DNA of 64,000 bases from Puniceicoccaceae bacterium (GTDB taxonomy: Bacteria > Verrucomicrobiota > Verrucomicrobiia > Opitutales > JAFGAQ01), in the NCBI GenBank assembly GCA_028285755.1, contig JANQOQ010000015.1:1-64000 (forward strand), read 5' to 3'. The notes under the pieces are model-generated. The model was not told where the DNA came from. It worked only from the letters and a program-made list of their open reading frames with translations, and ran no database searches. Every line of letters starts with the position of its first letter. Positions within the stretch are counted from its first letter, which is position 1. Of this stretch, positions 1-64,000 are shown one piece after another. Position numbers and translations under genes: made by a program.

Positions 1-1
1 C

Positions 2-874
2 CCGGATGACTTCTCCGAGTTCTACCGTCAGGGTACCCTCATCAGCAGAGTTCGGCCGGAAGCAATTCCAACCAATAATCCTGAGCTAATGGCCTTGAAT
101 AAAGCGCAGGTTCGCGAGCTGTTAACGAATTATGGGCCCATTGATGTATTCTTTATCGATGGGATCCAGGGACATAGGAGTGGGGGCTTAAATGAGCATA
201 TTTGGGCATTGCAGCCGGATTGCCTGATCACGCGGGGTGCTATTTCCACACCAGAGATAGCTCCATCTACGGGTCAATCCCTACCTGAATCTTTAAAGAA
301 TGAGCCCTGGGAGGCAAACTTTACGATGGGGACATCCTGGCATTACAAGCCAACCAATGAAACCTACCGTGACGGCACACAATGGATTAACTCACTCATT
401 GAGACCCGTGCGAAGGGCGGTACGATGTTGCTGAATATTGGCCCCAAACCAAACGGAGAGATTCCCATCGAGCAGGAAGCCATCCTCCGCGAAATTGCTG
501 CCTGGATGGCTATCAACCGGGAGGCCATATACGATGTTCGGCCCCTGAATGTCTTTAGGGAAGATAATCTCTGGTTTACGAAAGCTAAAGATGAAAACAC
601 CGTCTACGTATTCGTAAAGGATACTGAGTGGCAATACGGGGAATGGAAATCATTCGAGCTCAACTCAATCAAGACAACTGAAGAATCTGTTGTCAGTGTT
701 CTGGGGCAAAACGACAAAGTTCTGGAATACAAGGAAAACATCCTGCCGCAGACTGAGTGGGAAATGCGCGATGATCAACTGCATATCACAGCGATGCGGG
801 CACAGCGCATTTACAATGACCGAACCTGGCCCAACCCTGTGGTTTTGAAAATTACCCATGCGCTTAAAAATTGA
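2..874 (+). CDS. alpha-L-fucosidase, GH29 (C-terminal part, 5' end outside window)
   Basis: The reading frame is open from base 2, so the gene begins upstream of the window. The visible part holds a GH29 barrel end: a strand ending VFFIDG carries the expected nucleophile aspartate, and further on NEPWEANFTMGTSWHY and GGTMLLNIGPKPNGEIP are hallmark GH29 segments, followed by a beta-sandwich C-terminal domain. Family members release terminal alpha-L-fucose with retention of configuration. The next gene is a second GH29 enzyme and three sulfatases follow, so the substrate is probably a sulfated fucose-rich glycan. The pattern around the nucleophile resembles the linkage-specific GH29-B type, which is an inference. 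An in-frame ATG at 89 exists, but the clear homologous sequence upstream of it makes it internal. Confidence 0.9.
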   Translation, partial: PDDFSEFYRQGTLISRVRPEAIPTNNPELMALNKAQVRELLTNYGPIDVFFIDGIQGHRSGGLNEHIWALQPDCLITRGAISTPEIAPSTGQSLPESLKNEPWEANFTMGTSWHYKPTNETYRDGTQWINSLIETRAKGGTMLLNIGPKPNGEIPIEQEAILREIAAWMAINREAIYDVRPLNVFREDNLWFTKAKDENTVYVFVKDTEWQYGEWKSFELNSIKTTEESVVSVLGQNDKVLEYKENILPQTEWEMRDDQLHITAMRAQRIYNDRTWPNPVVLKITHALKN

Positions 875-973
875 TCCCTTAGCAGATTTACTTTCCCGGA
901 TTACAGCTCCCGTTTTCAGACTCTAGGCGTCGAGCGCGAACTTTGAGAGAATCCATTTAGCTGAATTTAAATT

Positions 974-2464
974 ATGAATACGAAACATATAATCATCACC
1001 ACTTTTCTATTAGTTGCATCCGCCTCTGCTGACACTTATCAGGAGGATTGGGATTCGTTAGCCAAGCATGAGGCAGCACCTGAATGGTTTCAGGACGCAA
1101 AGTTAGGCATCTATTTTCATTGGGGGCTGTATACAGTTCCGGCTTATGGGAATGAATGGTATCCAAGAGGTATGCACATGCTGGGCCACAGCAATCATAG
1201 GCATCATTTAGAAAAATATGGGCGTCCTTCCGAGTTCGGATACCACGACTTTGTTTCTTTGTTTAAGGCTGAGCATTTCGATGCCGAAGAATGGGCAGAG
1301 CTCTTTCAAAAAGCAGGGGCGCAGTTCGCGGGCCCGGTGGCCGTGCACCATGACGGTTTTGCGATGTGGGACAGTGACGTTACTCCCTGGAACGTTGTGG
1401 AGAAGGGTCCAAAGCGAGATACCACAGGAGAGCTTGAAAAAGCAATAAAGAGTAAGGGTATGAAGTTCATCACGACCTTCCACCATGCCCGGAATTTGCA
1501 ACGCTACGAGCCGCGCTCTTCAAGCGAGTCGCCAGAGCGCTTTCATGATAGTCACTATCCTCCGTTTACGGATATGGGGACTCTTTCTGAAGAAGGAGAC
1601 CTGCCGTACCTTTATGGAAACCTCCCGGAAGAGCAGTGGTTGGAGGAAATCTGGTTTGGTAAGCTCAAGGAGGTGGTAGATCAATACAAACCTGATATTA
1701 TCTGGTTTGACTCTTGGCTGGATAGTATTCCCGCAAGCTACCGAAAGCGATTTTCCGCATACTACCTAAATGAGGCAAAGAAGTGGAGCAAGGAAGTCGT
1801 TATTATTAGAAAGCAGAACGATCTTCCGTTGAGCTATACGATCGATGACTTGGAGAAATCCAGGAAGAACCGTCTGGAAGAAGGCTTTTGGATGGCTGAC
1901 GAGACCCTCAGTACCGGCAGCTGGTCGTACGTAGAGGGTCTCCAACTCAAACCGGCAGCTGACATTCTTCATATATTGATAGATATCGTTAGTAAAAACG
2001 GGGTGCTCTTGCTGAACGTTTCACCAAAGTCGGACGGTTCGATTCCCGAAAACCAACGTTCCACTTTGTTGGAGATCGGATCATGGTTGAGTGAACACGG
2101 AGAGGCCATTTATGGGACTCGTCCTTGGTTTGCTTATGGGGAAGGCCCTACCATACAGCCAGAAGGCAAATTCGAAAACCGCCGGGAATTCAAAAAAATT
2201 AAGTATAAACCTGAGGATATTCGCTACACAACCAAGGGTTCAATCGTTTACGCGATCACGCTTGGTAAACCAGAAGGGGATTTAGTTACGTTTGCAACTT
2301 TTGCCGATGCCGAAGATGTAACGACTGATTCTATTGAAAGCGTATCTTTGCTGGGTTACGAGGGATCACTTGAGTGGAGTTTAAATGAAGAGGGTTTGAG
2401 TGTGCTGCTCCCTGGTCAAGCTCTCAACGAGATGGCCAGCGTATTCAAGATTGAGATGCGATAG
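974..2464 (+). CDS. exported alpha-L-fucosidase, GH29
   Basis: This 496-residue protein starts with a signal peptide (MNTKHIIITTFLLVASASA, cleavage near residue 19) and so acts in the periplasm or outside. The GH29 barrel shows EWFQDAKLGIYFHWGLYTVP near residues 34-55, HHDGFAMWDSDVTPWN near 130-145, and PDIIWFDSW near 240, whose aspartate is the expected nucleophile. The end of the barrel is marked by GVLLLNVSPKSDGSIPENQ, and a beta-sandwich follows. It lies 99 bp after another GH29 gene and 135 bp before a sulfatase, consistent with stepwise removal of fucose and sulfate. Substrate linkage cannot be read from the sequence. Full length for the family. Confidence 0.93.
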   Translation: MNTKHIIITTFLLVASASADTYQEDWDSLAKHEAAPEWFQDAKLGIYFHWGLYTVPAYGNEWYPRGMHMLGHSNHRHHLEKYGRPSEFGYHDFVSLFKAEHFDAEEWAELFQKAGAQFAGPVAVHHDGFAMWDSDVTPWNVVEKGPKRDTTGELEKAIKSKGMKFITTFHHARNLQRYEPRSSSESPERFHDSHYPPFTDMGTLSEEGDLPYLYGNLPEEQWLEEIWFGKLKEVVDQYKPDIIWFDSWLDSIPASYRKRFSAYYLNEAKKWSKEVVIIRKQNDLPLSYTIDDLEKSRKNRLEEGFWMADETLSTGSWSYVEGLQLKPAADILHILIDIVSKNGVLLLNVSPKSDGSIPENQRSTLLEIGSWLSEHGEAIYGTRPWFAYGEGPTIQPEGKFENRREFKKIKYKPEDIRYTTKGSIVYAITLGKPEGDLVTFATFADAEDVTTDSIESVSLLGYEGSLEWSLNEEGLSVLLPGQALNEMASVFKIEMR

Positions 2465-2599
2465 CCTTACAAAGGATACACTCGATGAGCGACACACTAT
2501 TAGAATTAAGATTCTGCAGGACTCTACGGGGTTCGGAATATGGCTGTTCACGAATTAGCCAATCACCCAGAAAGTCGCTGAAATTTTTGCTTACTAACA

Positions 2600-4090
2600 A
2601 TGTATAAATATCTTCTATTTCTAAGCTTTTCCCTATTGGCGAAACTAAATGCGTTCGCTTCTGAAAAGCCGAATTTTCTTTTCATCATCACGGATGATCA
2701 GAGTTACGAGACGGTAGCTGCACACGGAAATGCCGGGATCCACACGCCAAACATCGATCGTTTGGCCGAACTAGGAGTCAGTTTTAAGAACACCTATAAC
2801 ATGGGAGCGTGGAATGGTGCTGTCTGCATAGCATCCCGGACCATGCTGATTACAGGCAAATCGGTTTGGAGGGCCAGAGACGCTGAAAACAACCTTAATC
2901 AATCCGCTGAAAGGGGTGAGTTATGGCCTCAATTGTTGGCCAAAAACGGATACGAAACCTACTTTACAGGGAAGTGGCACGTCAAAATTGATCCGAAGCG
3001 GGTTTTTGATTTTCATCTGAATGAACGCCCGGGAATGCCCGCCGATAGCTGGATGCAAAATATGAGGGGAGTTTCCAATCGAACACCAGAGATGATCGCA
3101 TCTCTGGAAGGGTACAATCGACCTCTGGCAGGGGAGCCGGATATTTGGTCGCCTTACGAACGCGGGTTCGGCGGATTTTGGGAAGGCGGTAGGCATTGGA
3201 GTGAGGTCTTAGCCGACGATGCGACCCATTTCCTGCAGAACGCGGCAAAAAGCGATAAGCCCTTTTTCATGTATCTTGCATTTAATGCACCGCACGATCC
3301 GCGTCAGGCCCCTAAGCGCTTCGTCGATATGTATCCATGGGAAGAAGTGAATGTACCGGAGAGTTATCAACCCAGCTATCCTTATAAGGACGAGATCGGA
3401 TGTTCATTCTCGTTGCGTGACGAGGCTCTGGCACCATTTCCTCGTACTGAATATGCAGTAAAAGTACATCGTCAGGAATACTACGCGATGATTACTCACA
3501 TGGACGAACAGATTGGTCGTATCCTTAAGGCCTTGAAGGAGACGGGAAAGCAGGATGACACTTATATCATCTTCACCTCGGACCATGGATTGGCTTGTGG
3601 GAACCACGGCTTGCTCGGCAAACAGAATATGTATGAACACAGTATGAAACCTCCGCTTATCGTTGTGGGGCCAGACGTGCCGGAAAATGAAAAACGAGAT
3701 GCGCTCGTTTACTTACAGGATGTTATGGCGACGACGCTTGATTTGGCGGAAGTTGAAAAGCCCGGTTATGTGGAGTTCAATACTTTGATGCCCTTGATAA
3801 AGGATGCTGAATCCGAGAGTGCTTACGGCTCCATTTACGGATGCTATCGCAGGGATGATCAGCGGATGATTCGTGTTGAGGATATGAAGCTAATCGTGTA
3901 TCCAAATGCCAACCGAATTAGACTATTTGATTTAAACTCGGATCCAAATGAAATCAGAGACCTATCGGGAGATCCGACTCGTTGGCCTGAGATTCGAAAA
4001 CTCTTCAATCATTTGCTCGAGAAGCAAGTGAAAATGGGGGACGAGCTTCAACTGGCTTCGCTTTTTCCTGACTTGCTGACCTCGCATTGA
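2600..4090 (+). CDS. exported sulfatase (S1 family, CxAxR-type)
   Basis: A signal peptide (about 21 residues, ending AFA) precedes a classic S1 sulfatase start, EKPNFLFIITDDQ, whose paired aspartates bind the calcium. The residue converted to formylglycine is Cys in VCIASRTMLITG near residue 76; the motif is C-x-A-x-R rather than the common C-x-P-x-R. GKWHVK near 123 and the later TSDHGLACGNHGLLGK near 330 supply further substrate- and metal-binding residues. It hydrolyses sulfate esters, presumably from a sulfated fucan or related glycan, given two fucosidases upstream and two sulfatases downstream. The maturation enzyme (FGE or anaerobic sulfatase-maturing enzyme) is not in the window. The precise S1 subfamily is unknown. 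Confidence 0.92.
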   Translation: MYKYLLFLSFSLLAKLNAFASEKPNFLFIITDDQSYETVAAHGNAGIHTPNIDRLAELGVSFKNTYNMGAWNGAVCIASRTMLITGKSVWRARDAENNLNQSAERGELWPQLLAKNGYETYFTGKWHVKIDPKRVFDFHLNERPGMPADSWMQNMRGVSNRTPEMIASLEGYNRPLAGEPDIWSPYERGFGGFWEGGRHWSEVLADDATHFLQNAAKSDKPFFMYLAFNAPHDPRQAPKRFVDMYPWEEVNVPESYQPSYPYKDEIGCSFSLRDEALAPFPRTEYAVKVHRQEYYAMITHMDEQIGRILKALKETGKQDDTYIIFTSDHGLACGNHGLLGKQNMYEHSMKPPLIVVGPDVPENEKRDALVYLQDVMATTLDLAEVEKPGYVEFNTLMPLIKDAESESAYGSIYGCYRRDDQRMIRVEDMKLIVYPNANRIRLFDLNSDPNEIRDLSGDPTRWPEIRKLFNHLLEKQVKMGDELQLASLFPDLLTSH

Positions 4091-4134
4091 TATTAACTAC
4101 TGCTTACTTTGTCTAATAACTACAAAAACTTAAC

Positions 4135-5736
4135 ATGAATAGAGTCATCCCATTCCTCTTACTATTAATCTTCACCCATGTTGGCCATGCAGAGCAATCG
4201 ATTGGGAAACCAAATATTATACTGATAGTTGCCGATGATATGGGTTGGAAAGATCTCGGTAGTAGCGGGAGCAGTTATTACAAGACACCCCACCTGGATG
4301 CACTTTCAGGCGGTGGTATGCGTTTTACCCATGCTTATTCGGCAGCTGCAGTATGCGTACCTTCAAGAGCTGCGTTGCTAACAGGTAAGACACCTTCGCG
4401 CCTTAAACTCACCAATGTATTTGCAGGACCTCCTGCTTCGGATGATGGGCTCTATGACATAACCAAGCAAATTGGCCTGGGTAACCAAAATCTCGAAGCG
4501 AAGCAACGGCTCACTCTGGCCAGCACGGAGACCTTACTACCGGAATTACTAAAGTCTGCGGGCTATGCGACCGCATTTTATGGAAAATGGCATTGTGGCA
4601 TTCAGGAAGGCTATCGTCCGGAACAACGAGGATACGATATTGCCAAGGGTTATTTCTTAGTGGCAGATCGTTTATTGCACAAAGACTATCTTGGTGAAGA
4701 GAGACACTATCTCAATGAAGAGAGCGTTGAGTTCTTAGCCAACATGCCTCAGGCCCGGGTGGGTGACTTTCTTGAAGACTTGATGGCAAGGGATGCGTGT
4801 GAATTTATTCGCGAGCATAGTGATGAGCCGTTTTTTCTGCATTACTCAAGTCATCTCGTGCATACGCCTATCATTGCGAAAAAGACGCTATTAAGTAAAT
4901 ACAAGCACAAGACAGGTTTAGATCAAAACAATCCGGAATATGCCACAATGGTTGAAGCAGTCGACCAGACTGTTGGGGCAATCGTCAAAACACTCAGAGA
5001 ACTCGATCTCATTGATAACACTTTGATCATCTTCACATCTGATAATGGCGGACTGACATTACGCAATATAACCTCCAACTATCCTTTGATGGGGGGAAAA
5101 AGCTCTGCATACGAGGGGGGCTATCGAGTGCCCTTTATTGCGCATTGGCCAGGCACTATCCGCCCCGGAAGTATAAACCAGACCCGTATCAGTGGAATAG
5201 ATGTCTACCCAACTTTCCTTGAGGTAGTCGGCATACCTATAAAAAATGCAGCTGAGATTGATGGAATGAGCCTATGGGGGGAAATGACAGGCTCTGGCTC
5301 CTTGCCGGGTAGGCCTTTATTTTTCCATTTTCCACATTACACGCACGCCACCTCTCCTCACTCCATTGTTATTTATCAAGGATGGAAACTCATACGCTAT
5401 TATAATGATGCGGAGGGTCGTTTCCTGCTTTTTAACTTAAATACCGATCCTCAAGAGCAATTCAACCTAGCAGATGAAGAGCCGGACACCCTTAAGTTAC
5501 TGGATAAGCGTCTTACGCACTACTTATCAAATGTAGATGCTCAAATGCCAATCCCTGCGGATAGTCCGGAAGGTCTAGAGCTCATCGAGAGATATAAGGA
5601 AGGAAAAATCAAAGGAACTATCAGGCAAGCATCTGAAGGCTCTATTAAAAACCTTAAGACTGAACGGGATCTGGCCTTACAGGAGAGAAAGGTTCAGGAA
5701 GACAAGCTGACGGTATCCATTAAGGCAACACATTGA
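4135..5736 (+). CDS. exported sulfatase (S1 family)
   Basis: The 533-residue protein has a signal peptide (ends GHA, about residue 19), then KPNIILIVADDMGW with the calcium-binding aspartates. The activation motif is VCVPSRAALLTGKTPSR near residue 79 (C-x-P-x-R). YGKWHCG near 147 and TSDNGG near 302 are typical of arylsulfatase A-like S1 enzymes. The last about 45 residues are charged and helical, possibly a short coiled tail not usual for the family. It is the second of three consecutive sulfatases, 44 bp after the previous gene, and probably co-transcribed. Substrate is inferred to be a sulfated, fucose-containing polysaccharide. Confidence 0.93.
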   Translation: MNRVIPFLLLLIFTHVGHAEQSIGKPNIILIVADDMGWKDLGSSGSSYYKTPHLDALSGGGMRFTHAYSAAAVCVPSRAALLTGKTPSRLKLTNVFAGPPASDDGLYDITKQIGLGNQNLEAKQRLTLASTETLLPELLKSAGYATAFYGKWHCGIQEGYRPEQRGYDIAKGYFLVADRLLHKDYLGEERHYLNEESVEFLANMPQARVGDFLEDLMARDACEFIREHSDEPFFLHYSSHLVHTPIIAKKTLLSKYKHKTGLDQNNPEYATMVEAVDQTVGAIVKTLRELDLIDNTLIIFTSDNGGLTLRNITSNYPLMGGKSSAYEGGYRVPFIAHWPGTIRPGSINQTRISGIDVYPTFLEVVGIPIKNAAEIDGMSLWGEMTGSGSLPGRPLFFHFPHYTHATSPHSIVIYQGWKLIRYYNDAEGRFLLFNLNTDPQEQFNLADEEPDTLKLLDKRLTHYLSNVDAQMPIPADSPEGLELIERYKEGKIKGTIRQASEGSIKNLKTERDLALQERKVQEDKLTVSIKATH

Positions 5737-5906
5737 CAAGGAGATAACTAGCCTATTGTGCCGATAAGAATTTAGTATTAGATTACACTATGAATACTTA
5801 AACTCTGTGATTCTGTAATATGCCCTATTCTCTAGTGCAGAGTTTAAATTAAGATGCTTTTCAAAAACCTCAAATTGATTACCGAAGATTAAAAACCTTT
5901 AAGGTT

Positions 5907-7373
5907 ATGACTGAAAACACATTATATAAGTTATTGTTTAATAAATACATACGTAAAATTGGCTTAATATGTATTCTGCTGTTTTGCAGTTCCCTTATCA
6001 TGTGGGCGGGCACTGGCAACGCTCTCAGTAGTGTAGGCAAGCCTAATATCATCCTCATCATGACAGATGATCAGGGATGGGGGGATACCGGCTATAATGG
6101 GCACCCCCATTTAAAGACTCCGAATCTTGATAAAATGTCCAGAGAGGGCATTACCTTTACGCGATTTTATTCAGCAGCGGCCATGTGCTCGCCGACACGA
6201 GCCAGTGCTTACCTGGGCCGACATCCATATCGTACGGGTATAACCTTTGCGATGAAGGGCATGCTCGAGGAGCATGAAATACCGATAACCACTTTTCTCA
6301 AAAAGGCGGGTTATACGACGGGGCATTTTGGCAAATGGCATATGGGCACGCTTTCAAAAGAGCAGGGAGACCAGAGAAGATGGGGCGAATTCGCCAGAAC
6401 CCCTGAGAGGTATTACTGCCCACCCTGGGATCGGGATGTGGATGTAAGTTTTGTCACAGAATCAAAGGTGCCCACATGGGATCCACTCATCCATCCGGGC
6501 AAAATCATGGAGCGTGAAACGGATGAAGAGAAGGGTTTAAGCTATGGGAATGAATTTTTTACCGGACCCGGGGTAACCGTCACTGAGAATATGGAAGGAG
6601 ACGCATCGCGGGTTGTCGTGGATCGGGTCATACCCTTTATCAATAACGCGGTCGAAACTGATACACCGTTTTTCGCGGTTGTTTGGTTTCATACTCCCCA
6701 TTCGCCGGTTGTCGGCGGTGAGAAATACATGCAAATGTATGGGGAGCATCCCATCGATGTACAACATTACTATGCGTGCCTCACTGCTATGGATGAACAG
6801 GTTGGGCGCTTACGGGCCCAATTGGACAACCTGGGTGTTGATGAGAACACAATGATATGGTTTTGCTCGGATAATGGCCCTGCCCGACAGAACTCCCCAC
6901 GACACCATGGTATAACCAACGGATTATCCGGTTATAAATTATCAATCAACGAAGGCGGCATACGTGTGCCGGGATTACTGGTGTGGCCGGCAATGGTGAA
7001 AAAGCCTTTCACGATAGAGGCTCCTGCGGTTACGACGGACTATTTGCCAACCGTTCTCGATGTGCTTGATATTCCGCTGCCGGATGACCGTATTTATGAT
7101 GGCATAAGCTTATTGCCACTTATTCAGAAGGAAAAAACTACCCGTGATTCTCCCATCGGATTTCTGAACAGAGAGGGTACTGAGTCTGCCTGGATGAAGG
7201 ATCGGTATAAACTCCTGGTAGATTCAAGTGGAATCCAGCTCTATGATATTCAGAATGACCCTGCAGAAAGTACAAATCTATCCAGCCAATACCTGGAAAA
7301 AACAGCTAACATGTTAAACGATTTACTCAACTGGAAAACCGGAGTTATGGATGAGTTAAACCAGCTGGATTAA
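5907..7373 (+). CDS. exported sulfatase (S1 family)
   Basis: A long basic n-region and a strong hydrophobic stretch (about residues 17-35) form a signal peptide or anchor, followed by KPNIILIMTDDQGWGDTGYN. The formylglycine motif is MCSPTRASAYLGRHPYRTGI near residue 92 (C-x-P-x-R). FGKWHMGTL near 148 and CSDNGPAR near 318 complete the S1 core. It follows the previous sulfatase after 170 bp, which is longer than inside a tight operon, so it may have its own promoter. The ATG at 5907 is chosen because it gives a complete signal sequence. Resembles arylsulfatase A-like enzymes, with unknown substrate. Confidence 0.92.
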   Translation: MTENTLYKLLFNKYIRKIGLICILLFCSSLIMWAGTGNALSSVGKPNIILIMTDDQGWGDTGYNGHPHLKTPNLDKMSREGITFTRFYSAAAMCSPTRASAYLGRHPYRTGITFAMKGMLEEHEIPITTFLKKAGYTTGHFGKWHMGTLSKEQGDQRRWGEFARTPERYYCPPWDRDVDVSFVTESKVPTWDPLIHPGKIMERETDEEKGLSYGNEFFTGPGVTVTENMEGDASRVVVDRVIPFINNAVETDTPFFAVVWFHTPHSPVVGGEKYMQMYGEHPIDVQHYYACLTAMDEQVGRLRAQLDNLGVDENTMIWFCSDNGPARQNSPRHHGITNGLSGYKLSINEGGIRVPGLLVWPAMVKKPFTIEAPAVTTDYLPTVLDVLDIPLPDDRIYDGISLLPLIQKEKTTRDSPIGFLNREGTESAWMKDRYKLLVDSSGIQLYDIQNDPAESTNLSSQYLEKTANMLNDLLNWKTGVMDELNQLD

Positions 7374-8334
7374 TGACCTGATTTACGCGCTACCAAGGCA
7401 TGAAGGATGTCAAGGACGGCTAAATAAATACATGGAAGAGTTTCTCATGTATTAGAACCTTCCGAGGAGGCTCCCGTTTTATTCGTTCGAATGTTTCAAT
7501 CCAAAGACCCCATCCTTCAATGAACGGTCCTCTTCCCCAAGCAGGCTGACTTAAATAAAGAGTTACCTATTACAGCAGCGTGAATGCGGGTTAGGAACGC
7601 GACCCAACCAGCTATGTCACTACCGAGTTTGAATGTTTTCGGAGTTGGTTCCAAGGTAACTATATCGCGCATATCTGATTTGTATTACTTTATAGCCTGT
7701 TACATTTTTAACTAGATAATGCTATGTTAGTTAGACTGCTACTAATTCTAATACTATTTCCTGCTGAGCTTTGGTTGCTTAATTTACTAATTTATTATTT
7801 TTGGCTTGGTGGGCAAAACTCTGATTTGCATTCTCAATATGTTGTATGCTTTTGGGTGACTTTTAGTGTTATGATTATGATCGCTTTGGCTCAAATTTAT
7901 CTTGGGCTAGGGATAATAAAAATAATTTTGAAAAAGAAGTCTGGAGACTGAACCTACGGGTCAATCAATAGCCTGATCGGTGCCAAGCTATTTATGGATT
8001 TATGTATCGCATCTGCGGAATCCATTGGATGGAATTGTATTCGCTGGTGTCAGGGTATGTCATTAGTAGCAATCGCGTTTCCCTTTTTCTGAGTTCGTTG
8101 ATGCGATTTTTTAAATTATTTGAATCCTCTTGTTAACTCTAGGCATCTGTAATATGCTTATTAGACCGCTATCTTTAATAACCTAATTGTGCATTATTTA
8201 AACCCGTAATTGAGTTTGGTAATTAGTAGTAATGGATTATGCTGAATTTAATTTTAGTGAATCTGGTAGGCTGCTTTCACTAAAGTATTAGACAGATTGT
8301 ATCAGTAGCCCTAGAAGTAATAATTTTTAAAGAA
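7374..8334. other. long intergenic region before the ECF sigma gene
   Basis: About 960 bp separate the third sulfatase from the sigma factor gene. The sequence is AT-rich, and apart from one doubtful small membrane ORF (7724-7951) I see no convincing gene, RNA or repeat. It should hold the promoter of the sigma/anti-sigma/receptor unit, but I could not identify promoter boxes with confidence. Short open fragments were seen (for example a 25-codon stretch ending near 7679), too short to assign. Confidence 0.5.
7724..7951 (+). CDS. possible small membrane protein (hypothetical)
   Basis: A 75-codon ORF with two hydrophobic segments (about residues 2-29 and 40-68) and a basic C-terminus (KIILKKKSGD), giving a plausible two-helix inner-membrane topology. 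There is no clear ribosome-binding site, and it stands alone in an AT-rich stretch where hydrophobic ORFs arise by chance. No family recognised. Treat as tentative. Confidence 0.3.
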   Translation: MLVRLLLILILFPAELWLLNLLIYYFWLGGQNSDLHSQYVVCFWVTFSVMIMIALAQIYLGLGIIKIILKKKSGD

Positions 8335-8880
8335 ATGAGCATTGAAAATACCCCGGAAATGAATGCCCAGGAAAGAGAGAAATGGTTCAGCGAAGAACTT
8401 TATTGTCATGAAGATGCTCTCAGGACTTGGTTAAGTCGAAAATTTAAACTCAACCACCATTTGGATGATGTTATTCAAGAAGCCTATGTGCAGGTTATGA
8501 AGGCAACATCCGTTAAGATCGTTAAGAACCCGAAAGCCTATTTGTACTCCACAGCGAAGTTCATCGCGATAGCAATCATTAAAAAGGAATCGCGGCATGC
8601 CTACCTGGCATTTGATGATGACTCGGTCATTGTCCCATTTGATAATACTAAGAGCTCTTATCAAAATATTACAGAAAAGGATGATCTGCAGTTGCTTAGG
8701 GAAGCAATAAAGAAACTGCCTAAGAAATGTCGGAACATATTTATTATGCAAAGGATTAAAGGAATGTCCTACGCTGAAATCGCTGAGGATCTCGGAATCT
8801 CGACCCATACGGTATCGGCACAGCTATCCATCGGGCTGAATAAATGCGCACACTACATTAACAGCAGAAAGTATAAATAA
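8335..8880 (+). CDS. ECF RNA polymerase sigma factor, FecI-like
   Basis: A 181-residue sigma-70 family protein of the extracytoplasmic type. Region 2 is visible at about 38-90 (LDDVIQEAYVQVMK, then NPKAYLYSTAKFIAI), and region 4 at about 122-170 (LPKKCRNIFIMQRIKGMSY, then an HTH AEIAEDLGISTHTVSAQLS). It directs RNA polymerase to a small regulon when released by its anti-sigma factor. The adjacent gene (17 bp downstream) is a FecR-like anti-sigma factor, and after it comes an STN-domain TonB receptor. The three therefore form a cell-surface signalling cascade in which substrate binding at the outer membrane is relayed to transcription. The target genes are probably the neighbouring receptor and hydrolases, an inference. 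Confidence 0.93.
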   Translation: MSIENTPEMNAQEREKWFSEELYCHEDALRTWLSRKFKLNHHLDDVIQEAYVQVMKATSVKIVKNPKAYLYSTAKFIAIAIIKKESRHAYLAFDDDSVIVPFDNTKSSYQNITEKDDLQLLREAIKKLPKKCRNIFIMQRIKGMSYAEIAEDLGISTHTVSAQLSIGLNKCAHYINSRKYK

Positions 8881-8897
8881 TTTAGCGGAGAAATTAT

Positions 8898-9887
8898 ATG
8901 AAAAAGGATTTAAATGAGATGGCCAGCAACTGGGTCGTAAAAGAGCATGAGGGGCTCACGGATACTCAGCAAAAGGAGTTTATTGAATGGTTAGAGACGA
9001 CCCCAGGAGCTTCCGATGCTATGAATGAAATGCGCAATCATTGGCAAGATTTTGGTAGTATGACCGATGTAGACTTTGCAAACGATCTATTGCAAACGGA
9101 GGAAAAACGCTGGATCAAGTGGAGTTATGGGGTTGCGGCAGCAGTAGTAGCCATTCTCGGTCTGACCATCTGGCAATATACACAAGAAACTACTCCAGCA
9201 GAACCGATAACGTTCGAACGGCAAATTGTTGATTGGAACCAGAGTGATTTTATCCAGTTGGATGATGGTTCCATTATGGAACTTAACCAGGGAGCGCTTG
9301 TTGAGTATAAATACTCTGGCGAACTTCGTGAGATATGGGTATTAGAAGGTGAAGCTTATTTTTCTGTTGAGGAAGACTCCTTGAGGCCTTTTCGGGTTTA
9401 TGCAGGTAATTCGGTGACTGAGGCAGTAGGAACCGAGTTTAACGTTCGTTATATGGATCAATCGGTTGAGGTATATGTCGCTGAGGGGGAAGTTAAATTC
9501 TCTGTAGACGCTGAAAATAGCTCTCACTCCGAAGAAGAGGTTCAGGAGACTTATTTGCCAGAAAATTATCTCTTGGTACTAAATACCCAGAATGAGGAAA
9601 ATGAAGAGATTCTGATTAGCCGCGTACAACAGAATGAGGGGAACAAGATCATTGATTGGAAGCCCCTTACTTTTCGCTTTGAGGCAACGCCGGTTTCTGA
9701 AATCGTGGAGAAATTTAACTCCATTAATGAGATTCAGATGATCATCTTAGATGATCGCCTTAAGGATATTAAGCTTTCCGTTAAATTTAGGTCCAACAAA
9801 CCTAAGGATTTTGCTAAGATGCTGGAAATTACCTCAGGAGTGATCGCAGAGTATGAAAATGAGGTTATTTATCTTTCTATGAGATAG
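8898..9887 (+). CDS. FecR-family anti-sigma factor / signal transducer
   Basis: A 329-residue protein with the FecR layout. A cytoplasmic N-terminal domain (residues 1-70, DUF4880-like, with WLETTPGASDAMNEMRNHW) would bind the sigma factor. One membrane helix follows (about 75-93, YGVAAAVVAILGLTIW), then a periplasmic FecR domain with VLEGEAYFSVEEDSLRPF and AVGTEFNVRY. The last 100 residues contain a small DUF4974/STN-like domain that would contact the receptor. The gene starts 17 bp after the sigma factor and ends 29 bp before the receptor, so the three are an operon. It holds the sigma factor inactive until the receptor signals occupancy. Confidence 0.92.
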   Translation: MKKDLNEMASNWVVKEHEGLTDTQQKEFIEWLETTPGASDAMNEMRNHWQDFGSMTDVDFANDLLQTEEKRWIKWSYGVAAAVVAILGLTIWQYTQETTPAEPITFERQIVDWNQSDFIQLDDGSIMELNQGALVEYKYSGELREIWVLEGEAYFSVEEDSLRPFRVYAGNSVTEAVGTEFNVRYMDQSVEVYVAEGEVKFSVDAENSSHSEEEVQETYLPENYLLVLNTQNEENEEILISRVQQNEGNKIIDWKPLTFRFEATPVSEIVEKFNSINEIQMIILDDRLKDIKLSVKFRSNKPKDFAKMLEITSGVIAEYENEVIYLSMR

Positions 9888-9916
9888 GAGATTCATTTTT
9901 TCTTAAATTTTTTTTA

Positions 9917-12900
9917 GTGATATGCACCCCTAAGATTCACAGGCAGAATGACGAACCATTCTGCAAATGCCCAAACTGCCATTTTTACAACACATTGTTG
10001 ATCAAGCTGTTTACCGCAGTTTGCTGTGTGTTCATAATTGGGTTGGGGTGCGCTTACACTATATCTGCACAGGAGACTTCGTATGGACAAGGGATTCAAT
10101 TTTCTATCCCTGCAGGGCAGGCACAGGATACACTCAGTATTGCTGCCGATCAGGCCGATATCGACTTGGTCTTCCAAGTAGATTTAGTGCAAGGTATCAC
10201 TACTTCACCGGTAAACGGTGTCTTCGATATCGAAAGTGTTTTGAGAATGCTCATTCAAGACAGTGGATTGAGTGTTTATGCAGATTCCTCTTCGGGAGTA
10301 TATGCGATCTACCGGGAGGAAAATGGTTCATATCAGGAAATACAGTCTACATTGGCTTTAGATCCTAAACCCGAAACTACAAAAGATATGAATCAACAAA
10401 AAAATACTGAAGAACGCGGGCTGGTAAAGTTACTAGCTGGCCTGCTTACTGCTATAACTGCAGTTGCGCCACCATCGAGTGTGGCTCAAGACGATTTGGA
10501 GGATGATAATGTATATCTTCTCTCCCCCTTCGTGATCGATGCTTCGGAGGATACTGGCTACACCGCACAAAGTACCCTCGCAGGTACCCGTATTCGATCT
10601 GAAGTTCGCGAACTAGGTTCATCCATAACAATTCTAACAGAAGAGTTTCTTGATGACACAGGTGCGACCGATGCCGCCTCACTACTTACATATACAGCCA
10701 ACACAGAAGTCGGCGGAGTGCTTGGTAACTTTTCCGCAGGCAGTCCGGGATCTCGATTTAATGGTAGTAGTGTTCGCAGAAACCCACAAAATGGACAACG
10801 GGTTAGAGGTCTAACCCCTGCACTCTTAATGCGTGATTACTTTAATACAATGATCCCGTTTGACCAATATAACACCAGCCGTGTAACCATCAACCGAGGA
10901 CCTAATGCTGTATTGTTTGGTATCGGAAATCCAGGTGGTGTTATCAATAACTCTCTCAACCAGGCAATACTCAATGAAACAATAAATGAGATACAATTTC
11001 GCTTTGATCATCGGGGAAGTACCCGTGGATCCGTTGATTTTAATCGCTCTATCATAGAGGATAGGTTGGCACTTCGTGTGAACGCACTTTATGACAAATT
11101 AAAGTATCAGCAGGAACCTGCCGAGGAAGAAGACCAGCGGATATTTCTCGCATTCAATGCCGTATTGTTTGAAAATGCTGACAGCGATGTGCTTGGTGAA
11201 ACCAACTTCAGGGGACACCTAGAATTTGGTACGATTGATCGCATTCCGCCTTCTGGCGTTCCCTTACTTGATTCCTTCCGTACTTGGTTTGATGGTTATG
11301 GGGATTTGGATTCTTTGCTGGCTGTGCCAGGAATTGAACTTAGTGATTTAAGGGCTCAGGCACTGTTCCCAGATCAGGCTCCGAATGGACGTTTCATACC
11401 CAAAATAACGCATAACAGCATCACCAATGCCAGCCCGGGTCGTGTGAATACAGAATCTGGTGTACCCGTGTTTATCTCAATCCCGTTTTATTATGAAAGC
11501 GGTGACCAACAGCAGCCTGGATGGAGCGCACCTGGATATGAGGGCCTTTCCGGGGGTATGGGGCGCAATCGTTGGCCGGGGGTATCGGGTCGTTCCCGTC
11601 AGGATATCTGGTCAACCGGTAATGCGCTTCGCAGAATTGCCGGTTTCAATACGCCGACTCTTCAAAATACCGATATTTTTGATTATCGAAATAATTTGCT
11701 TCAAGGCACTATAAACACTGTTGAATCCGAATTTGAAGTACAACAGTTTACACTTGATCAAAGCTTCTTCGAGGGTATGGCGGGTATTGAATTTAGCTAT
11801 AACCGGCAACGATTTGATCAAATCGAAAGGCTACCTTTATCAGCAGGTAATGATTCGGAGATATACATCGATATTTCTGAATTTCAATCCAATGACTTAC
11901 CCAATCCCAATCTGGGTCGTCCGTTTGTGCGTATTAACAACTTCAATACGGATTATGCAGATCGTGAGCAAGAAGTGGTGCGATTTACCGCATTCGTAGA
12001 TATTGATATTCGTAACTACAATGAAACCCTGGGTAAATGGCTGGGACGCCATACATTAACCGGCTTATACGAGGAGCGAGAGAATGATAGCTCAGATATT
12101 CGCCGACGCATCGTATGGGGTAGTGATGAAATCGATGTGACTTCGAATGCCGTTTTTGGCCAGCCCTTGAGCTCCGGGCGTGCCGCTCCTCCGGCGATTG
12201 TTTATGTGGGTCCATCTGCATTAGGAGCGAATTCAATCAATGACGTGCGTATTACGGATACTGTGAACATCCCCTGGCCGGAGCCGGGCGAGCGTCATAA
12301 CGCCTTTTTCTGGAATCACACGAGCCGTCAGGTTGAAACTCGGGAGTTCATTACTCGTGAAATCATCCATAGCGGCGATTTAAGCCAAGAGAAGCTATTC
12401 TCTGAGGCCTATGCGTTAAAGAGTTCTTTCCTGGATGATCACGTCGTGACTATCCTGGCATGGCGCTCGGATGCGGTTAAACAGTTTAATCGCCTCGCTG
12501 AGTCCGGTCAGTTCAACGGAGATCTCCCATTGCGTAATCCGGACGGTTCCATCAATAATGCGATCCTCAATTTGCAGGATACACCCAGTCGCGTAAAGGA
12601 CGAGACGCTCACTACCAGTATCGTTGGATTCTTCCCCGAAGAGTATTTGTTCGAATTGCCCTTTGGCATGGATCTTAGCTTTCATTACTATGAAGCAGAA
12701 AGTTTCATACCTTCAGCCAACCAAAGGAACATACTCGGAGAGGTGCTTGCTCCTCCTTCCGGTGAAACGACTGAGTACGGTTTTACACTAGAGTTTCTTG
12801 AGCGTAGACTCTCCCTGCGAGTTAACTTCTTTGAAACCAGTAGTAATCTTGACCGGACGAATGCGGGGCTGGCTGCTAATTCCACGGTACGCATTGGAGA

Positions 12901-13774
12901 CTGGATCGGCAACTTCAGAAATGCACAGTTGGCGGGCAGACCCTTCTCTGAGCTTGGAGTTCCCGCTAGCGCGGCAACCAGTTATGCAGAGTTTGAGCAG
13001 GTAATTCTTGATTTGCTGCCGGAGCCAACCCGTAGTTTGTTAAACTATACAGTGGATGACCGTGGTCTCGTATCATCGACTCCTATTCAGAATCTCACGT
13101 CGACCCGTGATTTCGTTTCCGAAGGGATGGAGATTGAATTAGTTGGTGCGATTCGGCCTAATTGGAGTGTAGCGCTCAATATTGCTCAACAGGAAACCGT
13201 TCAATCGAATACGTCTCCCGCGCTTCAAGAAATTATCTTCCCCATTGAGCAGGGGATCATTGATGCAGGAATATCGGATGTCCGGGATAATCCGTTTTTG
13301 GATGTAGATGTTACCTTCCTGGAGCGCTATCAGGCTCAGGCAGCAGCTCCTCTCAGAGGTCAGCTTGCACAGGATGGCACACAATCTCAGGAACAGCGCG
13401 AGTGGCGTTTAAACCTGGTCACCAATTACGACTTCATGGAAGGTCCACTCGACGGTTTCAGCGTAGGGGGTGCTTTGCGCTGGCAGGATGAGGTCGCAGT
13501 AGGTTACCCCTTCATTTTGGATGCAGACGGTAATCAAATACCGGATATTGCAAATGCATTCTTCGGGGATGATGAGCTCAATGGTGACATCTGGTTCGGC
13601 TATGAGCGACCCATTCTTGATGGCAAGATTGACTGGAAAGTCCAGGTCAACATCCGAAATGCCATTCGTGATGATTCAGATATACCTGTGGTCATCAATC
13701 CAAATGGTGAGCTTGCGGTAATTCGTATCCCACCGGAACAGTCATTCTTTATAACAAACACTTTTCGGTTCTAA
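9917..13774 (+). CDS. STN-domain TonB-dependent receptor with a second, internal export-signal-like segment
   Basis: A 1285-residue outer-membrane receptor. After a hydrophobic export segment (about residues 27-50, ending ISAQ) comes an STN signalling domain (about 58-135). A second signal-like stretch follows (about 170-192, LVKLLAGLLTAITAV then a polar region ending SVAQ), then the plug start LLSPFVIDASEDTGYTAQS and a beta-barrel ending in phenylalanine (NTFRF). The first start is GTG at 9917; TTG codons near 9992 are alternatives. An internal ATG at 10388 would give a conventional receptor lacking the STN domain. It imports large substrates with TonB energy, and through the STN domain signals to the FecR protein encoded just upstream. 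No SusD-like lipoprotein follows, unlike in Bacteroidota. Confidence 0.92.
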   Translation: MICTPKIHRQNDEPFCKCPNCHFYNTLLIKLFTAVCCVFIIGLGCAYTISAQETSYGQGIQFSIPAGQAQDTLSIAADQADIDLVFQVDLVQGITTSPVNGVFDIESVLRMLIQDSGLSVYADSSSGVYAIYREENGSYQEIQSTLALDPKPETTKDMNQQKNTEERGLVKLLAGLLTAITAVAPPSSVAQDDLEDDNVYLLSPFVIDASEDTGYTAQSTLAGTRIRSEVRELGSSITILTEEFLDDTGATDAASLLTYTANTEVGGVLGNFSAGSPGSRFNGSSVRRNPQNGQRVRGLTPALLMRDYFNTMIPFDQYNTSRVTINRGPNAVLFGIGNPGGVINNSLNQAILNETINEIQFRFDHRGSTRGSVDFNRSIIEDRLALRVNALYDKLKYQQEPAEEEDQRIFLAFNAVLFENADSDVLGETNFRGHLEFGTIDRIPPSGVPLLDSFRTWFDGYGDLDSLLAVPGIELSDLRAQALFPDQAPNGRFIPKITHNSITNASPGRVNTESGVPVFISIPFYYESGDQQQPGWSAPGYEGLSGGMGRNRWPGVSGRSRQDIWSTGNALRRIAGFNTPTLQNTDIFDYRNNLLQGTINTVESEFEVQQFTLDQSFFEGMAGIEFSYNRQRFDQIERLPLSAGNDSEIYIDISEFQSNDLPNPNLGRPFVRINNFNTDYADREQEVVRFTAFVDIDIRNYNETLGKWLGRHTLTGLYEERENDSSDIRRRIVWGSDEIDVTSNAVFGQPLSSGRAAPPAIVYVGPSALGANSINDVRITDTVNIPWPEPGERHNAFFWNHTSRQVETREFITREIIHSGDLSQEKLFSEAYALKSSFLDDHVVTILAWRSDAVKQFNRLAESGQFNGDLPLRNPDGSINNAILNLQDTPSRVKDETLTTSIVGFFPEEYLFELPFGMDLSFHYYEAESFIPSANQRNILGEVLAPPSGETTEYGFTLEFLERRLSLRVNFFETSSNLDRTNAGLAANSTVRIGDWIGNFRNAQLAGRPFSELGVPASAATSYAEFEQVILDLLPEPTRSLLNYTVDDRGLVSSTPIQNLTSTRDFVSEGMEIELVGAIRPNWSVALNIAQQETVQSNTSPALQEIIFPIEQGIIDAGISDVRDNPFLDVDVTFLERYQAQAAAPLRGQLAQDGTQSQEQREWRLNLVTNYDFMEGPLDGFSVGGALRWQDEVAVGYPFILDADGNQIPDIANAFFGDDELNGDIWFGYERPILDGKIDWKVQVNIRNAIRDDSDIPVVINPNGELAVIRIPPEQSFFITNTFRF

Positions 13775-13808
13775 GAATTTTCTGCTACCGTTAAGTAGTT
13801 AAAAATAG

Positions 13809-13844
13809 AAAAGGCCTCACAGATGTGAGGCCTTTTTGCTTTTA
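13809..13844. terminator. bidirectional rho-independent terminator
   Basis: A 12-bp perfect stem (AAAAGGCCTCAC / GTGAGGCCTTTT) with a four-base loop lies between the convergent receptor and GH31 genes. A-rich and T-rich flanks on both sides let it serve both strands. Confidence 0.9.
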
Positions 13845-13866
13845 AAAATTAAGAATACGAAGAGTC

Positions 13867-15828
13867 TTAATCAACATTTGCTCCGAACCTTTTAAATATG
13901 GGCGGTAAATCATTGCTGGCTATCCTTAGAATCGTTTGGTTGCCACTGATCTTCTCACCGCTGAAGTAATCGACCCACACGCCCGGGGGTAAAAGTATTT
14001 CACGTTCTGACTGACCAGCGGGTATGGGCGCAAAATAGAGATCATCGCCTACTAACCAGGCATCATCAACATCCCGAAAGGCTTCAATTTCCGGGTGATC
14101 GACGACAGGAGCTCTGAAAGCAGGGATGCCGGTAGCGGCATAGTTTACAAAGGCCTTCTTCAGATAGGGCACAAATTTCATGCGAAGTTCTGCTATGGTT
14201 CGCACGCGATCCGTCAATTGGATCCGTTCGTTATCCGGTAACATAATGCCTGCCTGGTTTTTGTCTTTATCGGGTTGGTGCCAGGGGGGGATCGGGCAAT
14301 ACCAGGCATTGATAAGAAACTGGGGGGCGAGTACCATTGCTGCCATCCGTTGTACGAGGCCATCTCCATCACCTCCATGGCGCACCTCTGGGGTCCATAG
14401 CAATCCACTGATACTGGCACTTCCGACTCCCCTAAGAAAGGACTCATGCTCATAAAGATCTGAATACAGCACATAGGGCAGGGGGCTACAGAATGCACTT
14501 GCCTGACGCACCTGGCCAAATGTCGGCTGACCATTCATCGCTTCCTGAAGGCTGCGCATGTATAAAAGCCCATATACAGCATGCATCTGCTCACCATCTG
14601 CACCACTTGGGAATTGGGCATGATCCGGCCAGCTCCAGGGAGACGACTTGGTGTCGGAGTTATCACATTCATCGAGCTTAAACCCACTAACCCCCATTTC
14701 TATAAGCGATGCTTGATGCTCAGTGAAGATAGCATGGGCTTCAGGAATTGCTAGATCGGGCACAAGGCCACGCCATACTTTATGATCTCCGCTTTTATCC
14801 AATAATGGTTCGTAGAGTGGGGAGTCGGGGTGTATAAAGGCATGTTGCCACAAATTAATCTTATATCCGCGATCCGAGAGATCTGCGATTGTCCCTGCTG
14901 GGTCTGGGAAACGGGTGCGTGACCAGGTAAGTGTATTTGAGTAGGCGCGTTCCTGCCAACCGGGTTCCAGACCAAATACTGAGCAGGGGATATTATCTTC
15001 CTGCAGATGATCTGCCAGTTTACGGATGCCTTCTGCATCCGCCCGGGTAAAGCCGCGGTACCAGACACCCAGGCCCCACTCGGGCACATCAGTGCCTCCT
15101 CCGCTGAAGAGAATATGCCGTTGAATCGCATCGCGCATTGTCGGCCCTGCAAATAAATATATATCAGCGCCAGAAGACCGGGGGATCATAATGGATATTT
15201 CGCTCACCGGATTATCACGCGTATCATACAAGTCATCAATGCTGATTCCCAGAGCTGCGGCCTCTTGACTAGCAGCAAAATCCAGTTCCAGGCGATTATG
15301 ACCGCCGAAACAAATCTCAATTTCGCGCGCGCTGTCTATCAAAAAACCATAACCGCCCGTGCTTACATAAAAGGGTACTGGAGCATGGCTCGAGCCATCT
15401 GCAACGAGAGGGTCGCTGGTCACTTTAAGCACCTGTCTTCTGCCCGTTTGCCTGAAATGGCTGAGTGTAAGCCCACCGCCATACCAATCTTCACCCTCAA
15501 TCATTGGTAAATATATGAGTAATCCTCTCGCGGTTTGTTTGATTTCGAAATCCTCCAGATTAAATGGAAGCCTTTGCTCTGCAGGCATTGTATCCAGAGT
15601 TTCATGCTGAATAGGGGCAACCCGGAAATTAGAGGGTCTAAATATATCTGGCTCACCAATTCTTACCTTCCACACCCCATTTGCGATATTTGAAAATTCG
15701 GGTTCCAACGGATCCAATTCTTGAGCATTTGGAGCAGCAACAATTGATGTAAATGCTAGCATAACGTGAATAAATAACCCCGCTATTCCAGATCTTATGA
15801 GGTTTGAATTCGTTTTGAGCACAATCAT
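13867..15828 (-). CDS. exported GH31 family glycosidase
   Basis: A 653-residue protein with an N-terminal export signal (ending IVAA, about residue 32), an N-terminal beta-sandwich, and a barrel. The nucleophile segment GVSGFKLDECDNSD lies near residue 395, and the later stretch VLYSDLYEHESF near 460 aligns with the acid/base aspartate region of GH31. WGLGVWYRGFT near 250 is the usual first barrel strand. GH31 enzymes cleave alpha-glucosidic, alpha-xylosidic or related linkages with retention; specificity cannot be assigned here. It is shorter than enzymes with a DUF5110 tail. Transcribed towards the STN receptor and separated from it by a terminator, so it is its own unit. Its place in a fucosidase/sulfatase island suggests side-chain removal. 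Confidence 0.88.
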   Translation of the reverse strand: MIVLKTNSNLIRSGIAGLFIHVMLAFTSIVAAPNAQELDPLEPEFSNIANGVWKVRIGEPDIFRPSNFRVAPIQHETLDTMPAEQRLPFNLEDFEIKQTARGLLIYLPMIEGEDWYGGGLTLSHFRQTGRRQVLKVTSDPLVADGSSHAPVPFYVSTGGYGFLIDSAREIEICFGGHNRLELDFAASQEAAALGISIDDLYDTRDNPVSEISIMIPRSSGADIYLFAGPTMRDAIQRHILFSGGGTDVPEWGLGVWYRGFTRADAEGIRKLADHLQEDNIPCSVFGLEPGWQERAYSNTLTWSRTRFPDPAGTIADLSDRGYKINLWQHAFIHPDSPLYEPLLDKSGDHKVWRGLVPDLAIPEAHAIFTEHQASLIEMGVSGFKLDECDNSDTKSSPWSWPDHAQFPSGADGEQMHAVYGLLYMRSLQEAMNGQPTFGQVRQASAFCSPLPYVLYSDLYEHESFLRGVGSASISGLLWTPEVRHGGDGDGLVQRMAAMVLAPQFLINAWYCPIPPWHQPDKDKNQAGIMLPDNERIQLTDRVRTIAELRMKFVPYLKKAFVNYAATGIPAFRAPVVDHPEIEAFRDVDDAWLVGDDLYFAPIPAGQSEREILLPPGVWVDYFSGEKISGNQTILRIASNDLPPIFKRFGANVD

Positions 15829-15962
15829 AATAATGTACAGTTTTTATTAGTTAGATTTATCATTTGATGTTAGCATTTTATCGCATTCTGCTTTCAAACG
15901 CCTTACTGAATAGTGACCTTGGTTCGAACTGATCACTAATATTTTTATTAAAAACTACATTG

Positions 15963-16242
15963 TTACGCATTCCTTACTCCGGTTGCTAACCACTTCTGAC
16001 TTATACCCAAGTCCTTACGAATCTTATCTCCAACAGAGAATCGAAATGGTGTATGAAGATATTCGTAGCTTCTATAATCTATATCGAGAACTTTTAATAC
16101 CTTCTCTGAGGACTCTGCTTGATTGATGCCAAGCATCAACCTTTCGAGATCATTTGAGCGGTTCGCAAGGGCAGAAAATCCCTCGAAACGGAATTCGACT
16201 CACCGTTTCAGAAGAAAGACAGTCCGTTGACGTATTGGACAT
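15963..16242 (-). pseudogene. frameshifted remnant of a small HTH (XRE-like) DNA-binding protein
   Basis: On the - strand an open stretch of 78 codons (16199 down to 15965) encodes EFRFEGFSALANRSNDLERL and ends with RKDLGISQKWLATGVRNA. The last part resembles the end of a lambda-repressor-like HTH domain (pattern LG.S..WLATG). It has no start near its beginning, but a plausible N-terminus (ATG at 16242, MSNTSTDCLSSETV) lies in another frame and runs into it, so one frameshift around 16195-16205 would join them. An ATG at 16136 could alternatively start a 57-residue product. I read it as a decayed regulator; the rest of this 660-bp gap shows no other gene. Confidence 0.4.
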
Positions 16243-16391
16243 ACAGTTAAGTTTTCAGTAGGAACGTAGCGGCCTGGCTAAATACTGGTAAAAGCCTGGA
16301 GATCTCAATGCGCTACAGATCTGGTTGGAGTGTGAGATGTTTATTTTGATTAGGCACAATAAAAGAGCAGGGAGGGAGCAAAAAATAAGAA

Positions 16392-16436
16392 AGCTGGCAA
16401 CCCTAGAAACGCAGTGCGTTCTAAGATATGCCAGCT
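16392..16436 (-). terminator. probable rho-independent terminator of the TonB receptor gene
   Basis: An outer stem AGCTGGCA / TGCCAGCT encloses a second imperfect stem (TAGAAACGCA / TGCGTTCTA). On the - strand the structure is followed by TTCTTATTTTTTG, and it lies 56 bp past the stop codon of the receptor gene. Confidence 0.65.
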
Positions 16437-16492
16437 ATTTAATGGTTTAACCTTTGGGTTGGACCCAATGCTTATAGATTATAAAGATCCGA

Positions 16493-19396
16493 TTAGAAAC
16501 TACCGCGAATTCCAAACACCCATCGGCGATAAGAGGTCACGACACTCTCGGGGAATGCAGTTGTCACTTGGTAAATGCGCTCGTCATCCTCTTCGGTTAA
16601 ATTGGTAACATCGAGGAAAAGGCGCAAATCACTGGTTAAATGATACTGCAATGACATATCAAGCTGCCCGCGTGACTCCTGGAAAGTCTCAGTGTCTACA
16701 TCAAAGATTTCATTTTTAATGTCGTCCACCCAAGTGTAGGCGAAACGGATGTTAACCGGTCCCTGCTCATAGAAGAGCTGGGCATTGACAATATTTTCAG
16801 GCTGCCCCTGCAATGTTTGTCCTTCACGAACTTCTCCGGTTCGAACAATTTCATTCCCTATGATTTCAGTGACCGGTTCGCTTTGTTCACCGTCGATGTA
16901 GGTGTAGTTAAATACAAAGCCAAAACCATCCAAAAGATCCGGTAAGATGTCATCCAAGGACTGACGCCAGGAGAACTCAAGCCCCTGAATAGTGCGCTCA
17001 CCGCCATTGATGACAAAGTCGCTCCGCAAACTACCCGTATCCGGCTCTCCTTCATCGTCAATGAAGTCAATTTGTCTAACGGCAACAGCATTCATTAAAA
17101 AGTCCTGAAGATCTTTATAGAATAGCCCAATTGACATTGTTGTGGAGTTATTGGGGTACCATTCCAGCGCAAGATCATAATTATATCCTGTTTGTTCTTT
17201 GAGATCAGGATTACCCAAAATGAACTCACCGTCGTCCTCGTCCTCTTCATTTTGCAGAACTTCATTCGGTATTTCGACAATGCCTGCAAAATCAAATGGT
17301 ATAAGGTCATCGTAGTCTGGGCGTGCGATCGTGGTCGTAACGGCACCTCTCAGAACAAATTCATTTTCATTTCCGAAACGATAAATACCGACAATACTGG
17401 GGAACCAATTTACATAATCATTTTCAGTAGTAACGTTTCTTACGTCTTGAAAACCGTCCGGAATGGGGGCATCCTCAGGCGTCCAGGTAATGGTCTGATC
17501 CGTTTGTTCAACGCGAACACCTGCGAGAATGGTGAGTGGACCATAGTAGCCCTTACCCATGACATAGGCAGCATTGATGCTCTCTTCAAAATCATAGAAT
17601 CGGGCGACTAGTCTTACGAATTCATTCCCTTCATTACGTTCAAAACTAGTAGGATCTGATGCCAAACTGCTTTCAAAGAAATCAATAATAGGATCTACAG
17701 ACGTTACCGGGCGACCAAAGTTACTGTAGAGGCCATCATGAGTGCCCATGGGCTCATCACTGAGGTAGTCAGCAAATTGCGCGAGAGTTATATCATCTTC
17801 CGCGCTCCAGTCCCTTAATGCCGGCGAGCTGGTACGGTCACTCATCCGTGATTTAATACCTACTTTGAGATCCCAGTTTTCAATGATATCAAACTTCGTA
17901 TAATCTACCTGAACAGCGAGATGATCGTGTTCAAATTTTTCATCGCGCAGGCGAATCGCACCCAATTCTTCGCGTTCAGGCGCTTCAAACGGATTGATAC
18001 GTGGCTCCACCGGAATATGACCCTCATCCTGGGTTACTACAAAAGCATCCAGTTTCACGAAGTAAGGATCTGATGCATCGTAGAAAAAGCGCTGAAAATC
18101 GGTATTGTCGCTGCCCTGGCTGAAGATGGCGCGGCGCTCAATGAAAGAATGTTCATCCTTACTTAACTGCAATTTATATTCGAGTTCAAACTCGTCTGTT
18201 TCGGTAAGCCCCCCAAATTGCACTGAGTAAGTATTATTTTCTCGCTCGGGACGTTCGCGCATGCGACGCTGAATGCGTAAATCTGCAGATTGTTTAAAGG
18301 GTGTGATTACGATACCACTGTCATCAATGATATCCCCGACTTCATCTGCGATAGCCCCCAAAGGAACAAAGTTATCACCGGCACTGCCGAGTACGCCATC
18401 GCCGTCGAGATCTACCCAATCACCCAATGGGTTGCCATTACCATCTTCAAACCACCAGACTCCTTCAGAATCTGAGAATGGGCGGCTATTACCCTCCCGT
18501 TCGTCCAGATCGCGAGCCCTTATACGGTGGCGGAAAGATGTCCGGTCACGCATGTTGATATAGGGCTTCGCCCATAAGCGTGTATTATCGCTCACTTGCC
18601 AATCAAGACTGCCACTGATGGTAAGACGTTCATCAGTGCCGAAGGTTTCGCGTGGATCGAGGCGCTCAAGTTCCGGAATGGGTACTGAGCCTGGAGTCTC
18701 TACTTGCCTGTGTTCGGTTTTCCACGCACGTTCATCTTCATCCCGATAAGACACGGTTAAGTATAAACCGACATTTTCGGACAACTTGTCCCCGTAGTTA
18801 ACCGAGAAACCGTAGCCGGATTCATCACCCAGTTCATCGTGTATGTATTCCAATTTATAACGCAATAAACGCTCATCTAGAGCCAGCGCAGATGCGGTTC
18901 TTACATCCACTATACCTCCGATCGCATCGGCATCCAGATCTGCAGTAATTGACTTAATTACTGAAACGGAATCCACAATTTCTACAGGCACGGCTGATAC
19001 ATCAAAATTTCGGGTATCAATTCCGACCGACGTACTGATTGTACTCGAAGATTGAGGAATATCCATCCCGTTGATACGTATCGAATTGAGCTTACCTTCG
19101 AGTCCGCGAATGGATACCTCAGAATCATTCACTACATTAACACCGGCTAGGCGGGTTAACGCGTCGCCCAGATTTTCATCGGGCAGGTCACCGATGGCAT
19201 CGGTTCCCAGAAAACTACCGATGATATCGGCATTGCGCTGTGCTTCTGCTGCACTCACCTGTGAAGATGAGTAAACCTCGAAGGCATCCAGTATAAGGAC
19301 ATCCTCATCGTCTTCCTGTGCGAAAGAAACGGCGCCAGTCAAAGCAGCGGCTGCGGCTAGAGCCGTTAAGTATTTTTTATATGGGTGTAGTTTCAT
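16493..19396 (-). CDS. TonB-dependent receptor (TIGR01782-like)
   Basis: Read from the ATG at 19396 the protein has 967 residues and a clean signal peptide (MKLHPYKKYLTALAAAAAL, cleaved after VSFA). The open frame continues 20 codons upstream, but without export features. The plug follows, with LDAFEVYSSSQ, IGDLPDENLGDALTRLAGV and VSIRGLEGKLNSIRINGMD, a pattern typical of the TonB receptors often linked to carbohydrate uptake in Xanthomonas and Caulobacter. The barrel ends in GIRGSF with terminal phenylalanine. It lies 233 bp downstream of the SSS symporter gene, with two inverted repeats in front of it. Likely imports oligosaccharides produced by the surrounding enzymes. Confidence 0.92.
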   Translation of the reverse strand: MKLHPYKKYLTALAAAAALTGAVSFAQEDDEDVLILDAFEVYSSSQVSAAEAQRNADIIGSFLGTDAIGDLPDENLGDALTRLAGVNVVNDSEVSIRGLEGKLNSIRINGMDIPQSSSTISTSVGIDTRNFDVSAVPVEIVDSVSVIKSITADLDADAIGGIVDVRTASALALDERLLRYKLEYIHDELGDESGYGFSVNYGDKLSENVGLYLTVSYRDEDERAWKTEHRQVETPGSVPIPELERLDPRETFGTDERLTISGSLDWQVSDNTRLWAKPYINMRDRTSFRHRIRARDLDEREGNSRPFSDSEGVWWFEDGNGNPLGDWVDLDGDGVLGSAGDNFVPLGAIADEVGDIIDDSGIVITPFKQSADLRIQRRMRERPERENNTYSVQFGGLTETDEFELEYKLQLSKDEHSFIERRAIFSQGSDNTDFQRFFYDASDPYFVKLDAFVVTQDEGHIPVEPRINPFEAPEREELGAIRLRDEKFEHDHLAVQVDYTKFDIIENWDLKVGIKSRMSDRTSSPALRDWSAEDDITLAQFADYLSDEPMGTHDGLYSNFGRPVTSVDPIIDFFESSLASDPTSFERNEGNEFVRLVARFYDFEESINAAYVMGKGYYGPLTILAGVRVEQTDQTITWTPEDAPIPDGFQDVRNVTTENDYVNWFPSIVGIYRFGNENEFVLRGAVTTTIARPDYDDLIPFDFAGIVEIPNEVLQNEEDEDDGEFILGNPDLKEQTGYNYDLALEWYPNNSTTMSIGLFYKDLQDFLMNAVAVRQIDFIDDEGEPDTGSLRSDFVINGGERTIQGLEFSWRQSLDDILPDLLDGFGFVFNYTYIDGEQSEPVTEIIGNEIVRTGEVREGQTLQGQPENIVNAQLFYEQGPVNIRFAYTWVDDIKNEIFDVDTETFQESRGQLDMSLQYHLTSDLRLFLDVTNLTEEDDERIYQVTTAFPESVVTSYRRWVFGIRGSF

Positions 19397-19438
19397 AGTC
19401 AGTCTATGGGTTATAGAAAAATGAATTGATGGGGTTCG

Positions 19439-19483
19439 ATGCACCCGTGGGTGCACTTACGAAACTACTAGGGTCGTAGTTTC
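19439..19483 (-). promoter_or_regulatory. two adjacent inverted repeats upstream of the TonB receptor
   Basis: TGCACCC-GT-GGGTGCA (19440-19455) is a 16-bp near-perfect palindrome, and GAAACTAC-7 nt-GTAGTTTC (19461-19483) is a second one, both just before the receptor start at 19396. They could be operator sites or structures in the leader RNA. Neither has a T-tract, so neither looks like a terminator. Confidence 0.45.
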
Positions 19484-19628
19484 ATGATTAATGATTTTTA
19501 ATAATTACGATTACCATTACTAGTTTGTGCTTTACTCTAACAGTAGAGCCCACAGGCAAAGGACCTCTGTAGTTACCCAAAATGGGCTGAAAGTGCACTG
19601 TTGCGCTTTACTCCAAACCAGTAGCCGG

Positions 19629-21305
19629 CTAGGCTAGAGTAGCGAGTAAATAGACGACCAGTATAGTCAGCAGACTGACAATCACCGCAGCCGTAAACCC
19701 GAGAATGTCAGTCCGGTATCGTGCCCAATTGAATTGCTTGTGCAGCGATAATAGGTCCACGATCAGCAGTCCGTCCTCCGTTGTTTTATTCTTTGCCTCC
19801 AAATGGTCTGTATGTTCTGCATCCAGTTTGATATCAACTCCTTCTGCTTTCAGGCGATCTTCTTTACCCACCGGAGTATTGAGCAAAGTATAAAATGCGC
19901 GCAGCTTTTCAGCAGGTTCACCACGTGTCAGCAGACTGACCGTGATCATCATAATTAATCCCACCGGCAGATATAGCGCTACCTGATTCGCAAACTGCCA
20001 GCCCAGCACATAGTCCGTATATATCCCGATAAAAGCCATCGAGGCTACACTCGCTACCGTTCCCCAGCGATTGGCACCTTTCCATATGACACCCAGCCAA
20101 AAAGCGATGCCCATGTATGCCGTTACCTTCCAGCTTTCCTTAATGCCGTGCACAACACTCTCAAACCCGTAAGCAAACAAAATACCTCCCGCTACGACAA
20201 AAAATGCGGCCACACGGCTAACCTTCAACAAATCTTGATCAGTCGCAGACTTCTTAAAGTAGGGCTTGTAAATATTTTGAGTAAACAATGCGGATGCATG
20301 CACCATGAAGGCATCGCAAGTAGACATCACTGCCGCAATCAATGCAGCCAGCATCAGCCCGACAAGGCCCACCGGCAACAATTCCTTGGCTGCCACTCCA
20401 AATGCCATCTCACGATGCTCCCCAATCAGTTCAGGAAACAAAAAGGCTGTAAATACTCCGATAAACGCCCAGCCTGCAGTCGCAAAACGCTTCAGGAAAT
20501 TGCCATAAGTCCAGCCTACCCGGCAGGATATCTCTGTTTTTCCCGAACCCCCGATTGCCATGTGGTGCGGTAGTACTACTACCATCACCAATGCATTCAG
20601 CACGGCCATGATAATAAAAAACCCGGTCACTTCATAGGGCGCAACCAGGCTGAACATATGCTCGGGAAGTGCTGCCTTTATCTCTCCTATTCCCCCAGCA
20701 GCATTTAACGCAAAGGGAATCAGCATAAAAGAAAGCACCAGTATTAACACTCCTTGAATAAGGTCTGTATAGACTGCTGCGATAATCCCACCGGCCAGTC
20801 CGTAAGTCATAAACAAAATAGTCGAAATGATGATTACCCATTCCTCAGTCAGTGCCCCTCCGGTTAGCCCCTCTACTGTTACGCCCGTGCCCTTCAGCAT
20901 CACCCCGATATTCATGCAAAAATACAGCAGGGCTACGCAGGTATACAGCAAGCCAACCCCCTTGCCGTAACGCTCGATGAAAAAGTCTGCCATGGTTACA
21001 TAGCGCAGTCGTCGATAAATGGGGGCGATGATCCAGAAAAAGGGGGTAGAAAACATGAACACCCATTGATACCAGATGCCGGCCAGCCCGTTTGAATAGG
21101 CAGCTCCCGATACGGTGACCGGCTGATCTGTATGCGTGCCCACCCCAAACGCCTGTGCAATCATGAGTAGTTTGCCGAAGCGTCGTCCACCCATAAAATA
21201 ATCACCCGTGTTCTTGATTTTGGACATTGTCCATAAACCCAGAAAAACCGTAAATACAAAATAACCGGCAAGTACTATCCAGTCTAAAAGATGTAATCCT
21301 AGCAT
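19629..21305 (-). CDS. sodium:solute symporter (SSS family)
   Basis: A 558-residue, highly hydrophobic protein with about 13-14 membrane helices, beginning LDWIVLAGYFVFTVFLGLW and GDYFMGGRRFGK, the standard start of SSS (SGLT-like) transporters. QPVTVSGAAYSNGLAGIWYQW and the helix with GLAGGIIAAVYTDLIQG fit the family core. It uses the sodium gradient to bring a sugar or sugar acid across the inner membrane. It starts 26 bp after the GH2 gene, so the two form an operon, and the transported compound is probably a uronate-bearing oligosaccharide that the cytoplasmic GH2 enzyme cleaves. That link is inference from context. Confidence 0.92.
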   Translation of the reverse strand: MLGLHLLDWIVLAGYFVFTVFLGLWTMSKIKNTGDYFMGGRRFGKLLMIAQAFGVGTHTDQPVTVSGAAYSNGLAGIWYQWVFMFSTPFFWIIAPIYRRLRYVTMADFFIERYGKGVGLLYTCVALLYFCMNIGVMLKGTGVTVEGLTGGALTEEWVIIISTILFMTYGLAGGIIAAVYTDLIQGVLILVLSFMLIPFALNAAGGIGEIKAALPEHMFSLVAPYEVTGFFIIMAVLNALVMVVVLPHHMAIGGSGKTEISCRVGWTYGNFLKRFATAGWAFIGVFTAFLFPELIGEHREMAFGVAAKELLPVGLVGLMLAALIAAVMSTCDAFMVHASALFTQNIYKPYFKKSATDQDLLKVSRVAAFFVVAGGILFAYGFESVVHGIKESWKVTAYMGIAFWLGVIWKGANRWGTVASVASMAFIGIYTDYVLGWQFANQVALYLPVGLIMMITVSLLTRGEPAEKLRAFYTLLNTPVGKEDRLKAEGVDIKLDAEHTDHLEAKNKTTEDGLLIVDLLSLHKQFNWARYRTDILGFTAAVIVSLLTILVVYLLATLA

Positions 21306-21331
21306 TGCTGCGATTGGGGTTAGGGTAGTGT

Positions 21332-23194
21332 TTACTGCAAGCCGGATTTGAGGGTTCGGCTTTCGTACTGCAAAATTTTCTCTGAAAAGTAGCTCTTTAA
21401 GGTTTTGAAAGCAAGCTTTCGCTTGCCCTCATTGGATATGAGCCCTTTACGATTCCAACCGTCTTGGATGCCCGGCAGTGTTCTCCGGGGTGTCCTGAAG
21501 TCAAATAGCACCCATGGCGCAATCCCGCGTAATGAAGGAATTTGTTCAAGCATTTTGAGCTGTTGCTCAAAGACGTAGTCCTGAAACTCTTCTGTCCAGC
21601 GTTCCATGCGCTCTCCGTGCTTACCAGCAAGCGCATCTGCTCCGAATTCACTGACAATAAAAGGTTTTTGATTTGGCAAAAACCACTCAACGCCGTCCTC
21701 CATCTGGTCAGGAGTCCCACTATACCAACCCAGATATTCATTGCAGCTTACGATATCCATCTCAGCTGCCATGGGATCACTGATGCGCACCTGTCTCTTA
21801 ACAGTATCCGAATAATCCAGTTCATCCCGATCCAGTGCAGCACTGATCAGGCGTGTTGTATCGATCGACAATACCTGGTGCTTCAGCTTTCGCAAAAAGT
21901 CATTTCGCTGATCATTAACGGGTGTTTCATTCGCCAGTGACCATATAATTACAGAAGCCCGGTTTTTATCACGATGGACCATCGAGCTCAGTTGTTGCTC
22001 TGCCTGCCGCAATGTTTCGGGGTTTTCATACTGGATACCCCAGTAAACCGGTATTTCTTCCCACAGGAGCATGCCGTGTTCATCCGCCAATCTTACCATA
22101 TGCTCATTGTGCGGGTAGTGGGCTAATCGCAAAAAATTGCAACCCAACTCCATCGCACTGCTCAAAATGAAAGAGGCATCTTCCACAGAGTGAGCGCGTC
22201 TCATCCCTGAGGGGATCTCCTCATGGCATGAAACACCCCTTAAAAAAATGGGTTCACCATTCAGCAGTATATCTTCACCTTTTACTGCAATCGTCCGAAA
22301 ACCGATCTTATCCACTATTGTATCCTGCAGTGCTTTAAAGCACACCTCATACAGTTTGGGGTTCTTAGGGTCCCAAAGATCCACATTCGGTAGCTCAGTC
22401 GTAAATTCGATCGTCCCTTCTGCATCGCTGAGTGCTTGATAGGACCAGTCCAACTCATCGATACTCAGCGAAACCTCAACCCCTGCCAAAGCAGACGATA
22501 ATCTCAAATTGCCCTTCACCATACCTGAGTTATGGGGGTCGAGTTGCAATTGGTAATTATCGATAAAAACCTCCGGTGTCTCCATAATGTATACGTCGCG
22601 CGTGATACCGCCATAATTCCACCAGTCCGTACGCTTATTGGGCACATGCTCTTCTTCGCGGCGGTTATTTACATACACATTCAGCAGGTTATCCCCGCCT
22701 CGGATAGCTTCAGTCACTTCCACGTTAAATGGATCAAACCCACCCAGATGACTCCCCACCTTGCTGCCATTCAAATACACATGACATTCATAATTTACGG
22801 CTTCAAAACGAATAAAGACCCGCCGACCCTTTGTAATGTTCCACGAAAATGCCCTGCGGTACCAGGCTCCCCCCTCATAATACAACCATTCTGGGCTTTG
22901 ATGGTTCCAGTCGCCAGGTACCATGATGGTGGCCGCTTCCTCAAAGTTGTATTCCACCATATCGGCCGCATGCTCGGGCTTACGATTCTGGAAAAACGTA
23001 TAATATCTGGATCGATCTTCAAGTGGCATTTCATCGTGAGGGATACCCAATCGATGGTTGCGATAACCGGTCTCGTAAGGATCGACGACAAAAGCCCATT
23101 TGCCATTTAAGCTCACCTTCTTACGATGGTAGCTATTATGAAGCACAGCAGATAGCATATGGGTATGCTTTAAGGGTGTAGGGGTACTTGCCAT
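21332..23194 (-). CDS. GH2 glycosidase, beta-glucuronidase-like
   Basis: A 620-residue GH2 enzyme with the full layout: sugar-binding domain (residues 20-180), immunoglobulin-like domain (180-285) and barrel. The acid/base glutamate is in SVIIWSLANETP near 410 and the nucleophile glutamate in PFIVSEFGADALAG near 505. FDFRTPRR and QDGWNRKGLIS near the C-terminus resemble beta-glucuronidases more than beta-galactosidases. There is no signal peptide, so it is cytoplasmic, unlike most hydrolases around it. It precedes the SSS symporter in an operon and is divergent from a LacI regulator, whose operators probably lie in the gap. Substrate specificity (glucuronide versus galacturonide or galactoside) is not settled. 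Confidence 0.88.
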   Translation of the reverse strand: MASTPTPLKHTHMLSAVLHNSYHRKKVSLNGKWAFVVDPYETGYRNHRLGIPHDEMPLEDRSRYYTFFQNRKPEHAADMVEYNFEEAATIMVPGDWNHQSPEWLYYEGGAWYRRAFSWNITKGRRVFIRFEAVNYECHVYLNGSKVGSHLGGFDPFNVEVTEAIRGGDNLLNVYVNNRREEEHVPNKRTDWWNYGGITRDVYIMETPEVFIDNYQLQLDPHNSGMVKGNLRLSSALAGVEVSLSIDELDWSYQALSDAEGTIEFTTELPNVDLWDPKNPKLYEVCFKALQDTIVDKIGFRTIAVKGEDILLNGEPIFLRGVSCHEEIPSGMRRAHSVEDASFILSSAMELGCNFLRLAHYPHNEHMVRLADEHGMLLWEEIPVYWGIQYENPETLRQAEQQLSSMVHRDKNRASVIIWSLANETPVNDQRNDFLRKLKHQVLSIDTTRLISAALDRDELDYSDTVKRQVRISDPMAAEMDIVSCNEYLGWYSGTPDQMEDGVEWFLPNQKPFIVSEFGADALAGKHGERMERWTEEFQDYVFEQQLKMLEQIPSLRGIAPWVLFDFRTPRRTLPGIQDGWNRKGLISNEGKRKLAFKTLKSYFSEKILQYESRTLKSGLQ

Positions 23195-23200
23195 AATAAA

Positions 23201-23231
23201 ATACAGAGCCTGTATAAGCGATTAATACAGG
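23201..23231. promoter_or_regulatory. array of ATACAG/CTGTAT half-sites between GH2 and lacI-type genes (candidate operators)
   Basis: ATACAG (23201-23206), CTGTAT (23210-23215) and ATACAG (23225-23230) alternate in orientation. The latter two form an imperfect 23-bp palindrome, CCTGTAT-9 nt-ATACAGG (23209-23231). The position in the divergent promoter region next to a LacI-family gene makes an operator role likely. Confidence 0.5.
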
Positions 23232-23325
23232 TGAGAGCATTTCATCATGCTTGTAATTCAACTCTTCCCTTGCAGTGAAGTGATAAGTCACTAAAACTGT
23301 AGGGTAGGATATATTACCCTGAACT

Positions 23326-24366
23326 ATGCCTGCTCAAAAAAGAACAACCCTCCGTGAAATTGCGGAAAAAACGGGTTATCATTTCACTACAGTATCGCTT
23401 GCGCTCAGAGGGCATCACAGCATCCCTGAGAAAACGCGTGATAAGATTCGCATTATTGCTGAATCCATGGGCTACAAGCCTGATCCTATACTTTCTGCCC
23501 TTGTTGCTTATCGGCACTCCAAAACCCAAACCACCTATGCAGGTACGCTTGTCTGGCTTCTTAATTACGAACCTGATTACAAGTGGGAGCAAATTCCGCT
23601 CTTCAAGCAATACTTTGAAGGAGCCCAAAAAGAGGCTAAGACCCTTGGTTATCAGATAGAGACTCTCAACCTCCGTTCTGAAGGCATGACTGCAAAACGA
23701 GCCTCAGATATTTTGAAAACCCGGGGTATTCCGGGTATTTTTATACCCCCTCAGCAAAAAGCCTACAGTACGCTGGATCTCGACTGGGATCACTTTTCCG
23801 TAATATCATTCGGCTATACTCTCGAAAAACCTCAATTTCACGTCATTTCCAATAATCATTTCAGGATGATGTATCAATTACTTGAGGAGCTCTATAAACT
23901 TGGGTATCGCAAGCCTGGACTCGTTATGCTTAAAAAGTCTGCACAACGCGTAGAATTTAAGTGGATCAGCGCCTATCTCGGTAAAAATTACGATACTCCG
24001 GATTTCACAAACATGGAACCTCTCATTATGCAGGATTGGGACAAAAAGGCGTTTCTCTCCTGGTATGAAAAGAACCAGCCTGACGTCATTATTTCGGGCA
24101 GACGCCAAATCCCTGAACTCCTGCCTACTCTTGAGGAAATGGGGCTAAGATTACCCGAAGACATTGGTTATGCCGACCATAATATGAGTGATACCAATAC
24201 CGAAACCGCCGGGATCAAGCAGAACGGCATACTTGTTGGCAAAACTGCACTTGCCCAACTCGTCGGTATGATCCACCGTAACGAAAAAGGCATCCCGGAT
24301 ACTCCGACGGATATTCTCGTGGATGGGCATTGGTTCCAGGGACCTACTGTGCGCAGCATTAAATGA
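23326..24366 (+). CDS. LacI-family transcriptional regulator
   Basis: A 346-residue regulator. The N-terminal HTH reads TLREIAEKTGYHFTTVSLAL, followed by the hinge helix region (SIPEKTRDKIRIIAESMGYKPD) typical of LacI/GalR. The rest (65-340) is a periplasmic-binding-protein-like effector domain, in the wider LacI_3 (PF13377) style, with the usual late motif DIGYADHNMSDT. It is divergent from the GH2-symporter operon with 131 bp between them, and convergent with the enolase-superfamily gene. It probably represses the GH2/SSS unit until a sugar or sugar-acid effector binds. Effector unknown. Confidence 0.93.
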   Translation: MPAQKRTTLREIAEKTGYHFTTVSLALRGHHSIPEKTRDKIRIIAESMGYKPDPILSALVAYRHSKTQTTYAGTLVWLLNYEPDYKWEQIPLFKQYFEGAQKEAKTLGYQIETLNLRSEGMTAKRASDILKTRGIPGIFIPPQQKAYSTLDLDWDHFSVISFGYTLEKPQFHVISNNHFRMMYQLLEELYKLGYRKPGLVMLKKSAQRVEFKWISAYLGKNYDTPDFTNMEPLIMQDWDKKAFLSWYEKNQPDVIISGRRQIPELLPTLEEMGLRLPEDIGYADHNMSDTNTETAGIKQNGILVGKTALAQLVGMIHRNEKGIPDTPTDILVDGHWFQGPTVRSIK

Positions 24367-24382
24367 GGTTGGCTAACCTTGT

Positions 24383-25630
24383 TTAAGGAATAATGCTTCT
24401 ATCAATCCGTTTTGCCTTCTTCAGGTAATCAGGATCATAGTTTACGCCCATACCCGGTCCCTTTGGTGCGGGCAGTTTGCCATCCACCAAGTCAAAATCC
24501 ACCCCGGGCGATTCCCAGGGCAGGCTGCGATTTACCCCTTTAAATTCCTGGTAGGGGCCCAAAGCGGGTGCACAGGATGCAAAAACCAGCATGTAGAGAA
24601 AACCCATACCGACACCGGATATATGCGGTGTGCACTGAATTCCATGCCTTTGCGAAAGATAGGCTACCCGCAGCGAACGGATCAAACCCCCGTAGTAGAT
24701 GATATCCGGTTGTGAAAGCTGCACGGCACCATGCTGTATCATCCATTTAAAACGATAAAAACTACTCTCCTGCTCGCCGCCGGCAATAGTGATATCGAGC
24801 GCATCCGCCACTTTTTTCAATCCTTCAAGATCATCGAAGGGACAGGGCTCTTCATACATCGCAAACCCATTTGCCTCCAGCAGCCGCCCAATCTTGATTG
24901 CGTGGTTTGGATCCACATAAGAACTATTGGAATCTGCATACAGCACACAACGCTCCCCGAGTGCCTTTGCAACGGCAGGTATAAGTTTTTCTGTTCTGCC
25001 GGGAAACGTATCGATGCGCTTCATCCGGCCGCCTATTTTGAATTTAACAGCCGGGGCGTTAAAACGTTCGACACTCTCAATAATTCTTCGGAGTGATTCC
25101 TCCCAATCATGGCTGCGATGATTGTTTGCAATATAAAGTGGTATCTCCTCACGCACAATACCCCCCAGTAGCTCAGCTACCGGTTCTCCGGACACCCTGC
25201 CCAATAAGTCCAAAATCGCAAACTCGGCAGAAGCCACACATATCCACAAACTCTGCCCTTGGTTTTTGTAAGTGGCACCCGCTTCAAACACACCGTCTAC
25301 CAGGGTTTCGATGTCCCGGGCATCCTTGCCAATGAAATAAGGGGCCACATCCCTTAAGAAAATGGCAAAGTAGCTAGGCATCCGGGAGTTGTGGCTGATC
25401 GCCCAACCCTCAGCACCATCGGTTGAGCGCACGCGGACGAACCAGTTACTCTCTATCTTAAAAAGATCAAGGCTCTCTATGATCACCGGCTCCTTAAAGA
25501 GTTCCTTGCGGAAAATTTGATAAGATTCCTCATTTTTAGCAGAACCTGTTACGTTTCCGCTTAAGTGATTGAAAGCTGCTAATCCGCCGGCTACTCCCGT
25601 CCCCGTTTTCAGAAATCTTCGTCTGTTCAT
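24383..25630 (-). CDS. Tat-exported enolase-superfamily (mandelate racemase-like) sugar-acid dehydratase or racemase
   Basis: A 415-residue protein with a Tat signal: MNRRRFLKTG followed by a hydrophobic stretch. The enolase-superfamily active site is complete: K-x-K in VKFKIGG near 195, metal ligands in YADSNSS (D), YEEP (E) and AGGEQE (E), then QPDIIYYGG and TPHISG supplying a D-H dyad as in the mandelate racemase subgroup. Known members dehydrate galactonate, fuconate, rhamnonate and related acids, so a role in fucose or uronic-acid breakdown fits. It is co-transcribed with the GH28 gene (17 bp apart). Export of such an enzyme is unusual; known dehydratases of this fold are cytoplasmic. 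Specificity unknown. Confidence 0.85.
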   Translation of the reverse strand: MNRRRFLKTGTGVAGGLAAFNHLSGNVTGSAKNEESYQIFRKELFKEPVIIESLDLFKIESNWFVRVRSTDGAEGWAISHNSRMPSYFAIFLRDVAPYFIGKDARDIETLVDGVFEAGATYKNQGQSLWICVASAEFAILDLLGRVSGEPVAELLGGIVREEIPLYIANNHRSHDWEESLRRIIESVERFNAPAVKFKIGGRMKRIDTFPGRTEKLIPAVAKALGERCVLYADSNSSYVDPNHAIKIGRLLEANGFAMYEEPCPFDDLEGLKKVADALDITIAGGEQESSFYRFKWMIQHGAVQLSQPDIIYYGGLIRSLRVAYLSQRHGIQCTPHISGVGMGFLYMLVFASCAPALGPYQEFKGVNRSLPWESPGVDFDLVDGKLPAPKGPGMGVNYDPDYLKKAKRIDRSIIP

Positions 25631-25647
25631 GAATGGTGTTTGTATGA

Positions 25648-27018
25648 TTAATCTATGGATGGCCCTGTACGATCCATAGTCTCACCGTTGATAGTCACGG
25701 ATTCAAGGGTAACATCATCCAGGGCACCAATCTTGAGGGGAATCTTCGCATCTTCAATACTAAGATTGCGTACTACAATATCCTGTAGCGGAGACAACTC
25801 ATGCCCCTCTGCCCAGATTCCGTGCTCTAAAGCTTGCTTACACCTTACATTTTCGATCCGAAAATGCTTAAACGTAGGTGGATGTTCCCCTCCGCGATAA
25901 CTATGATAGTTAGTCTGGAATCTTAACAGCGCGACGCTGGCAGTATCTACCTCAATATTACGCACATGTACATTTTCAATAGTACCTCCGCGATCCAGGT
26001 TTGCTTTAAAGTAGAGCAGGTTACGCCCATTACCCACGCGGCAATTCTCGATAAATACATTCCGGACCCCCCCTGACATTTCACTACCGATCGCTACTCC
26101 ATTATGTACCTCTTCAAAGTAGTTATTGCGGATTACAATATTTTCTGAAGGCACTCCGATACTGCGCCCCTCCGCATCTCGACCTGACTTGATTGCAACC
26201 GCATCATCGCCCGTTCGGAAACGGCTGTTCTCAACTAATACATAGCGTGAGGAATCAGGGTCGATCCCATCATTATTAAGCCGAAAGCTATCCACAAGAA
26301 TGTCCCTCACAATAATATGCTCCGAATATACAAAATGAATCATCCAAAACGGGGAATCGATCAGTTTTACCCCCTCGATCAGTATGTTGCTACAACCTAT
26401 CGTCTGTAAAAAGCTGGGCCTTAACCAATGTCCCTTACCGAAAACACGCTCATGTAATGGGGCCAGGGCATTTCCCAAATCGCGCAAACGGTTTTGAGCC
26501 GGCTTTTGATTGGGTCTCCAGGTGCCAAAACTTTCTTCTGCATTCCCATCAATCGTCCCCTTACCTGTGATGGCAATATTCGAAGCCTGGTATGCGTAGA
26601 TAAAAGGTGAATAATTAAAAAGTTCTGTGCCTTCCCAGCGCGTAAACCTCACCGGTAGAAAGTCCTCTGGAATGGCACTAAACTGAAGTACCGCACCTTC
26701 CTTTACCTTCAGATGGATATGGCTCTTCAACTCCAAAGGACCCCGCAGGTAGTATACACCCTTCTCGAAAACAAGAGTACCGCCGCCTTCCGTGCTTAGA
26801 GTATTGATCAATGACTGTATAATCGGCAGATCATCCGTCTTGCCATCTCCCGTAGCACCCTCTGAGCGCACATCCACAGATCGATCCGGAAAAACCGGAG
26901 CCACAATAGCGTTCACAATTTCCTCTGCCTGATCCCAGGGATCCTCATAGACCGATTCTCCCCCCATACACAAAATTGCCCATGGCAAAGCTAAACAAAT
27001 CGCATAAAACCGTTTCAT
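25648..27018 (-). CDS. exported GH28 family glycosidase (polygalacturonase-like)
   Basis: Read from the ATG at 27018 (MKRFYAICLALPWAIL, a signal peptide) the protein has 456 residues; the open frame extends 14 codons further without export features. A parallel beta-helix is evident, with the start SVDVRSEGATGDGKTDDLPI and the GH28 catalytic elements NNDGIDPDSS (Asn-x-Asp), TGDDAVAIKSG (Asp-Asp), VHNGVAIGSEMSGG (catalytic-region His) and LLYFKANLDRGG (Lys). Family members hydrolyse alpha-1,4-galacturonide or rhamnogalacturonan linkages; related enzymes act on other uronides. Operon partner of the enolase-superfamily gene 17 bp downstream. This suggests that the target glycan carries uronic acids. 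Confidence 0.88.
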   Translation of the reverse strand: MKRFYAICLALPWAILCMGGESVYEDPWDQAEEIVNAIVAPVFPDRSVDVRSEGATGDGKTDDLPIIQSLINTLSTEGGGTLVFEKGVYYLRGPLELKSHIHLKVKEGAVLQFSAIPEDFLPVRFTRWEGTELFNYSPFIYAYQASNIAITGKGTIDGNAEESFGTWRPNQKPAQNRLRDLGNALAPLHERVFGKGHWLRPSFLQTIGCSNILIEGVKLIDSPFWMIHFVYSEHIIVRDILVDSFRLNNDGIDPDSSRYVLVENSRFRTGDDAVAIKSGRDAEGRSIGVPSENIVIRNNYFEEVHNGVAIGSEMSGGVRNVFIENCRVGNGRNLLYFKANLDRGGTIENVHVRNIEVDTASVALLRFQTNYHSYRGGEHPPTFKHFRIENVRCKQALEHGIWAEGHELSPLQDIVVRNLSIEDAKIPLKIGALDDVTLESVTINGETMDRTGPSID

Positions 27019-27174
27019 AGATATATACAGATACCTTGTATTACTGATGCACCAACCCACTGCTTATTCAAACTGTAGGGCGTGGAACAAAACCTGCTCA
27101 ACAATTAGACCTTTAAAGCTTTTGAAAGCCCGTAAATCTCGCCGCAACTATTACTAAACTACGTAGAAAATTAT

Positions 27175-28419
27175 ATGCCCATGAACGATTACCCAGCTTC
27201 CAGCCGCCGCCAATTTATAACCCGCGCAAGTTCACTGGGCCTCCTCGGCCTGGCAGGTGCGAACACCGCAATTGCAGAAGAGAGGGCCGCAGACCCAATA
27301 CTCAAAGCAAATACCGGGCAATCAAAAATCCGTGAAGTCCGCGCATGGGCTGTACCCCGGGCAATCTATGCACAGGTCATCGATGATGCCGGCAATGTTG
27401 GTTGGGGAGAGTGTGGCCACAGCGGTAGTGATCACGTTGCCCAGGTCGTCAATAAAATCTTGCCTGAGCTTATTATTGGTGAAGACGTTTTCAATGCGGA
27501 ACCCGTTTGGTCACGCATGTTTCATGAAATTGACGAACTCGGACCCGGCGGTCTCGCTTCCCAAGCGCTTGCCGGGGTGGACTGTGCACTCTGGGACCTC
27601 AGGGGGAAGCTGTTGGGGCTACCGGTTTATAAACTCATTGGCGGCAAATATCGTGAGAAGATTCCTCTTTACGGCACCTTCTCACGAAGCTTGGGCCGCG
27701 GTCGTTACATGACGCCCCAACAATGTGCAGACTACGCCGCTGAACTTGTCGAGGAAGGTTTCAAGGCAATTAAACTGCGCCTCGGCATTCGTGAGGAAAA
27801 CCAGGATCCTGCAGACGATCCTGCCATCCCCTGCACTCGTGCAGTTCGCGAAGCCATCGGCGATGACATTGAACTCTACGTAGATGCCAATAATGGCTAT
27901 TCCCCGATGCGTGCTATCATGAACGCACGCCGCATGTATGAAGAATTCAACGTCACTGTGTTTGAAGAGCCCGTTGCGGCAAACAACTACCATTCACTTG
28001 CCAAAGTCAGCGAAAGCTCACCGATATTCATTGCCGGTGGCGAACATGAATATACTAAAGGGCAAATGCGCGACCTTATCATCCAGGGCAAATGCCACAT
28101 TCTCAACCCCGACGTGAGCAAGCTGGCAGGTATCACTGAAGGCAAGAAAGTAGCTGCCCTAGCTGAAGCCTTCGACCTACCCATATCGGTACACAACGCA
28201 CGCCCAACTCTCCTAACGGCTGCCCACTTCCATTATGTGGCCTCCTGTCAGTCCGCCCATCGCCCCCAGGAACACCCCCGCAGAAATCGCCTTGAGCAGC
28301 TTTGGAAGTACTTTCATAACCGTATCAAAGTAAAAGACGGCTACGGTTATCTCCCGGAAGACCCTGGCCTCGGCCTTCACGTCAACCAATCTGCAATCCT
28401 CGAGGACGCTTTGGGTTAG
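27175..28419 (+). CDS. Tat-exported enolase-superfamily (mandelate racemase-like) protein
   Basis: A 414-residue protein with a Tat signal (ASSRRQFITRASSLGLLGLAG). Active-site residues are K-x-R in AIKLRLG near 200, metal ligands in YVDANNGY (D), FEEPV (E) and AGGEHEYT (E), and a D-H dyad in NPDVSKLAG and SVHNARP. This matches the mandelate racemase subgroup, but with K-x-R in place of the K-x-K of the other family member in this window, so the two probably use different acids or different stereochemistry. It is divergent from the GH28 gene across a 156-bp promoter region. A second in-frame ATG at 27181 could also be the start. Substrate unknown; sugar-acid dehydration is the best guess. Confidence 0.85.
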   Translation: MPMNDYPASSRRQFITRASSLGLLGLAGANTAIAEERAADPILKANTGQSKIREVRAWAVPRAIYAQVIDDAGNVGWGECGHSGSDHVAQVVNKILPELIIGEDVFNAEPVWSRMFHEIDELGPGGLASQALAGVDCALWDLRGKLLGLPVYKLIGGKYREKIPLYGTFSRSLGRGRYMTPQQCADYAAELVEEGFKAIKLRLGIREENQDPADDPAIPCTRAVREAIGDDIELYVDANNGYSPMRAIMNARRMYEEFNVTVFEEPVAANNYHSLAKVSESSPIFIAGGEHEYTKGQMRDLIIQGKCHILNPDVSKLAGITEGKKVAALAEAFDLPISVHNARPTLLTAAHFHYVASCQSAHRPQEHPRRNRLEQLWKYFHNRIKVKDGYGYLPEDPGLGLHVNQSAILEDALG

Positions 28420-28644
28420 GTAGTAACTGGCCTCTCTTACACCCAAACTTGTTGGAGAACCTTGCGAGACCAGCCCCGATAACAGCTATACTGTCAGAAT
28501 ATGGGATGAGTTTGATCGGAATGACATCCTAATGACTTCTTGGATCGGATGGATCAACTTTGATAGCAGGAGCTCAAGGTATATTATAAACTTTTAATCT
28601 ACTGGTTATCGACATACTTGATTTGTATTCGCTACGATAGCCCG

Positions 28645-30126
28645 ATGTTTTTGGTGACTGAGTACAATCGATCGGTTCTATTGGGGGCTGCAATTCTATT
28701 GATTTGCCAGCTCACTGCGGAAACGGTGCGTGAGCGCTACAATGTGCTGTTTCTGATCATTGATGATGCGAGCCCAGTGCATCACAGTGTTTTTCAGGAG
28801 AGCCCGGTTCTGACGCCCAATCTGCAGAGACTGGCAGACTCCAGTGTCTGGTTTTCAAGGGCGTATACCCACCCGGCTTGCAATGTTTCACGTATGTCCT
28901 TTCTGAGCGGATTACGCCCCTCAACAACTGGGGTTTACTATAATGGGCAATCCATGCGATCCGATGAAAGGTATGGCGGGGTGGAGACTATCCCCGAACG
29001 GTTTAAGGCAGAGGGATATCTCACCGCAGGCTATGGCAAGGTATTCCATAATGGTTATCATGATCTAGAAGTGGGCAGCTTTTCAGAGGGTTATTTTGTG
29101 CCTTACTCCAGCGAGTCTGAGAAACAACTGGTCAGGCAATACCCCATTGAGGACTCCGTGATCGCGATTCCCGGTGGGCCAGGCAATTATACCTTTGGTG
29201 TGCTCTCTGATGATTGGGATCGGGACGATCCTGAAAAAATGCAGCAGGATACCGTGAATGCGAATCTAGCGATTGAGTTTCTGGAATCTGAGCATGACCA
29301 ACCCTTCTTTTTGGCCTATGGTAGCTGGCGACCGCATGTTCACTGGACGGTGGCGCAACGCTATTTTGATAGGTATCCGCTGGAAGACATCAAAATTCCT
29401 GAGGGTTTCAAAGGGGACGATCTGGAGGACTTGCCAAAACCGGGCAGGTGGATCGCCAATCAAAGGGGCACCCATAACCGTGTTGTGAGAAACGGGCTCT
29501 GGAAACGTATGTTGCAGGGACTTTATGCGGCTACCACGTATGCGGATGAGCAAATCGGTCGTGTGCTCACTGCCTTGGATAACAGCCCCTATAAAGACAA
29601 TACGATTGTGGTATTTCTTGCGGATAACGGTTGGCATACCGGGCAAAAGTATCACTGGTCGAAATACACGCTCTGGGATCAGGCCACGCGCGTACCGATG
29701 GCGATTCGTGTGCCCCATATGGAGCCACAGGTGGTCAACAGCGCGGTGAGTTCACTGGATATTTATCCTACGCTCATGGAGCTTACAGGCATGGATGGGC
29801 CCAAGGGTCATGAGCTCGAAGGTACCGATTTGACGCCCATACTGAAAGGTGAGATTAGTGATCGGGGTAGACCTGTGGTCATCACATACGGTTGGCAGAA
29901 CCATGCGGTGATTAACGATCGTTTTCGTTACATTCGCTATCAGGACGGCAATGAAGAGCTTTATGATCATTGGAATGATCCCCATGAATGGCATAACCTG
30001 GCGACCAATGAGTCTTATCGTTTGGTTATGGACAATATGATGAATGCCCTGCCAACAATAAATCGCGAAGGCATACCATTTACTGGAAGAATCGTAAATA
30101 CCTTCTTACCGGAAGCCTTTGAGTAA
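28645..30126 (+). CDS. exported sulfatase, iduronate/choline-sulfatase-like, with CxVxR motif
   Basis: The ATG at 28645 is preferred to the upstream TTG at 28618 because it starts directly before a signal sequence (LLGAAILLICQLTAE). The S1 core begins NVLFLIIDDASP. The motif to be converted to formylglycine reads ACNVSRMSFLSGLRPSTTGVY: the Cys and Arg are in place, but valine stands where Pro or Ala is usual. GYGKVFHNGYH, FLADNGWHTGQKYHWSK and the PHEWHNLA end are as in iduronate-2-sulfatase-like enzymes. Followed by another sulfatase, which is probably co-transcribed. Whether the enzyme matures normally is uncertain. Confidence 0.88.
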   Translation: MFLVTEYNRSVLLGAAILLICQLTAETVRERYNVLFLIIDDASPVHHSVFQESPVLTPNLQRLADSSVWFSRAYTHPACNVSRMSFLSGLRPSTTGVYYNGQSMRSDERYGGVETIPERFKAEGYLTAGYGKVFHNGYHDLEVGSFSEGYFVPYSSESEKQLVRQYPIEDSVIAIPGGPGNYTFGVLSDDWDRDDPEKMQQDTVNANLAIEFLESEHDQPFFLAYGSWRPHVHWTVAQRYFDRYPLEDIKIPEGFKGDDLEDLPKPGRWIANQRGTHNRVVRNGLWKRMLQGLYAATTYADEQIGRVLTALDNSPYKDNTIVVFLADNGWHTGQKYHWSKYTLWDQATRVPMAIRVPHMEPQVVNSAVSSLDIYPTLMELTGMDGPKGHELEGTDLTPILKGEISDRGRPVVITYGWQNHAVINDRFRYIRYQDGNEELYDHWNDPHEWHNLATNESYRLVMDNMMNALPTINREGIPFTGRIVNTFLPEAFE

Positions 30127-30175
30127 AGATGAATTTGTATTTACTATAACTCAGGTTTTAGTATTGATTTTTAAC

Positions 30176-31969
30176 GTGTACCCCAAAGGTAAATTCCTCA
30201 TCTTAATGGCGATTTCGCTTCTGTTCTCTGTTCTGCTGCAGGCGAAGCCCATGAATATAATCTGGATTGTCATAGAGGACGCTTCGGCTCATATCAGTTG
30301 CTACGGTGAAACGGCGATTGAGACTCAGAATATAGACCGCATGGCGGAGGAAGGGATTCGTTTCACCAAAGCATTTGTAACCAGTCCGGTGTGTTCACCC
30401 AGCCGCTCGGCGATGATCACTGGCATGTATCAGATGACACTCGGTGCGCACAACCACCGGAGCCAAAAAAGGCAGGGCAAGGGCATGGGAGGGCCTAGAT
30501 ATTATACGAGCTATCCTGCGCCGGTTAAGCTCATCCCCGAGCTCTTCAGTGGGGCTGGCTATTACGTGACGAATAAGTCCAAGACTGACTATAATTTCAT
30601 ATCACCCGATAATCTTTATGATGGCAGCGAATGGCAAAAGGCAGAGCCTGATCAACCCATTTTTGCCCAATTTCAGCTGCGTGGAGGCAAAAACCGTAAA
30701 GCTCCCAGCTATGCCGATCCTGCTGAAGTTGAGTTACCGCCTTATTATCCAGACGATCCCGTGATACGTCAGGACTGGGCGAAGTATTTGGACTCGTGGG
30801 TGCAGACGGATAAGGAGGTAGGGCAAATTCTGGCGGAGCTGGATGCTGCAGGCAGGCTCGAAAATAGTGCGGTGTTCCTGTGGACAGATCATGGGGTCAG
30901 CCATTTACGGGGTAAGCAGTATTTATATGAGGAGGGGATCCATGTGCCGCTCGTAGTCCGAATATCGGGAGAGCAGCAAGCGGGGGTGATGAGGCATGAT
31001 TTGATCGAGCATATAGATATTGCGGCAGCTTCCCTGGCTCTGGCCGGTATTGATATTCCGGGTTATATTCAGGGGCGTGACTTTCTGGCTAAAGATCACC
31101 TGCCACGCAAATACGTCTTTTTCGGGCGTGACCGTTGTGATGAAACGGTGGATATCATCCGTGGGGTTCGGGACGAACGCTTCAAGTATATCCGCAACTT
31201 CATGTCGCATGTATCCCATACGCAGCCGAATGCGTATAAAGACAAAAAGGAAATACTGATAGCCATGCGCGAGCTGCATGCAAAAGGGGAGCTCAACGAA
31301 CTGCAATCCCGTCCGTTTGAGCTACGCCGGCCGCCTGAGGAGCTCTATGATTTGGAGAATGACCCCCATGAAACGGTTGATCTGGCTACCGATCCTAATT
31401 ATCAGGATCACCTGGTTGCGATGCGTGAGCTAACCTATTCACGTATGTTGGAAGTGCGGGATATGGGGTTGATTCCCGAACCCATTCTTGAAGATATCGG
31501 TCGTGAAGTGGGAACTAAATACCACGCTTTCCTCAATACAGATAGCTCTGCGCAAACGCAACGCCTAATTAAGGTAATTACAGCAGGTGAGGCGAATGAT
31601 ACAGATACTCTATTGGAATATGCACAATCCCAGGATGCTTCGACGCGCTATTGGGCAGCCGTGTGGTTCGGCGTGAACCAAACTGAATCTGCAAAAAGCA
31701 TACTTGAGGTTTTATTGGCGGATGAGACATCTGCGGTTCGTGTCGCGGCTGCACAGGCTTTGGTGAAGTTTGGGGACCCAAGTCACATAAAGCTATTAAT
31801 CGATCACATCAATGATCCCAACTATCTTGTCGGGATGTATGCGATACGCGCCATCGAGGAACTCGGTGATTTGGCTAAATCCTACCAAGCAGAAATAGCA
31901 GCTGCCCAGGATTCTCCTTATGAATTCACCCAGCGCATCGCTCAACGACTGATAAGCGACTGGGAGTAA
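30176..31969 (+). CDS. exported sulfatase with C-terminal HEAT repeats
   Basis: The frame opens at 30119, but a signal peptide is best formed from the GTG at 30176 (basic start, then FLILMAISLLFSVLLQA); the ATG at 30206 is the alternative. The S1 core follows with MNIIWIVIEDASAHISCYG, the activation motif VCSPSRSAMITGMYQ, and WTDHGVSH. After the sulfatase domain (to about residue 465 from this start) come three to four helical HEAT-like units (for example STRYWAAVWFG and SAVRVAAAQALVKFGD). The repeat region is a likely protein- or glycan-binding scaffold. The N-terminal part resembles heparan N-sulfatase-type S1 members. Probably co-transcribed with the sulfatase upstream. Confidence 0.88.
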   Translation: MYPKGKFLILMAISLLFSVLLQAKPMNIIWIVIEDASAHISCYGETAIETQNIDRMAEEGIRFTKAFVTSPVCSPSRSAMITGMYQMTLGAHNHRSQKRQGKGMGGPRYYTSYPAPVKLIPELFSGAGYYVTNKSKTDYNFISPDNLYDGSEWQKAEPDQPIFAQFQLRGGKNRKAPSYADPAEVELPPYYPDDPVIRQDWAKYLDSWVQTDKEVGQILAELDAAGRLENSAVFLWTDHGVSHLRGKQYLYEEGIHVPLVVRISGEQQAGVMRHDLIEHIDIAAASLALAGIDIPGYIQGRDFLAKDHLPRKYVFFGRDRCDETVDIIRGVRDERFKYIRNFMSHVSHTQPNAYKDKKEILIAMRELHAKGELNELQSRPFELRRPPEELYDLENDPHETVDLATDPNYQDHLVAMRELTYSRMLEVRDMGLIPEPILEDIGREVGTKYHAFLNTDSSAQTQRLIKVITAGEANDTDTLLEYAQSQDASTRYWAAVWFGVNQTESAKSILEVLLADETSAVRVAAAQALVKFGDPSHIKLLIDHINDPNYLVGMYAIRAIEELGDLAKSYQAEIAAAQDSPYEFTQRIAQRLISDWE

Positions 31970-31999
31970 AAAGACTTAATATAATCAGTAAGCTATATT

Positions 32000-33679
32000 A
32001 TGAGTTTTATGAACAGATATAAAAAATTTGCGCTGATGCTTTGTGCAGTAATCTTTGCATTCATCAGTATGCCTCTAGTGAACGCCAGTATTCACGAGGC
32101 GGACGTAGTGATTTATGGAGATACCTCAGCCGCTATAGTAGCTGCCGTACAGGTGAGCCGCATGGGTAAGTCGGTAATCGTCGTAGCCCCTAAAGTGAAC
32201 TTGGGGGGTCTGTCTTCCGGGGGACTTGGTTGGACAGACACGGGAAACAAGGCCGTAATCGGGGGTCTGGCGCGCGAATTTTATCAACAGATCTATAATC
32301 ACTACCAGAAGGATGAATCCTGGGTATGGCAGGAGCGTTCGGAATACGGAAACCGGGGGCAGGGGACCCAGGCGATTGACGGAGATCTCAGAACGATGTG
32401 GATTTTTGAACCCCATGCGGCAGAGGGCGTATTTGAAGATTTCGTGGAGCAAGAAAACCTCACAGTTCATCGCGATGAATGGTTGGATCGGGAGTATGGT
32501 GTAATCGTCAATAATGGGGTGATCCAGTCGATAACCACTCTGAGCGGTAAGACCTATACCGGGAAATACTTTATAGATGCTACCTATGAAGGTGACCTGA
32601 TGGCAGCTGCGGGCGTTGATTTTCATGTAGGGCGCGAGGCGAACCACGTTTATAATGAGCAGTGGAATGGGGTGCAAACAGGGGTACTTCACCACGAGCA
32701 TTTTTTTAAGAGTGCTGTCGATCCCTACGTAGTTGAAGGGGATCCGGGCAGTGGATTGCTGCCGCGTATTTCTGCAGAACACCCGGGTGTTTATGGGATG
32801 GGAGACCGTAAGATACAGGCCTACTGTTTTCGTATGTGCCTCACCCAAGTCCCCGAGAATCGTGTACCCTTTAAGAAGCCCGAAGGGTATGACTCGTTTC
32901 AGTATGAGTTGCTGGCGAGAACCTTGCAGCGTGGCCAGTATAGTGGGGTTTGGAGATTCTTTACCAAGTATGACCCGATTCCCAATAGCAAGACCGATAC
33001 GAACAACCACGGTCCCTTCAGTACGGATAATATTGGCATGAATTACGATTACCCTGAAGGCAGCTATGAAGTAAGAAAGCAGATTATCGAGGAACATCGA
33101 ACGTATCAGCAGGGGATGCTCTACTTTTTAACTACGGATCCGCGCATTCCGGAAAATATCCAAACTGAAATGCGAAAATGGGGTCTGGCGAAAGATGAGT
33201 TTGTCGATAACGACAACTGGCCTCACCATATCTATGTGCGTGAAGCAAGACGTATGATCGGTGAGTTTGTTATGACCGAGCATGAAGTGATGGGTTATCG
33301 GGAAGTTCCGGAATCCATTGGCATGGGTTCCTACACGCTCGACTCGCACAATGTGCAGCGCTACGTGACTCCCGAGGGGTATGTGCAAAATGAAGGCGAT
33401 GTTGGAGTAAAACCCAAGCAACCCTATGAAATTGCTTATGGATCTATCCTGCCGAAAAAATCGCAAAGCGAAAATCTTTTGGTTCCTGTAGCGGTATCCA
33501 GCTCGCATATCGCGTTTGGCTCTATACGTATGGAGCCGGTGTTCATGATCCTCGGGCAGAGTGCGGCGACTGCTGCAGTGATGGCGATCGAGAAAGACAT
33601 CCTGCCGCATGACATTGCCTACGAAGATTTAAAGGCTCAATTGCTTCAGGACGGGCAGGTTTTGAAGATGCCTCATTAA
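32000..33679 (+). CDS. exported FAD-dependent oxidoreductase (FAD_oxidored family)
   Basis: A 559-residue protein with a signal peptide (about residues 1-29, ending VNA), then a Rossmann start ADVVIYGDTSAAIVAAVQVS and NLGGLSSGGLGWTDTG, the hallmark of the FAD_oxidored (PF12831) family. The glycine motif is altered from GxGxxG to GDTSAA, as is usual in this family. The C-terminal part with LLVPVAVSSSHIAFGSIRMEP and GQSAATAAVMA closes the FAD domain. Such proteins are common in Verrucomicrobia and Planctomycetes next to sulfatases and glycosidases; their substrates are mostly unknown. It starts 30 bp after the HEAT sulfatase and probably belongs to the same transcript. Oxidation of a sugar unit is a guess. 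Confidence 0.85.
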   Translation: MSFMNRYKKFALMLCAVIFAFISMPLVNASIHEADVVIYGDTSAAIVAAVQVSRMGKSVIVVAPKVNLGGLSSGGLGWTDTGNKAVIGGLAREFYQQIYNHYQKDESWVWQERSEYGNRGQGTQAIDGDLRTMWIFEPHAAEGVFEDFVEQENLTVHRDEWLDREYGVIVNNGVIQSITTLSGKTYTGKYFIDATYEGDLMAAAGVDFHVGREANHVYNEQWNGVQTGVLHHEHFFKSAVDPYVVEGDPGSGLLPRISAEHPGVYGMGDRKIQAYCFRMCLTQVPENRVPFKKPEGYDSFQYELLARTLQRGQYSGVWRFFTKYDPIPNSKTDTNNHGPFSTDNIGMNYDYPEGSYEVRKQIIEEHRTYQQGMLYFLTTDPRIPENIQTEMRKWGLAKDEFVDNDNWPHHIYVREARRMIGEFVMTEHEVMGYREVPESIGMGSYTLDSHNVQRYVTPEGYVQNEGDVGVKPKQPYEIAYGSILPKKSQSENLLVPVAVSSSHIAFGSIRMEPVFMILGQSAATAAVMAIEKDILPHDIAYEDLKAQLLQDGQVLKMPH

Positions 33680-33780
33680 TCTCTTTATCTTTTGATATGG
33701 TAGCTACTGGCCAGCGTAGTAAAATGACTGAAGTGGTGTGTCATAGTTGGCGTAAAGTAATATCCCCAATGTTTGAGCAA

Positions 33781-35130
33781 ATGAAAGCAACCCGCCGCAT
33801 CGTTTTCTGCTTTGTGTTATGTAGTGCGAATTTGCTTTATGCAGAGGAAATTGATGAAGCCGATATCTTTAATCTGCCGGAGTTTGAGGTTTCGGTATAT
33901 GTTGCGGATGTACCGGTTTATGATGGCTTTACCAATGAGGAATACACGGGTAAAAACGCTACCGTCTGGGGGTTTGCCCAATCCTTCAATGAATTGCTGT
34001 TGGCTTTTCATAAGAAGCTCGTGATCGATGAGCTCAAGCATATGAACTATCGCTTATCGCAAAGGGAAAAATTTGAGAATGAGTTAAATTCACTGTTTTT
34101 ATCCTTGGGATTTGAGGGTTTTAAGATCGAAAGAGATTTGGTTTTAAGTCGCGAATTATCCATTGTAAATCGCTTGATCAAGGAGCCCTTCTTTAAGGTT
34201 GATAAGTTGATTGTGTGGGATCTTGAGCTTTTGAATGCAATGGCCCCTGAAAAGCCCAAGCTGAAATACGCCAAAGATATCCACTACAATACCGAGCTGG
34301 ATAAATGGGAACGCCGGGTGACCACTAAATGGGAGGTTATCTTTCAAAGGCCCAATGCCAGGCGTGTTTTTATGACGGATAAGCAACAGGGCTTAAACCT
34401 GGATACACTTAAGGGGTTTCATTTTATTGAGAGAGGCCTTCCTGCCCGTATACCCTCCCACGCTTTTAAAGAAGTAAATCTTACTTACCCGATGTTTTAT
34501 TCCGCTAAACAGCCACATGAAGCTCAATTGGAATACCTGAAGAATACGCTGATCGCAAACTTGATCTATATTTATGACCCTTTTAGCTGGGTGGCGCGTC
34601 GAAGCACTCGTTTCAGGGGCGGCTTTTATCCTACCATTCACGAATTCGTTGGTAAACAAACCATCTATGTGAAGGATCGTAAATGGTTTGACCAAGCCTT
34701 TGCACGTTTTTTGGCGGATGTCGCCACCATTAAATTCCAAGGTCTGGGCGAAATTTTAAACCTTCAGTTGGAGAATCAATACCTGCATCATTCTCCGAGG
34801 ACCCTGGGCACCGATCTCGACCTGCTCAATTGGAACCGGGGAGAAAAACGTAAGGCAAAGCATGAGCCTATCACGAATAACATCTATGTGGGCGGTTTTC
34901 GATACACTATGATCGCAGCATACATGCGTTATCAGGATGCGTTATTGGAAAAAATAGTTACCCGCCTGATCGAGCAAAAGGAAAAACGGGAGCGAGTAAA
35001 TGGTCAGCAAATGCTTAAAGAAATTGTGGAAGAACTCTCTCAGAAAGACTTCGAGTCATTCGCGCAGTCCTCGAAACTGGCAATGGATAAGGCTGTCGAG
35101 TCACTCCTCGCTGAGGAGAATGATTCGTAA
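33781..35130 (+). CDS. exported protein of unknown function
   Basis: I do not recognise this family. The ATG at 33781 gives 449 residues with a signal peptide (MKATRRIVFCFVLCSANLLYA); the frame is open from 33697, but the extra residues add nothing export-like. The mature N-terminus, IFNLPEFEVSVYVADVPV, resembles the beginning of verrucomicrobial TonB-receptor plugs (LSPFEV...). The rest is mixed alpha/beta, with many charged residues and a helical, lysine/glutamate-rich last 60 residues. No catalytic motif is visible. It follows the FAD oxidoreductase by about 100 bp and is convergent with the nucleoside-hydrolase-like gene. A periplasmic partner of a TonB system is one possibility. Confidence 0.7.
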   Translation: MKATRRIVFCFVLCSANLLYAEEIDEADIFNLPEFEVSVYVADVPVYDGFTNEEYTGKNATVWGFAQSFNELLLAFHKKLVIDELKHMNYRLSQREKFENELNSLFLSLGFEGFKIERDLVLSRELSIVNRLIKEPFFKVDKLIVWDLELLNAMAPEKPKLKYAKDIHYNTELDKWERRVTTKWEVIFQRPNARRVFMTDKQQGLNLDTLKGFHFIERGLPARIPSHAFKEVNLTYPMFYSAKQPHEAQLEYLKNTLIANLIYIYDPFSWVARRSTRFRGGFYPTIHEFVGKQTIYVKDRKWFDQAFARFLADVATIKFQGLGEILNLQLENQYLHHSPRTLGTDLDLLNWNRGEKRKAKHEPITNNIYVGGFRYTMIAAYMRYQDALLEKIVTRLIEQKEKRERVNGQQMLKEIVEELSQKDFESFAQSSKLAMDKAVESLLAEENDS

Positions 35131-35160
35131 ATACCTCTTTAAGTGCCTGTTGAACAATCT

Positions 35161-36060
35161 TTAATCCCTACTGCGTATACGCTGGTTATTAATGATGGGG
35201 TTTTCCAGAAGACGACGTACGTCATCCGGATCAGTTTTATCGATGCCGGTTAACAAATAGACAATCATGCCTGCATCGGAGGGATCAAAAAACTTTTGAT
35301 TCTTGCGCATATATTCGAGCTGCCTTGCATATAACCAATCCCAGCTGCCTGCTTTGTAAATAGGTAGGTTGCGATGCTCAGAGTCCCGTAGCCAGTCATA
35401 GTTTTCCTTTTCAGAGCGCAACCCATCATGGGTTTCGCCGCCATTTTGATTGGCAATGTAGTCCATGAATAACCCTTTGGGGGCAAAGTTTTCTTCAATC
35501 TGTGACCAGTTCCAGCCTGAGTGATCCTCCCAACTTTTATTGGGTCTATTCGAATGCCGATTATTCCATGGGGAATGCGAAATAAGGTGCACGTGTTTGA
35601 GTCTCTCGGGTTTTGCCCGGGCAATTCCTTCACCAACGACGTGCATGGGACCTGCGGCGATAATGGTTAATGGATCTTCAGCTGAGCTTTTATTAATCTC
35701 GCGCTTCATAGCCTCATAAGCTGCTTCGGGATCTTCAACTGCTTCAATGAATTCGGTATATTCGAAACCAAACCATTCCTGGCCTTCGTAGGCGCTGATG
35801 CGCATTTGTTCGGCGGCATCTTCAAAGTCGTGATTACTGCCCCACACGTGATCGCTGAAAGTGTAGAGTGTAACCTTATCCTGTAAGCCGCGCGACGCCA
35901 AAAGAGCGAGCGTCATTGGGGTCGCTGCCCAGTCGTCATGGTCATGCTCGTTTCCGTCCGAGCTAATGACGATACGACCTACAGAGTAAGGGATCGTTTG
36001 GCTATGGAGCGAATGATCAATGAGTGTTATGAAGAGTGAAAGGAGTAGTGCTTTTTGCAT
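35161..36060 (-). CDS. exported nucleoside-hydrolase-like protein (DUF1593-type)
   Basis: The ATG at 36060 begins a 299-residue protein with a short signal peptide (MQKALLLSLFITLIDHSLHS); the frame is open to 36240, but the extra 60 residues look non-coding. The mature start GRIVISSDGNEHDHDDWAAT carries an acidic Asp-rich site like the calcium site of inosine/uridine-preferring nucleoside hydrolases. DPLTIIAAGPMHVVGEG matches the second conserved strand. It probably cleaves an N- or O-glycosidic bond of a sugar compound; related DUF1593 proteins are found with polysaccharide-degrading genes. Transcribed alone, convergent with the unknown exported protein and divergent from the phosphoesterase gene. 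Confidence 0.7.
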   Translation of the reverse strand: MQKALLLSLFITLIDHSLHSQTIPYSVGRIVISSDGNEHDHDDWAATPMTLALLASRGLQDKVTLYTFSDHVWGSNHDFEDAAEQMRISAYEGQEWFGFEYTEFIEAVEDPEAAYEAMKREINKSSAEDPLTIIAAGPMHVVGEGIARAKPERLKHVHLISHSPWNNRHSNRPNKSWEDHSGWNWSQIEENFAPKGLFMDYIANQNGGETHDGLRSEKENYDWLRDSEHRNLPIYKAGSWDWLYARQLEYMRKNQKFFDPSDAGMIVYLLTGIDKTDPDDVRRLLENPIINNQRIRSRD

Positions 36061-36278
36061 ATTGTGTTTTGTAATTATAGGCAGAGCGTTTGCCAAAAAC
36101 ATGAGGCCATGAGCGACTGAAGAAACTTCCAAATCTATTTTACAGTCAATCGACAGCAGGAATTCATCTCTGTAAAACGTACAAAGAGTCTTCCATATTG
36201 AAAAGTTTTTGTGACATAGGGTGATTAAGGTTGAATGCATTTCGGGCTCTGGCAGTTTAAATGCTTATTATCGCTGCT

Positions 36279-37868
36279 ATGAAAACTCATTCCCTCTTAA
36301 TCCCTCTATGTGCTCTTTTCTCGGGCATATCCCTGTTCGCTAAGGACGCCACCGGTTTTGTTTACAACGACTTAAATACGAACGGACTTATGGATGCCGA
36401 TGAGCCCGGTATTGCTGATGTGCTCGTATCCAATGGTAGTGAAGTCGTGAAAACCGATACCGATGGCAATTACACCCTGCCCGTGACGGATGACACAATC
36501 CTGTTTGTAATTCAACCCAAGGGCTGGGAAGTGCCCGTCAATGAGGTGAATTTGCCTCAGTTTTTTTATATTCATAAGCCGACCGGTTCACCCAAGCAAT
36601 TGCAATATACGGGGGTGGAGCCCACGGGGCCTTTGCCGGAGTCTGTCGATTTTCCGTTGTATAAAATCGATGACAGTGATGAATTTTCCATTTTCGCTTT
36701 TGGGGACCCTCAGCCTTATTCGATGGAGGATATCGACTTCTACCGGCGGGATGTGGTGGAGCAGGCCATGCTTGAAGAGGGGCCGGTCGCAGGTGTCTCC
36801 CTGGGGGATATCGTAGGGGATAATCTCAATTTTTTTGCACCCATTAACCAGGTTACAGCAATGATGGATCGTCCCTGGTGGCATGTCTATGGTAACCACG
36901 ATATGAACTTTGATGTGGAGGACCAGGAAATGGCAGACGAGACCTTTGAGCGTGTCTACGGGCCTGCCACTTATGCTTTCCAGATCGGGGATGTGGTCTT
37001 TATTGCGATGGATAATGTGCTTTATCCTAACCATTATACAGATTCCCTATACACCGGTGGCTTCACCGAGAAGCAGCTCACCTTCGTGGAAAACCTGCTC
37101 GCTCATGTGCCGGCGGAGAATCTCGTAGTTACTATGGTGCATATACCGCTGTATGATCAGTCCTATGGAGATACTTTTGTCGACGAACATCGTGAGGCAT
37201 TTTTCGCGCTCTTCGAAAATCATAAGTATACACTCTCACTGTCTGCTCACACCCATACGCAGAATCATCATTTTTTTGATGCAGAGCATGACCACTGGCC
37301 ACACATCGATGCTCCCCATCACCACTACAATGTGGGCACAACCAGTGGCAGCTGGTGGCGCGGCATGAAGGATGAGCGTGGCATACCGGTAACCACCATG
37401 CGCGATGGCACACCCAATGGCTACGCAATCCTACACTTCGATGGGAACGAATACATCTATGACTGGAAAGTCGCCAACGGCCCTGACGATGAGGTAATGA
37501 GTATTTACGTGCCGCGTGCCGTTAATTATAAGGCTTCCTGGTCTTACGCACTACTCGCAGTGAATTTTTATAATGGTAGTGAAGATGCGAAAGTTGAGTA
37601 TCGTATAGGCGAAGGGGATTGGCGAACTCTCCGTAAAATGGATACAGTCGATCCCCAATATGCGTATAATCGACTTTCAGTGGATCAAACTTCGAATCCG
37701 CCTAATCGCAAGACACTTCCTTACCCGGTCAATTCAAGCCACCTTTGGACAGCGCGTCTGCCAACGAATCTTGATCCCGGAACTCATGTAGTAGAAGTTA
37801 AGGTGACGGATCGTTTCGGACGGGTCTTCGCTGACTCTACAAGCTACCGGATTATCGCCCCCGAGTAG
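36279..37868 (+). CDS. exported calcineurin-like metallophosphoesterase
   Basis: From the ATG at 36279 the protein has 529 residues, with a signal peptide (MKTHSLLIPLCALFSGISLFA). An SdrD B-like Ig domain follows (about 22-90, TGFVYNDLNTNGLMDADEPG). The metallophosphatase core runs from about 125 to 340: FGDPQPY, SLGDIVGDN, WWHVYGNHDMNFD, VVTMVHIPL and LSAHTHTQ supply the metal ligands (D, D, N-H, H, H-x-H). A C-terminal beta domain (metallophos_C type) closes the chain. The family hydrolyses phosphate esters or, in some cases, acts in cell-envelope glycan turnover. The exact substrate is unknown. It is likely a single-gene unit within the sugar island. Confidence 0.87.
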   Translation: MKTHSLLIPLCALFSGISLFAKDATGFVYNDLNTNGLMDADEPGIADVLVSNGSEVVKTDTDGNYTLPVTDDTILFVIQPKGWEVPVNEVNLPQFFYIHKPTGSPKQLQYTGVEPTGPLPESVDFPLYKIDDSDEFSIFAFGDPQPYSMEDIDFYRRDVVEQAMLEEGPVAGVSLGDIVGDNLNFFAPINQVTAMMDRPWWHVYGNHDMNFDVEDQEMADETFERVYGPATYAFQIGDVVFIAMDNVLYPNHYTDSLYTGGFTEKQLTFVENLLAHVPAENLVVTMVHIPLYDQSYGDTFVDEHREAFFALFENHKYTLSLSAHTHTQNHHFFDAEHDHWPHIDAPHHHYNVGTTSGSWWRGMKDERGIPVTTMRDGTPNGYAILHFDGNEYIYDWKVANGPDDEVMSIYVPRAVNYKASWSYALLAVNFYNGSEDAKVEYRIGEGDWRTLRKMDTVDPQYAYNRLSVDQTSNPPNRKTLPYPVNSSHLWTARLPTNLDPGTHVVEVKVTDRFGRVFADSTSYRIIAPE

Positions 37869-37995
37869 GTCGATTATCAACGAATATATTAGCTTTTGAT
37901 AGGCTATTTTAATATTTGGCCTTTTATCATTGATTCAGATTAGGTAATAGTCGGGGATCTGGCGTCTACATAAAAGCTAAATTCCCCTTTATGTT

Positions 37996-39780
37996 ATGCC
38001 TGATCTCAAACCTAAAACTATTTTAGCATATACTACGCTTATCCTGCATGGTATTAGTGCTATCGCATCTCAAGTCTCCCCTAATGCCATGCAATGGCAT
38101 AAGGTTACTCTTACTTTTGAGGGTCCGACTACCTCTGAGAAGGCAGAGCCCAACCCCTTTCTGGATTATCGCCTAAATACGACTTTTACCGGCCCTTCCG
38201 GCCAAGTAATTGAGGTGCCTGGTTTTTTTGCAGCGGATGGCAATGCTGCTGAAACCGGAGCCAATAAAGGTAACTTATGGCAGGTGCGTTTCACGCCGGA
38301 CGAGCCGGGAGAATGGAGCTACAGTGTGTCCTTTATTAAGGGGCCTGGAATCGCTGTATCTAAGGCAAATGGGGATTCAGCAGGCTACTTCGACGGGGAG
38401 TCTGGGGAGTTTTCAGTGGAGCCAACTCGCGTTAGTCCTGATAGTAAAGATTTTCGCGGAAAGGGGAAACTTGAATACGTAGGGGAGCATTTTCTGCGTT
38501 TTCGGGGAAACGGGGAATATTTCCTTAAAATCGGGGCAAACAGCCCCGAAGTTTTTTTGGAATACAGAGAATTCGATAACACCTCATCCAATCGTAGCTA
38601 TGAGAACCACATTCAGGACTGGAAAACGGATGATCCTGCCTGGCGTAACGGTCTTGGTAAGGGTATCATTGGAGCAGTCAACTACCTCGCTTCATTGGAT
38701 AATAATGTCGTCTACTTCCTTACGATGAACCGATTTGGCGATGGCAAGCAGGCGTGGCCGTTCATCAACGATACTGCGTTTATGCGCTACGATTGCTCAA
38801 AGTTGGATCAATGGAATATTGTTTTCGAACATATGAATGCGATGGGGGTCATGGTGCACTTTGTGCTTACTGAAACCGAAAACGAGTCGTTTTTCGAATC
38901 CGTGGAAGATGGATTTACGGGGGGCTTTGCGGATAGCCGAAAGCTCTACTACCGCGAGATGGTCGCAAGATTTGGCTATTTGCCTGCGGTAACCTGGAAC
39001 ATCGGTGAAGAAAATGGTTGGGCTGAAGGCAGAGGTGATCACACCGTCAGGAAGGCAATCACCACTGAGCAGCGTAAACAATTTGCAGATTATCTGAGAG
39101 GGCTGACCTACTATGAGGATTCTATCGTAGTACATAATGGGCCGGATGAAGACTATCATATTTTCGAAAAGCCTAATGATAATATCCTGGGTCATAAGAG
39201 TTTTACAGGGCCGAGTCTGCAGGGGGATTATGTAGCCGGGAATATCTACAAAGATGTTCTCAAGTTTCGAAACCTCTCAGCTGAAACTGGGCATCCGTGG
39301 GTAGTCACCATGGATGAGCCGTTTATCGCAGAGCCTACCGGCGATCTTGAAGTGTGGCGCAAGGAGAATGTCTGGGCTACCTTTATGGCCGGCGGTGCAG
39401 GTATCGAGCTCTATATCGGCAAGGGTTCAGATTTAACGGTGGAGGATCTACGTGAATTCGAGCCTTACTATAGAACAATGCAAATCGCTCACAATTTCTT
39501 TATGCAACATGTTCCCTTTTGGGAACTCGAACCGAGTGAATCATTTGTGGATGAGGGTTGGACTCTCATGAAACCAGAAGCGTTTTACCTGATCTATTTT
39601 GCTGATGCCGTAGAAACCGAAATCGTATTGCCATCCCCAGATTTTGATACGCAGTGGTTTAGTCCGGTAAACGGCAGTTTATCTAAAGGGCCTGTGCCAG
39701 ATGCCTCGGGAGCTTTGCACATTAAATCTCCCTGGGGAGAAAAGGATGACAGTGTATTGATAATAAAAAGGCACGATTGA
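37996..39780 (+). CDS. exported glycoside-hydrolase-like protein with DUF5060 domain
   Basis: A 594-residue protein with an export signal (about residues 1-25). The N-terminal domain (30-150) is DUF5060: NAMQWHKVTLTFEGPTTSE and FLDYRLNTTFTGPSG. The barrel (about 170-500) contains AVTWNIGEENGWAEGRG, which carries a likely catalytic glutamate, and TMDEPFIAEPTGD. The last 80 residues (WFSPVNGSLSKGP) look like the putative collagen-binding domain that often follows DUF4038/DUF5060 barrels. Related proteins include beta-galactosidase- or apiosidase-like enzymes. It probably acts on an exposed side chain; which one is not known. The gene lies 127 bp after the phosphoesterase. Confidence 0.8.
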   Translation: MPDLKPKTILAYTTLILHGISAIASQVSPNAMQWHKVTLTFEGPTTSEKAEPNPFLDYRLNTTFTGPSGQVIEVPGFFAADGNAAETGANKGNLWQVRFTPDEPGEWSYSVSFIKGPGIAVSKANGDSAGYFDGESGEFSVEPTRVSPDSKDFRGKGKLEYVGEHFLRFRGNGEYFLKIGANSPEVFLEYREFDNTSSNRSYENHIQDWKTDDPAWRNGLGKGIIGAVNYLASLDNNVVYFLTMNRFGDGKQAWPFINDTAFMRYDCSKLDQWNIVFEHMNAMGVMVHFVLTETENESFFESVEDGFTGGFADSRKLYYREMVARFGYLPAVTWNIGEENGWAEGRGDHTVRKAITTEQRKQFADYLRGLTYYEDSIVVHNGPDEDYHIFEKPNDNILGHKSFTGPSLQGDYVAGNIYKDVLKFRNLSAETGHPWVVTMDEPFIAEPTGDLEVWRKENVWATFMAGGAGIELYIGKGSDLTVEDLREFEPYYRTMQIAHNFFMQHVPFWELEPSESFVDEGWTLMKPEAFYLIYFADAVETEIVLPSPDFDTQWFSPVNGSLSKGPVPDASGALHIKSPWGEKDDSVLIIKRHD

Positions 39781-39833
39781 CCATTTTTAGAAAACTAGGA
39801 GTTGAAATATTTCGATAGGCATAGATTCCTAGA

Positions 39834-41708
39834 ATGATGCTAAGATTTTGGAATCGCCTGGTTCTTATCACTTTTGTTCTGCAAGGCACTCTAGCTGGAG
39901 CGTACGAAATACTAACGGTTAATCTGGATCCGCTGATTATCGAGACATCGCGGCTCGACGGACAGTTTGAGCGTGATCTACTGCCAACGAATGAGTCTGC
40001 GTTGAGTGCGCTTTCAGAACTCGGGAATGCGATATCAGGGGTCTTTCTGTTTGAACAGGCCGGCCTTGCGGGTAACACTGAGGTGATTGTTCGCGGTGCA
40101 GAGCCGAATTTTACAAAATTCTACATCGAAGGCATTGAAGTCAATGATTCTACGGATACACGGGGGGGCAGCTTTCAGCCGAATCATTTTTCGTGGTCGT
40201 CCTGGCAGAGCGTGCATGTGCTGAAGGGTAATTTCAGCCCGATTCATGGTACGGATGCGATCGGAGGGATTATGGCGTTCGAATTTAATGAGGGCGATGA
40301 AGCATCCTCTATGATTCAGGTAGGTGACTACGGATATCTCAAGACAACGTTAAATACAGGATTCAACCGTCCTGATTTGAGAGGAAGGGCGAGTATCTCC
40401 TACGCTCAGGAAGATGGGCTTTATGAAGGCAGTGACTTTGAGAACCTGAATGGCTATTTTAAGGGAAGTTGGGATATTGCTCCTGGCAGACAATTGAAGG
40501 TTGCTTTCTGGGCAGCAGATACCGAGAAGATGCGCTACCCGGATGACAGTGGAGGCCCTTTATTTGCAGCGAGTGATGCTCTCGACCACTTGCAAAACAC
40601 GGAGCTCGGTTTAAGCCTGCGGCTCACTACAGATCAGGGAGGCCCTCTGAGCTGGCAGGCCCTCGCTGGTTTTTACCACAACGACAGCGAGCAGATATCT
40701 CCTGGGGTATCACCGGGATTGCGCGATCCTTTTGGAGTGCCGGCCAGTGAATTTCAGAATGATTTCTGGCGTTTCCAAATGAGGGGCGATCTGACATACC
40801 GATTCAATGATGAAGTTCAGATGGCTTGGGGAGTGTCGCTTAAAGAGGAGACTGCTGACAGCCAGGGGGTGCTTAAACTGCCTTTTGCGGATATTCCCAG
40901 CCCCTACGAGGATTCCCGATCGACCGTTGAGACTTATGGGGAGGCGCAATTTCAGCTATTTGATGTTTCTGAGCTTCAGCTTGCGCTGCAAATTGAAAAA
41001 ATCAGCGATCTCGATGCTCAGCTCAATCCGTCCATTCAATACACGATTCCGTTATTGGATATGACTGAGTTAAGCTTTCGTTACAGTGAAGGCTTTAAGG
41101 CTCCAAGTCTATTTGCGCTAAACAGCCCGTTGGTCGGCAATCCCGATTTAGCTCCCGAAACCGTAAGAGCTTACGAAGCAAGACTGTCTCAGGCGTTCCT
41201 GGAAGATCGCTTACTGGTGAGTGTGACTTACTTTGATCAACGCTACCGGGATCTGATCGATTTTTCAGAAACGACCCAGCGGCTCATCAATCTGAGCCGG
41301 GTGACTACCCATGGATTCGAGTTCGAGGCGCAATGGCAGTTCAACAATCAACTTCGAGTGAGTGGTAACTTAGCGCACCTCAATCTTGATATACCCGGCA
41401 GTGATGAACTGTTGCGGAACCGTCCAGAGCTCCTCTCTGGATTAAACCTGATTTACGAATCCGTTCAGGGCTATCGTGTCAATATACATTATCAATACGT
41501 CGGGGAACGGGGAGAGTCCTCCATACCGACGGGAGATATCCGGCTCGCTGGCTTCCACCGGGTAAATGTCTATGCGGATTATCAAGTAATGGATAATCAT
41601 CGTGTTGGTTTGCGCTTGCGCAATCTGCTAAATGATCAGGAAAATACGCTGCTTGGTTATGAGGAGCCCGGTATTCAGGTTTTGGGAGTTTGGGAGTGGA
41701 ACTGGTGA
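39834..41708 (+). CDS. TonB-dependent receptor (BtuB/CirA-like, compact)
   Basis: A 624-residue outer-membrane receptor with a signal peptide ending LAGA (about residue 23). A TonB-box-like PLIIETSRLD is followed by a plug domain (about 45-165, with NTEVIVRGAEPNFTKFYIEG and SPIHGTDAIGGIMAFE). The barrel has the late motif NPDLAPETVRAYEARLSQ and ends GVWEWNW, with terminal aromatic residue. It is about half the size of the first receptor in this window and lacks an STN domain, so it transports without direct sigma signalling. Such compact receptors usually import metal complexes or vitamins; use for oligosaccharides or a cofactor is possible. It follows the DUF5060 gene by 53 bp. Confidence 0.9.
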   Translation: MMLRFWNRLVLITFVLQGTLAGAYEILTVNLDPLIIETSRLDGQFERDLLPTNESALSALSELGNAISGVFLFEQAGLAGNTEVIVRGAEPNFTKFYIEGIEVNDSTDTRGGSFQPNHFSWSSWQSVHVLKGNFSPIHGTDAIGGIMAFEFNEGDEASSMIQVGDYGYLKTTLNTGFNRPDLRGRASISYAQEDGLYEGSDFENLNGYFKGSWDIAPGRQLKVAFWAADTEKMRYPDDSGGPLFAASDALDHLQNTELGLSLRLTTDQGGPLSWQALAGFYHNDSEQISPGVSPGLRDPFGVPASEFQNDFWRFQMRGDLTYRFNDEVQMAWGVSLKEETADSQGVLKLPFADIPSPYEDSRSTVETYGEAQFQLFDVSELQLALQIEKISDLDAQLNPSIQYTIPLLDMTELSFRYSEGFKAPSLFALNSPLVGNPDLAPETVRAYEARLSQAFLEDRLLVSVTYFDQRYRDLIDFSETTQRLINLSRVTTHGFEFEAQWQFNNQLRVSGNLAHLNLDIPGSDELLRNRPELLSGLNLIYESVQGYRVNIHYQYVGERGESSIPTGDIRLAGFHRVNVYADYQVMDNHRVGLRLRNLLNDQENTLLGYEEPGIQVLGVWEWNW

Positions 41709-41809
41709 ATAATGCGTACAAACTTACTTTTCGGTTTGTATGTTTTTCAAAGTCTTCAACAGTTGGTAACAGACTTAAAACAGAAACTATCTGATTCCCT
41801 GTATACATC

Positions 41810-42562
41810 ATGAAAATCTACAAGCTCTTCGCCTTCACCCTTATTGCACTGACTCCAATATTCGCCTTTGCTGGTGACCACAAAGCTATGAAAGAAAAAA
41901 CCTACCTCGAATGGGTGCGCTTTGAGCTACTCAATAATACGAAGCGAGCCGCTCTGGAGAAGTACCTGGGGGATACTGTTATTCCGCAGCTGAACGAAAA
42001 TGGTTGCAGCCCGATCGGGGTGTTCCGCCCTAAGTATGGCGCCCATGGCAATGAGGTATACATGCTTGTTCCTCATAAGAACATCGAATCGTTTCAAAAT
42101 GTATGGAGCAAGGTAGACTCACCCGATGACACATTGCAGGAGCCTCTTTATCAGCGATTTGAATCAACGCTGATGGAATCGTTTGCCTACATGCCTCATG
42201 TTGAAATCCCGGAGCATATCGAAGGGAAGGCTGGACGTATTTATGAGTTGCGAATCTATGAAGCACACAACCGCAAGGCGAGCACTCTGAAGGTTGAAAT
42301 GTTTAACGAAGGTGGAGAGATTGAGGTGTTCCGCAAGACGGGGCTCTACCCGGTATTCTTTGGCAAGACCATCGCAGGTCCCCTGATGCCGAACCTGATT
42401 TATATGCTCGGTTTCGAGAGCATTACCGAGCGGGATGCGAACTGGAAAAATTTTATCAATAGTGACGAATGGGCGGCCATTAAGGATTTGCCACGCTACA
42501 AAGATACCGTTTCGGGTATAACTGATATCATCTACGTGCCCTCACGTGTATCGCAGATATAG
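41810..42562 (+). CDS. exported NIPSNAP-family protein
   Basis: A 250-residue protein with a signal peptide (MKIYKLFAFTLIALTPIFAFA). Two NIPSNAP-like ferredoxin-fold halves follow: TYLEWVRFELLNNTKRAALEKYL in the first and GRIYELRIYEAHNRKASTLK with FINSDEWAAIKDLPRYKDT in the second. The biochemical role of NIPSNAP proteins is not established. Bacterial exported members occur beside carbohydrate genes in Verrucomicrobia and Planctomycetes. Convergent with the permease gene, only 2 bp apart. Confidence 0.85.
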   Translation: MKIYKLFAFTLIALTPIFAFAGDHKAMKEKTYLEWVRFELLNNTKRAALEKYLGDTVIPQLNENGCSPIGVFRPKYGAHGNEVYMLVPHKNIESFQNVWSKVDSPDDTLQEPLYQRFESTLMESFAYMPHVEIPEHIEGKAGRIYELRIYEAHNRKASTLKVEMFNEGGEIEVFRKTGLYPVFFGKTIAGPLMPNLIYMLGFESITERDANWKNFINSDEWAAIKDLPRYKDTVSGITDIIYVPSRVSQI

Positions 42563-42564
42563 CC

Positions 42565-44139
42565 CTATACGTTTTCTTCGCCCTCTTTAAGGGGGGTCGC
42601 AATATAGGGCATCAGCCAAAGAATGACCGCAGTCGCTGCATAAGAAGCTGCCCAGGGCCACGCCGGCTCGACGGAGCCAATGACATCAAAGGGTTGCACT
42701 GAGTAGGCGTGCAATAAACCCAGCGCAGAAAATACAGCCGCACCCAGCATCCAGATGGCAGCCAGTCGGAATTTCCGGTCAATGATCGCTACCGTCGCTG
42801 CTGCCCAGATGACGGACGCAAAAATATAGCCGATATCCGTTGAAAACATACCGGATATCGCAAAATTGCGACTGTCGGCGATTTGTTGCAGGAGTTCGGG
42901 AGTAAATTCCACTCCCGCACCGGCCAAGGCATGCCGAACCACAATCGCTGAAAATCCCCCCACGACCGGCAGCATCCCGATCGCAACTGCAGGATAGTAT
43001 TTAGACTCAACTGCCGAAAAGGCCTGTATGAAAATCGTCGAACCGATCCAGACGAGAATTGCCATTCCGGCCTCAATGGGTACCCAGTGGGCAATGTAGG
43101 TGATGCCTCCGGTAATGAGCAGTACCGTGAAGAAAACCGCGTTTAGCGTGGAATATCCTGCACGTGAGCCGATGGCTTTCCAGCCGGGGTGACCAAAATA
43201 GAGCGTAGTGGGGTAGGGAGAGCCGAAGAAGGCCGCACCCAGCGTTCCCACACCGTTCATCATGAGTGAGGGTCGACCGGGATATTTGTCGCCGGCTGCC
43301 TCGGCGGACTCCAGGCATTGCAGTGAGCCCACAAGGTTTAGCAAACCCATGGGTAAGATTACATTCAGATAGCTTGAAAAGTAGGGAGCGCCGGCTATGA
43401 GGTCGCCGATCACAGGCAGAGGCAAATACAGGCCCAGGCCCAGTTCACTTGGCGAGCCTACGGGTACCAGTGGGTTTTCGCCTCTGGAATAGAGCACCCA
43501 TGCAAGTATGGTACCGACAACTACAATGACTGCGGAAGCAGGTATGCCGCCCTTGAGTTTCATGCGCCCGTAATAGACGGCTACGATCAGCCCCAAAGTG
43601 GTGAATCCGATTGCGGGGTGCCCCATCACTTTAAAGAAAAAGTCGCTCGAGATCATCAGCAAGCCTACCATACCCGGGGTTGCCAATAAGGCCGCGCGGG
43701 GTATGTATTTGCGCAAAGTATTTGCGATCATGCCGCCAAAGAGTTCGATCAACCCGGAGCCCACACAGGCAACAATACCTGCCTGCCATGCTATGAGATC
43801 TGCCTCTGCCTTGCTCATGCCCTGTGCCAGGGCAGCTTGTTGTGCAGGTAGCATGACAAGCACAGAGAATGCGAGTGTAGTGAATATATTCAGTCCATAG
43901 GGGAGGGCGCATACATCCGTACGACCTTCCGCTTTTGCGAGTTTAAGCGCCTGTCGTGCGTAGAACACATTACCAATGATCAGTGCTACTGAGGTTCCGG
44001 GTAGTATTCTGCCGAAGAAGAATGCCGGGTCGAAACCAAGCATTCCCAAGCAGAAGCTACTGATCAGCAAAAGATTGATCAAATTATCCAACGCCAGGGC
44101 AAAAAAGCCGTCCAGGTCACCTCTTACAAAGGGTTTCAT
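42565..44139 (-). CDS. NCS2/AzgA-like purine permease
   Basis: A 524-residue integral membrane protein with about 12-14 helices. It begins GDLDGFFALALDNLINLLLI and FGRILPGTSVALIIGNVFYA, then CALPYGLNIFT, similar to the NCS2 (xanthine/uracil) and AzgA (adenine/guanine) permeases. It should import a purine or related base across the inner membrane. It is the last gene of a three-gene operon: its ATG overlaps the stop of the Rieske oxygenase gene (TGATG at 44137-44141). The operon also contains an adenosine-deaminase-family enzyme, so a purine or modified purine is the expected cargo. The exact substrate is unknown. Confidence 0.85.
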   Translation of the reverse strand: MKPFVRGDLDGFFALALDNLINLLLISSFCLGMLGFDPAFFFGRILPGTSVALIIGNVFYARQALKLAKAEGRTDVCALPYGLNIFTTLAFSVLVMLPAQQAALAQGMSKAEADLIAWQAGIVACVGSGLIELFGGMIANTLRKYIPRAALLATPGMVGLLMISSDFFFKVMGHPAIGFTTLGLIVAVYYGRMKLKGGIPASAVIVVVGTILAWVLYSRGENPLVPVGSPSELGLGLYLPLPVIGDLIAGAPYFSSYLNVILPMGLLNLVGSLQCLESAEAAGDKYPGRPSLMMNGVGTLGAAFFGSPYPTTLYFGHPGWKAIGSRAGYSTLNAVFFTVLLITGGITYIAHWVPIEAGMAILVWIGSTIFIQAFSAVESKYYPAVAIGMLPVVGGFSAIVVRHALAGAGVEFTPELLQQIADSRNFAISGMFSTDIGYIFASVIWAAATVAIIDRKFRLAAIWMLGAAVFSALGLLHAYSVQPFDVIGSVEPAWPWAASYAATAVILWLMPYIATPLKEGEENV

Positions 44140-45179
44140 CAGCTGGTGTAGGTTTTGCCGAGCCCCATCTTGCCGAGTGCCTTGCGATACATGGTTGAGG
44201 TCTTGTCGCAGCGCAGGTGAAACTCCTCAGTGAGGTCCAGCGGGAGCTCTTCCGGCTTTTGGTTTTCCACGATGGGTTTATCCTCTGCAAGAATCTTGCG
44301 TTCCCAATTTAGGAGCTCTTCTTCAGAAACCTGATGATCGTAGTTGCGTGCAATGAAAAAGAATATACGTGTCTCGGTGCGCGAAATCGGAGCAGCGATA
44401 TCAAAAATGCAGTGCCTGCGGTTTTCGCCGTAATCAACTACCAGGCGGCAGGCAAAGGGTAGGTGTACATCGTAGACCATCCAACGTTGTACGGTGTCCC
44501 CTTTATGGCCATCCACCACCTGGGAGTGGTCCGGGTTTGCGGCCAGGTAAGGATATTCGATGTGCAGACCACCTTCGTTTTTCTGCACTTCGTAATCTGC
44601 TACTTCGGGAGCCTCTCGATTGCCAAAGGTGCCGACGTGAATCCATGAGAAATGAACAACATCCAGAAAATTTTCGAGCTGTCGGCCGGGTGAGCATTCC
44701 CACTCGGGAGGCTCAAAGTGCATCATCCGGTACTCTGAATCTTCGAGCTCCTCCCAATCGGGAAAATTGGCTTGAGAATTTTCAATAAGCTGGGTCCAAA
44801 TCAGTCCGTATTTTTCGATGCTCGGGTAGGTCATCAGGCATAATTTGGCAGGTGGTTTTAGATCTGGGAGTGCGGGGACTTTGGTACAGCGGCCATCGGC
44901 GCCGTAGCGAAAGCCATGATAGGCGCATACGAGCTCGTCACCCTCCTGCCAACCGAGCTTCAGGGGTACGCCGCGGTGGATGCAGAGATCACGGGCCACA
45001 ACCACTTGCCGATCGGTTGTGCGGTAGACGATCAATTCTTCGTCCAGCAAGGTGCGCGCGAGCGGCTTGTCTATCACCTCATCCGAATATGCGATGGGAA
45101 ACCATTGTTTTGCCAAAACCTGCCAGTCTTCGGGCTCAAAGCTACAGTTGCGCGGAAGTTTCGGAGCTGACTGAATCAT
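44139..45179 (-). CDS. Rieske non-heme iron oxygenase
   Basis: A 346-residue oxygenase alpha subunit. The Rieske cluster ligands are C-x-H in DLCIHRG (about residue 66) and C-x2-H in LVCAYHGFRYG (about 85). The mononuclear iron site is FLDVVHFSWIHVG near 170 (D-x2-H-x4-H). Size and layout fit the vanillate demethylase/pheophorbide oxygenase/methylxanthine demethylase group. Enzymes of this kind remove methyl groups or hydroxylate rings and need a reductase, which is not adjacent. The gene overlaps both neighbours (ATGA at 45176-45179 with the deaminase; TGATG with the permease), showing translational coupling. The context suggests an N-substituted purine as substrate, which is inference. Confidence 0.88.
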   Translation of the reverse strand: MIQSAPKLPRNCSFEPEDWQVLAKQWFPIAYSDEVIDKPLARTLLDEELIVYRTTDRQVVVARDLCIHRGVPLKLGWQEGDELVCAYHGFRYGADGRCTKVPALPDLKPPAKLCLMTYPSIEKYGLIWTQLIENSQANFPDWEELEDSEYRMMHFEPPEWECSPGRQLENFLDVVHFSWIHVGTFGNREAPEVADYEVQKNEGGLHIEYPYLAANPDHSQVVDGHKGDTVQRWMVYDVHLPFACRLVVDYGENRRHCIFDIAAPISRTETRIFFFIARNYDHQVSEEELLNWERKILAEDKPIVENQKPEELPLDLTEEFHLRCDKTSTMYRKALGKMGLGKTYTS

Positions 45180-46195
45180 CTGGGCACTCCTTCAGCTTCT
45201 GAGTAACCCGAAACTTCCTTCAGGTAGGCTGCACGCTGATCTTCACTAATCAGTGCGACTTTAAAGCCATTCATTGCGATTTGAACCAGTTCTGCTTGCG
45301 TAAAGTTCAAATCCTGATTGAGCGCATAATATTCCTCGGAGAGGCTATTTCCAAAAAAGAAGGGGTCATCCGAGTTGATGGTAACCGTGACTCCTTGATC
45401 GAACAGCTGCCGTATCGGGTGTTTATCCATCGAGGGGATGCCATTGACCGCGAGTTTTACGTTGCTGATCGGGCATACATCGAGGGCAATGTTGTCGTCG
45501 ATGAGGCGTTGTACGGTTGCTTGGTTTTCAGTCGAGCGAACGCCATGCTGTATGCGCGTAACTTTCAGTTGATCCAGGATGAGCTCTACGAAATCAGAGC
45601 CCATAAATTCACCTGCGTGGGCCTTGGCAAATTTGCCCGCTTTACGAGCGCGCTCCCATACATCTGCGGTCCAGGGCTCCACAGGGATATCCTCCCAGCC
45701 ATGGAGGTCAATGCCGTCCAGACCTTCCCAGGTCAGTGAGTCCTCGATAAGCTCTTTGCCTGCATCCACATAATCATTGTGGCACATTCCGGCAAAGATT
45801 CTGAGCTCCAGGCTTTCAGGCGCGGCACTGCGTATGGCCTCGATTACATCCGGCCCCTTATCTTCCATATAGAGTAATGCGGGAAGGTGAAAGCTGGTTT
45901 CCACATAGCGACAGCCCTGATCCACACACTTTTTCAACACTATCTCAGCGGCTTCTTGGTATCGTTTCGCAGAGTTGTAAAACTCGGCGCAATACTCCAC
46001 ATACATGTCCATAAACTGGTTGAAGCTCTCATAGCGAAAATCGTCTGCCCAGAAGGGAGGCGGGCTGGCGTATTTTACAGGATCGAGCTTTTGGAGCAGT
46101 GAAAACGGGCAGGCACCCTCAATATGCAAGTGTGTTTCCGTTTTGGGGAGTCGCTGTATGAAATCGGCAAATTTGGGATCAGCAGTGTAAGGCAT
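45176..46195 (-). CDS. adenosine deaminase-family enzyme
   Basis: A 339-residue metal-dependent deaminase of the amidohydrolase superfamily. The zinc-binding H-x-H is in TETHLHIEGACP (about residue 22), the catalytic HAGE near 190, and the late motif INSDDPFFFG near 275 supplies the final aspartate. TRIQHGVRSTEN carries the conserved His. The family removes the 6-amino group of adenosine, adenine or N6-substituted adenine. First gene of the overlapping operon with the Rieske oxygenase and the permease. Whether the substrate is adenosine, adenine or a modified base cannot be read from sequence; short regions differ from classical Add. Confidence 0.85.
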   Translation of the reverse strand: MPYTADPKFADFIQRLPKTETHLHIEGACPFSLLQKLDPVKYASPPPFWADDFRYESFNQFMDMYVEYCAEFYNSAKRYQEAAEIVLKKCVDQGCRYVETSFHLPALLYMEDKGPDVIEAIRSAAPESLELRIFAGMCHNDYVDAGKELIEDSLTWEGLDGIDLHGWEDIPVEPWTADVWERARKAGKFAKAHAGEFMGSDFVELILDQLKVTRIQHGVRSTENQATVQRLIDDNIALDVCPISNVKLAVNGIPSMDKHPIRQLFDQGVTVTINSDDPFFFGNSLSEEYYALNQDLNFTQAELVQIAMNGFKVALISEDQRAAYLKEVSGYSEAEGVPR

Positions 46196-46322
46196 GGGGC
46201 TATTTTTGCAGAATGTGTGCCATATGCCTTATTCAGCTAAATTCACGATTTAGAGGTTATCTGACTAACAGAAATCGCGCTGTTAGTTGTCTCATTGGTT
46301 GAACTGATGTTTTAAAGCCCAA

Positions 46323-47747
46323 ATGAAAAAGCGATTCCCCATTCTCCTGTTAAGTTTAATCCCGGTTGTTTTATTTGCAGTAAACAACTCTGATGCTGAT
46401 CGCATTCAGCCCTGGTCTGAGAATCCTTTTTATTGGCAGTATCGGGGTGAGCCCGTGTTTTTGCTTGGGGGTTCTGAAGATGATAACTTGTTCCAATATG
46501 AGGGGCTCAAAGCTCACCTGGATGAGATGATCGAAGTCGGGGCCAATTTTGTTCGCAACACCATGAGTTCGCGCAATCTGGATAATACCCCCAGTGGACT
46601 TTACGCATTTAAGCAACAGCCATCCGGCAAATACGATTTGAATGAGTGGAATGAGCTCTACTTTGAGAAATTGGATCAGCTTCTGAAGTGGACTTACGAG
46701 CGGGATATTTTTGTGCAAATCGAATTTTGGGATCGTTTTGACTACTTTGGCGATAATTGGGCAGTCTCCCCCTGGAATCCAAAAAATAATACGAATTACT
46801 CCAGTGAAGAATCGAGCTTACCCATTGAGTATACCCCATCCAGAAGCGCCTATGCTGAAAAAGAGAGTCCTTTTTTTCAAACAGTGGTGCCGCTGGAGAA
46901 TAATCAAGGGGTGCTGAAATTTCAGGAAATGTGGGTCCGCAAAATTCTGGATGTCGCCTTTAAATATCCGCATGTGACTTATTGTATATCCAATGAGACT
47001 CACTCTTCCGAGCCTGAGTGGAGCCACTATTGGGCGGAATTTGTAAGAATGGAAGCGAAAGCACAAAATGTAAGTATTGAAGTAACGGAGATGCCCTGGC
47101 AGATCGATTTCACGCATCCGGAGCACAAGCGTGTTTATGACAGGCCCGATCTTTTTTCGTACAGTGAGGTGTCCCAGCTCAGCGCCAGCAATGGCAACAC
47201 TCACTGGGAGTTACTGCTGTATTATCGAAATGTGATTCAATCGCAGGGTGTTTGGCCTTTAAATGCCGTGAAAACTTACGGTTCCGTGAATTTCTCGGGG
47301 GGTATCATGGGGAGTAATCAGGACGCGATCGAAAAGTGTGTGCGCAGCATTATGGGAGGGCTGGCTTCCTTTCGCTTTCATCGTACGCCCTATGGAATCG
47401 GGCTGAATAAAGAGGCTAAGCAATGCATCGAAGCGATGCGGCTCTTAGAGCAGGAGGTGCGTTTTTGGGAGCTTGAACCTATGAAAGAATCTTTCCCGAT
47501 TTCGAATACCCGCTCTTATGCATCCACTTTCGGAGAAGGAAATTATCTCCTGTATTTTCCGACAGGGGGAAGTATAGAGCAATTGCCTTTTATCAAGGAT
47601 GAACCTCAGAATTATGAGATACGGTGGTTGAGCGTTGATTTTGGGGATTGGTATGGAGCTGCTGAGCCGGTGAATGCGTCCAATATGGATTCACCGCGCA
47701 GAGGCTCCGGTAATTGGGTTGCCCTTATCACGGAACGATCAGACTAG
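46323..47747 (+). CDS. exported TIM-barrel glycosidase-like protein
   Basis: A 474-residue protein with a signal peptide (MKKRFPILLLSLIPVVLFA). The chain begins PFYWQYRGEPVFLLGGSEDDN, the usual first strand of DUF4038/apiosidase-like barrels, and contains YPHVTYCISNETHSSEPEW near residue 225, which carries a likely catalytic glutamate. EVTEMPWQIDF and SYSEVSQLS are later strands. A short C-terminal beta domain follows. It probably cleaves a glycosidic bond, but I cannot assign a GH family. Divergent from the deaminase operon, and ends inside a convergent gene by 4 bp (47744-47747). Confidence 0.72.
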   Translation: MKKRFPILLLSLIPVVLFAVNNSDADRIQPWSENPFYWQYRGEPVFLLGGSEDDNLFQYEGLKAHLDEMIEVGANFVRNTMSSRNLDNTPSGLYAFKQQPSGKYDLNEWNELYFEKLDQLLKWTYERDIFVQIEFWDRFDYFGDNWAVSPWNPKNNTNYSSEESSLPIEYTPSRSAYAEKESPFFQTVVPLENNQGVLKFQEMWVRKILDVAFKYPHVTYCISNETHSSEPEWSHYWAEFVRMEAKAQNVSIEVTEMPWQIDFTHPEHKRVYDRPDLFSYSEVSQLSASNGNTHWELLLYYRNVIQSQGVWPLNAVKTYGSVNFSGGIMGSNQDAIEKCVRSIMGGLASFRFHRTPYGIGLNKEAKQCIEAMRLLEQEVRFWELEPMKESFPISNTRSYASTFGEGNYLLYFPTGGSIEQLPFIKDEPQNYEIRWLSVDFGDWYGAAEPVNASNMDSPRRGSGNWVALITERSD

Positions 47748-48142
47748 CGGAGCCGTTCTTTACGAATTTCCGAGGAGCGGTTTTCGATCCTGTGGTCGAG
47801 CTCCTCAGTAGTCTGTTCGGGGAGTTTTGTTATAAAAAATTCAGCCCGATCCAGATAGTTTTGCTTCTTGTCAGAGTCAGCCTCGATCATGGCTTTTGAG
47901 TAGCAGATCTCTACCATGAGAAAAGTGTTCTCGACGACCATGCGGTTGGTGCTTGCTATGAGTCGGTAGGTTTCTTCTTCGGGCAGTTCCAATAGCATGC
48001 TAAGCGGTAAGCCGATCCATTCGAGGGCTTTATCCTCGAGTTTGCGGTTGAAATCCGCAGCAGTGATTTGCTGGCCGAGCAGCATACGGATCATCACGCC
48101 CATTTCTTCAATGATGCGAAGTATGTAGTCCTGCCGAATCAT
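47744..48142 (-). CDS. conserved hypothetical protein (DUF6483-like)
   Basis: A 132-residue, mainly helical protein. The start IRQDYILRIIEEMGVMIRMLLG resembles the DUF6483 family of small hypothetical proteins; the function is unknown. Its start codon directly abuts the ABC ATPase stop (48143), so the two are one transcript. No signal peptide or membrane helix. Confidence 0.72.
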   Translation of the reverse strand: MIRQDYILRIIEEMGVMIRMLLGQQITAADFNRKLEDKALEWIGLPLSMLLELPEEETYRLIASTNRMVVENTFLMVEICYSKAMIEADSDKKQNYLDRAEFFITKLPEQTTEELDHRIENRSSEIRKERLR

Positions 48143-48919
48143 CTAGTCGCGGGCGAGATCCAGTCGATAGCGCAGCAGCTCATTAAAGAGCGTCACCCGC
48201 TCACCATAGGTGGTAGAGAGGTTTTCCGCGTTCATCACATTTTCCTTGGGTCCTGCAGCTATGATTTTGCCTTCCCGTATCAGGAGCACATGGGTGAACA
48301 TATTGAGGATTTCTTCGACGTGGTGCGTAATGAGCACGGTGGGAATCTTGAATTCTTCGGTAAGTGTGTAATGGAGGAAATCCAAAAAGTTTTCCCGTGC
48401 GATGGGGTCCAGGCCTGCGCAAGGCTCATCAAGAATCAGGAGTTTTGGGCGATTGATGAGCGCCCGGGCAATGAGCACCCGCTGCTTTTCGCCCTGGGAG
48501 AGTATACCCCATTTGCGATTTTTAAGATCTTCCGAGCCGACGACGTATAGCCATTGATCCGCCTCGCGCATTTCGTCAGCACTGGGGGTGCCCCAGTAGT
48601 TGATCATTGCAGATTTGCCTGAGAGCACGACACTTTGTGCGTTTTGGTCATCCCGGATTTTTTGAGAGATTGTATGGCTTACCACACCGATCTGCCTGCG
48701 CACTTCATCCCAGGGGCAATGCCCGTAAGGCTGCCCGAGGACAATAAACTTCCCTTTGGTGGGCGGTTCGTAACCCATCACCACATTGATGATCGAAGTT
48801 TTTCCGGAACCATTGGAGCCCAGGATTACCCAGTTTTCATCCTGATAGAAGCTCCAGTCGACATTATCCAAAATGGTGTTTCCCCGGTTCAGGCTTATGT
48901 TGTTAAGCTGAATGATCAT
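48143..48919 (-). CDS. ABC transporter ATP-binding protein
   Basis: A 258-residue ATPase with Walker A (GSNGSGKTS, about residue 34), Q-loop, signature LSQGEKQRVLIARAL, Walker B LLILDEPCAGLD and the H-switch ITHHVEE. The type resembles ModF/PhrA-like ATPases. No permease or binding protein is adjacent, so it either pairs with a membrane protein encoded elsewhere or has a non-transport role. The downstream partner is a small helical protein with no gap. The C-terminal extension of about 35 residues after the ATPase core is unassigned. Confidence 0.88.
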   Translation of the reverse strand: MIIQLNNISLNRGNTILDNVDWSFYQDENWVILGSNGSGKTSIINVVMGYEPPTKGKFIVLGQPYGHCPWDEVRRQIGVVSHTISQKIRDDQNAQSVVLSGKSAMINYWGTPSADEMREADQWLYVVGSEDLKNRKWGILSQGEKQRVLIARALINRPKLLILDEPCAGLDPIARENFLDFLHYTLTEEFKIPTVLITHHVEEILNMFTHVLLIREGKIIAAGPKENVMNAENLSTTYGERVTLFNELLRYRLDLARD

Positions 48920-49008
48920 AGTGAGGCTATTGTGAGACTGAGTGCAGGCGGATCAAAGTTATTTTGCAAAAAAGTTGTCAACGCCTGGGATGCGTTCGTA
49001 ATGAAAAC

Positions 49009-49617
49009 ATGGCAGTAGACATACAGGGAATCGCCTTTGACTGGGGTGGAGTGCTCATCGAAAATCCGGCCCAGGCGATTGCCGATTGGATACTCAACCA
49101 CACGGGAATATCGCCTGAATTCATGAAGCACCTTCCCGAGGATTTGCTTGTGAAATTCCAGAAGGGGCAGGTTTCTGAAGAGGAATTCTGGGATAGTGTG
49201 GAGACTGAGCTTGAGCTCAATATATCCACTAAAACGGGTCTATGGCGTTCAGCTTTTGAGGCTTCATACTTACCGCAAGGCGCGATGTTTGATCTGGTTG
49301 CTCAAATACAGAAAAAGGGGCTGCGAACCGCGATCCTCTCGAATACGGAGATGCCGGCGGTGCATTTCTTCCGTGAGCAGAACTATTCGCAATTTGATAT
49401 CGAGCTGTTTTCCTGTGAGCTGGGTATGGCCAAACCGGATCGGGATATCTACGAAGCAGCAATAGAAGTCTTTGGACTGGTGCCCGAAAAAATCGTGTTT
49501 ATCGACGATAAGCCTGAGAATATTGAAGCCGCTCGGGTTTTGGGGATGCGTGGCATTGTATTTGGAACGGAGGAGCAGGTTCGCGGAGAACTACGCGAGC
49601 TGGGTTTGCAGGCATAA
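49009..49617 (+). CDS. HAD-superfamily hydrolase (subfamily IA)
   Basis: From the ATG at 49009 the protein has 202 residues; the open frame reaches back to 48964. Motif I reads IAFDWGGVLIENP: the nucleophile aspartate is present, but the second aspartate of D-x-D is replaced by glycine, as in a YihX-like branch. AILSNTEMP (motif II), a lysine in GMAKPDRDIYE (motif III) and VFIDDKPENIEAA (motif IV) complete the site. A cap domain spans about residues 15-85. Likely a phosphatase with a small sugar phosphate or nucleotide substrate. It is divergent from the ABC ATPase gene and followed by a bidirectional terminator. Confidence 0.85.
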   Translation: MAVDIQGIAFDWGGVLIENPAQAIADWILNHTGISPEFMKHLPEDLLVKFQKGQVSEEEFWDSVETELELNISTKTGLWRSAFEASYLPQGAMFDLVAQIQKKGLRTAILSNTEMPAVHFFREQNYSQFDIELFSCELGMAKPDRDIYEAAIEVFGLVPEKIVFIDDKPENIEAARVLGMRGIVFGTEEQVRGELRELGLQA

Positions 49618-49649
49618 AAAAAGCGCGATCCATTTAGATCACGCTTTTT
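49616..49649. terminator. bidirectional rho-independent terminator
   Basis: An imperfect stem (AAAAAGCG-C-GATC / GATC-A-CGCTTTTT) with a six-base loop between the convergent HAD and Cys-rich genes, A-rich on the left and T-rich on the right. Confidence 0.85.
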
Positions 49650-49669
49650 GAAAGATTCTTTAGAAGGCA

Positions 49670-50323
49670 TTAGTGGCTGTGTCCATGCCCATGCCCATGT
49701 CCGTGTCCGTGGTCATGATCATGCTTTTTACCTTTTTTGCCACCGCACTTGCCGCAACATTTGGCCTCTTCGTCTCCGCCGCATTTGCCACAGCATTTCG
49801 CTTCTTTATCACACTCGCCGCAACACTTCTTGTCCTTGCCACACTCACCGCAGCACTTTTTCTCGTCGCCACCGCATTTACCGCAGCAGGACTTGGCTTC
49901 TCCACACTTGCAATCTTTGCATTTGCAGTCTTCACAGGAGCAGCCTTTCTTCCCTTCGCCGCCGCATTTGCCACAGCACTTGGCTTTTTCATCGCCACCG
50001 CACTTGCCGCAACATTTGCTTTTCTTGGCTTCTTTACAGCATTTGCCATCGGTCCCGCAGCATTTCTTTTCGGATTTGCAGCAGTTACCGTCAGTTCCAC
50101 AGCATTTTTTGGCTTCCTTGCAACACTTGCCGTCTTCGCCACAGCACTTAGGCTTCTTTTCTTCCTCAGCGGCCGCTTGTTCAGCTGCTGCCGCAGCACA
50201 GCATGGTGGCAATGGATCTTCGTCATCACTCGCATGACTGCTCGCCCAACTTACTGTAGACATCATTGCTACCAGGGACAGACACAGCACCACGAATGAG
50301 AGTTTTTTACTCAATTCTTTCAT
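49670..50323 (-). CDS. exported Cys-rich repeat protein with polyhistidine-type tail (candidate metal binder)
   Basis: A 217-residue protein with a signal peptide (about residues 1-27, ending VSWA). The mature chain has 41 cysteines, mostly as CC pairs. Three repeats of CCGxDGxCC occupy about 60-98, two repeats of CCGKCGG about 104-122, a CSCEDCKCKDCKC core 128-140, and five repeats of CCG(K/E)C about 146-195. The last 17 residues hold nine histidines (HDHDHGHG...). Lysine, glycine, glutamate and aspartate fill the rest. I know of no named family with this plan. The likely role is binding of soft and transition metals outside the cytoplasm. It is transcribed alone between the HAD gene (convergent) and the aminopeptidase. 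Confidence 0.85.
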   Translation of the reverse strand: MKELSKKLSFVVLCLSLVAMMSTVSWASSHASDDEDPLPPCCAAAAAEQAAAEEEKKPKCCGEDGKCCKEAKKCCGTDGNCCKSEKKCCGTDGKCCKEAKKSKCCGKCGGDEKAKCCGKCGGEGKKGCSCEDCKCKDCKCGEAKSCCGKCGGDEKKCCGECGKDKKCCGECDKEAKCCGKCGGDEEAKCCGKCGGKKGKKHDHDHGHGHGHGHGHSH

Positions 50324-50410
50324 AACTTTCAGGTGGGTGATAATTTAACAGCACTTTAGACGTATCGAATTTGCACTAATATTCAATGTTATTTTTTGTG
50401 ATACTCCTGC

Positions 50411-51646
50411 TTACATCGCCCATTCGCCCTGTTTCATGACTGAAATACGCGTACCATCTGCCTGAATTCCATCGATATCCAGAGCATCGTGGCCGATCAT
50501 AAAATCCACATGGGTAAGGCTATTGTTCCCGCCTGCCTCATTGAATTCTTCCTCAGTCATTTCTTTCCCGCCCTTGAGTGTGAAGCGATATGCTTTGCCC
50601 AAAGCAATGTGGCTGGCAGCGTTTTCATCGAAGAGGGTATTGAAAAAGAGTAGGCCGGAATCTGAGATGGGTGAGCGATGCGGGACTAGAGCGATTTCGC
50701 CGAGTTTCGAGGCACCGGCATCGGTATCGATGAGCTTTTGCAGGGTCTCCTGCCCCTGGGCGGCCTGGATTTCCACGGCTTTGCCGGCCTCGAATCGCAC
50801 GCTGAAATCGCTGATTACAGTACCCCCGTAATTCAGAGGTTTGCTGGCCTTAACGATCCCCTCTGCACGGTCCTTGTGCGGTAATGTAAAGACTTCCTCA
50901 GTCGGCAGATTTGCTACAAAGGTAACGCCTGAAGCTGCAACGCTGCCTCCCGACTTCCAGATGTGGCCTTTGGGCAAACCTACTGTGAAGTCTGTTCCGC
51001 CCCCGGTATAATGCAGGGCGTCGAATGCATAATCATTTAATTTTTTACTATGGCTTTCCAGATTATCCAAATGTGCCTGCCAGGCATCAATGGGGTTCTC
51101 CCGGTCCACGCGGCAGGTTCTGAAGATTTCATCCCAGAGTTTTGCCATGGCATCTTCTTCACGTAAACCGGGGAATACTTTGCCCGCCCAGCCGGGTACC
51201 GGTACGGAGATGACGACCCAGGGAATCTTATCACTCATGGGATATTGCATGAACTCAGCCATGTGCTCCTGCGCCGATTTAATCGCCATCGAAATATTAT
51301 CCTGGTTTTGATCCTTGAGCAGGTCGGGGTCCGTCCCGCTGATTTTGATAAACGCATCGCCCCGCTTTGCACACTCGAGGAGTGCGCTGGCTTCCCATTC
51401 TGCATAGGTGGAAAAACTGCCTGAAGGCGCATTTTCAAAACGCGTGAGGCTGAGTTGGTCGTCATGATACATGACCGAGACCAGGGGAGAGCCTGCCTGA
51501 TAGGCGGATTTGGCGATCGCATTGACCAGCTGGCTGGATTCTATGGGGGCACGGACCAATACCCTTTGTCCGGGTTGTATATTGACTCCGACTTTTACGG
51601 CGAGTTCTGCGTAAGCATTGAGCTTTTCATCAAACGTTTTCGACAT
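50411..51646 (-). CDS. aminopeptidase, M29 family
   Basis: A 411-residue metallopeptidase (ATG at 51646; the open frame runs to a TTG at 51652). The start NIQPGQRVLVRAPIESSQLV is a hallmark of M29 (aminopeptidase T/S/PepS), and later DALHYTGGGTDFTVGLPKG and LTHVDFMIGHDALDIDG carry metal ligands. Cytoplasmic, no signal peptide. It removes N-terminal residues from peptides with broad specificity and needs divalent metal. It stands alone, downstream of the trmB transcription unit, which ends in a strong terminator. Confidence 0.92.
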   Translation of the reverse strand: MSKTFDEKLNAYAELAVKVGVNIQPGQRVLVRAPIESSQLVNAIAKSAYQAGSPLVSVMYHDDQLSLTRFENAPSGSFSTYAEWEASALLECAKRGDAFIKISGTDPDLLKDQNQDNISMAIKSAQEHMAEFMQYPMSDKIPWVVISVPVPGWAGKVFPGLREEDAMAKLWDEIFRTCRVDRENPIDAWQAHLDNLESHSKKLNDYAFDALHYTGGGTDFTVGLPKGHIWKSGGSVAASGVTFVANLPTEEVFTLPHKDRAEGIVKASKPLNYGGTVISDFSVRFEAGKAVEIQAAQGQETLQKLIDTDAGASKLGEIALVPHRSPISDSGLLFFNTLFDENAASHIALGKAYRFTLKGGKEMTEEEFNEAGGNNSLTHVDFMIGHDALDIDGIQADGTRISVMKQGEWAM

Positions 51647-51708
51647 AAACAAAGCGATATTGCTTAAAATGGTTTATGCAACTGCGTTTCTGCTATTGTA
51701 TTTTTACA

Positions 51709-51741
51709 AAAAAAAGGCGAGCCCGCCAAGGCTCGCCCTTA
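51709..51741 (-). terminator. rho-independent terminator of the cysE-trxB-yjbQ-trmB unit
   Basis: Stem GGCGAGCC / GGCTCGCC (51716-51723 and 51730-51737), six-base loop, followed on the - strand by eight T residues. It lies 83 bp past the trmB stop. Confidence 0.92.
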
Positions 51742-51823
51742 TTTTACCAACGCTTATATAATTTGTACCTCGCTTACAATTAGCGGTCGAAGCGGGTTTG
51801 TATTAAATGGTTTTTACAAATAA

Positions 51824-52438
51824 CTATTTTTTTACAGTGGCGGAGAGGGATTGATAGCTGCTCATCAGGTCTTGAAAGAAAGTTGTATTCTCCATTGGCC
51901 ATTCGGTGGGGTTATCGATTATCCAGCTAGGGTGCCCGGTGATTATTTCCGTGCTCCATGCAAAGTAGTTTTCATGATCCGTGCGAAAGTAGAGCTTGCC
52001 ATGTTCAGCCATGAAATTGGCAACTTGACTTAAAAAGGGGTGCTGTATCAGGCGATTTTTATAATGGCGTTTTTTGGGCCAGGGATCCGGAAACAGGATG
52101 ATAACTTTTTGCAGCTGTGCCGATTTCGGGAGGATTTCAAGAAACTCTCCTGCCTCTGCCTTGATGAAATGCAGGTGTTTCAATCTCCGTTTGTCCGCCT
52201 TGGTACAGGCTTTATGGATACGAGCCCCATGAATATCAATCCCGATACAGGGGGTAGTTGGATTTTCCATGGCGTAAGCCGTTAGCCAATGCCCATGTCC
52301 GCAGCCGATTTCGAGTACCCCGTCGAAACGATCTAGCAGCTCCCCATATTCCTGTGTGAGTGTTTCCTTGCGGGCTGCTTGTTTGACAAGTTCGCGTTTC
52401 AGCCCTTCAGGAATATCCGCCTGCCCGGAAGCTTCCAT
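51824..52438 (-). CDS. trmB: tRNA (guanine-N7-)-methyltransferase TrmB
   Basis: A 204-residue SAM-dependent methyltransferase that makes m7G46 in tRNA. GVLEIGCGHGHWL (about 37) binds SAM, and FPDPWPKKRHYKNRL (about 112) is the diagnostic catalytic loop of TrmB. FRTDHENYFAW follows, also diagnostic. Length is at the short end for bacterial TrmB. It starts directly after the YjbQ gene stop (no gap) and is the last gene of a four-gene unit. Confidence 0.95.
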   Translation of the reverse strand: MEASGQADIPEGLKRELVKQAARKETLTQEYGELLDRFDGVLEIGCGHGHWLTAYAMENPTTPCIGIDIHGARIHKACTKADKRRLKHLHFIKAEAGEFLEILPKSAQLQKVIILFPDPWPKKRHYKNRLIQHPFLSQVANFMAEHGKLYFRTDHENYFAWSTEIITGHPSWIIDNPTEWPMENTTFFQDLMSSYQSLSATVKK

Positions 52439-52858
52439 TTATTCACCTAGTAAGGTAACCAATACAAAGCGGGTATGCGGGATAGCCCGGTGCTCCCATA
52501 GATACAAGCTTTGCCAGGTGCCCAGCTGAAGCTTGCCGTCCGTGAAGGGAATTGCCTCGCCGCTACGGGTCAACGCCATCCGAATGTGGCTCGGCATGTC
52601 ATCTGGCCCCTCGAGTGTATGCTGAAAATAGGGTTCGTTTTCGGGCACGAGACGCTCCATATACGCCTCTAAATCTGCACGTGAAGCAGGGTCCCCATTT
52701 TCCATAAGCACCAGACTGCAGCTGGTGTGCTGGCAAAATATGGAGGCGATGCCGTTCTTAAGTTCCGACTTTGCCAGGACATTCTGAACATCGCGGGATA
52801 TATCGTATGTGCCCTTGCCCCGGGTATTGAAAGTTAAGCGTTCCTGAAAAAAACTCAT
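52439..52858 (-). CDS. YjbQ-family (UPF0047) protein
   Basis: A 139-residue protein of the UPF0047/YjbQ family. FCQHTSCSLVLMENGDP and the late GTWQSLYLWEHRAIPHTRF match the family signature; in E. coli this protein has secondary thiamine-phosphate synthase activity. Beta-barrel-like, cytoplasmic. It lies between trxB (6 bp upstream) and trmB (no gap), in one transcript. Confidence 0.9.
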   Translation of the reverse strand: MSFFQERLTFNTRGKGTYDISRDVQNVLAKSELKNGIASIFCQHTSCSLVLMENGDPASRADLEAYMERLVPENEPYFQHTLEGPDDMPSHIRMALTRSGEAIPFTDGKLQLGTWQSLYLWEHRAIPHTRFVLVTLLGE

Positions 52859-52864
52859 TGTAAA

Positions 52865-53812
52865 TTATTGTTCGGCGAGCCAGCGCTCTGCTTCGATCGC
52901 GGCCTGGCAGCCCATGCCCGCTGCGGTGATTGCCTGGCGGTATTTATGGTCTGCGCAATCCCCTGCGACAAAAACCCCGGGAACGTTCGTTAATACCTGA
53001 CTGCCATTCTCAGGAATAAAGTAGCCTTCGTCATCGAGAGTCAATTTGCCCGCGAACGGTTGAGTATTGGGTATATGCCCGATCGCTATGAATAGCCCCT
53101 TGATCGCAAGCTCTCCGGCTTCGCCAGTGACGGTATTCTGAGTATTGATTGATTTGAGTTGGCCGTTTTCATCTTCATTGGCGGATACTGGGATGGTGTT
53201 CCAGAGAACTTCGATCTTCTCATGATTAATTGCACGGTCGGCCATGATCTTGGAAGCCCTGAGCTCATCCCTGCGGTGCACCAGATAAACTTTTGAGCAG
53301 AAGCGGGTCAGGAAGAGCGCTTCTTCGCAGGCAGAGTCACCCCCACCGACTACAGCAACTTCCATATCGCGGTAAAACGCACCGTCGCAGGTTGCACACG
53401 TGGTTACCCCTTTGCCACCGAACATTTGTTGCTCACCGGGTATGCCGAGCAGGCGCGGGGAGGCTCCGGTTGCCACAATCAGTGTGTCTGCTTCGTAGGT
53501 GCGTGAACCTGCTTTTAAAATCTTCTTGGGGCCATCCAGCTCAACGGATTCGATGAGGTCGTTTGCGAACTCGGTGCCAAAGCGTGCGGACTGTTTGCGC
53601 AGATTATCCATGAGCATGAAACCATCCACCCCTTCAGGGAAACCGGGGAAATTCTCCACCTCGGAGGTCGTAGTGAGCTGCCCGCCCGGTTGCTTACCCT
53701 CAATGACGAGCGGATTTAAGTTTGCGCGGGCGGTATAAATAGCAGCGGTGAGCCCTGCGCAGCCGCTCCCCAAAATGATTACGGTTTTCTGGATGGTAGA
53801 GTTTTCAGACAT
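52865..53812 (-). CDS. trxB: thioredoxin-disulfide reductase
   Basis: From the ATG at 53812 the protein has 315 residues; the open frame begins with a GTG at 53875 inside the end of cysE and is less likely. FAD-binding [18 protein letters not shown] starts the chain, the redox pair is [11 protein letters not shown] (C-x2-C, about residue 140), and [14 protein letters not shown] binds [21 protein letters not shown] closes the FAD domain. It reduces thioredoxin using NADPH. It lies between cysE and the YjbQ gene. Confidence 0.96.
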
Positions 53813-53871
53813 GTTTGTTTGTGTTTGTATATGGTTTATTGGGGTTAACGTAGGCAGCGTGTAGATTGATT

Positions 53872-54660
53872 TCACTCAATCCGGTGGTCGACGCATAGTG
53901 CAGGCACGTCATCCAGGCTTTCGGCGGTTTTGGTCACTTTGCCCGGCACGCCTACTACGGTAGACATGGGGGGGATATCATTGAGCACCACGCTGTTTGC
54001 TCCAATCTTTGAGCAGTGGCCGACAGTGATATTGCCCAGTATTTTGGCACCGGCTCCGATGAGTACCCCGTATTCGATTTTCGGGTGCCGTTCACCGCTT
54101 TCTTTACCGGTTCCGCCCAGAGTTACTCCCTGGAAGATGGATACCTGATCTCCAATAACGGTCGTTTCACCTGCAACAAAGCCGGTGGCGTGGTCGAGCA
54201 TGACCCCTTTACCGATGGTGGCCGCCGGGTGAATATCAACTCCGTAGAATTCAGAAATCAGACTTTGCAGATGCAGAGAGAGTTCTTCCTGCTCCTGTTT
54301 CCAGAGTTTGTTGGCGATTCGGTAGCCAGTAATGGCTTTAAACCCTTTGTAATTTAGAAGAGGGTTAAAGTGGTTTTTGCACGCCGGATCCCGCTCGAAA
54401 TAAGCAATGATGTCTTCAACGATGCTCGCAACGAGGGCTTCATCGTCCTGGAGTGTTTTGAGAAACACATCCCTGAGATAGTCCTCCCCATTACGCAAAA
54501 AATTAAGCTTTTCAGAGAGATTGCACGCGATGACCTCGATTAGGGATTCGTAGCGCAGGAGCCTGGCTTCAAGCCAGAGGCTTAGTACCGGCTCGCGCTC
54601 AATGGCTATTTCAGCTTCTTGTCGCAGCTTTTGCCAGATTTCTGTGGTTGGATCACTCAT
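53872..54660 (-). CDS. cysE: serine O-acetyltransferase
   Basis: A 262-residue enzyme that makes O-acetylserine from serine and acetyl-CoA, the first step of cysteine synthesis. The N-terminal helical domain (residues 1-135) is followed by a left-handed beta-helix with the catalytic stretch [18 protein letters not shown] and [20 protein letters not shown]. The C-terminal tail (ALCVDHRIE) may bind cysteine for feedback inhibition. First gene of the cysE-trxB-yjbQ-trmB unit. Its end overlaps only the upstream-extended trxB frame, not the chosen start. Confidence 0.95.
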
Positions 54661-54772
54661 ACAGGCTAAAACTATACAATGAATGGACTAAATAATGCGA
54701 ATGCAAATTGAAATTAGGGTTAAGCCCATTTCAATTTTGGATATACCAAATACACACAATCGAGTCTAGCTT

Positions 54773-55372
54773 ATGAAAACACTTACTTTAGCAGTTGTTG
54801 CGACTATCGCGGGGGCCTTTATGGCCAGCGCAGCCCTGACTACAGGGGAAAAGGCACCTAACTTCACCGGAACCGATGACACGGGAGCCTCTCACCAGTT
54901 GTCGGATTTCAAGGGAAAGTATGTAGTATTGGAATGGCTAAACCATGGATGCCCATTTGTTAAGAAGCACTATAATTCAGGCAACATGCAGGCCCTCCAG
55001 AAGGAATTGACTGAGCAGGGGGTTATATGGCTTGGCATCGTATCCAGCAAAGAAGGTGCTCAGGGATATATGACCGCCCAAAAGTCCACTAAAACCCGGG
55101 CAGATAAGGATAAGTCGGCTACGGCCATTCTATTGGACAAGGATGGTACGATCGGTCGTCTCTACGGGGCTGTAGCCACACCGGAGATGTTTGTGATCGA
55201 TCCAGAGGGCATTCTCATCTACCAGGGAGCGATTGACAGTATCAGCTCTACGCGTGAGTCTGATATTCCGAAGGCGACCAATTACGTGCTTGCAGCCTAC
55301 AATGCGCACGTCAATGGGGATCCCATCGCTAAAACGGACACCAAGCCTTACGGTTGTTCCATTAAGTATTAA
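54773..55372 (+). CDS. exported redoxin (AhpC/TSA-type thioredoxin fold)
   Basis: A 199-residue protein with a signal peptide (about residues 1-20, ending ASA). APNFTGTDDTGASHQLSDFKGKYVVLEW leads to NHGCPFVKKHYNSGNM with a single conserved cysteine, as in peroxiredoxin-like redoxins. VIDPEGILIYQGAID is the late strand with the cis-proline region just before it (ATPEMFVID). It is probably a periplasmic redox protein. Divergent from cysE. A last cysteine near the end (GCSIKY) may be the resolving residue. Confidence 0.88.
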   Translation: MKTLTLAVVATIAGAFMASAALTTGEKAPNFTGTDDTGASHQLSDFKGKYVVLEWLNHGCPFVKKHYNSGNMQALQKELTEQGVIWLGIVSSKEGAQGYMTAQKSTKTRADKDKSATAILLDKDGTIGRLYGAVATPEMFVIDPEGILIYQGAIDSISSTRESDIPKATNYVLAAYNAHVNGDPIAKTDTKPYGCSIKY

Positions 55373-55407
55373 TTTAAGCCGTCAGCTGAGTTGCCGTATT
55401 CTAGTGT

Positions 55408-55620
55408 ATGGATGCGGCAACCCTGGCAGTCGCCCTGATGGGGCAACAAAAATCTCTGCAACAACTTGATTTTGCAAATCGTATGGTGAAGGCGGAGAAT
55501 GAAGCGACTCAGGAAGTCGTCGACTTGATTGCAACTGCCGCCGATGCAGGCACCCTTTATAGTGCTGAGGGTAAGGTGAGTGCGCCGGCAACCGGAACGC
55601 TGCTTGATACTATTGCTTAA
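55408..55620 (+). CDS. small YjfB-like protein (putative motility protein family)
   Basis: A 70-residue protein starting MDAATLAVALMGQQKSLQQLD and with VVDLIATAADAG, similar in length and layout to the YjfB (PF14070) family, annotated as putative motility proteins. No flagellar gene is near. Independent gene, 35 bp after the redoxin. The match is by pattern only. Confidence 0.6.
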   Translation: MDAATLAVALMGQQKSLQQLDFANRMVKAENEATQEVVDLIATAADAGTLYSAEGKVSAPATGTLLDTIA

Positions 55621-55709
55621 TTGAGCCAAAGGCCGATTAAGCCAAGTAAGACTATCAACAGGATAATGATCAGTGCGCGTTTTTCTGCACGGGTTAATGA
55701 GGATAGCAT
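55617..55709 (-). CDS. possible 30-residue single-helix membrane protein
   Basis: An ATG at 55709 (- strand) opens a 30-codon frame, MLSSLTRAEKRAL, then a hydrophobic helix of about 15 residues rich in leucine and isoleucine, ending GLWLN. The layout (polar basic start then one helix) is that of small membrane proteins. It overlaps the end of the YjfB-like gene by 4 bp. No clear ribosome-binding site. Tentative. Confidence 0.35.
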   Translation of the reverse strand: MLSSLTRAEKRALIIILLIVLLGLIGLWLN

Positions 55710-55817
55710 GGGTTTAACTAATTATTTTTGCATATATTCTGCAAACCCTTAAATAGCTTGCGCGATCTCGAAGCCTGTACCTAATGTGGCATGTTATTTG
55801 TTTAACCCCTTTAAGCC

Positions 55818-57107
55818 ATGCTGGATATACTGAGAGCGCTCCTGGGAATATTTGTGTTTATCGCAATCTGTTATGCGCTAAGCGAAAACCGCAAAGCCAT
55901 TAACTGGAAGCTCATCGCCGGTGGGTTTGGGCTGCAGTTGATTATGGCGGTCATTTTCCTTAAATTTTCGGGCCCGTCAGATATTATTGGAGCAGTCGCG
56001 CAGGGAGTTGTGCAATTACTCGCGTTCTCCGAGGAGGGCTCGCGCTTTATTTTTGGCCGTTTCGTAGATGATGCGGCAAGCACCGGTTCGGTATTCGCTT
56101 TTCGGGTACTCCCCTCAATCATCTTTTTTTCTGCACTTTCATCGATTCTGTTTTATACGGGCATATTGCCCATTATGATTAAAGGGTTTGCCTGGATCAT
56201 GCGCAAAGTGATGCGGGTTTCCGGGGCTGAGAGTTTTGCGGTGGCTGCGAATATTTTCGTAGGGCAGACGGAGGCCCCTTTGATGGTACGGCCTTACCTC
56301 GAGCGCATGACGCGTTCGGAGCTCGCTACCCTAATGGTGGGCGGCTTTGCAACGATAGCGGGCGGTGTGTTGGTGGCTTATGTAAGCATCCTGGGAGGAG
56401 AGGATGAGGCAAAGAATATTCTCTTTGCCAAGCACCTGATCACGGCTTCGATCCTGTCTGCACCGGCCGCAATTATGTTTGCCAAACTGCTTTATCCCGA
56501 GACCGAAGAATTTGCGGATTCATTTAAGGTTTCGAATGAGGAGGTGGGCTCAAATGTGTTTGATGCGGCATCCAAGGGTACGGCCCAGGGTCTGCAACTC
56601 GCTTTGATTATTTGTGCAATCCTGATTGTGTTTACATCGCTCATTCCCTTGATGGACACCATCCTCTATTATGCGCTGGGTAGCTGGACAGGGCTAAATG
56701 GGTGGATTGCTTCCAGTAGCGGGGGGCAGTTTGAGGGTTTGTCACTGCAATGGATTTTTGGTTGGGTATTTGCACCCGTGGCCTGGCTGATGGGAATAAG
56801 CTCAGGCGAGCTGCTCAACTCGGGCCGGTTGCTGGGTGAAAAACTGGTTCTCAACGAGTTTGTGGCCTACCTGAGTATGGGAGGTTTGATTCAGGAGGGA
56901 TCTATGATGGATGAGAAGAGCATCCTGATCATGACCTATGCGCTTTGTGGATTTGCAAACTTTGCTTCCATCGGTATCCAGATTGCAGGGCTTTCTACGC
57001 TGGCACCCGGTCGGCGCGAGGAGTTAAGCACGCTGGCGCTTCGCGCAGTCTTGGGGGGTACGCTTGCCTGTTTAATGACCGGTGCCCTTGCCGGTATTCT
57101 GCTCTAG
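55818..57107 (+). CDS. concentrative nucleoside transporter (CNT/NupC family)
   Basis: A 429-residue membrane protein. The start NRKAINWKLIAGGFGLQLIMA and the middle segments VAANIFVGQTEAPLMVRPYL and TIAGGVLVAYVSILGG are diagnostic of CNT transporters; GFANFASIGIQIAG is the C-terminal conserved motif. It takes up nucleosides driven by a cation gradient. Overlaps the convergent Nudix gene by 4 bp. Together with apt and the purine operon it suggests active nucleoside scavenging. Confidence 0.93.
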   Translation: MLDILRALLGIFVFIAICYALSENRKAINWKLIAGGFGLQLIMAVIFLKFSGPSDIIGAVAQGVVQLLAFSEEGSRFIFGRFVDDAASTGSVFAFRVLPSIIFFSALSSILFYTGILPIMIKGFAWIMRKVMRVSGAESFAVAANIFVGQTEAPLMVRPYLERMTRSELATLMVGGFATIAGGVLVAYVSILGGEDEAKNILFAKHLITASILSAPAAIMFAKLLYPETEEFADSFKVSNEEVGSNVFDAASKGTAQGLQLALIICAILIVFTSLIPLMDTILYYALGSWTGLNGWIASSSGGQFEGLSLQWIFGWVFAPVAWLMGISSGELLNSGRLLGEKLVLNEFVAYLSMGGLIQEGSMMDEKSILIMTYALCGFANFASIGIQIAGLSTLAPGRREELSTLALRAVLGGTLACLMTGALAGILL

Positions 57108-57622
57108 CCCATACGGGTTTCTATATGCATGCCGCTGAGGTCGGTGGGTTGACCGGCAGTGCAGTCCATCTTGAGGCCCACGAATTTTTGATGGTGCTGC
57201 CAATAGATGGGCCAGAGTATGGATTTATCGCTGGTAGGTACTTCGACATGACTCTTAATGTCTTCATCGCTGAAGAACCCGAAATGGCCTTCCTCATGGG
57301 TGTCCGGCAGGTGAGGGATCGCTTTCAGGCAATTAAAGAGAAAAAGCAGCCAATGATTGACGCCCTCGTAGTTTTTCTCGGAGACATAGGCAAAGAGGTG
57401 TAAATCCTTGTCTTCGATTTCGAATCCGGTTTCTTCGGCAGTCTCACGCACAGCACACTCAAAGGGGGATTCGCCGCTCGCAGTATCCAACTTACCGCCA
57501 ATGGGGCTCCATAAACCGAAGTTAGGTGCTTTGGTGCGCTTGAGAAGAAGGTGTTTGCCTTCTTTGTTTTTAACAAAAATCAGAGTGGCGATGCGAAAGG
57601 GAGTCGTCGTTTTTTGTGTCAT
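57104..57622 (-). CDS. Nudix hydrolase
   Basis: A 172-residue protein with the Nudix signature: GGKLDTASGESPFECAVRE continuing TAEETGFE (about 38-64). A two-residue insertion sits before the first glutamate of the box. It hydrolyses nucleoside diphosphates linked to another group. Translationally coupled to the upstream EEP gene (ATGA overlap at 57619-57622). Substrate unknown; MutT-type or ADP-ribose-type activity is possible. Confidence 0.9.
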   Translation of the reverse strand: MTQKTTTPFRIATLIFVKNKEGKHLLLKRTKAPNFGLWSPIGGKLDTASGESPFECAVRETAEETGFEIEDKDLHLFAYVSEKNYEGVNHWLLFLFNCLKAIPHLPDTHEEGHFGFFSDEDIKSHVEVPTSDKSILWPIYWQHHQKFVGLKMDCTAGQPTDLSGMHIETRMG

Positions 57623-58587
57623 AAATCTGCTGAATTTGCAAAGCTTAGTGTAATTTCCTGCGGTAAATGATCCGAACTAATAAATGGTCCGAGTTCATAG
57701 TCATTGATCACGAATGAATCACTGACATAGGCATGGTCGATCGCAATCCCAAAAAAGTGTAATGGTGAGGGCCAGGTATGCCGAAGCCCCGCTTCGAGAT
57801 GGGCATTGCGCAGGCCTCGTTGATCCCAGTTTCTTAATATAGCTGAATTCAGTGTGGTATTAAAATCTCCGATGACTATGCGATGCGGGGTTTCCGAAAA
57901 GTGATTTGGTAATTCACTAAAGAACTGGTTGCGCCGGTAAACGTCCCAAAATTTCTTGGGTGACGGGGGATGTATAGCCAGGATTTCTACTGCTCGTTGC
58001 TGGTGCTTAATGATAATACGGATCGCCTGCACCTGGTTATTGGGAGTGATGATGAACTCATGCTCGAGCAAAGGGTGCTTTGACCAGAGTATAAAACCGG
58101 CGACTTCGCGGATGCTTACATCTGCCCGGCGTGAGGCTTCGAGGCGCTCCGGATATTTAGTATGCAAGTGTTGCATGCGATCCCGCAGGTGATGGCTCCC
58201 TTCAAGTATACAAAGAATATCGGGATCTTCTGCCTCAAAGTAATCAATTAAGTCAGGGTAGCTTTCATTAAATGCATGTACATTGAAGCTGAGGATTTTG
58301 AGGTCGCCGGTATCCTTGAGTTCTTTACCGAGATTTTGGTCTGGGATATACCAGGGAATGACAATTGTGAAATGATAGATACTTAGCCCTATCAGGCATA
58401 GACTACATATGTGATGGCGCTTATAGATTCCCGTGAATGACAGCCCTACACCGAGAATGGCCAGATAGAGCTGAAAATTGGCAAAGCTATCCAACCAGAC
58501 CAGCCAGTTGCCCACAGCTGCAAAGCTTGATACCAATAAACCGATAATGAGGATTTTCCCAATGGACATAAATTTCCGTCTATACAT
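57619..58587 (-). CDS. membrane-anchored endonuclease/exonuclease/phosphatase-family protein
   Basis: A 322-residue protein from the ATG at 58587; a TTG at 58593 also opens the frame. Three membrane helices lie in the first 80 residues, then the EEP fold: LKILSFNVHAFNES, a glutamate in ILCILEGSHH, IHPPSPK, IVIGDFNTTL and SSDHLPQE, which supply the metal- and phosphate-binding residues. It cleaves phosphodiester or phosphomonoester bonds, possibly on lipids or nucleic acids near the membrane. It forms an operon with the Nudix gene. Confidence 0.85.
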   Translation of the reverse strand: MYRRKFMSIGKILIIGLLVSSFAAVGNWLVWLDSFANFQLYLAILGVGLSFTGIYKRHHICSLCLIGLSIYHFTIVIPWYIPDQNLGKELKDTGDLKILSFNVHAFNESYPDLIDYFEAEDPDILCILEGSHHLRDRMQHLHTKYPERLEASRRADVSIREVAGFILWSKHPLLEHEFIITPNNQVQAIRIIIKHQQRAVEILAIHPPSPKKFWDVYRRNQFFSELPNHFSETPHRIVIGDFNTTLNSAILRNWDQRGLRNAHLEAGLRHTWPSPLHFFGIAIDHAYVSDSFVINDYELGPFISSDHLPQEITLSFANSADL

Positions 58588-58622
58588 TTCCAATTCAGGA
58601 AACTTCTCAAAAAGCGCAAAAT

Positions 58623-58656
58623 AAAAAAGCCCGGAATCGCTACCGGGCTTTTTTAT
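58623..58656. terminator. bidirectional rho-independent terminator
   Basis: Stem AAAAAAGCCCGG / CCGGGCTTTTTT with an eight-base loop between the EEP gene and the outer-membrane protein gene, both on the - strand. It ends the latter, lying just past its stop. Confidence 0.93.
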
Positions 58657-58678
58657 TTTGGAAATTTAATTGCAGATT

Positions 58679-59206
58679 CTAAAAGAAATAGGAGAAACCG
58701 CCTTCCAGAGCGAAACCATTTAAATCGAGGCCGCTGAAATCGATATATGAAATTGAATATTTAAGGGCCATAGTATCGGACAAAAAGTGCTTCACCCCTC
58801 CACGCACTTGGAATGCAGTGTCATCCACGCCGAGCTCCTCTAGATCCGAGTCGGTCAAATAAAGGCCTAGGCCTGCATACGGCACAAACTTTGACTCTGT
58901 ATTGAAGTGGTAGTCAACCGCCGCACCCACCAAAGTGGAATCTACGCTACGCTCGCCGCCGGATGAACGGGGCACGTCGGTGCTCAAACGGGAGAGAACG
59001 CCAGACACCTGTATGTTTTCCGTAAAGAAATATCCCACGGATCCTGTGATGAGTGTAACATCCAGATCCAAATCATCAGTGGACATATCCGCAATAGCGA
59101 GCGAGAGATTTGCTTCGAAATCGCCCTGGCTTACGGCTGCGTTAATAGGGTGAACTATCCAGGTAGTCAGGAGAGTTACTATAAGGGATAAGAATCGTTT
59201 CTTCAT
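58679..59206 (-). CDS. outer-membrane beta-barrel protein (OmpX/OprF-like)
   Basis: The ATG at 59206 gives 175 residues with a signal peptide (MKKRFLSLIVTLLTTWIV... ending INA). Alternating hydrophobic strands, GAAVDYHFNTESKFVPYAGLG and a final ALEGGFSYFF with terminal phenylalanine mark an eight-stranded barrel. Function unknown; structural or adhesion roles are usual. The longer open frame (to 59353) has no export signal at its start. Confidence 0.82.
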   Translation of the reverse strand: MKKRFLSLIVTLLTTWIVHPINAAVSQGDFEANLSLAIADMSTDDLDLDVTLITGSVGYFFTENIQVSGVLSRLSTDVPRSSGGERSVDSTLVGAAVDYHFNTESKFVPYAGLGLYLTDSDLEELGVDDTAFQVRGGVKHFLSDTMALKYSISYIDFSGLDLNGFALEGGFSYFF

Positions 59207-59529
59207 AAAAGTAGTAATTCTGCACTGACCATGGGTAATCCGAGGCTTTCGGCAAGTATTTAATCGATTTTGGATACAAAAATTATAAATCCTGCAGTAT
59301 CTTGCGCTGGTTACCCCAATATATTGTACAAAATCGCCTTTATACCCCAACATCTAGTATTTTTTTGTTGACTAAAAATAAAAAACATTCAAGCATGCAG
59401 GAACATCAAACCCATATTTGGATCTTGTTGGAATGATAAGGAAGCCTGAATTGGGTAAGTCCGGAAAAAGGGAATATAGCGGAGTTCGCCTGTTGGATTT
59501 ACCTAATTCAGGCAATATTTTTGCCTGAA
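59207..59529. other. intergenic region downstream of apt, with inverted repeats
   Basis: No gene is seen in this 320-bp gap. It carries an imperfect 19-bp inverted repeat (59444-59462 and 59495-59513, 17 of 19 matching) around a 32-bp loop. A second 9-bp stem (59505-59513 with 59523-59531) reuses the right arm. Confidence 0.6.
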
Positions 59530-60066
59530 TTATTCAGCTTCTGTGAAAGAACAGATGTAGAAGACGTCCATTCCCTGATCTTCAAGCGACTTTGAGCCAC
59601 CCAGTTCAGGTAGATCAATAACTGCAGCCACCAGGGCTGTCTTTGCTCCCGAACGCTCTATGAGCTTATTGGCCGCGCCGAGAGTACCTCCGGTTGCGAT
59701 CAGATCATCCAAAATCAATACGCGGTCGCCGGGTTGGCATGCATCCTTACGTATTTCTACAGTACCTTCACCATATTCGAGTTTATAGGATTGCTCGATC
59801 GTTTCCGGGGGTAACTTTCCTTTTTTACGTACCATGGTCAGTGGGAGCCCAGTCAGTGCGGCGACTGCACCTCCGATTACGAACCCGCGGGCGTCGATAC
59901 CTGCGATCTTATTGACGTCGTACTCATCTACCTTTTCTACGAAGTCCTGAACCACCTCATTGAAGATGAGGGGCTGCTCGAAAAGAGTAGAGATGTCGCG
60001 AAAATTGACTTCAGGCAACGGCCAACCGCGCACCGTGCGTATGTGTTCTTTTATGGAGTCGCTCAC
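59530..60066 (-). CDS. apt: adenine phosphoribosyltransferase
   Basis: A 178-residue phosphoribosyltransferase. The PRPP motif VLILDDLIATGGTLGAA (about 120-136) and GIDARGFVIGGAVA (about 56) are diagnostic of Apt, as is RTVRGWPLPEVNFRDIS at the start. It converts adenine and PRPP to AMP. The start codon is GTG at 60066. Together with the CNT transporter and the deaminase operon it supports purine salvage. It lies 14 bp after the transaldolase gene, so the two may be co-transcribed. Confidence 0.95.
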   Translation of the reverse strand: MSDSIKEHIRTVRGWPLPEVNFRDISTLFEQPLIFNEVVQDFVEKVDEYDVNKIAGIDARGFVIGGAVAALTGLPLTMVRKKGKLPPETIEQSYKLEYGEGTVEIRKDACQPGDRVLILDDLIATGGTLGAANKLIERSGAKTALVAAVIDLPELGGSKSLEDQGMDVFYICSFTEAE

Positions 60067-60080
60067 AAATGATAGATGGA

Positions 60081-61040
60081 TTATAAACGCGCGCCAATAA
60101 GGTCACGCACTTTCAGCATATCTTTACCGAAAATGCGAATGCCGTCTGAGAGCTTTTCAGTCGCCATTTGATCTTCGTTAAGCATCCAGCGAAATTCGGT
60201 CTCGTCGATGGTGATTTTTTCGATATCCATGGCAGCTGCGGCTTCTGGATCGAGTTTGCGCTCCACGGGGTCATTACTGTTTTGGAGTTCTTCCAATAAG
60301 CCCGGGCTTATAGTCAGCAAATCACAGCCTGCGAGTTCCTTGATTTCACCCACATTGCGAAAGCTTGCTCCCATGACCTCGGTCTCATGACCATACTTTT
60401 TATAATAGTTGTAAATGCTTTGCACACTCAATACACCGGGGTCTTCATGCGCTTCGTAGGTGGTACCGGTTTTTGCTTTGTACCAATCCATTATCCGGCC
60501 CACGAACGGGGAAATGAGTTTTGCATTTACCTGCGCACAGCCAACTGCCTGAGCCATGGAAAAAAGCAGGGTCATATTACAATTGATACCTTCCTTCTGG
60601 AGCACTTCTGCGGCTTTAATGCCTTCCCATGTGGTTGCGAGTTTGATAAGAATACGCTCTTTATCGATCCTGTTCTTGGCATAGAGGGCGATGAGCTCGC
60701 GTGCTTTTGCGATCGAAGCCTCCGCATCGAAGGATAGTCGGGCGTCTACCTCAGTCGATACGCGCCCGGGCACGATCTGTAAAATTGCAAGGCCAAAGGC
60801 AACCAACACTTCGTCCACGATCTGATCAATCAGGGCCTCTCCCGTTGCGGAGCTCTCAGCCTTTACTCTCGATACGGTATCCTCAAAGAGGGGTTTGTAT
60901 TCATCTTTCTGGATGGCCTTGAGGATGAGCGATGGGTTGGTGGTCGCATCCTGAGGAGCAAAGGCCTTCATGGATTCAAAGTCACCGGTGTCGGCGACTA
61001 CAGTTGTCAGGGCTTTTAGTTGATCGAGTGAATTGCTCAT
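60081..61040 (-). CDS. tal: transaldolase
   Basis: A 319-residue TalB-type transaldolase of the pentose phosphate pathway. [10 protein letters not shown] near 33 and the Schiff-base lysine in [15 protein letters not shown] near 132 are the diagnostic motifs; [17 protein letters not shown] and [12 protein letters not shown] follow. Cytoplasmic. Length is as in E. coli TalB. Lies upstream of apt in the same direction. Confidence 0.95.
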
Positions 61041-61102
61041 AGTGTTAATAAAGAACGTTCAATTTCCGACCATCCTCTAATTTAGGCTAACTTCAAGATA
61101 AA

Positions 61103-61489
61103 TTAAGCAATTTGTGGGTTTTTTAACAATGCCCATGCCAGCAGTAGCCAACCGATTATATAACCTAATCCTCCAATGGGTGTGATTGCACCCAGGAAAG
61201 ATGGAGCACCCAATGCGATTGCATACAAGGTTCCGCAAAAGATGAAAATAGAGGTCATCCAAATGATAGCGATCAGTGTGCTTGAGCTGGGTGCAATCAA
61301 CCCAATCTGATTCATTACGATGACGATCCATATGGATAGCAAGTGCACCCAAAGATAGAATTCAGCCGTGTTCCAGATGGCCTGCTTGCCTACCTGCTCA
61401 AGCCGTTCCGAGAGGCCATGAGCGCCGAAAGCACCCCATGCGACCGCAAAACCGCAGAGTAGGGCATTAATTATAGCAATAGTTTTCAT
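61103..61489 (-). CDS. DUF423 family membrane protein
   Basis: From the ATG at 61489 the protein has 128 residues; the longer frame (to 61585) runs into the repeat element and is not used. AFGAHGLSERL near residue 22 and the late GGLGYIIGWLLLAW are typical of DUF423, a small four-helix membrane family of unknown function. It lies 62 bp beyond the transaldolase start. Confidence 0.88.
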   Translation of the reverse strand: MKTIAIINALLCGFAVAWGAFGAHGLSERLEQVGKQAIWNTAEFYLWVHLLSIWIVIVMNQIGLIAPSSSTLIAIIWMTSIFIFCGTLYAIALGAPSFLGAITPIGGLGYIIGWLLLAWALLKNPQIA

Positions 61490-61501
61490 CTTTGTAAAAT
61501 T

Positions 61502-61775
61502 TAGAACCCATCTCAAAATCAATAAATGAACATGGTGTGAACAAAAAAGCGAGCAGCGCAAGGCGGCTTGTCCCGTCGTGTGCAAGCGTACATGAGGGCC
61601 AAGCCAACGCCGCGAACTTGCTTTTTTGTCACATCCTTTGGGACAAAGCCCTTTACGGTTTTGAGCGCGTTTCCACAGGCAGCCAGGGCTTCAGCCCGGC
61701 ACTGCCTGCGGCGCCGGCTCAAAAAACGTAAAATTATCTTTGCCATGCTTATTTTGGATTTTGAGATGAGTTCTA
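61502..61775. mobile_element. MITE-like element with terminal inverted repeats
   Basis: The ends are TAGAACCCATCTCAAAATC (61502-61520) and its inverse at 61757-61775 (18 of 19 match); similarity continues inward to a CATGG in both arms. Both ends begin with TA, as expected for a TA target duplication of IS630/Tc1- or IS427-type elements. The core is GC-rich and holds a long hairpin, with CAGGCAG / CTGCCTG (61676-61682 and 61702-61708) around GGGCT-TC-AGCCC. No transposase is encoded. A spurious 91-codon ORF on the - strand crosses the element. Confidence 0.6.
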
Positions 61776-61893
61776 GCGATTTTGTGTTCGACAAAGCTAT
61801 CTAAATGATCAAACGATGGTTATGAAAGTATTTATTGATTGAATTGTTCCTAGCAATGCTTAGAACTCGATTAGAACCCTGTTTTATTAGATA

Positions 61894-62628
61894 ATGAATA
61901 TAAAGACGATAGCTATAGCTTCTTCAGCGCTCCTTTCCGTTTTAAATTTTGCACAAGCACAAGAAGAAGGTGACTTTTCTGCGAGTGCGACCTATGCCTA
62001 CGAGTCTGAGTTTATCTACCGTGGGTATGTAGTTGCGGACGACACGTTTACCCCTTCGGTTGAAGGTCGCGTTTTAGGTGAAACGTTTGACCTGTATTTT
62101 GGACTGCATACTGCATTGCCTGTTGAGAAAGACGATAATCGCACTAAAATGCATGAGTATTATCTCGGCACTAATTTTGAAGTGGCCGAAGATTTTAAAC
62201 TGGATGTCGGCGCAAGCTTTATAGATTTCCAGCCATTCCGGGATGACAGTGCCGTGGAGACATTCCTTGGCTTAACCTGGGAGGGTCCCATTTCGCCTGC
62301 CGTTTACTTCTACTATGATGTGGATAATGAGGAGATTACAATTGAGGCATCAGCGGGTTATTCCTTCGTGATCGATACCAACTCTGCAGTCATGCTTACA
62401 GGCTTCGCAGGTAATTCTGAGTTTGGCCCGGATGAAGACCTTACCGGGGGAATTGATACAGACTCTACTTACTATGGTGCGATGCTCGACTACTCATATA
62501 GTTTTACCCGTTATGCACGCATGACTGTGGGTGTGCGTTTTGCCAATGTAGACAATGACTTCGATCTGAATGAGGATTTGGACGAGTCCCGTTTTTGGTG
62601 GGGTGCATCCTTCACTGCGGGTTTCTAA
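61894..62628 (+). CDS. outer-membrane barrel protein, TorF/Gcw_chp-like
   Basis: A 244-residue protein with a signal peptide (MNIKTIAIASSALLSVLNFAQA). ASATYAYESEFIYRGYVVADD is the typical beginning of the TIGR02001 (Gcw_chp) family of predicted outer-membrane porin-like proteins; the chain is made of amphipathic strands and ends SFTAGF. Function unknown, probably a porin-like channel. It has its own terminator 30 bp downstream, and the MITE-like element lies upstream. Confidence 0.82.
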   Translation: MNIKTIAIASSALLSVLNFAQAQEEGDFSASATYAYESEFIYRGYVVADDTFTPSVEGRVLGETFDLYFGLHTALPVEKDDNRTKMHEYYLGTNFEVAEDFKLDVGASFIDFQPFRDDSAVETFLGLTWEGPISPAVYFYYDVDNEEITIEASAGYSFVIDTNSAVMLTGFAGNSEFGPDEDLTGGIDTDSTYYGAMLDYSYSFTRYARMTVGVRFANVDNDFDLNEDLDESRFWWGASFTAGF

Positions 62629-62656
62629 GTTATCTTTTAATAACCCTTTGATTTTT

Positions 62657-62682
62657 AAAGCCCTCGCACGAGGGCTTTTTTA
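62657..62682. terminator. rho-independent terminator
   Basis: AAAGCCCTC / GAGGGCTTT with a four-base loop and six T residues, 29 bp past the barrel protein stop. Confidence 0.93.
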
Positions 62683-62750
62683 TTTAAATAATTTTACATC
62701 CGTTATTGACAGAGAATCAGGTATCAGCCTTAATCTCTCTTTTTTCCGAA

Positions 62751-63179
62751 ATGAAAACTACACTCGCAAAGAAAGAAGAAGTCACCCGAAAATGGTATGT
62801 GGTTGATGCCACTGACCAAATTTTGGGTCGCTTGTCCGTACGCATATCCAACATACTGCGAGGCCGCAATAAGGCAACTTTTACACCTCATGTGGATACC
62901 GGTGATTTTGTGATCGTTATCAATGCAGATAAGATCCGCGTAACCGGTAAGAAGGAAGATCAGAAGGAATATATGTTTTATTCCGGCTACATGGGTAATG
63001 AGAAGTATATCAAGCTCTCTGAATTTCGCAGCCGCAAGCCAGATTTTATTATTCATCATTCGGTGAAGGGGATGTTACCCAAAAACAAACTCGCATCCGG
63101 AATGTTGAAACGCCTAAAAGTATATGGGGGCAGTGAGCACCCGCATGCTGCACAAGAACCCGAGGAACTTAAAGTCTAA
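62751..63179 (+). CDS. rplM: 50S ribosomal protein L13
   Basis: The ATG at 62751 gives 142 residues (MKTTLAKKEEVTRKWYVVDA...); the frame extends upstream to 62706 without sense. DATDQILGRLSVRISNILRG, GDFVIVINADKIRVTGKK and the end KLKVYGGSEHPHAAQ are diagnostic of L13. Co-transcribed with rpsI 3 bp later, the usual arrangement. Confidence 0.97.
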   Translation: MKTTLAKKEEVTRKWYVVDATDQILGRLSVRISNILRGRNKATFTPHVDTGDFVIVINADKIRVTGKKEDQKEYMFYSGYMGNEKYIKLSEFRSRKPDFIIHHSVKGMLPKNKLASGMLKRLKVYGGSEHPHAAQEPEELKV

Positions 63180-63182
63180 GCC

Positions 63183-63593
63183 ATGACTACACTTTCAAAA
63201 TCCAAGCAGGATGTATACGTAACCGTAGGTCGTCGTAAGCGAGCGACTGCGCGTGTGCGTCTTACACAGGGAAGTGGCAATATCACCGTAAATGACAAAG
63301 CGGTGGAAGTTTATTGCTACAGTGATGATCTTTATAATACAGCAGTTGCTCCCCTTAAAGAGGTGGATATGCTTAAGGATGTTGATATCACTGTGCGCGT
63401 TTCTGGCGGAGGACCCAATGGTCAATCCGTAGCCATTTCTCATGGTATTGCGCGTGCTTTACAAAAAATGAATGCGGATCACCGTGCGCCACTTAAGAAG
63501 GCAGGGTTTATTAAACGCGATCCCAGGCAAAAAGAGCGCAAGAAAGTGGGTCAGCCGGGAGCTCGCAAAAAGTTCCAGTTCTCTAAGCGTTAA
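63183..63593 (+). CDS. rpsI: 30S ribosomal protein S9
   Basis: A 136-residue protein. VTVGRRKRATARVRLTQGSG, the middle GGGPNGQSVAISHGIARAL and the strongly conserved C-terminus KKVGQPGARKKFQFSKR identify S9. The basic C-terminal tail reaches the tRNA binding site of the ribosome. Directly follows rplM. Confidence 0.97.
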   Translation: MTTLSKSKQDVYVTVGRRKRATARVRLTQGSGNITVNDKAVEVYCYSDDLYNTAVAPLKEVDMLKDVDITVRVSGGGPNGQSVAISHGIARALQKMNADHRAPLKKAGFIKRDPRQKERKKVGQPGARKKFQFSKR

Positions 63594-63622
63594 TCTTAAA
63601 GATAACACAAACGAATTTAAGC

Positions 63623-63661
63623 AAGACCCTCATCAGGCAATCGCCTACGAGGGTCTTTATA
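63623..63661 (+). terminator. rho-independent terminator of rplM-rpsI
   Basis: Outer stem AAGACCCTC / GAGGGTCTT (63623-63631 and 63649-63657) with an inner AGGC-AATC-GCCT stem. T-rich bases follow. Confidence 0.88.
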
Positions 63662-63686
63662 TTTTTAAACATCAGCTATTTTTGAA

Positions 63687-64000
63687 ATGAAAGTCGGTAT
63701 CGTAGGTGCATCCGGGTATTCCGGGGAAGAGCTCGTGCGGTTGCTAGCCAAGCATCCGGATGTTGAGCTAAGCATGATTACCTCGCGGCAGCTAGCGGGG
63801 CAGTCAGCCTCATCTGTATTTCCGGCTTTGCGTAATATGCACGAAGAGCTGGTTATGAGCGATTCGGATGTGGCTTCACTGGTGGCGAGCGATATTGATC
63901 TATTCTTCCTGGCATTGCCACATGGGGTGTCTGTAGAGTATGCAAAGCCGCTGCTTGAAGCAGGTAAACAAATCATCGATCTGAGTGCAGACTTTCGTCT
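63687..64000 (+). CDS. argC: N-acetyl-gamma-glutamyl-phosphate reductase (N-terminal part)
   Basis: The gene runs out of the window. The start KVGIVGASGYSGEELVRLL is the NADP-binding motif of ArgC, and DIDLFFLALPHGVSVEY and QIIDLSADFRL are conserved later blocks. It reduces N-acetylglutamyl phosphate to the semialdehyde in arginine synthesis. The first 104 codons are visible; the active-site cysteine lies beyond the end. Confidence 0.96.
   Translation, partial: MKVGIVGASGYSGEELVRLLAKHPDVELSMITSRQLAGQSASSVFPALRNMHEELVMSDSDVASLVASDIDLFFLALPHGVSVEYAKPLLEAGKQIIDLSADFR

Follow-up and report, generated by a model that had tools for sequence, protein, structure and literature searches.

A cysteine-repeat protein with a histidine tail in a Puniceicoccaceae genome: a candidate metal buffer outside the cytoplasm

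Gene and protein organization

The gene described here lies on the minus strand of the window, the whole 64,000-nucleotide stretch that was analysed, where it runs from an ATG at 50323 to a stop codon at 49672-49670 (50323..49670) and encodes an exported protein of 217 amino acids. The signal peptide, MKELSKKLSFVVLCLSLVAMMSTVSWA (residues 1-27, 50243..50323), was read by eye and ends in an SPase-I-like S-W-A site at which cleavage was judged in the same manner; the cysteine at position 14 is outside any lipobox, and the protein as a whole has none. If cleaved after A27, the mature chain comprises 190 residues. It begins with an acidic, alanine-rich linker that includes the first CC pair (residues 28-59, 50147..50242), followed by three 14-residue CCGxDGxCCKxxKK modules (residues 60-101, 50021..50146) and a series of CCGxCGG-type modules (residues 104-195, 49739..50014) with the segment CSCEDCKCKDCKC (residues 128-140) inserted among them. 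The chain closes with the histidine tail HDHDHGHGHGHGHGHSH (residues 201-217, 49673..49723).

The protein contains 42 cysteines, of which 41 belong to the mature chain and the remaining one to the signal peptide, and 10 histidines, nine of which fall in the tail and thus within the last 25 residues. Motif counting gives 14 CC, 9 CxxC and 3 CxC arrangements, with five copies of CCGKCGG and three of CCGxDGxCC. The mature chain (pI 8.1) has no aromatic residues and a single residue of the ILVMFWY set among its 190, so it has no hydrophobic core, and a normal core would be impossible without metal or disulfides. The initial annotation had placed the gene at exactly these positions without naming a strand, and its description of a signal peptide, a mature chain of about 190 residues with 41 cysteines, CCG-type repeats and a nine-histidine tail agrees with this reading. 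The combined thiol-rich and histidine-rich exported layout that it proposed is likewise borne out, and the composition would be compatible with a metal buffer.

The gene is present in a single copy in the 4.25-Mb genome of its host, a member of the order Opitutales (Verrucomicrobiota). It has an 87-bp leader of its own, and its transcription may be independent of the upstream genes; at this gene, an Rfam search found no leader or riboswitch and a sigma-70 scan found no promoter-like site. On the same strand, between the gene and its convergent neighbour, folding reveals an intrinsic-terminator-like hairpin (49614..49650, approximate ends; fold z = -3.6, with 0 of 200 shuffles folding equally well), and the automatic terminator scan reported none at the gene.

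Several measures bear on whether the reading frame is genuine. Cysteine accounts for 19% of the protein compared with 0.9% of the pooled window ORFs longer than 150 amino acids, and with those ORFs as background the binomial probability of finding at least 42 cysteines in 217 residues is 5e-42. A DNA pattern built from the two modules matches three times in the window and in none of 100 dinucleotide shuffles. Tandem Repeats Finder (TRF) detects only short imperfect stretches in the repeat region. Together with the identical peptides that are written in different codons, this indicates that the repeats are not a product of DNA slippage. Pairwise comparison of the CCGxCG copies gives 44 synonymous and 5 non-synonymous codon differences, an excess that is biased because the copies were chosen by motif. 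An overlapping plus-strand ORF of 208 amino acids (49673-50299) was considered and set aside, being the hydrophobic antisense of Cys, Lys and Gly codons with no independent support.

Genomic context

Upstream on the same strand lie genes for serine acetyltransferase (SAT), TrxB, YjbQ, TrmB and an M29 aminopeptidase, of which TrxB and YjbQ were named by eye. The aminopeptidase is the immediate neighbour (50411..51652, minus strand; PF02073, E = 4e-160) and is 66% identical to its counterpart in G002, a genome from another genus of the family. The convergent downstream neighbour is a HAD-family hydrolase (48964..49617, plus strand; PF00702) that occupies the same place in G002, and beyond it lies an ABC ATPase. 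G002 keeps the order SAT-TrxB-YjbQ-TrmB-M29-X-HAD-ABC, where X stands, in matching orientation, in the slot of the Cys-repeat gene (L058:8259-8750, plus strand) and encodes an exported protein of 163 amino acids with VAKAxxCAKT repeats, a KPACCG near its end and no histidine in its mature form. In both genera, then, this position is taken by an exported Cys-repeat protein. The comparison covers G002, since G001 and G004 have different neighbours or contig ends at this point.

The X protein has no Pfam or NCBIfam match. When it is aligned to the window protein, 565 of 1000 shuffles reach the alignment score, so that the similarity is no better than composition and only the position is shared; common descent of the two proteins is not backed by this test.

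At window positions 50411-55372, the block from the serine acetyltransferase to the aminopeptidase is accompanied by a divergent gene for an exported AhpC/TSA redoxin, an arrangement that at least two genera of the family share and that forms a thiol-metabolism cluster beside the Cys-rich exported protein. No metal transporter, sensor, regulator or resistance operon adjoins the Cys-repeat gene or those of its small relatives (see below) whose surroundings were read. Elsewhere in the window, an exported protein of 474 amino acids (46323-47747, plus strand) looks glycoside-hydrolase-like by eye (FQYEGLKAHLDEMIEVGANFVRNTMSSRN) and has no Pfam match at E<0.001. Multiple sulfatase-like genes of the PNIILIVADDMGWKD type, also recognized by eye, occur at 2600-7373 and 28645-31969 (plus strand), and they suggest degradation of sulfated polysaccharides.

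Homology searches

The 217-residue protein was compared with collections of families, structures and genomes. A Pfam scan at E values up to 10 returned no family, including the profiles for PF02069, DUF2282 and OmcA/OmcB. NCBIfam gave nothing above cut-off, its sole weak match being ZraP (E 0.19) over the signal peptide and linker, and phmmer against the PDB returned nothing. A protein search in 52 relatives produced no homologue at E <= 0.001, and no close homologue was found in about 600 genomes of the phylum or by pattern search in 388 phylum genomes. Scanning GTDB contigs with degenerate, idiosyncratic peptide patterns of the protein likewise yielded no relative, and a plasmid tblastn search yielded none. 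Literature searches on exported bacterial metallothioneins turned up no description of a layout joining Cys repeats to a His tail.

Small lipoproteins that share the modules

A looser search in 273 genomes of the order identified a family of lipoproteins of 54-55 amino acids in genus g44 (L002, L004, L005 and L006), for example MKNLLLILGVLSIGLFSSCGGGSHDHDCCGECGGESECCGKCGGDKADEGNASE; the His/Cys stretch of L002 is SHDHDCCGECGGESECCGKCGG. The two-module DNA pattern was then scanned over GTDB contigs, which gave 17 stretches whose credibility was judged by frame, export signal and layout. The credible matches are the g44 proteins; L036, a Verrucomicrobiales lipoprotein with a CCGxCGG-type module; L043 from Phycisphaeraceae, with three modules, a GHGHDHG segment and the His/Cys stretch GHGHDHGAKCCGKCDG; L031/L075 from Akkermansiaceae (MKKFLVLLSAGLAFALSSCCATGNCGGGKCSKAKSECCGKCGGEKKKECCGKCGGAHTHAEK, with CCGKCGGEKKKECCGKCGGAHTHAEK as the His/Cys part of L075); and L046 from Planctomycetota, in which the Cys modules are inside a larger protein with a segment that looks EF-hand-like by eye. 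L033 is weakly credible. Nine other matches (L034, L035, L037-L040, L044, L045 and L047) looked like chance matches, wrong-frame readings or unrelated Cys-rich frames and were dropped, as was L048 from a viral contig.

A profile (A1) built from six small lipoproteins was run over 388 Verrucomicrobiota and 392 Planctomycetota genomes. Its matches at E<0.1 were mostly to signal peptides or random cysteines, and only exported ORFs with CC modules were kept, which added L079/L082 from genus g187, L081 and a tandem paralogue beside L043. The L079/L082 protein (MKKLLILGVLLFAAVGCNSCGHDGDHSHADGKECCGKDGKCCKK) has the His/Cys stretch GHDGDHSHADGKECCGKDGKCCKK and carries one copy of the CCGxDGxCC module type.

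The gene at L079:1501-1635 and L082:1501-1635 encodes a 44-amino-acid lipoprotein (mature form CNSCGHDGDHSHADGKECCGKDGKCCKK) that is shared by two species of a single verrucomicrobial genus; the gene stands alone, with neighbours that differ between the two genomes. The Phycisphaeraceae genes L043:1524-1769 and L109:1149-1334 are tandem genes for small Cys lipoproteins, with three CCGKC copies plus GHGHDHG and with CKSSCCGSCGGDAAKACPAGCDKPCCKKA, respectively. A further exported protein (L143:5707-6423, minus strand) joins an N-terminal CC-repeat segment, TCCTKAQKPAQSCCTKAKKQNKSCC, to a C-terminal domain that has no Pfam match.

Module-bearing lipoproteins thus occur in other Opitutales, Akkermansiaceae, Verrucomicrobiales and Phycisphaeraceae, with the modules in one to three copies alongside a short His stretch. 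The small lipoproteins are 44-67 amino acids long, have a lipobox and contain 6-11 cysteines in the mature form, and the CCGxCGG-type module is present in the four g44 proteins, L036, L043 and L075. In some of these proteins the His stretch precedes the modules and in others it follows them; as it adjoins the same modules in L079/L082, L043, L002 and L075, the coupling of Cys modules to histidine recurs. L079 and L082 differ by 14 synonymous codon changes and one conservative non-synonymous change (dN 0.009, dS 1.0, dN/dS about 0.01), and the g44 pairs show dN of 0.01-0.10, dS of 0.06-2.9 and dN/dS of about 0.03-0.14. This strong purifying selection indicates that the small proteins are products of functional genes.

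In local alignments to the mature window protein, the scores of L002, L036, L043 and L075 are attained by 0 of 1000 composition-preserving shuffles and that of mature L079 by 0-3 of 1000, in a test that is partly circular because most of the small relatives were found by the motif. Subject to that circularity, the residue order in the small relatives appears to match that of the window protein beyond composition. The modules of the 217-residue protein and of the small lipoproteins would then share common descent, or convergence on a simple metal-binding motif could instead account for the likeness. The large protein shares modules, histidine and export with the lipoprotein set, and differs from it in exceeding the set's size range (<70 amino acids), in having no lipobox and in carrying about ten modules compared with one to three.

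Discussion

The 217-residue protein is probably a soluble metal buffer that resembles metallothioneins in an expanded form, offers thiol and imidazole ligands and acts outside the cytoplasm. The Sec pathway would export the chain, which has no hydrophobic core, and release it in soluble form into the periplasm or outside the cell. There, the 41 thiols in CC, CxC and CxxC arrangements would bind soft metals such as Cu(I), Zn, Cd and possibly Hg or Ag, and the resulting metal-thiolate clusters would give structure to an otherwise coreless chain. The His tail may add extra or second-class sites for Cu(II), Zn or Ni, and the whole would work as a metallothionein or metal sponge beyond the cytoplasm. 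Such a protein may have originated by multiplication of CCGxDGxCC and CCGxCGG, the modules that relatives carry one to three times on tiny membrane-anchored lipoproteins. We infer metal binding from composition, and the identity of the metals, the location and the buffering role are predicted on the same kind of grounds. In favour of this reading, the classes of Cys motif are metallothionein-like, and metallothioneins typically lack aromatics, as this chain does. Counting against it, the periplasm is usually oxidising and free thiols there tend to form disulfides, and no metal-linked gene lies next to this gene or next to those of the small relatives that were inspected. The serine acetyltransferase, thioredoxin reductase and exported redoxin nearby would suit a role in thiol redox no less than one in metal handling.

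The strongest competing reading is that of an envelope or matrix protein with a structural role, whose extracytoplasmic cysteines are crosslinked into a disulfide mesh, the repeats serving as crosslink points and the His tail being minor. Chlamydiae, which belong to the same PVC superphylum, have exported Cys-rich outer-membrane proteins (OmcA/OmcB) that crosslink in this way, and disulfide-linked envelopes are known among PVC relatives. An exported, repetitive, coreless protein rich in Lys, Cys and Gly would suit such a mesh, as would the nearby thioredoxin reductase and exported redoxin, and the different, His-free Cys-repeat protein in the slot of the sister genus is what would be expected if cysteine density alone matters. 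However, vicinal disulfides are rare, and 14 adjacent CC pairs together with CCxxC point to metal clusters more than to crosslinks; the lipoproteins, themselves too small for a mesh, again pair the Cys modules with a His stretch. The window protein also has no Pfam family match and differs in layout from OmcA/OmcB, which are not known to have CCGxCGG modules or a His tail. A mesh is an unlikely account of the protein. An exported thiol redox buffer or store, kept reduced by the thioredoxin system and the peroxiredoxin-like protein encoded nearby and shielding the envelope from oxidants, would draw on the same neighbourhood, in which the order from SAT (cysE) through the Cys-repeat protein to the HAD hydrolase is kept in two genera and the exported redoxin diverges from SAT. 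This is quite improbable, given that TrxB and SAT are cytoplasmic enzymes, that reading the window by eye turned up no electron carrier of the DsbD kind, that the gene has its own leader and may be transcribed separately, and that the His tail would be left unexplained.

Two further readings have little in their favour. A composition artefact or a decaying low-complexity sequence without function would agree with the occurrence of the protein in one genome, with no close homologue recovered by the pattern and degenerate-peptide searches, yet this is very unlikely in view of an intact frame of 217 codons with a signal peptide and a terminator-like hairpin, the use of different codons for the same peptide motifs, the purifying selection on the same modules in relatives and the presence of an exported Cys-repeat protein at the corresponding position in the sister genus. 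The signal peptide and repeated G-K-C-G also recall the Buf_EGKCG/oxazolin precursors (PMC12452194), in which case a modified, copper-binding RiPP like the bufferins and oxazolins would be made from the protein, an MNIO converting its cysteines before export. This reading, which is hardly credible, was rejected by a genome search for PF05114: no MNIO was found in the 97%-complete genome, and the same search was positive in Caulobacter and Deinobacterium controls. Nor was an MNIO found in G002, in the g44 genomes or in the relatives from Akkermansiaceae, Verrucomicrobiales and Phycisphaeraceae, and among the genomes of relatives it was found only in the planctomycete G603, on another contig. 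Bufferin-type precursors are very rare in genomes without an MNIO (PMC12452194); with none in this genome, the protein falls outside the bufferins despite its reminiscent layout.

The metal-buffer reading can be placed among known systems. Bacterial metallothioneins of the SmtA/BmtA/PmtA kind (PF02069) are not known to have an export signal. The window protein resembles them in being Cys-rich, in its CC, CxC and CxxC motifs, in having histidine among its putative ligands and in its lack of a hydrophobic core, and it would act alike. They are 55-79 amino acids long with 8-10 cysteines (PMC8636135), whereas the window protein has 190 mature residues and 41 cysteines, is exported, consists of tandem modules with a separate His tail and does not match their profile. 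Bufferins and the Buf_EGKCG/oxazolin proteins are exported and Cys-rich, have G-K-C-G repeats and buffer metals in the periplasm, some Buf_EGKCG proteins being fused to EF-hands (PMC12452194). The window protein shares with them a Sec signal peptide (by eye), the richness in cysteine and the G-K-C-G repeats, and the planctomycete L046 similarly joins Cys modules to its EF-hand-like segment; unlike bufferins, the window protein lacks the EGKCG string and any DUF2282 match, and most relatives, like this genome, lack an MNIO. SilE uses His and Met rather than cysteine, in contrast to the Cys-based window protein, for which Pfam and NCBIfam gave nothing above cut-off. The window protein has an export signal and no core, and with the multi-metal binding predicted here it would parallel SilE, a periplasmic metal sponge described as exported, disordered and able to hold several metal ions (PMC5008109).

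The initial annotation had named no described family with this layout and had suggested a new class of extracellular or periplasmic metal buffer. The first point stands, as Pfam, NCBIfam and the PDB gave no match. The second stands in part: the protein fits no described family, but its modules also occur in small exported His/Cys lipoproteins of several PVC lineages, which makes it an enlarged representative of a loose, so far undescribed group and not a class standing by itself. The metal-buffer interpretation offered there is accordingly plausible and partly supported, if slightly too exclusive.

It is plausible that the protein is an undescribed form of the thiol/imidazole metal-buffer design, linked to tiny PVC lipoproteins that are easily overlooked because of low-complexity filters and their short length. 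More tentatively, PVC bacteria might possess an extra-cytoplasmic metallothionein system of their own, in which tiny His/Cys lipoproteins with CCGxDGxCC or CCGxCGG modules have given rise to large soluble sponges in some lineages, without MNIO modification. The modules are simple enough for testing as synthetic peptides. The bacterial metallothioneins described to date are small proteins confined, to our knowledge, to the cytoplasm, and it is with MNIO-modified bufferins that the buffering of periplasmic copper by Cys peptides has until now been associated. If the proposed role is true, an unmodified modular thiol/imidazole buffer acting outside the cytoplasm would represent a different way to retain soft metals in a compartment that is oxidising.
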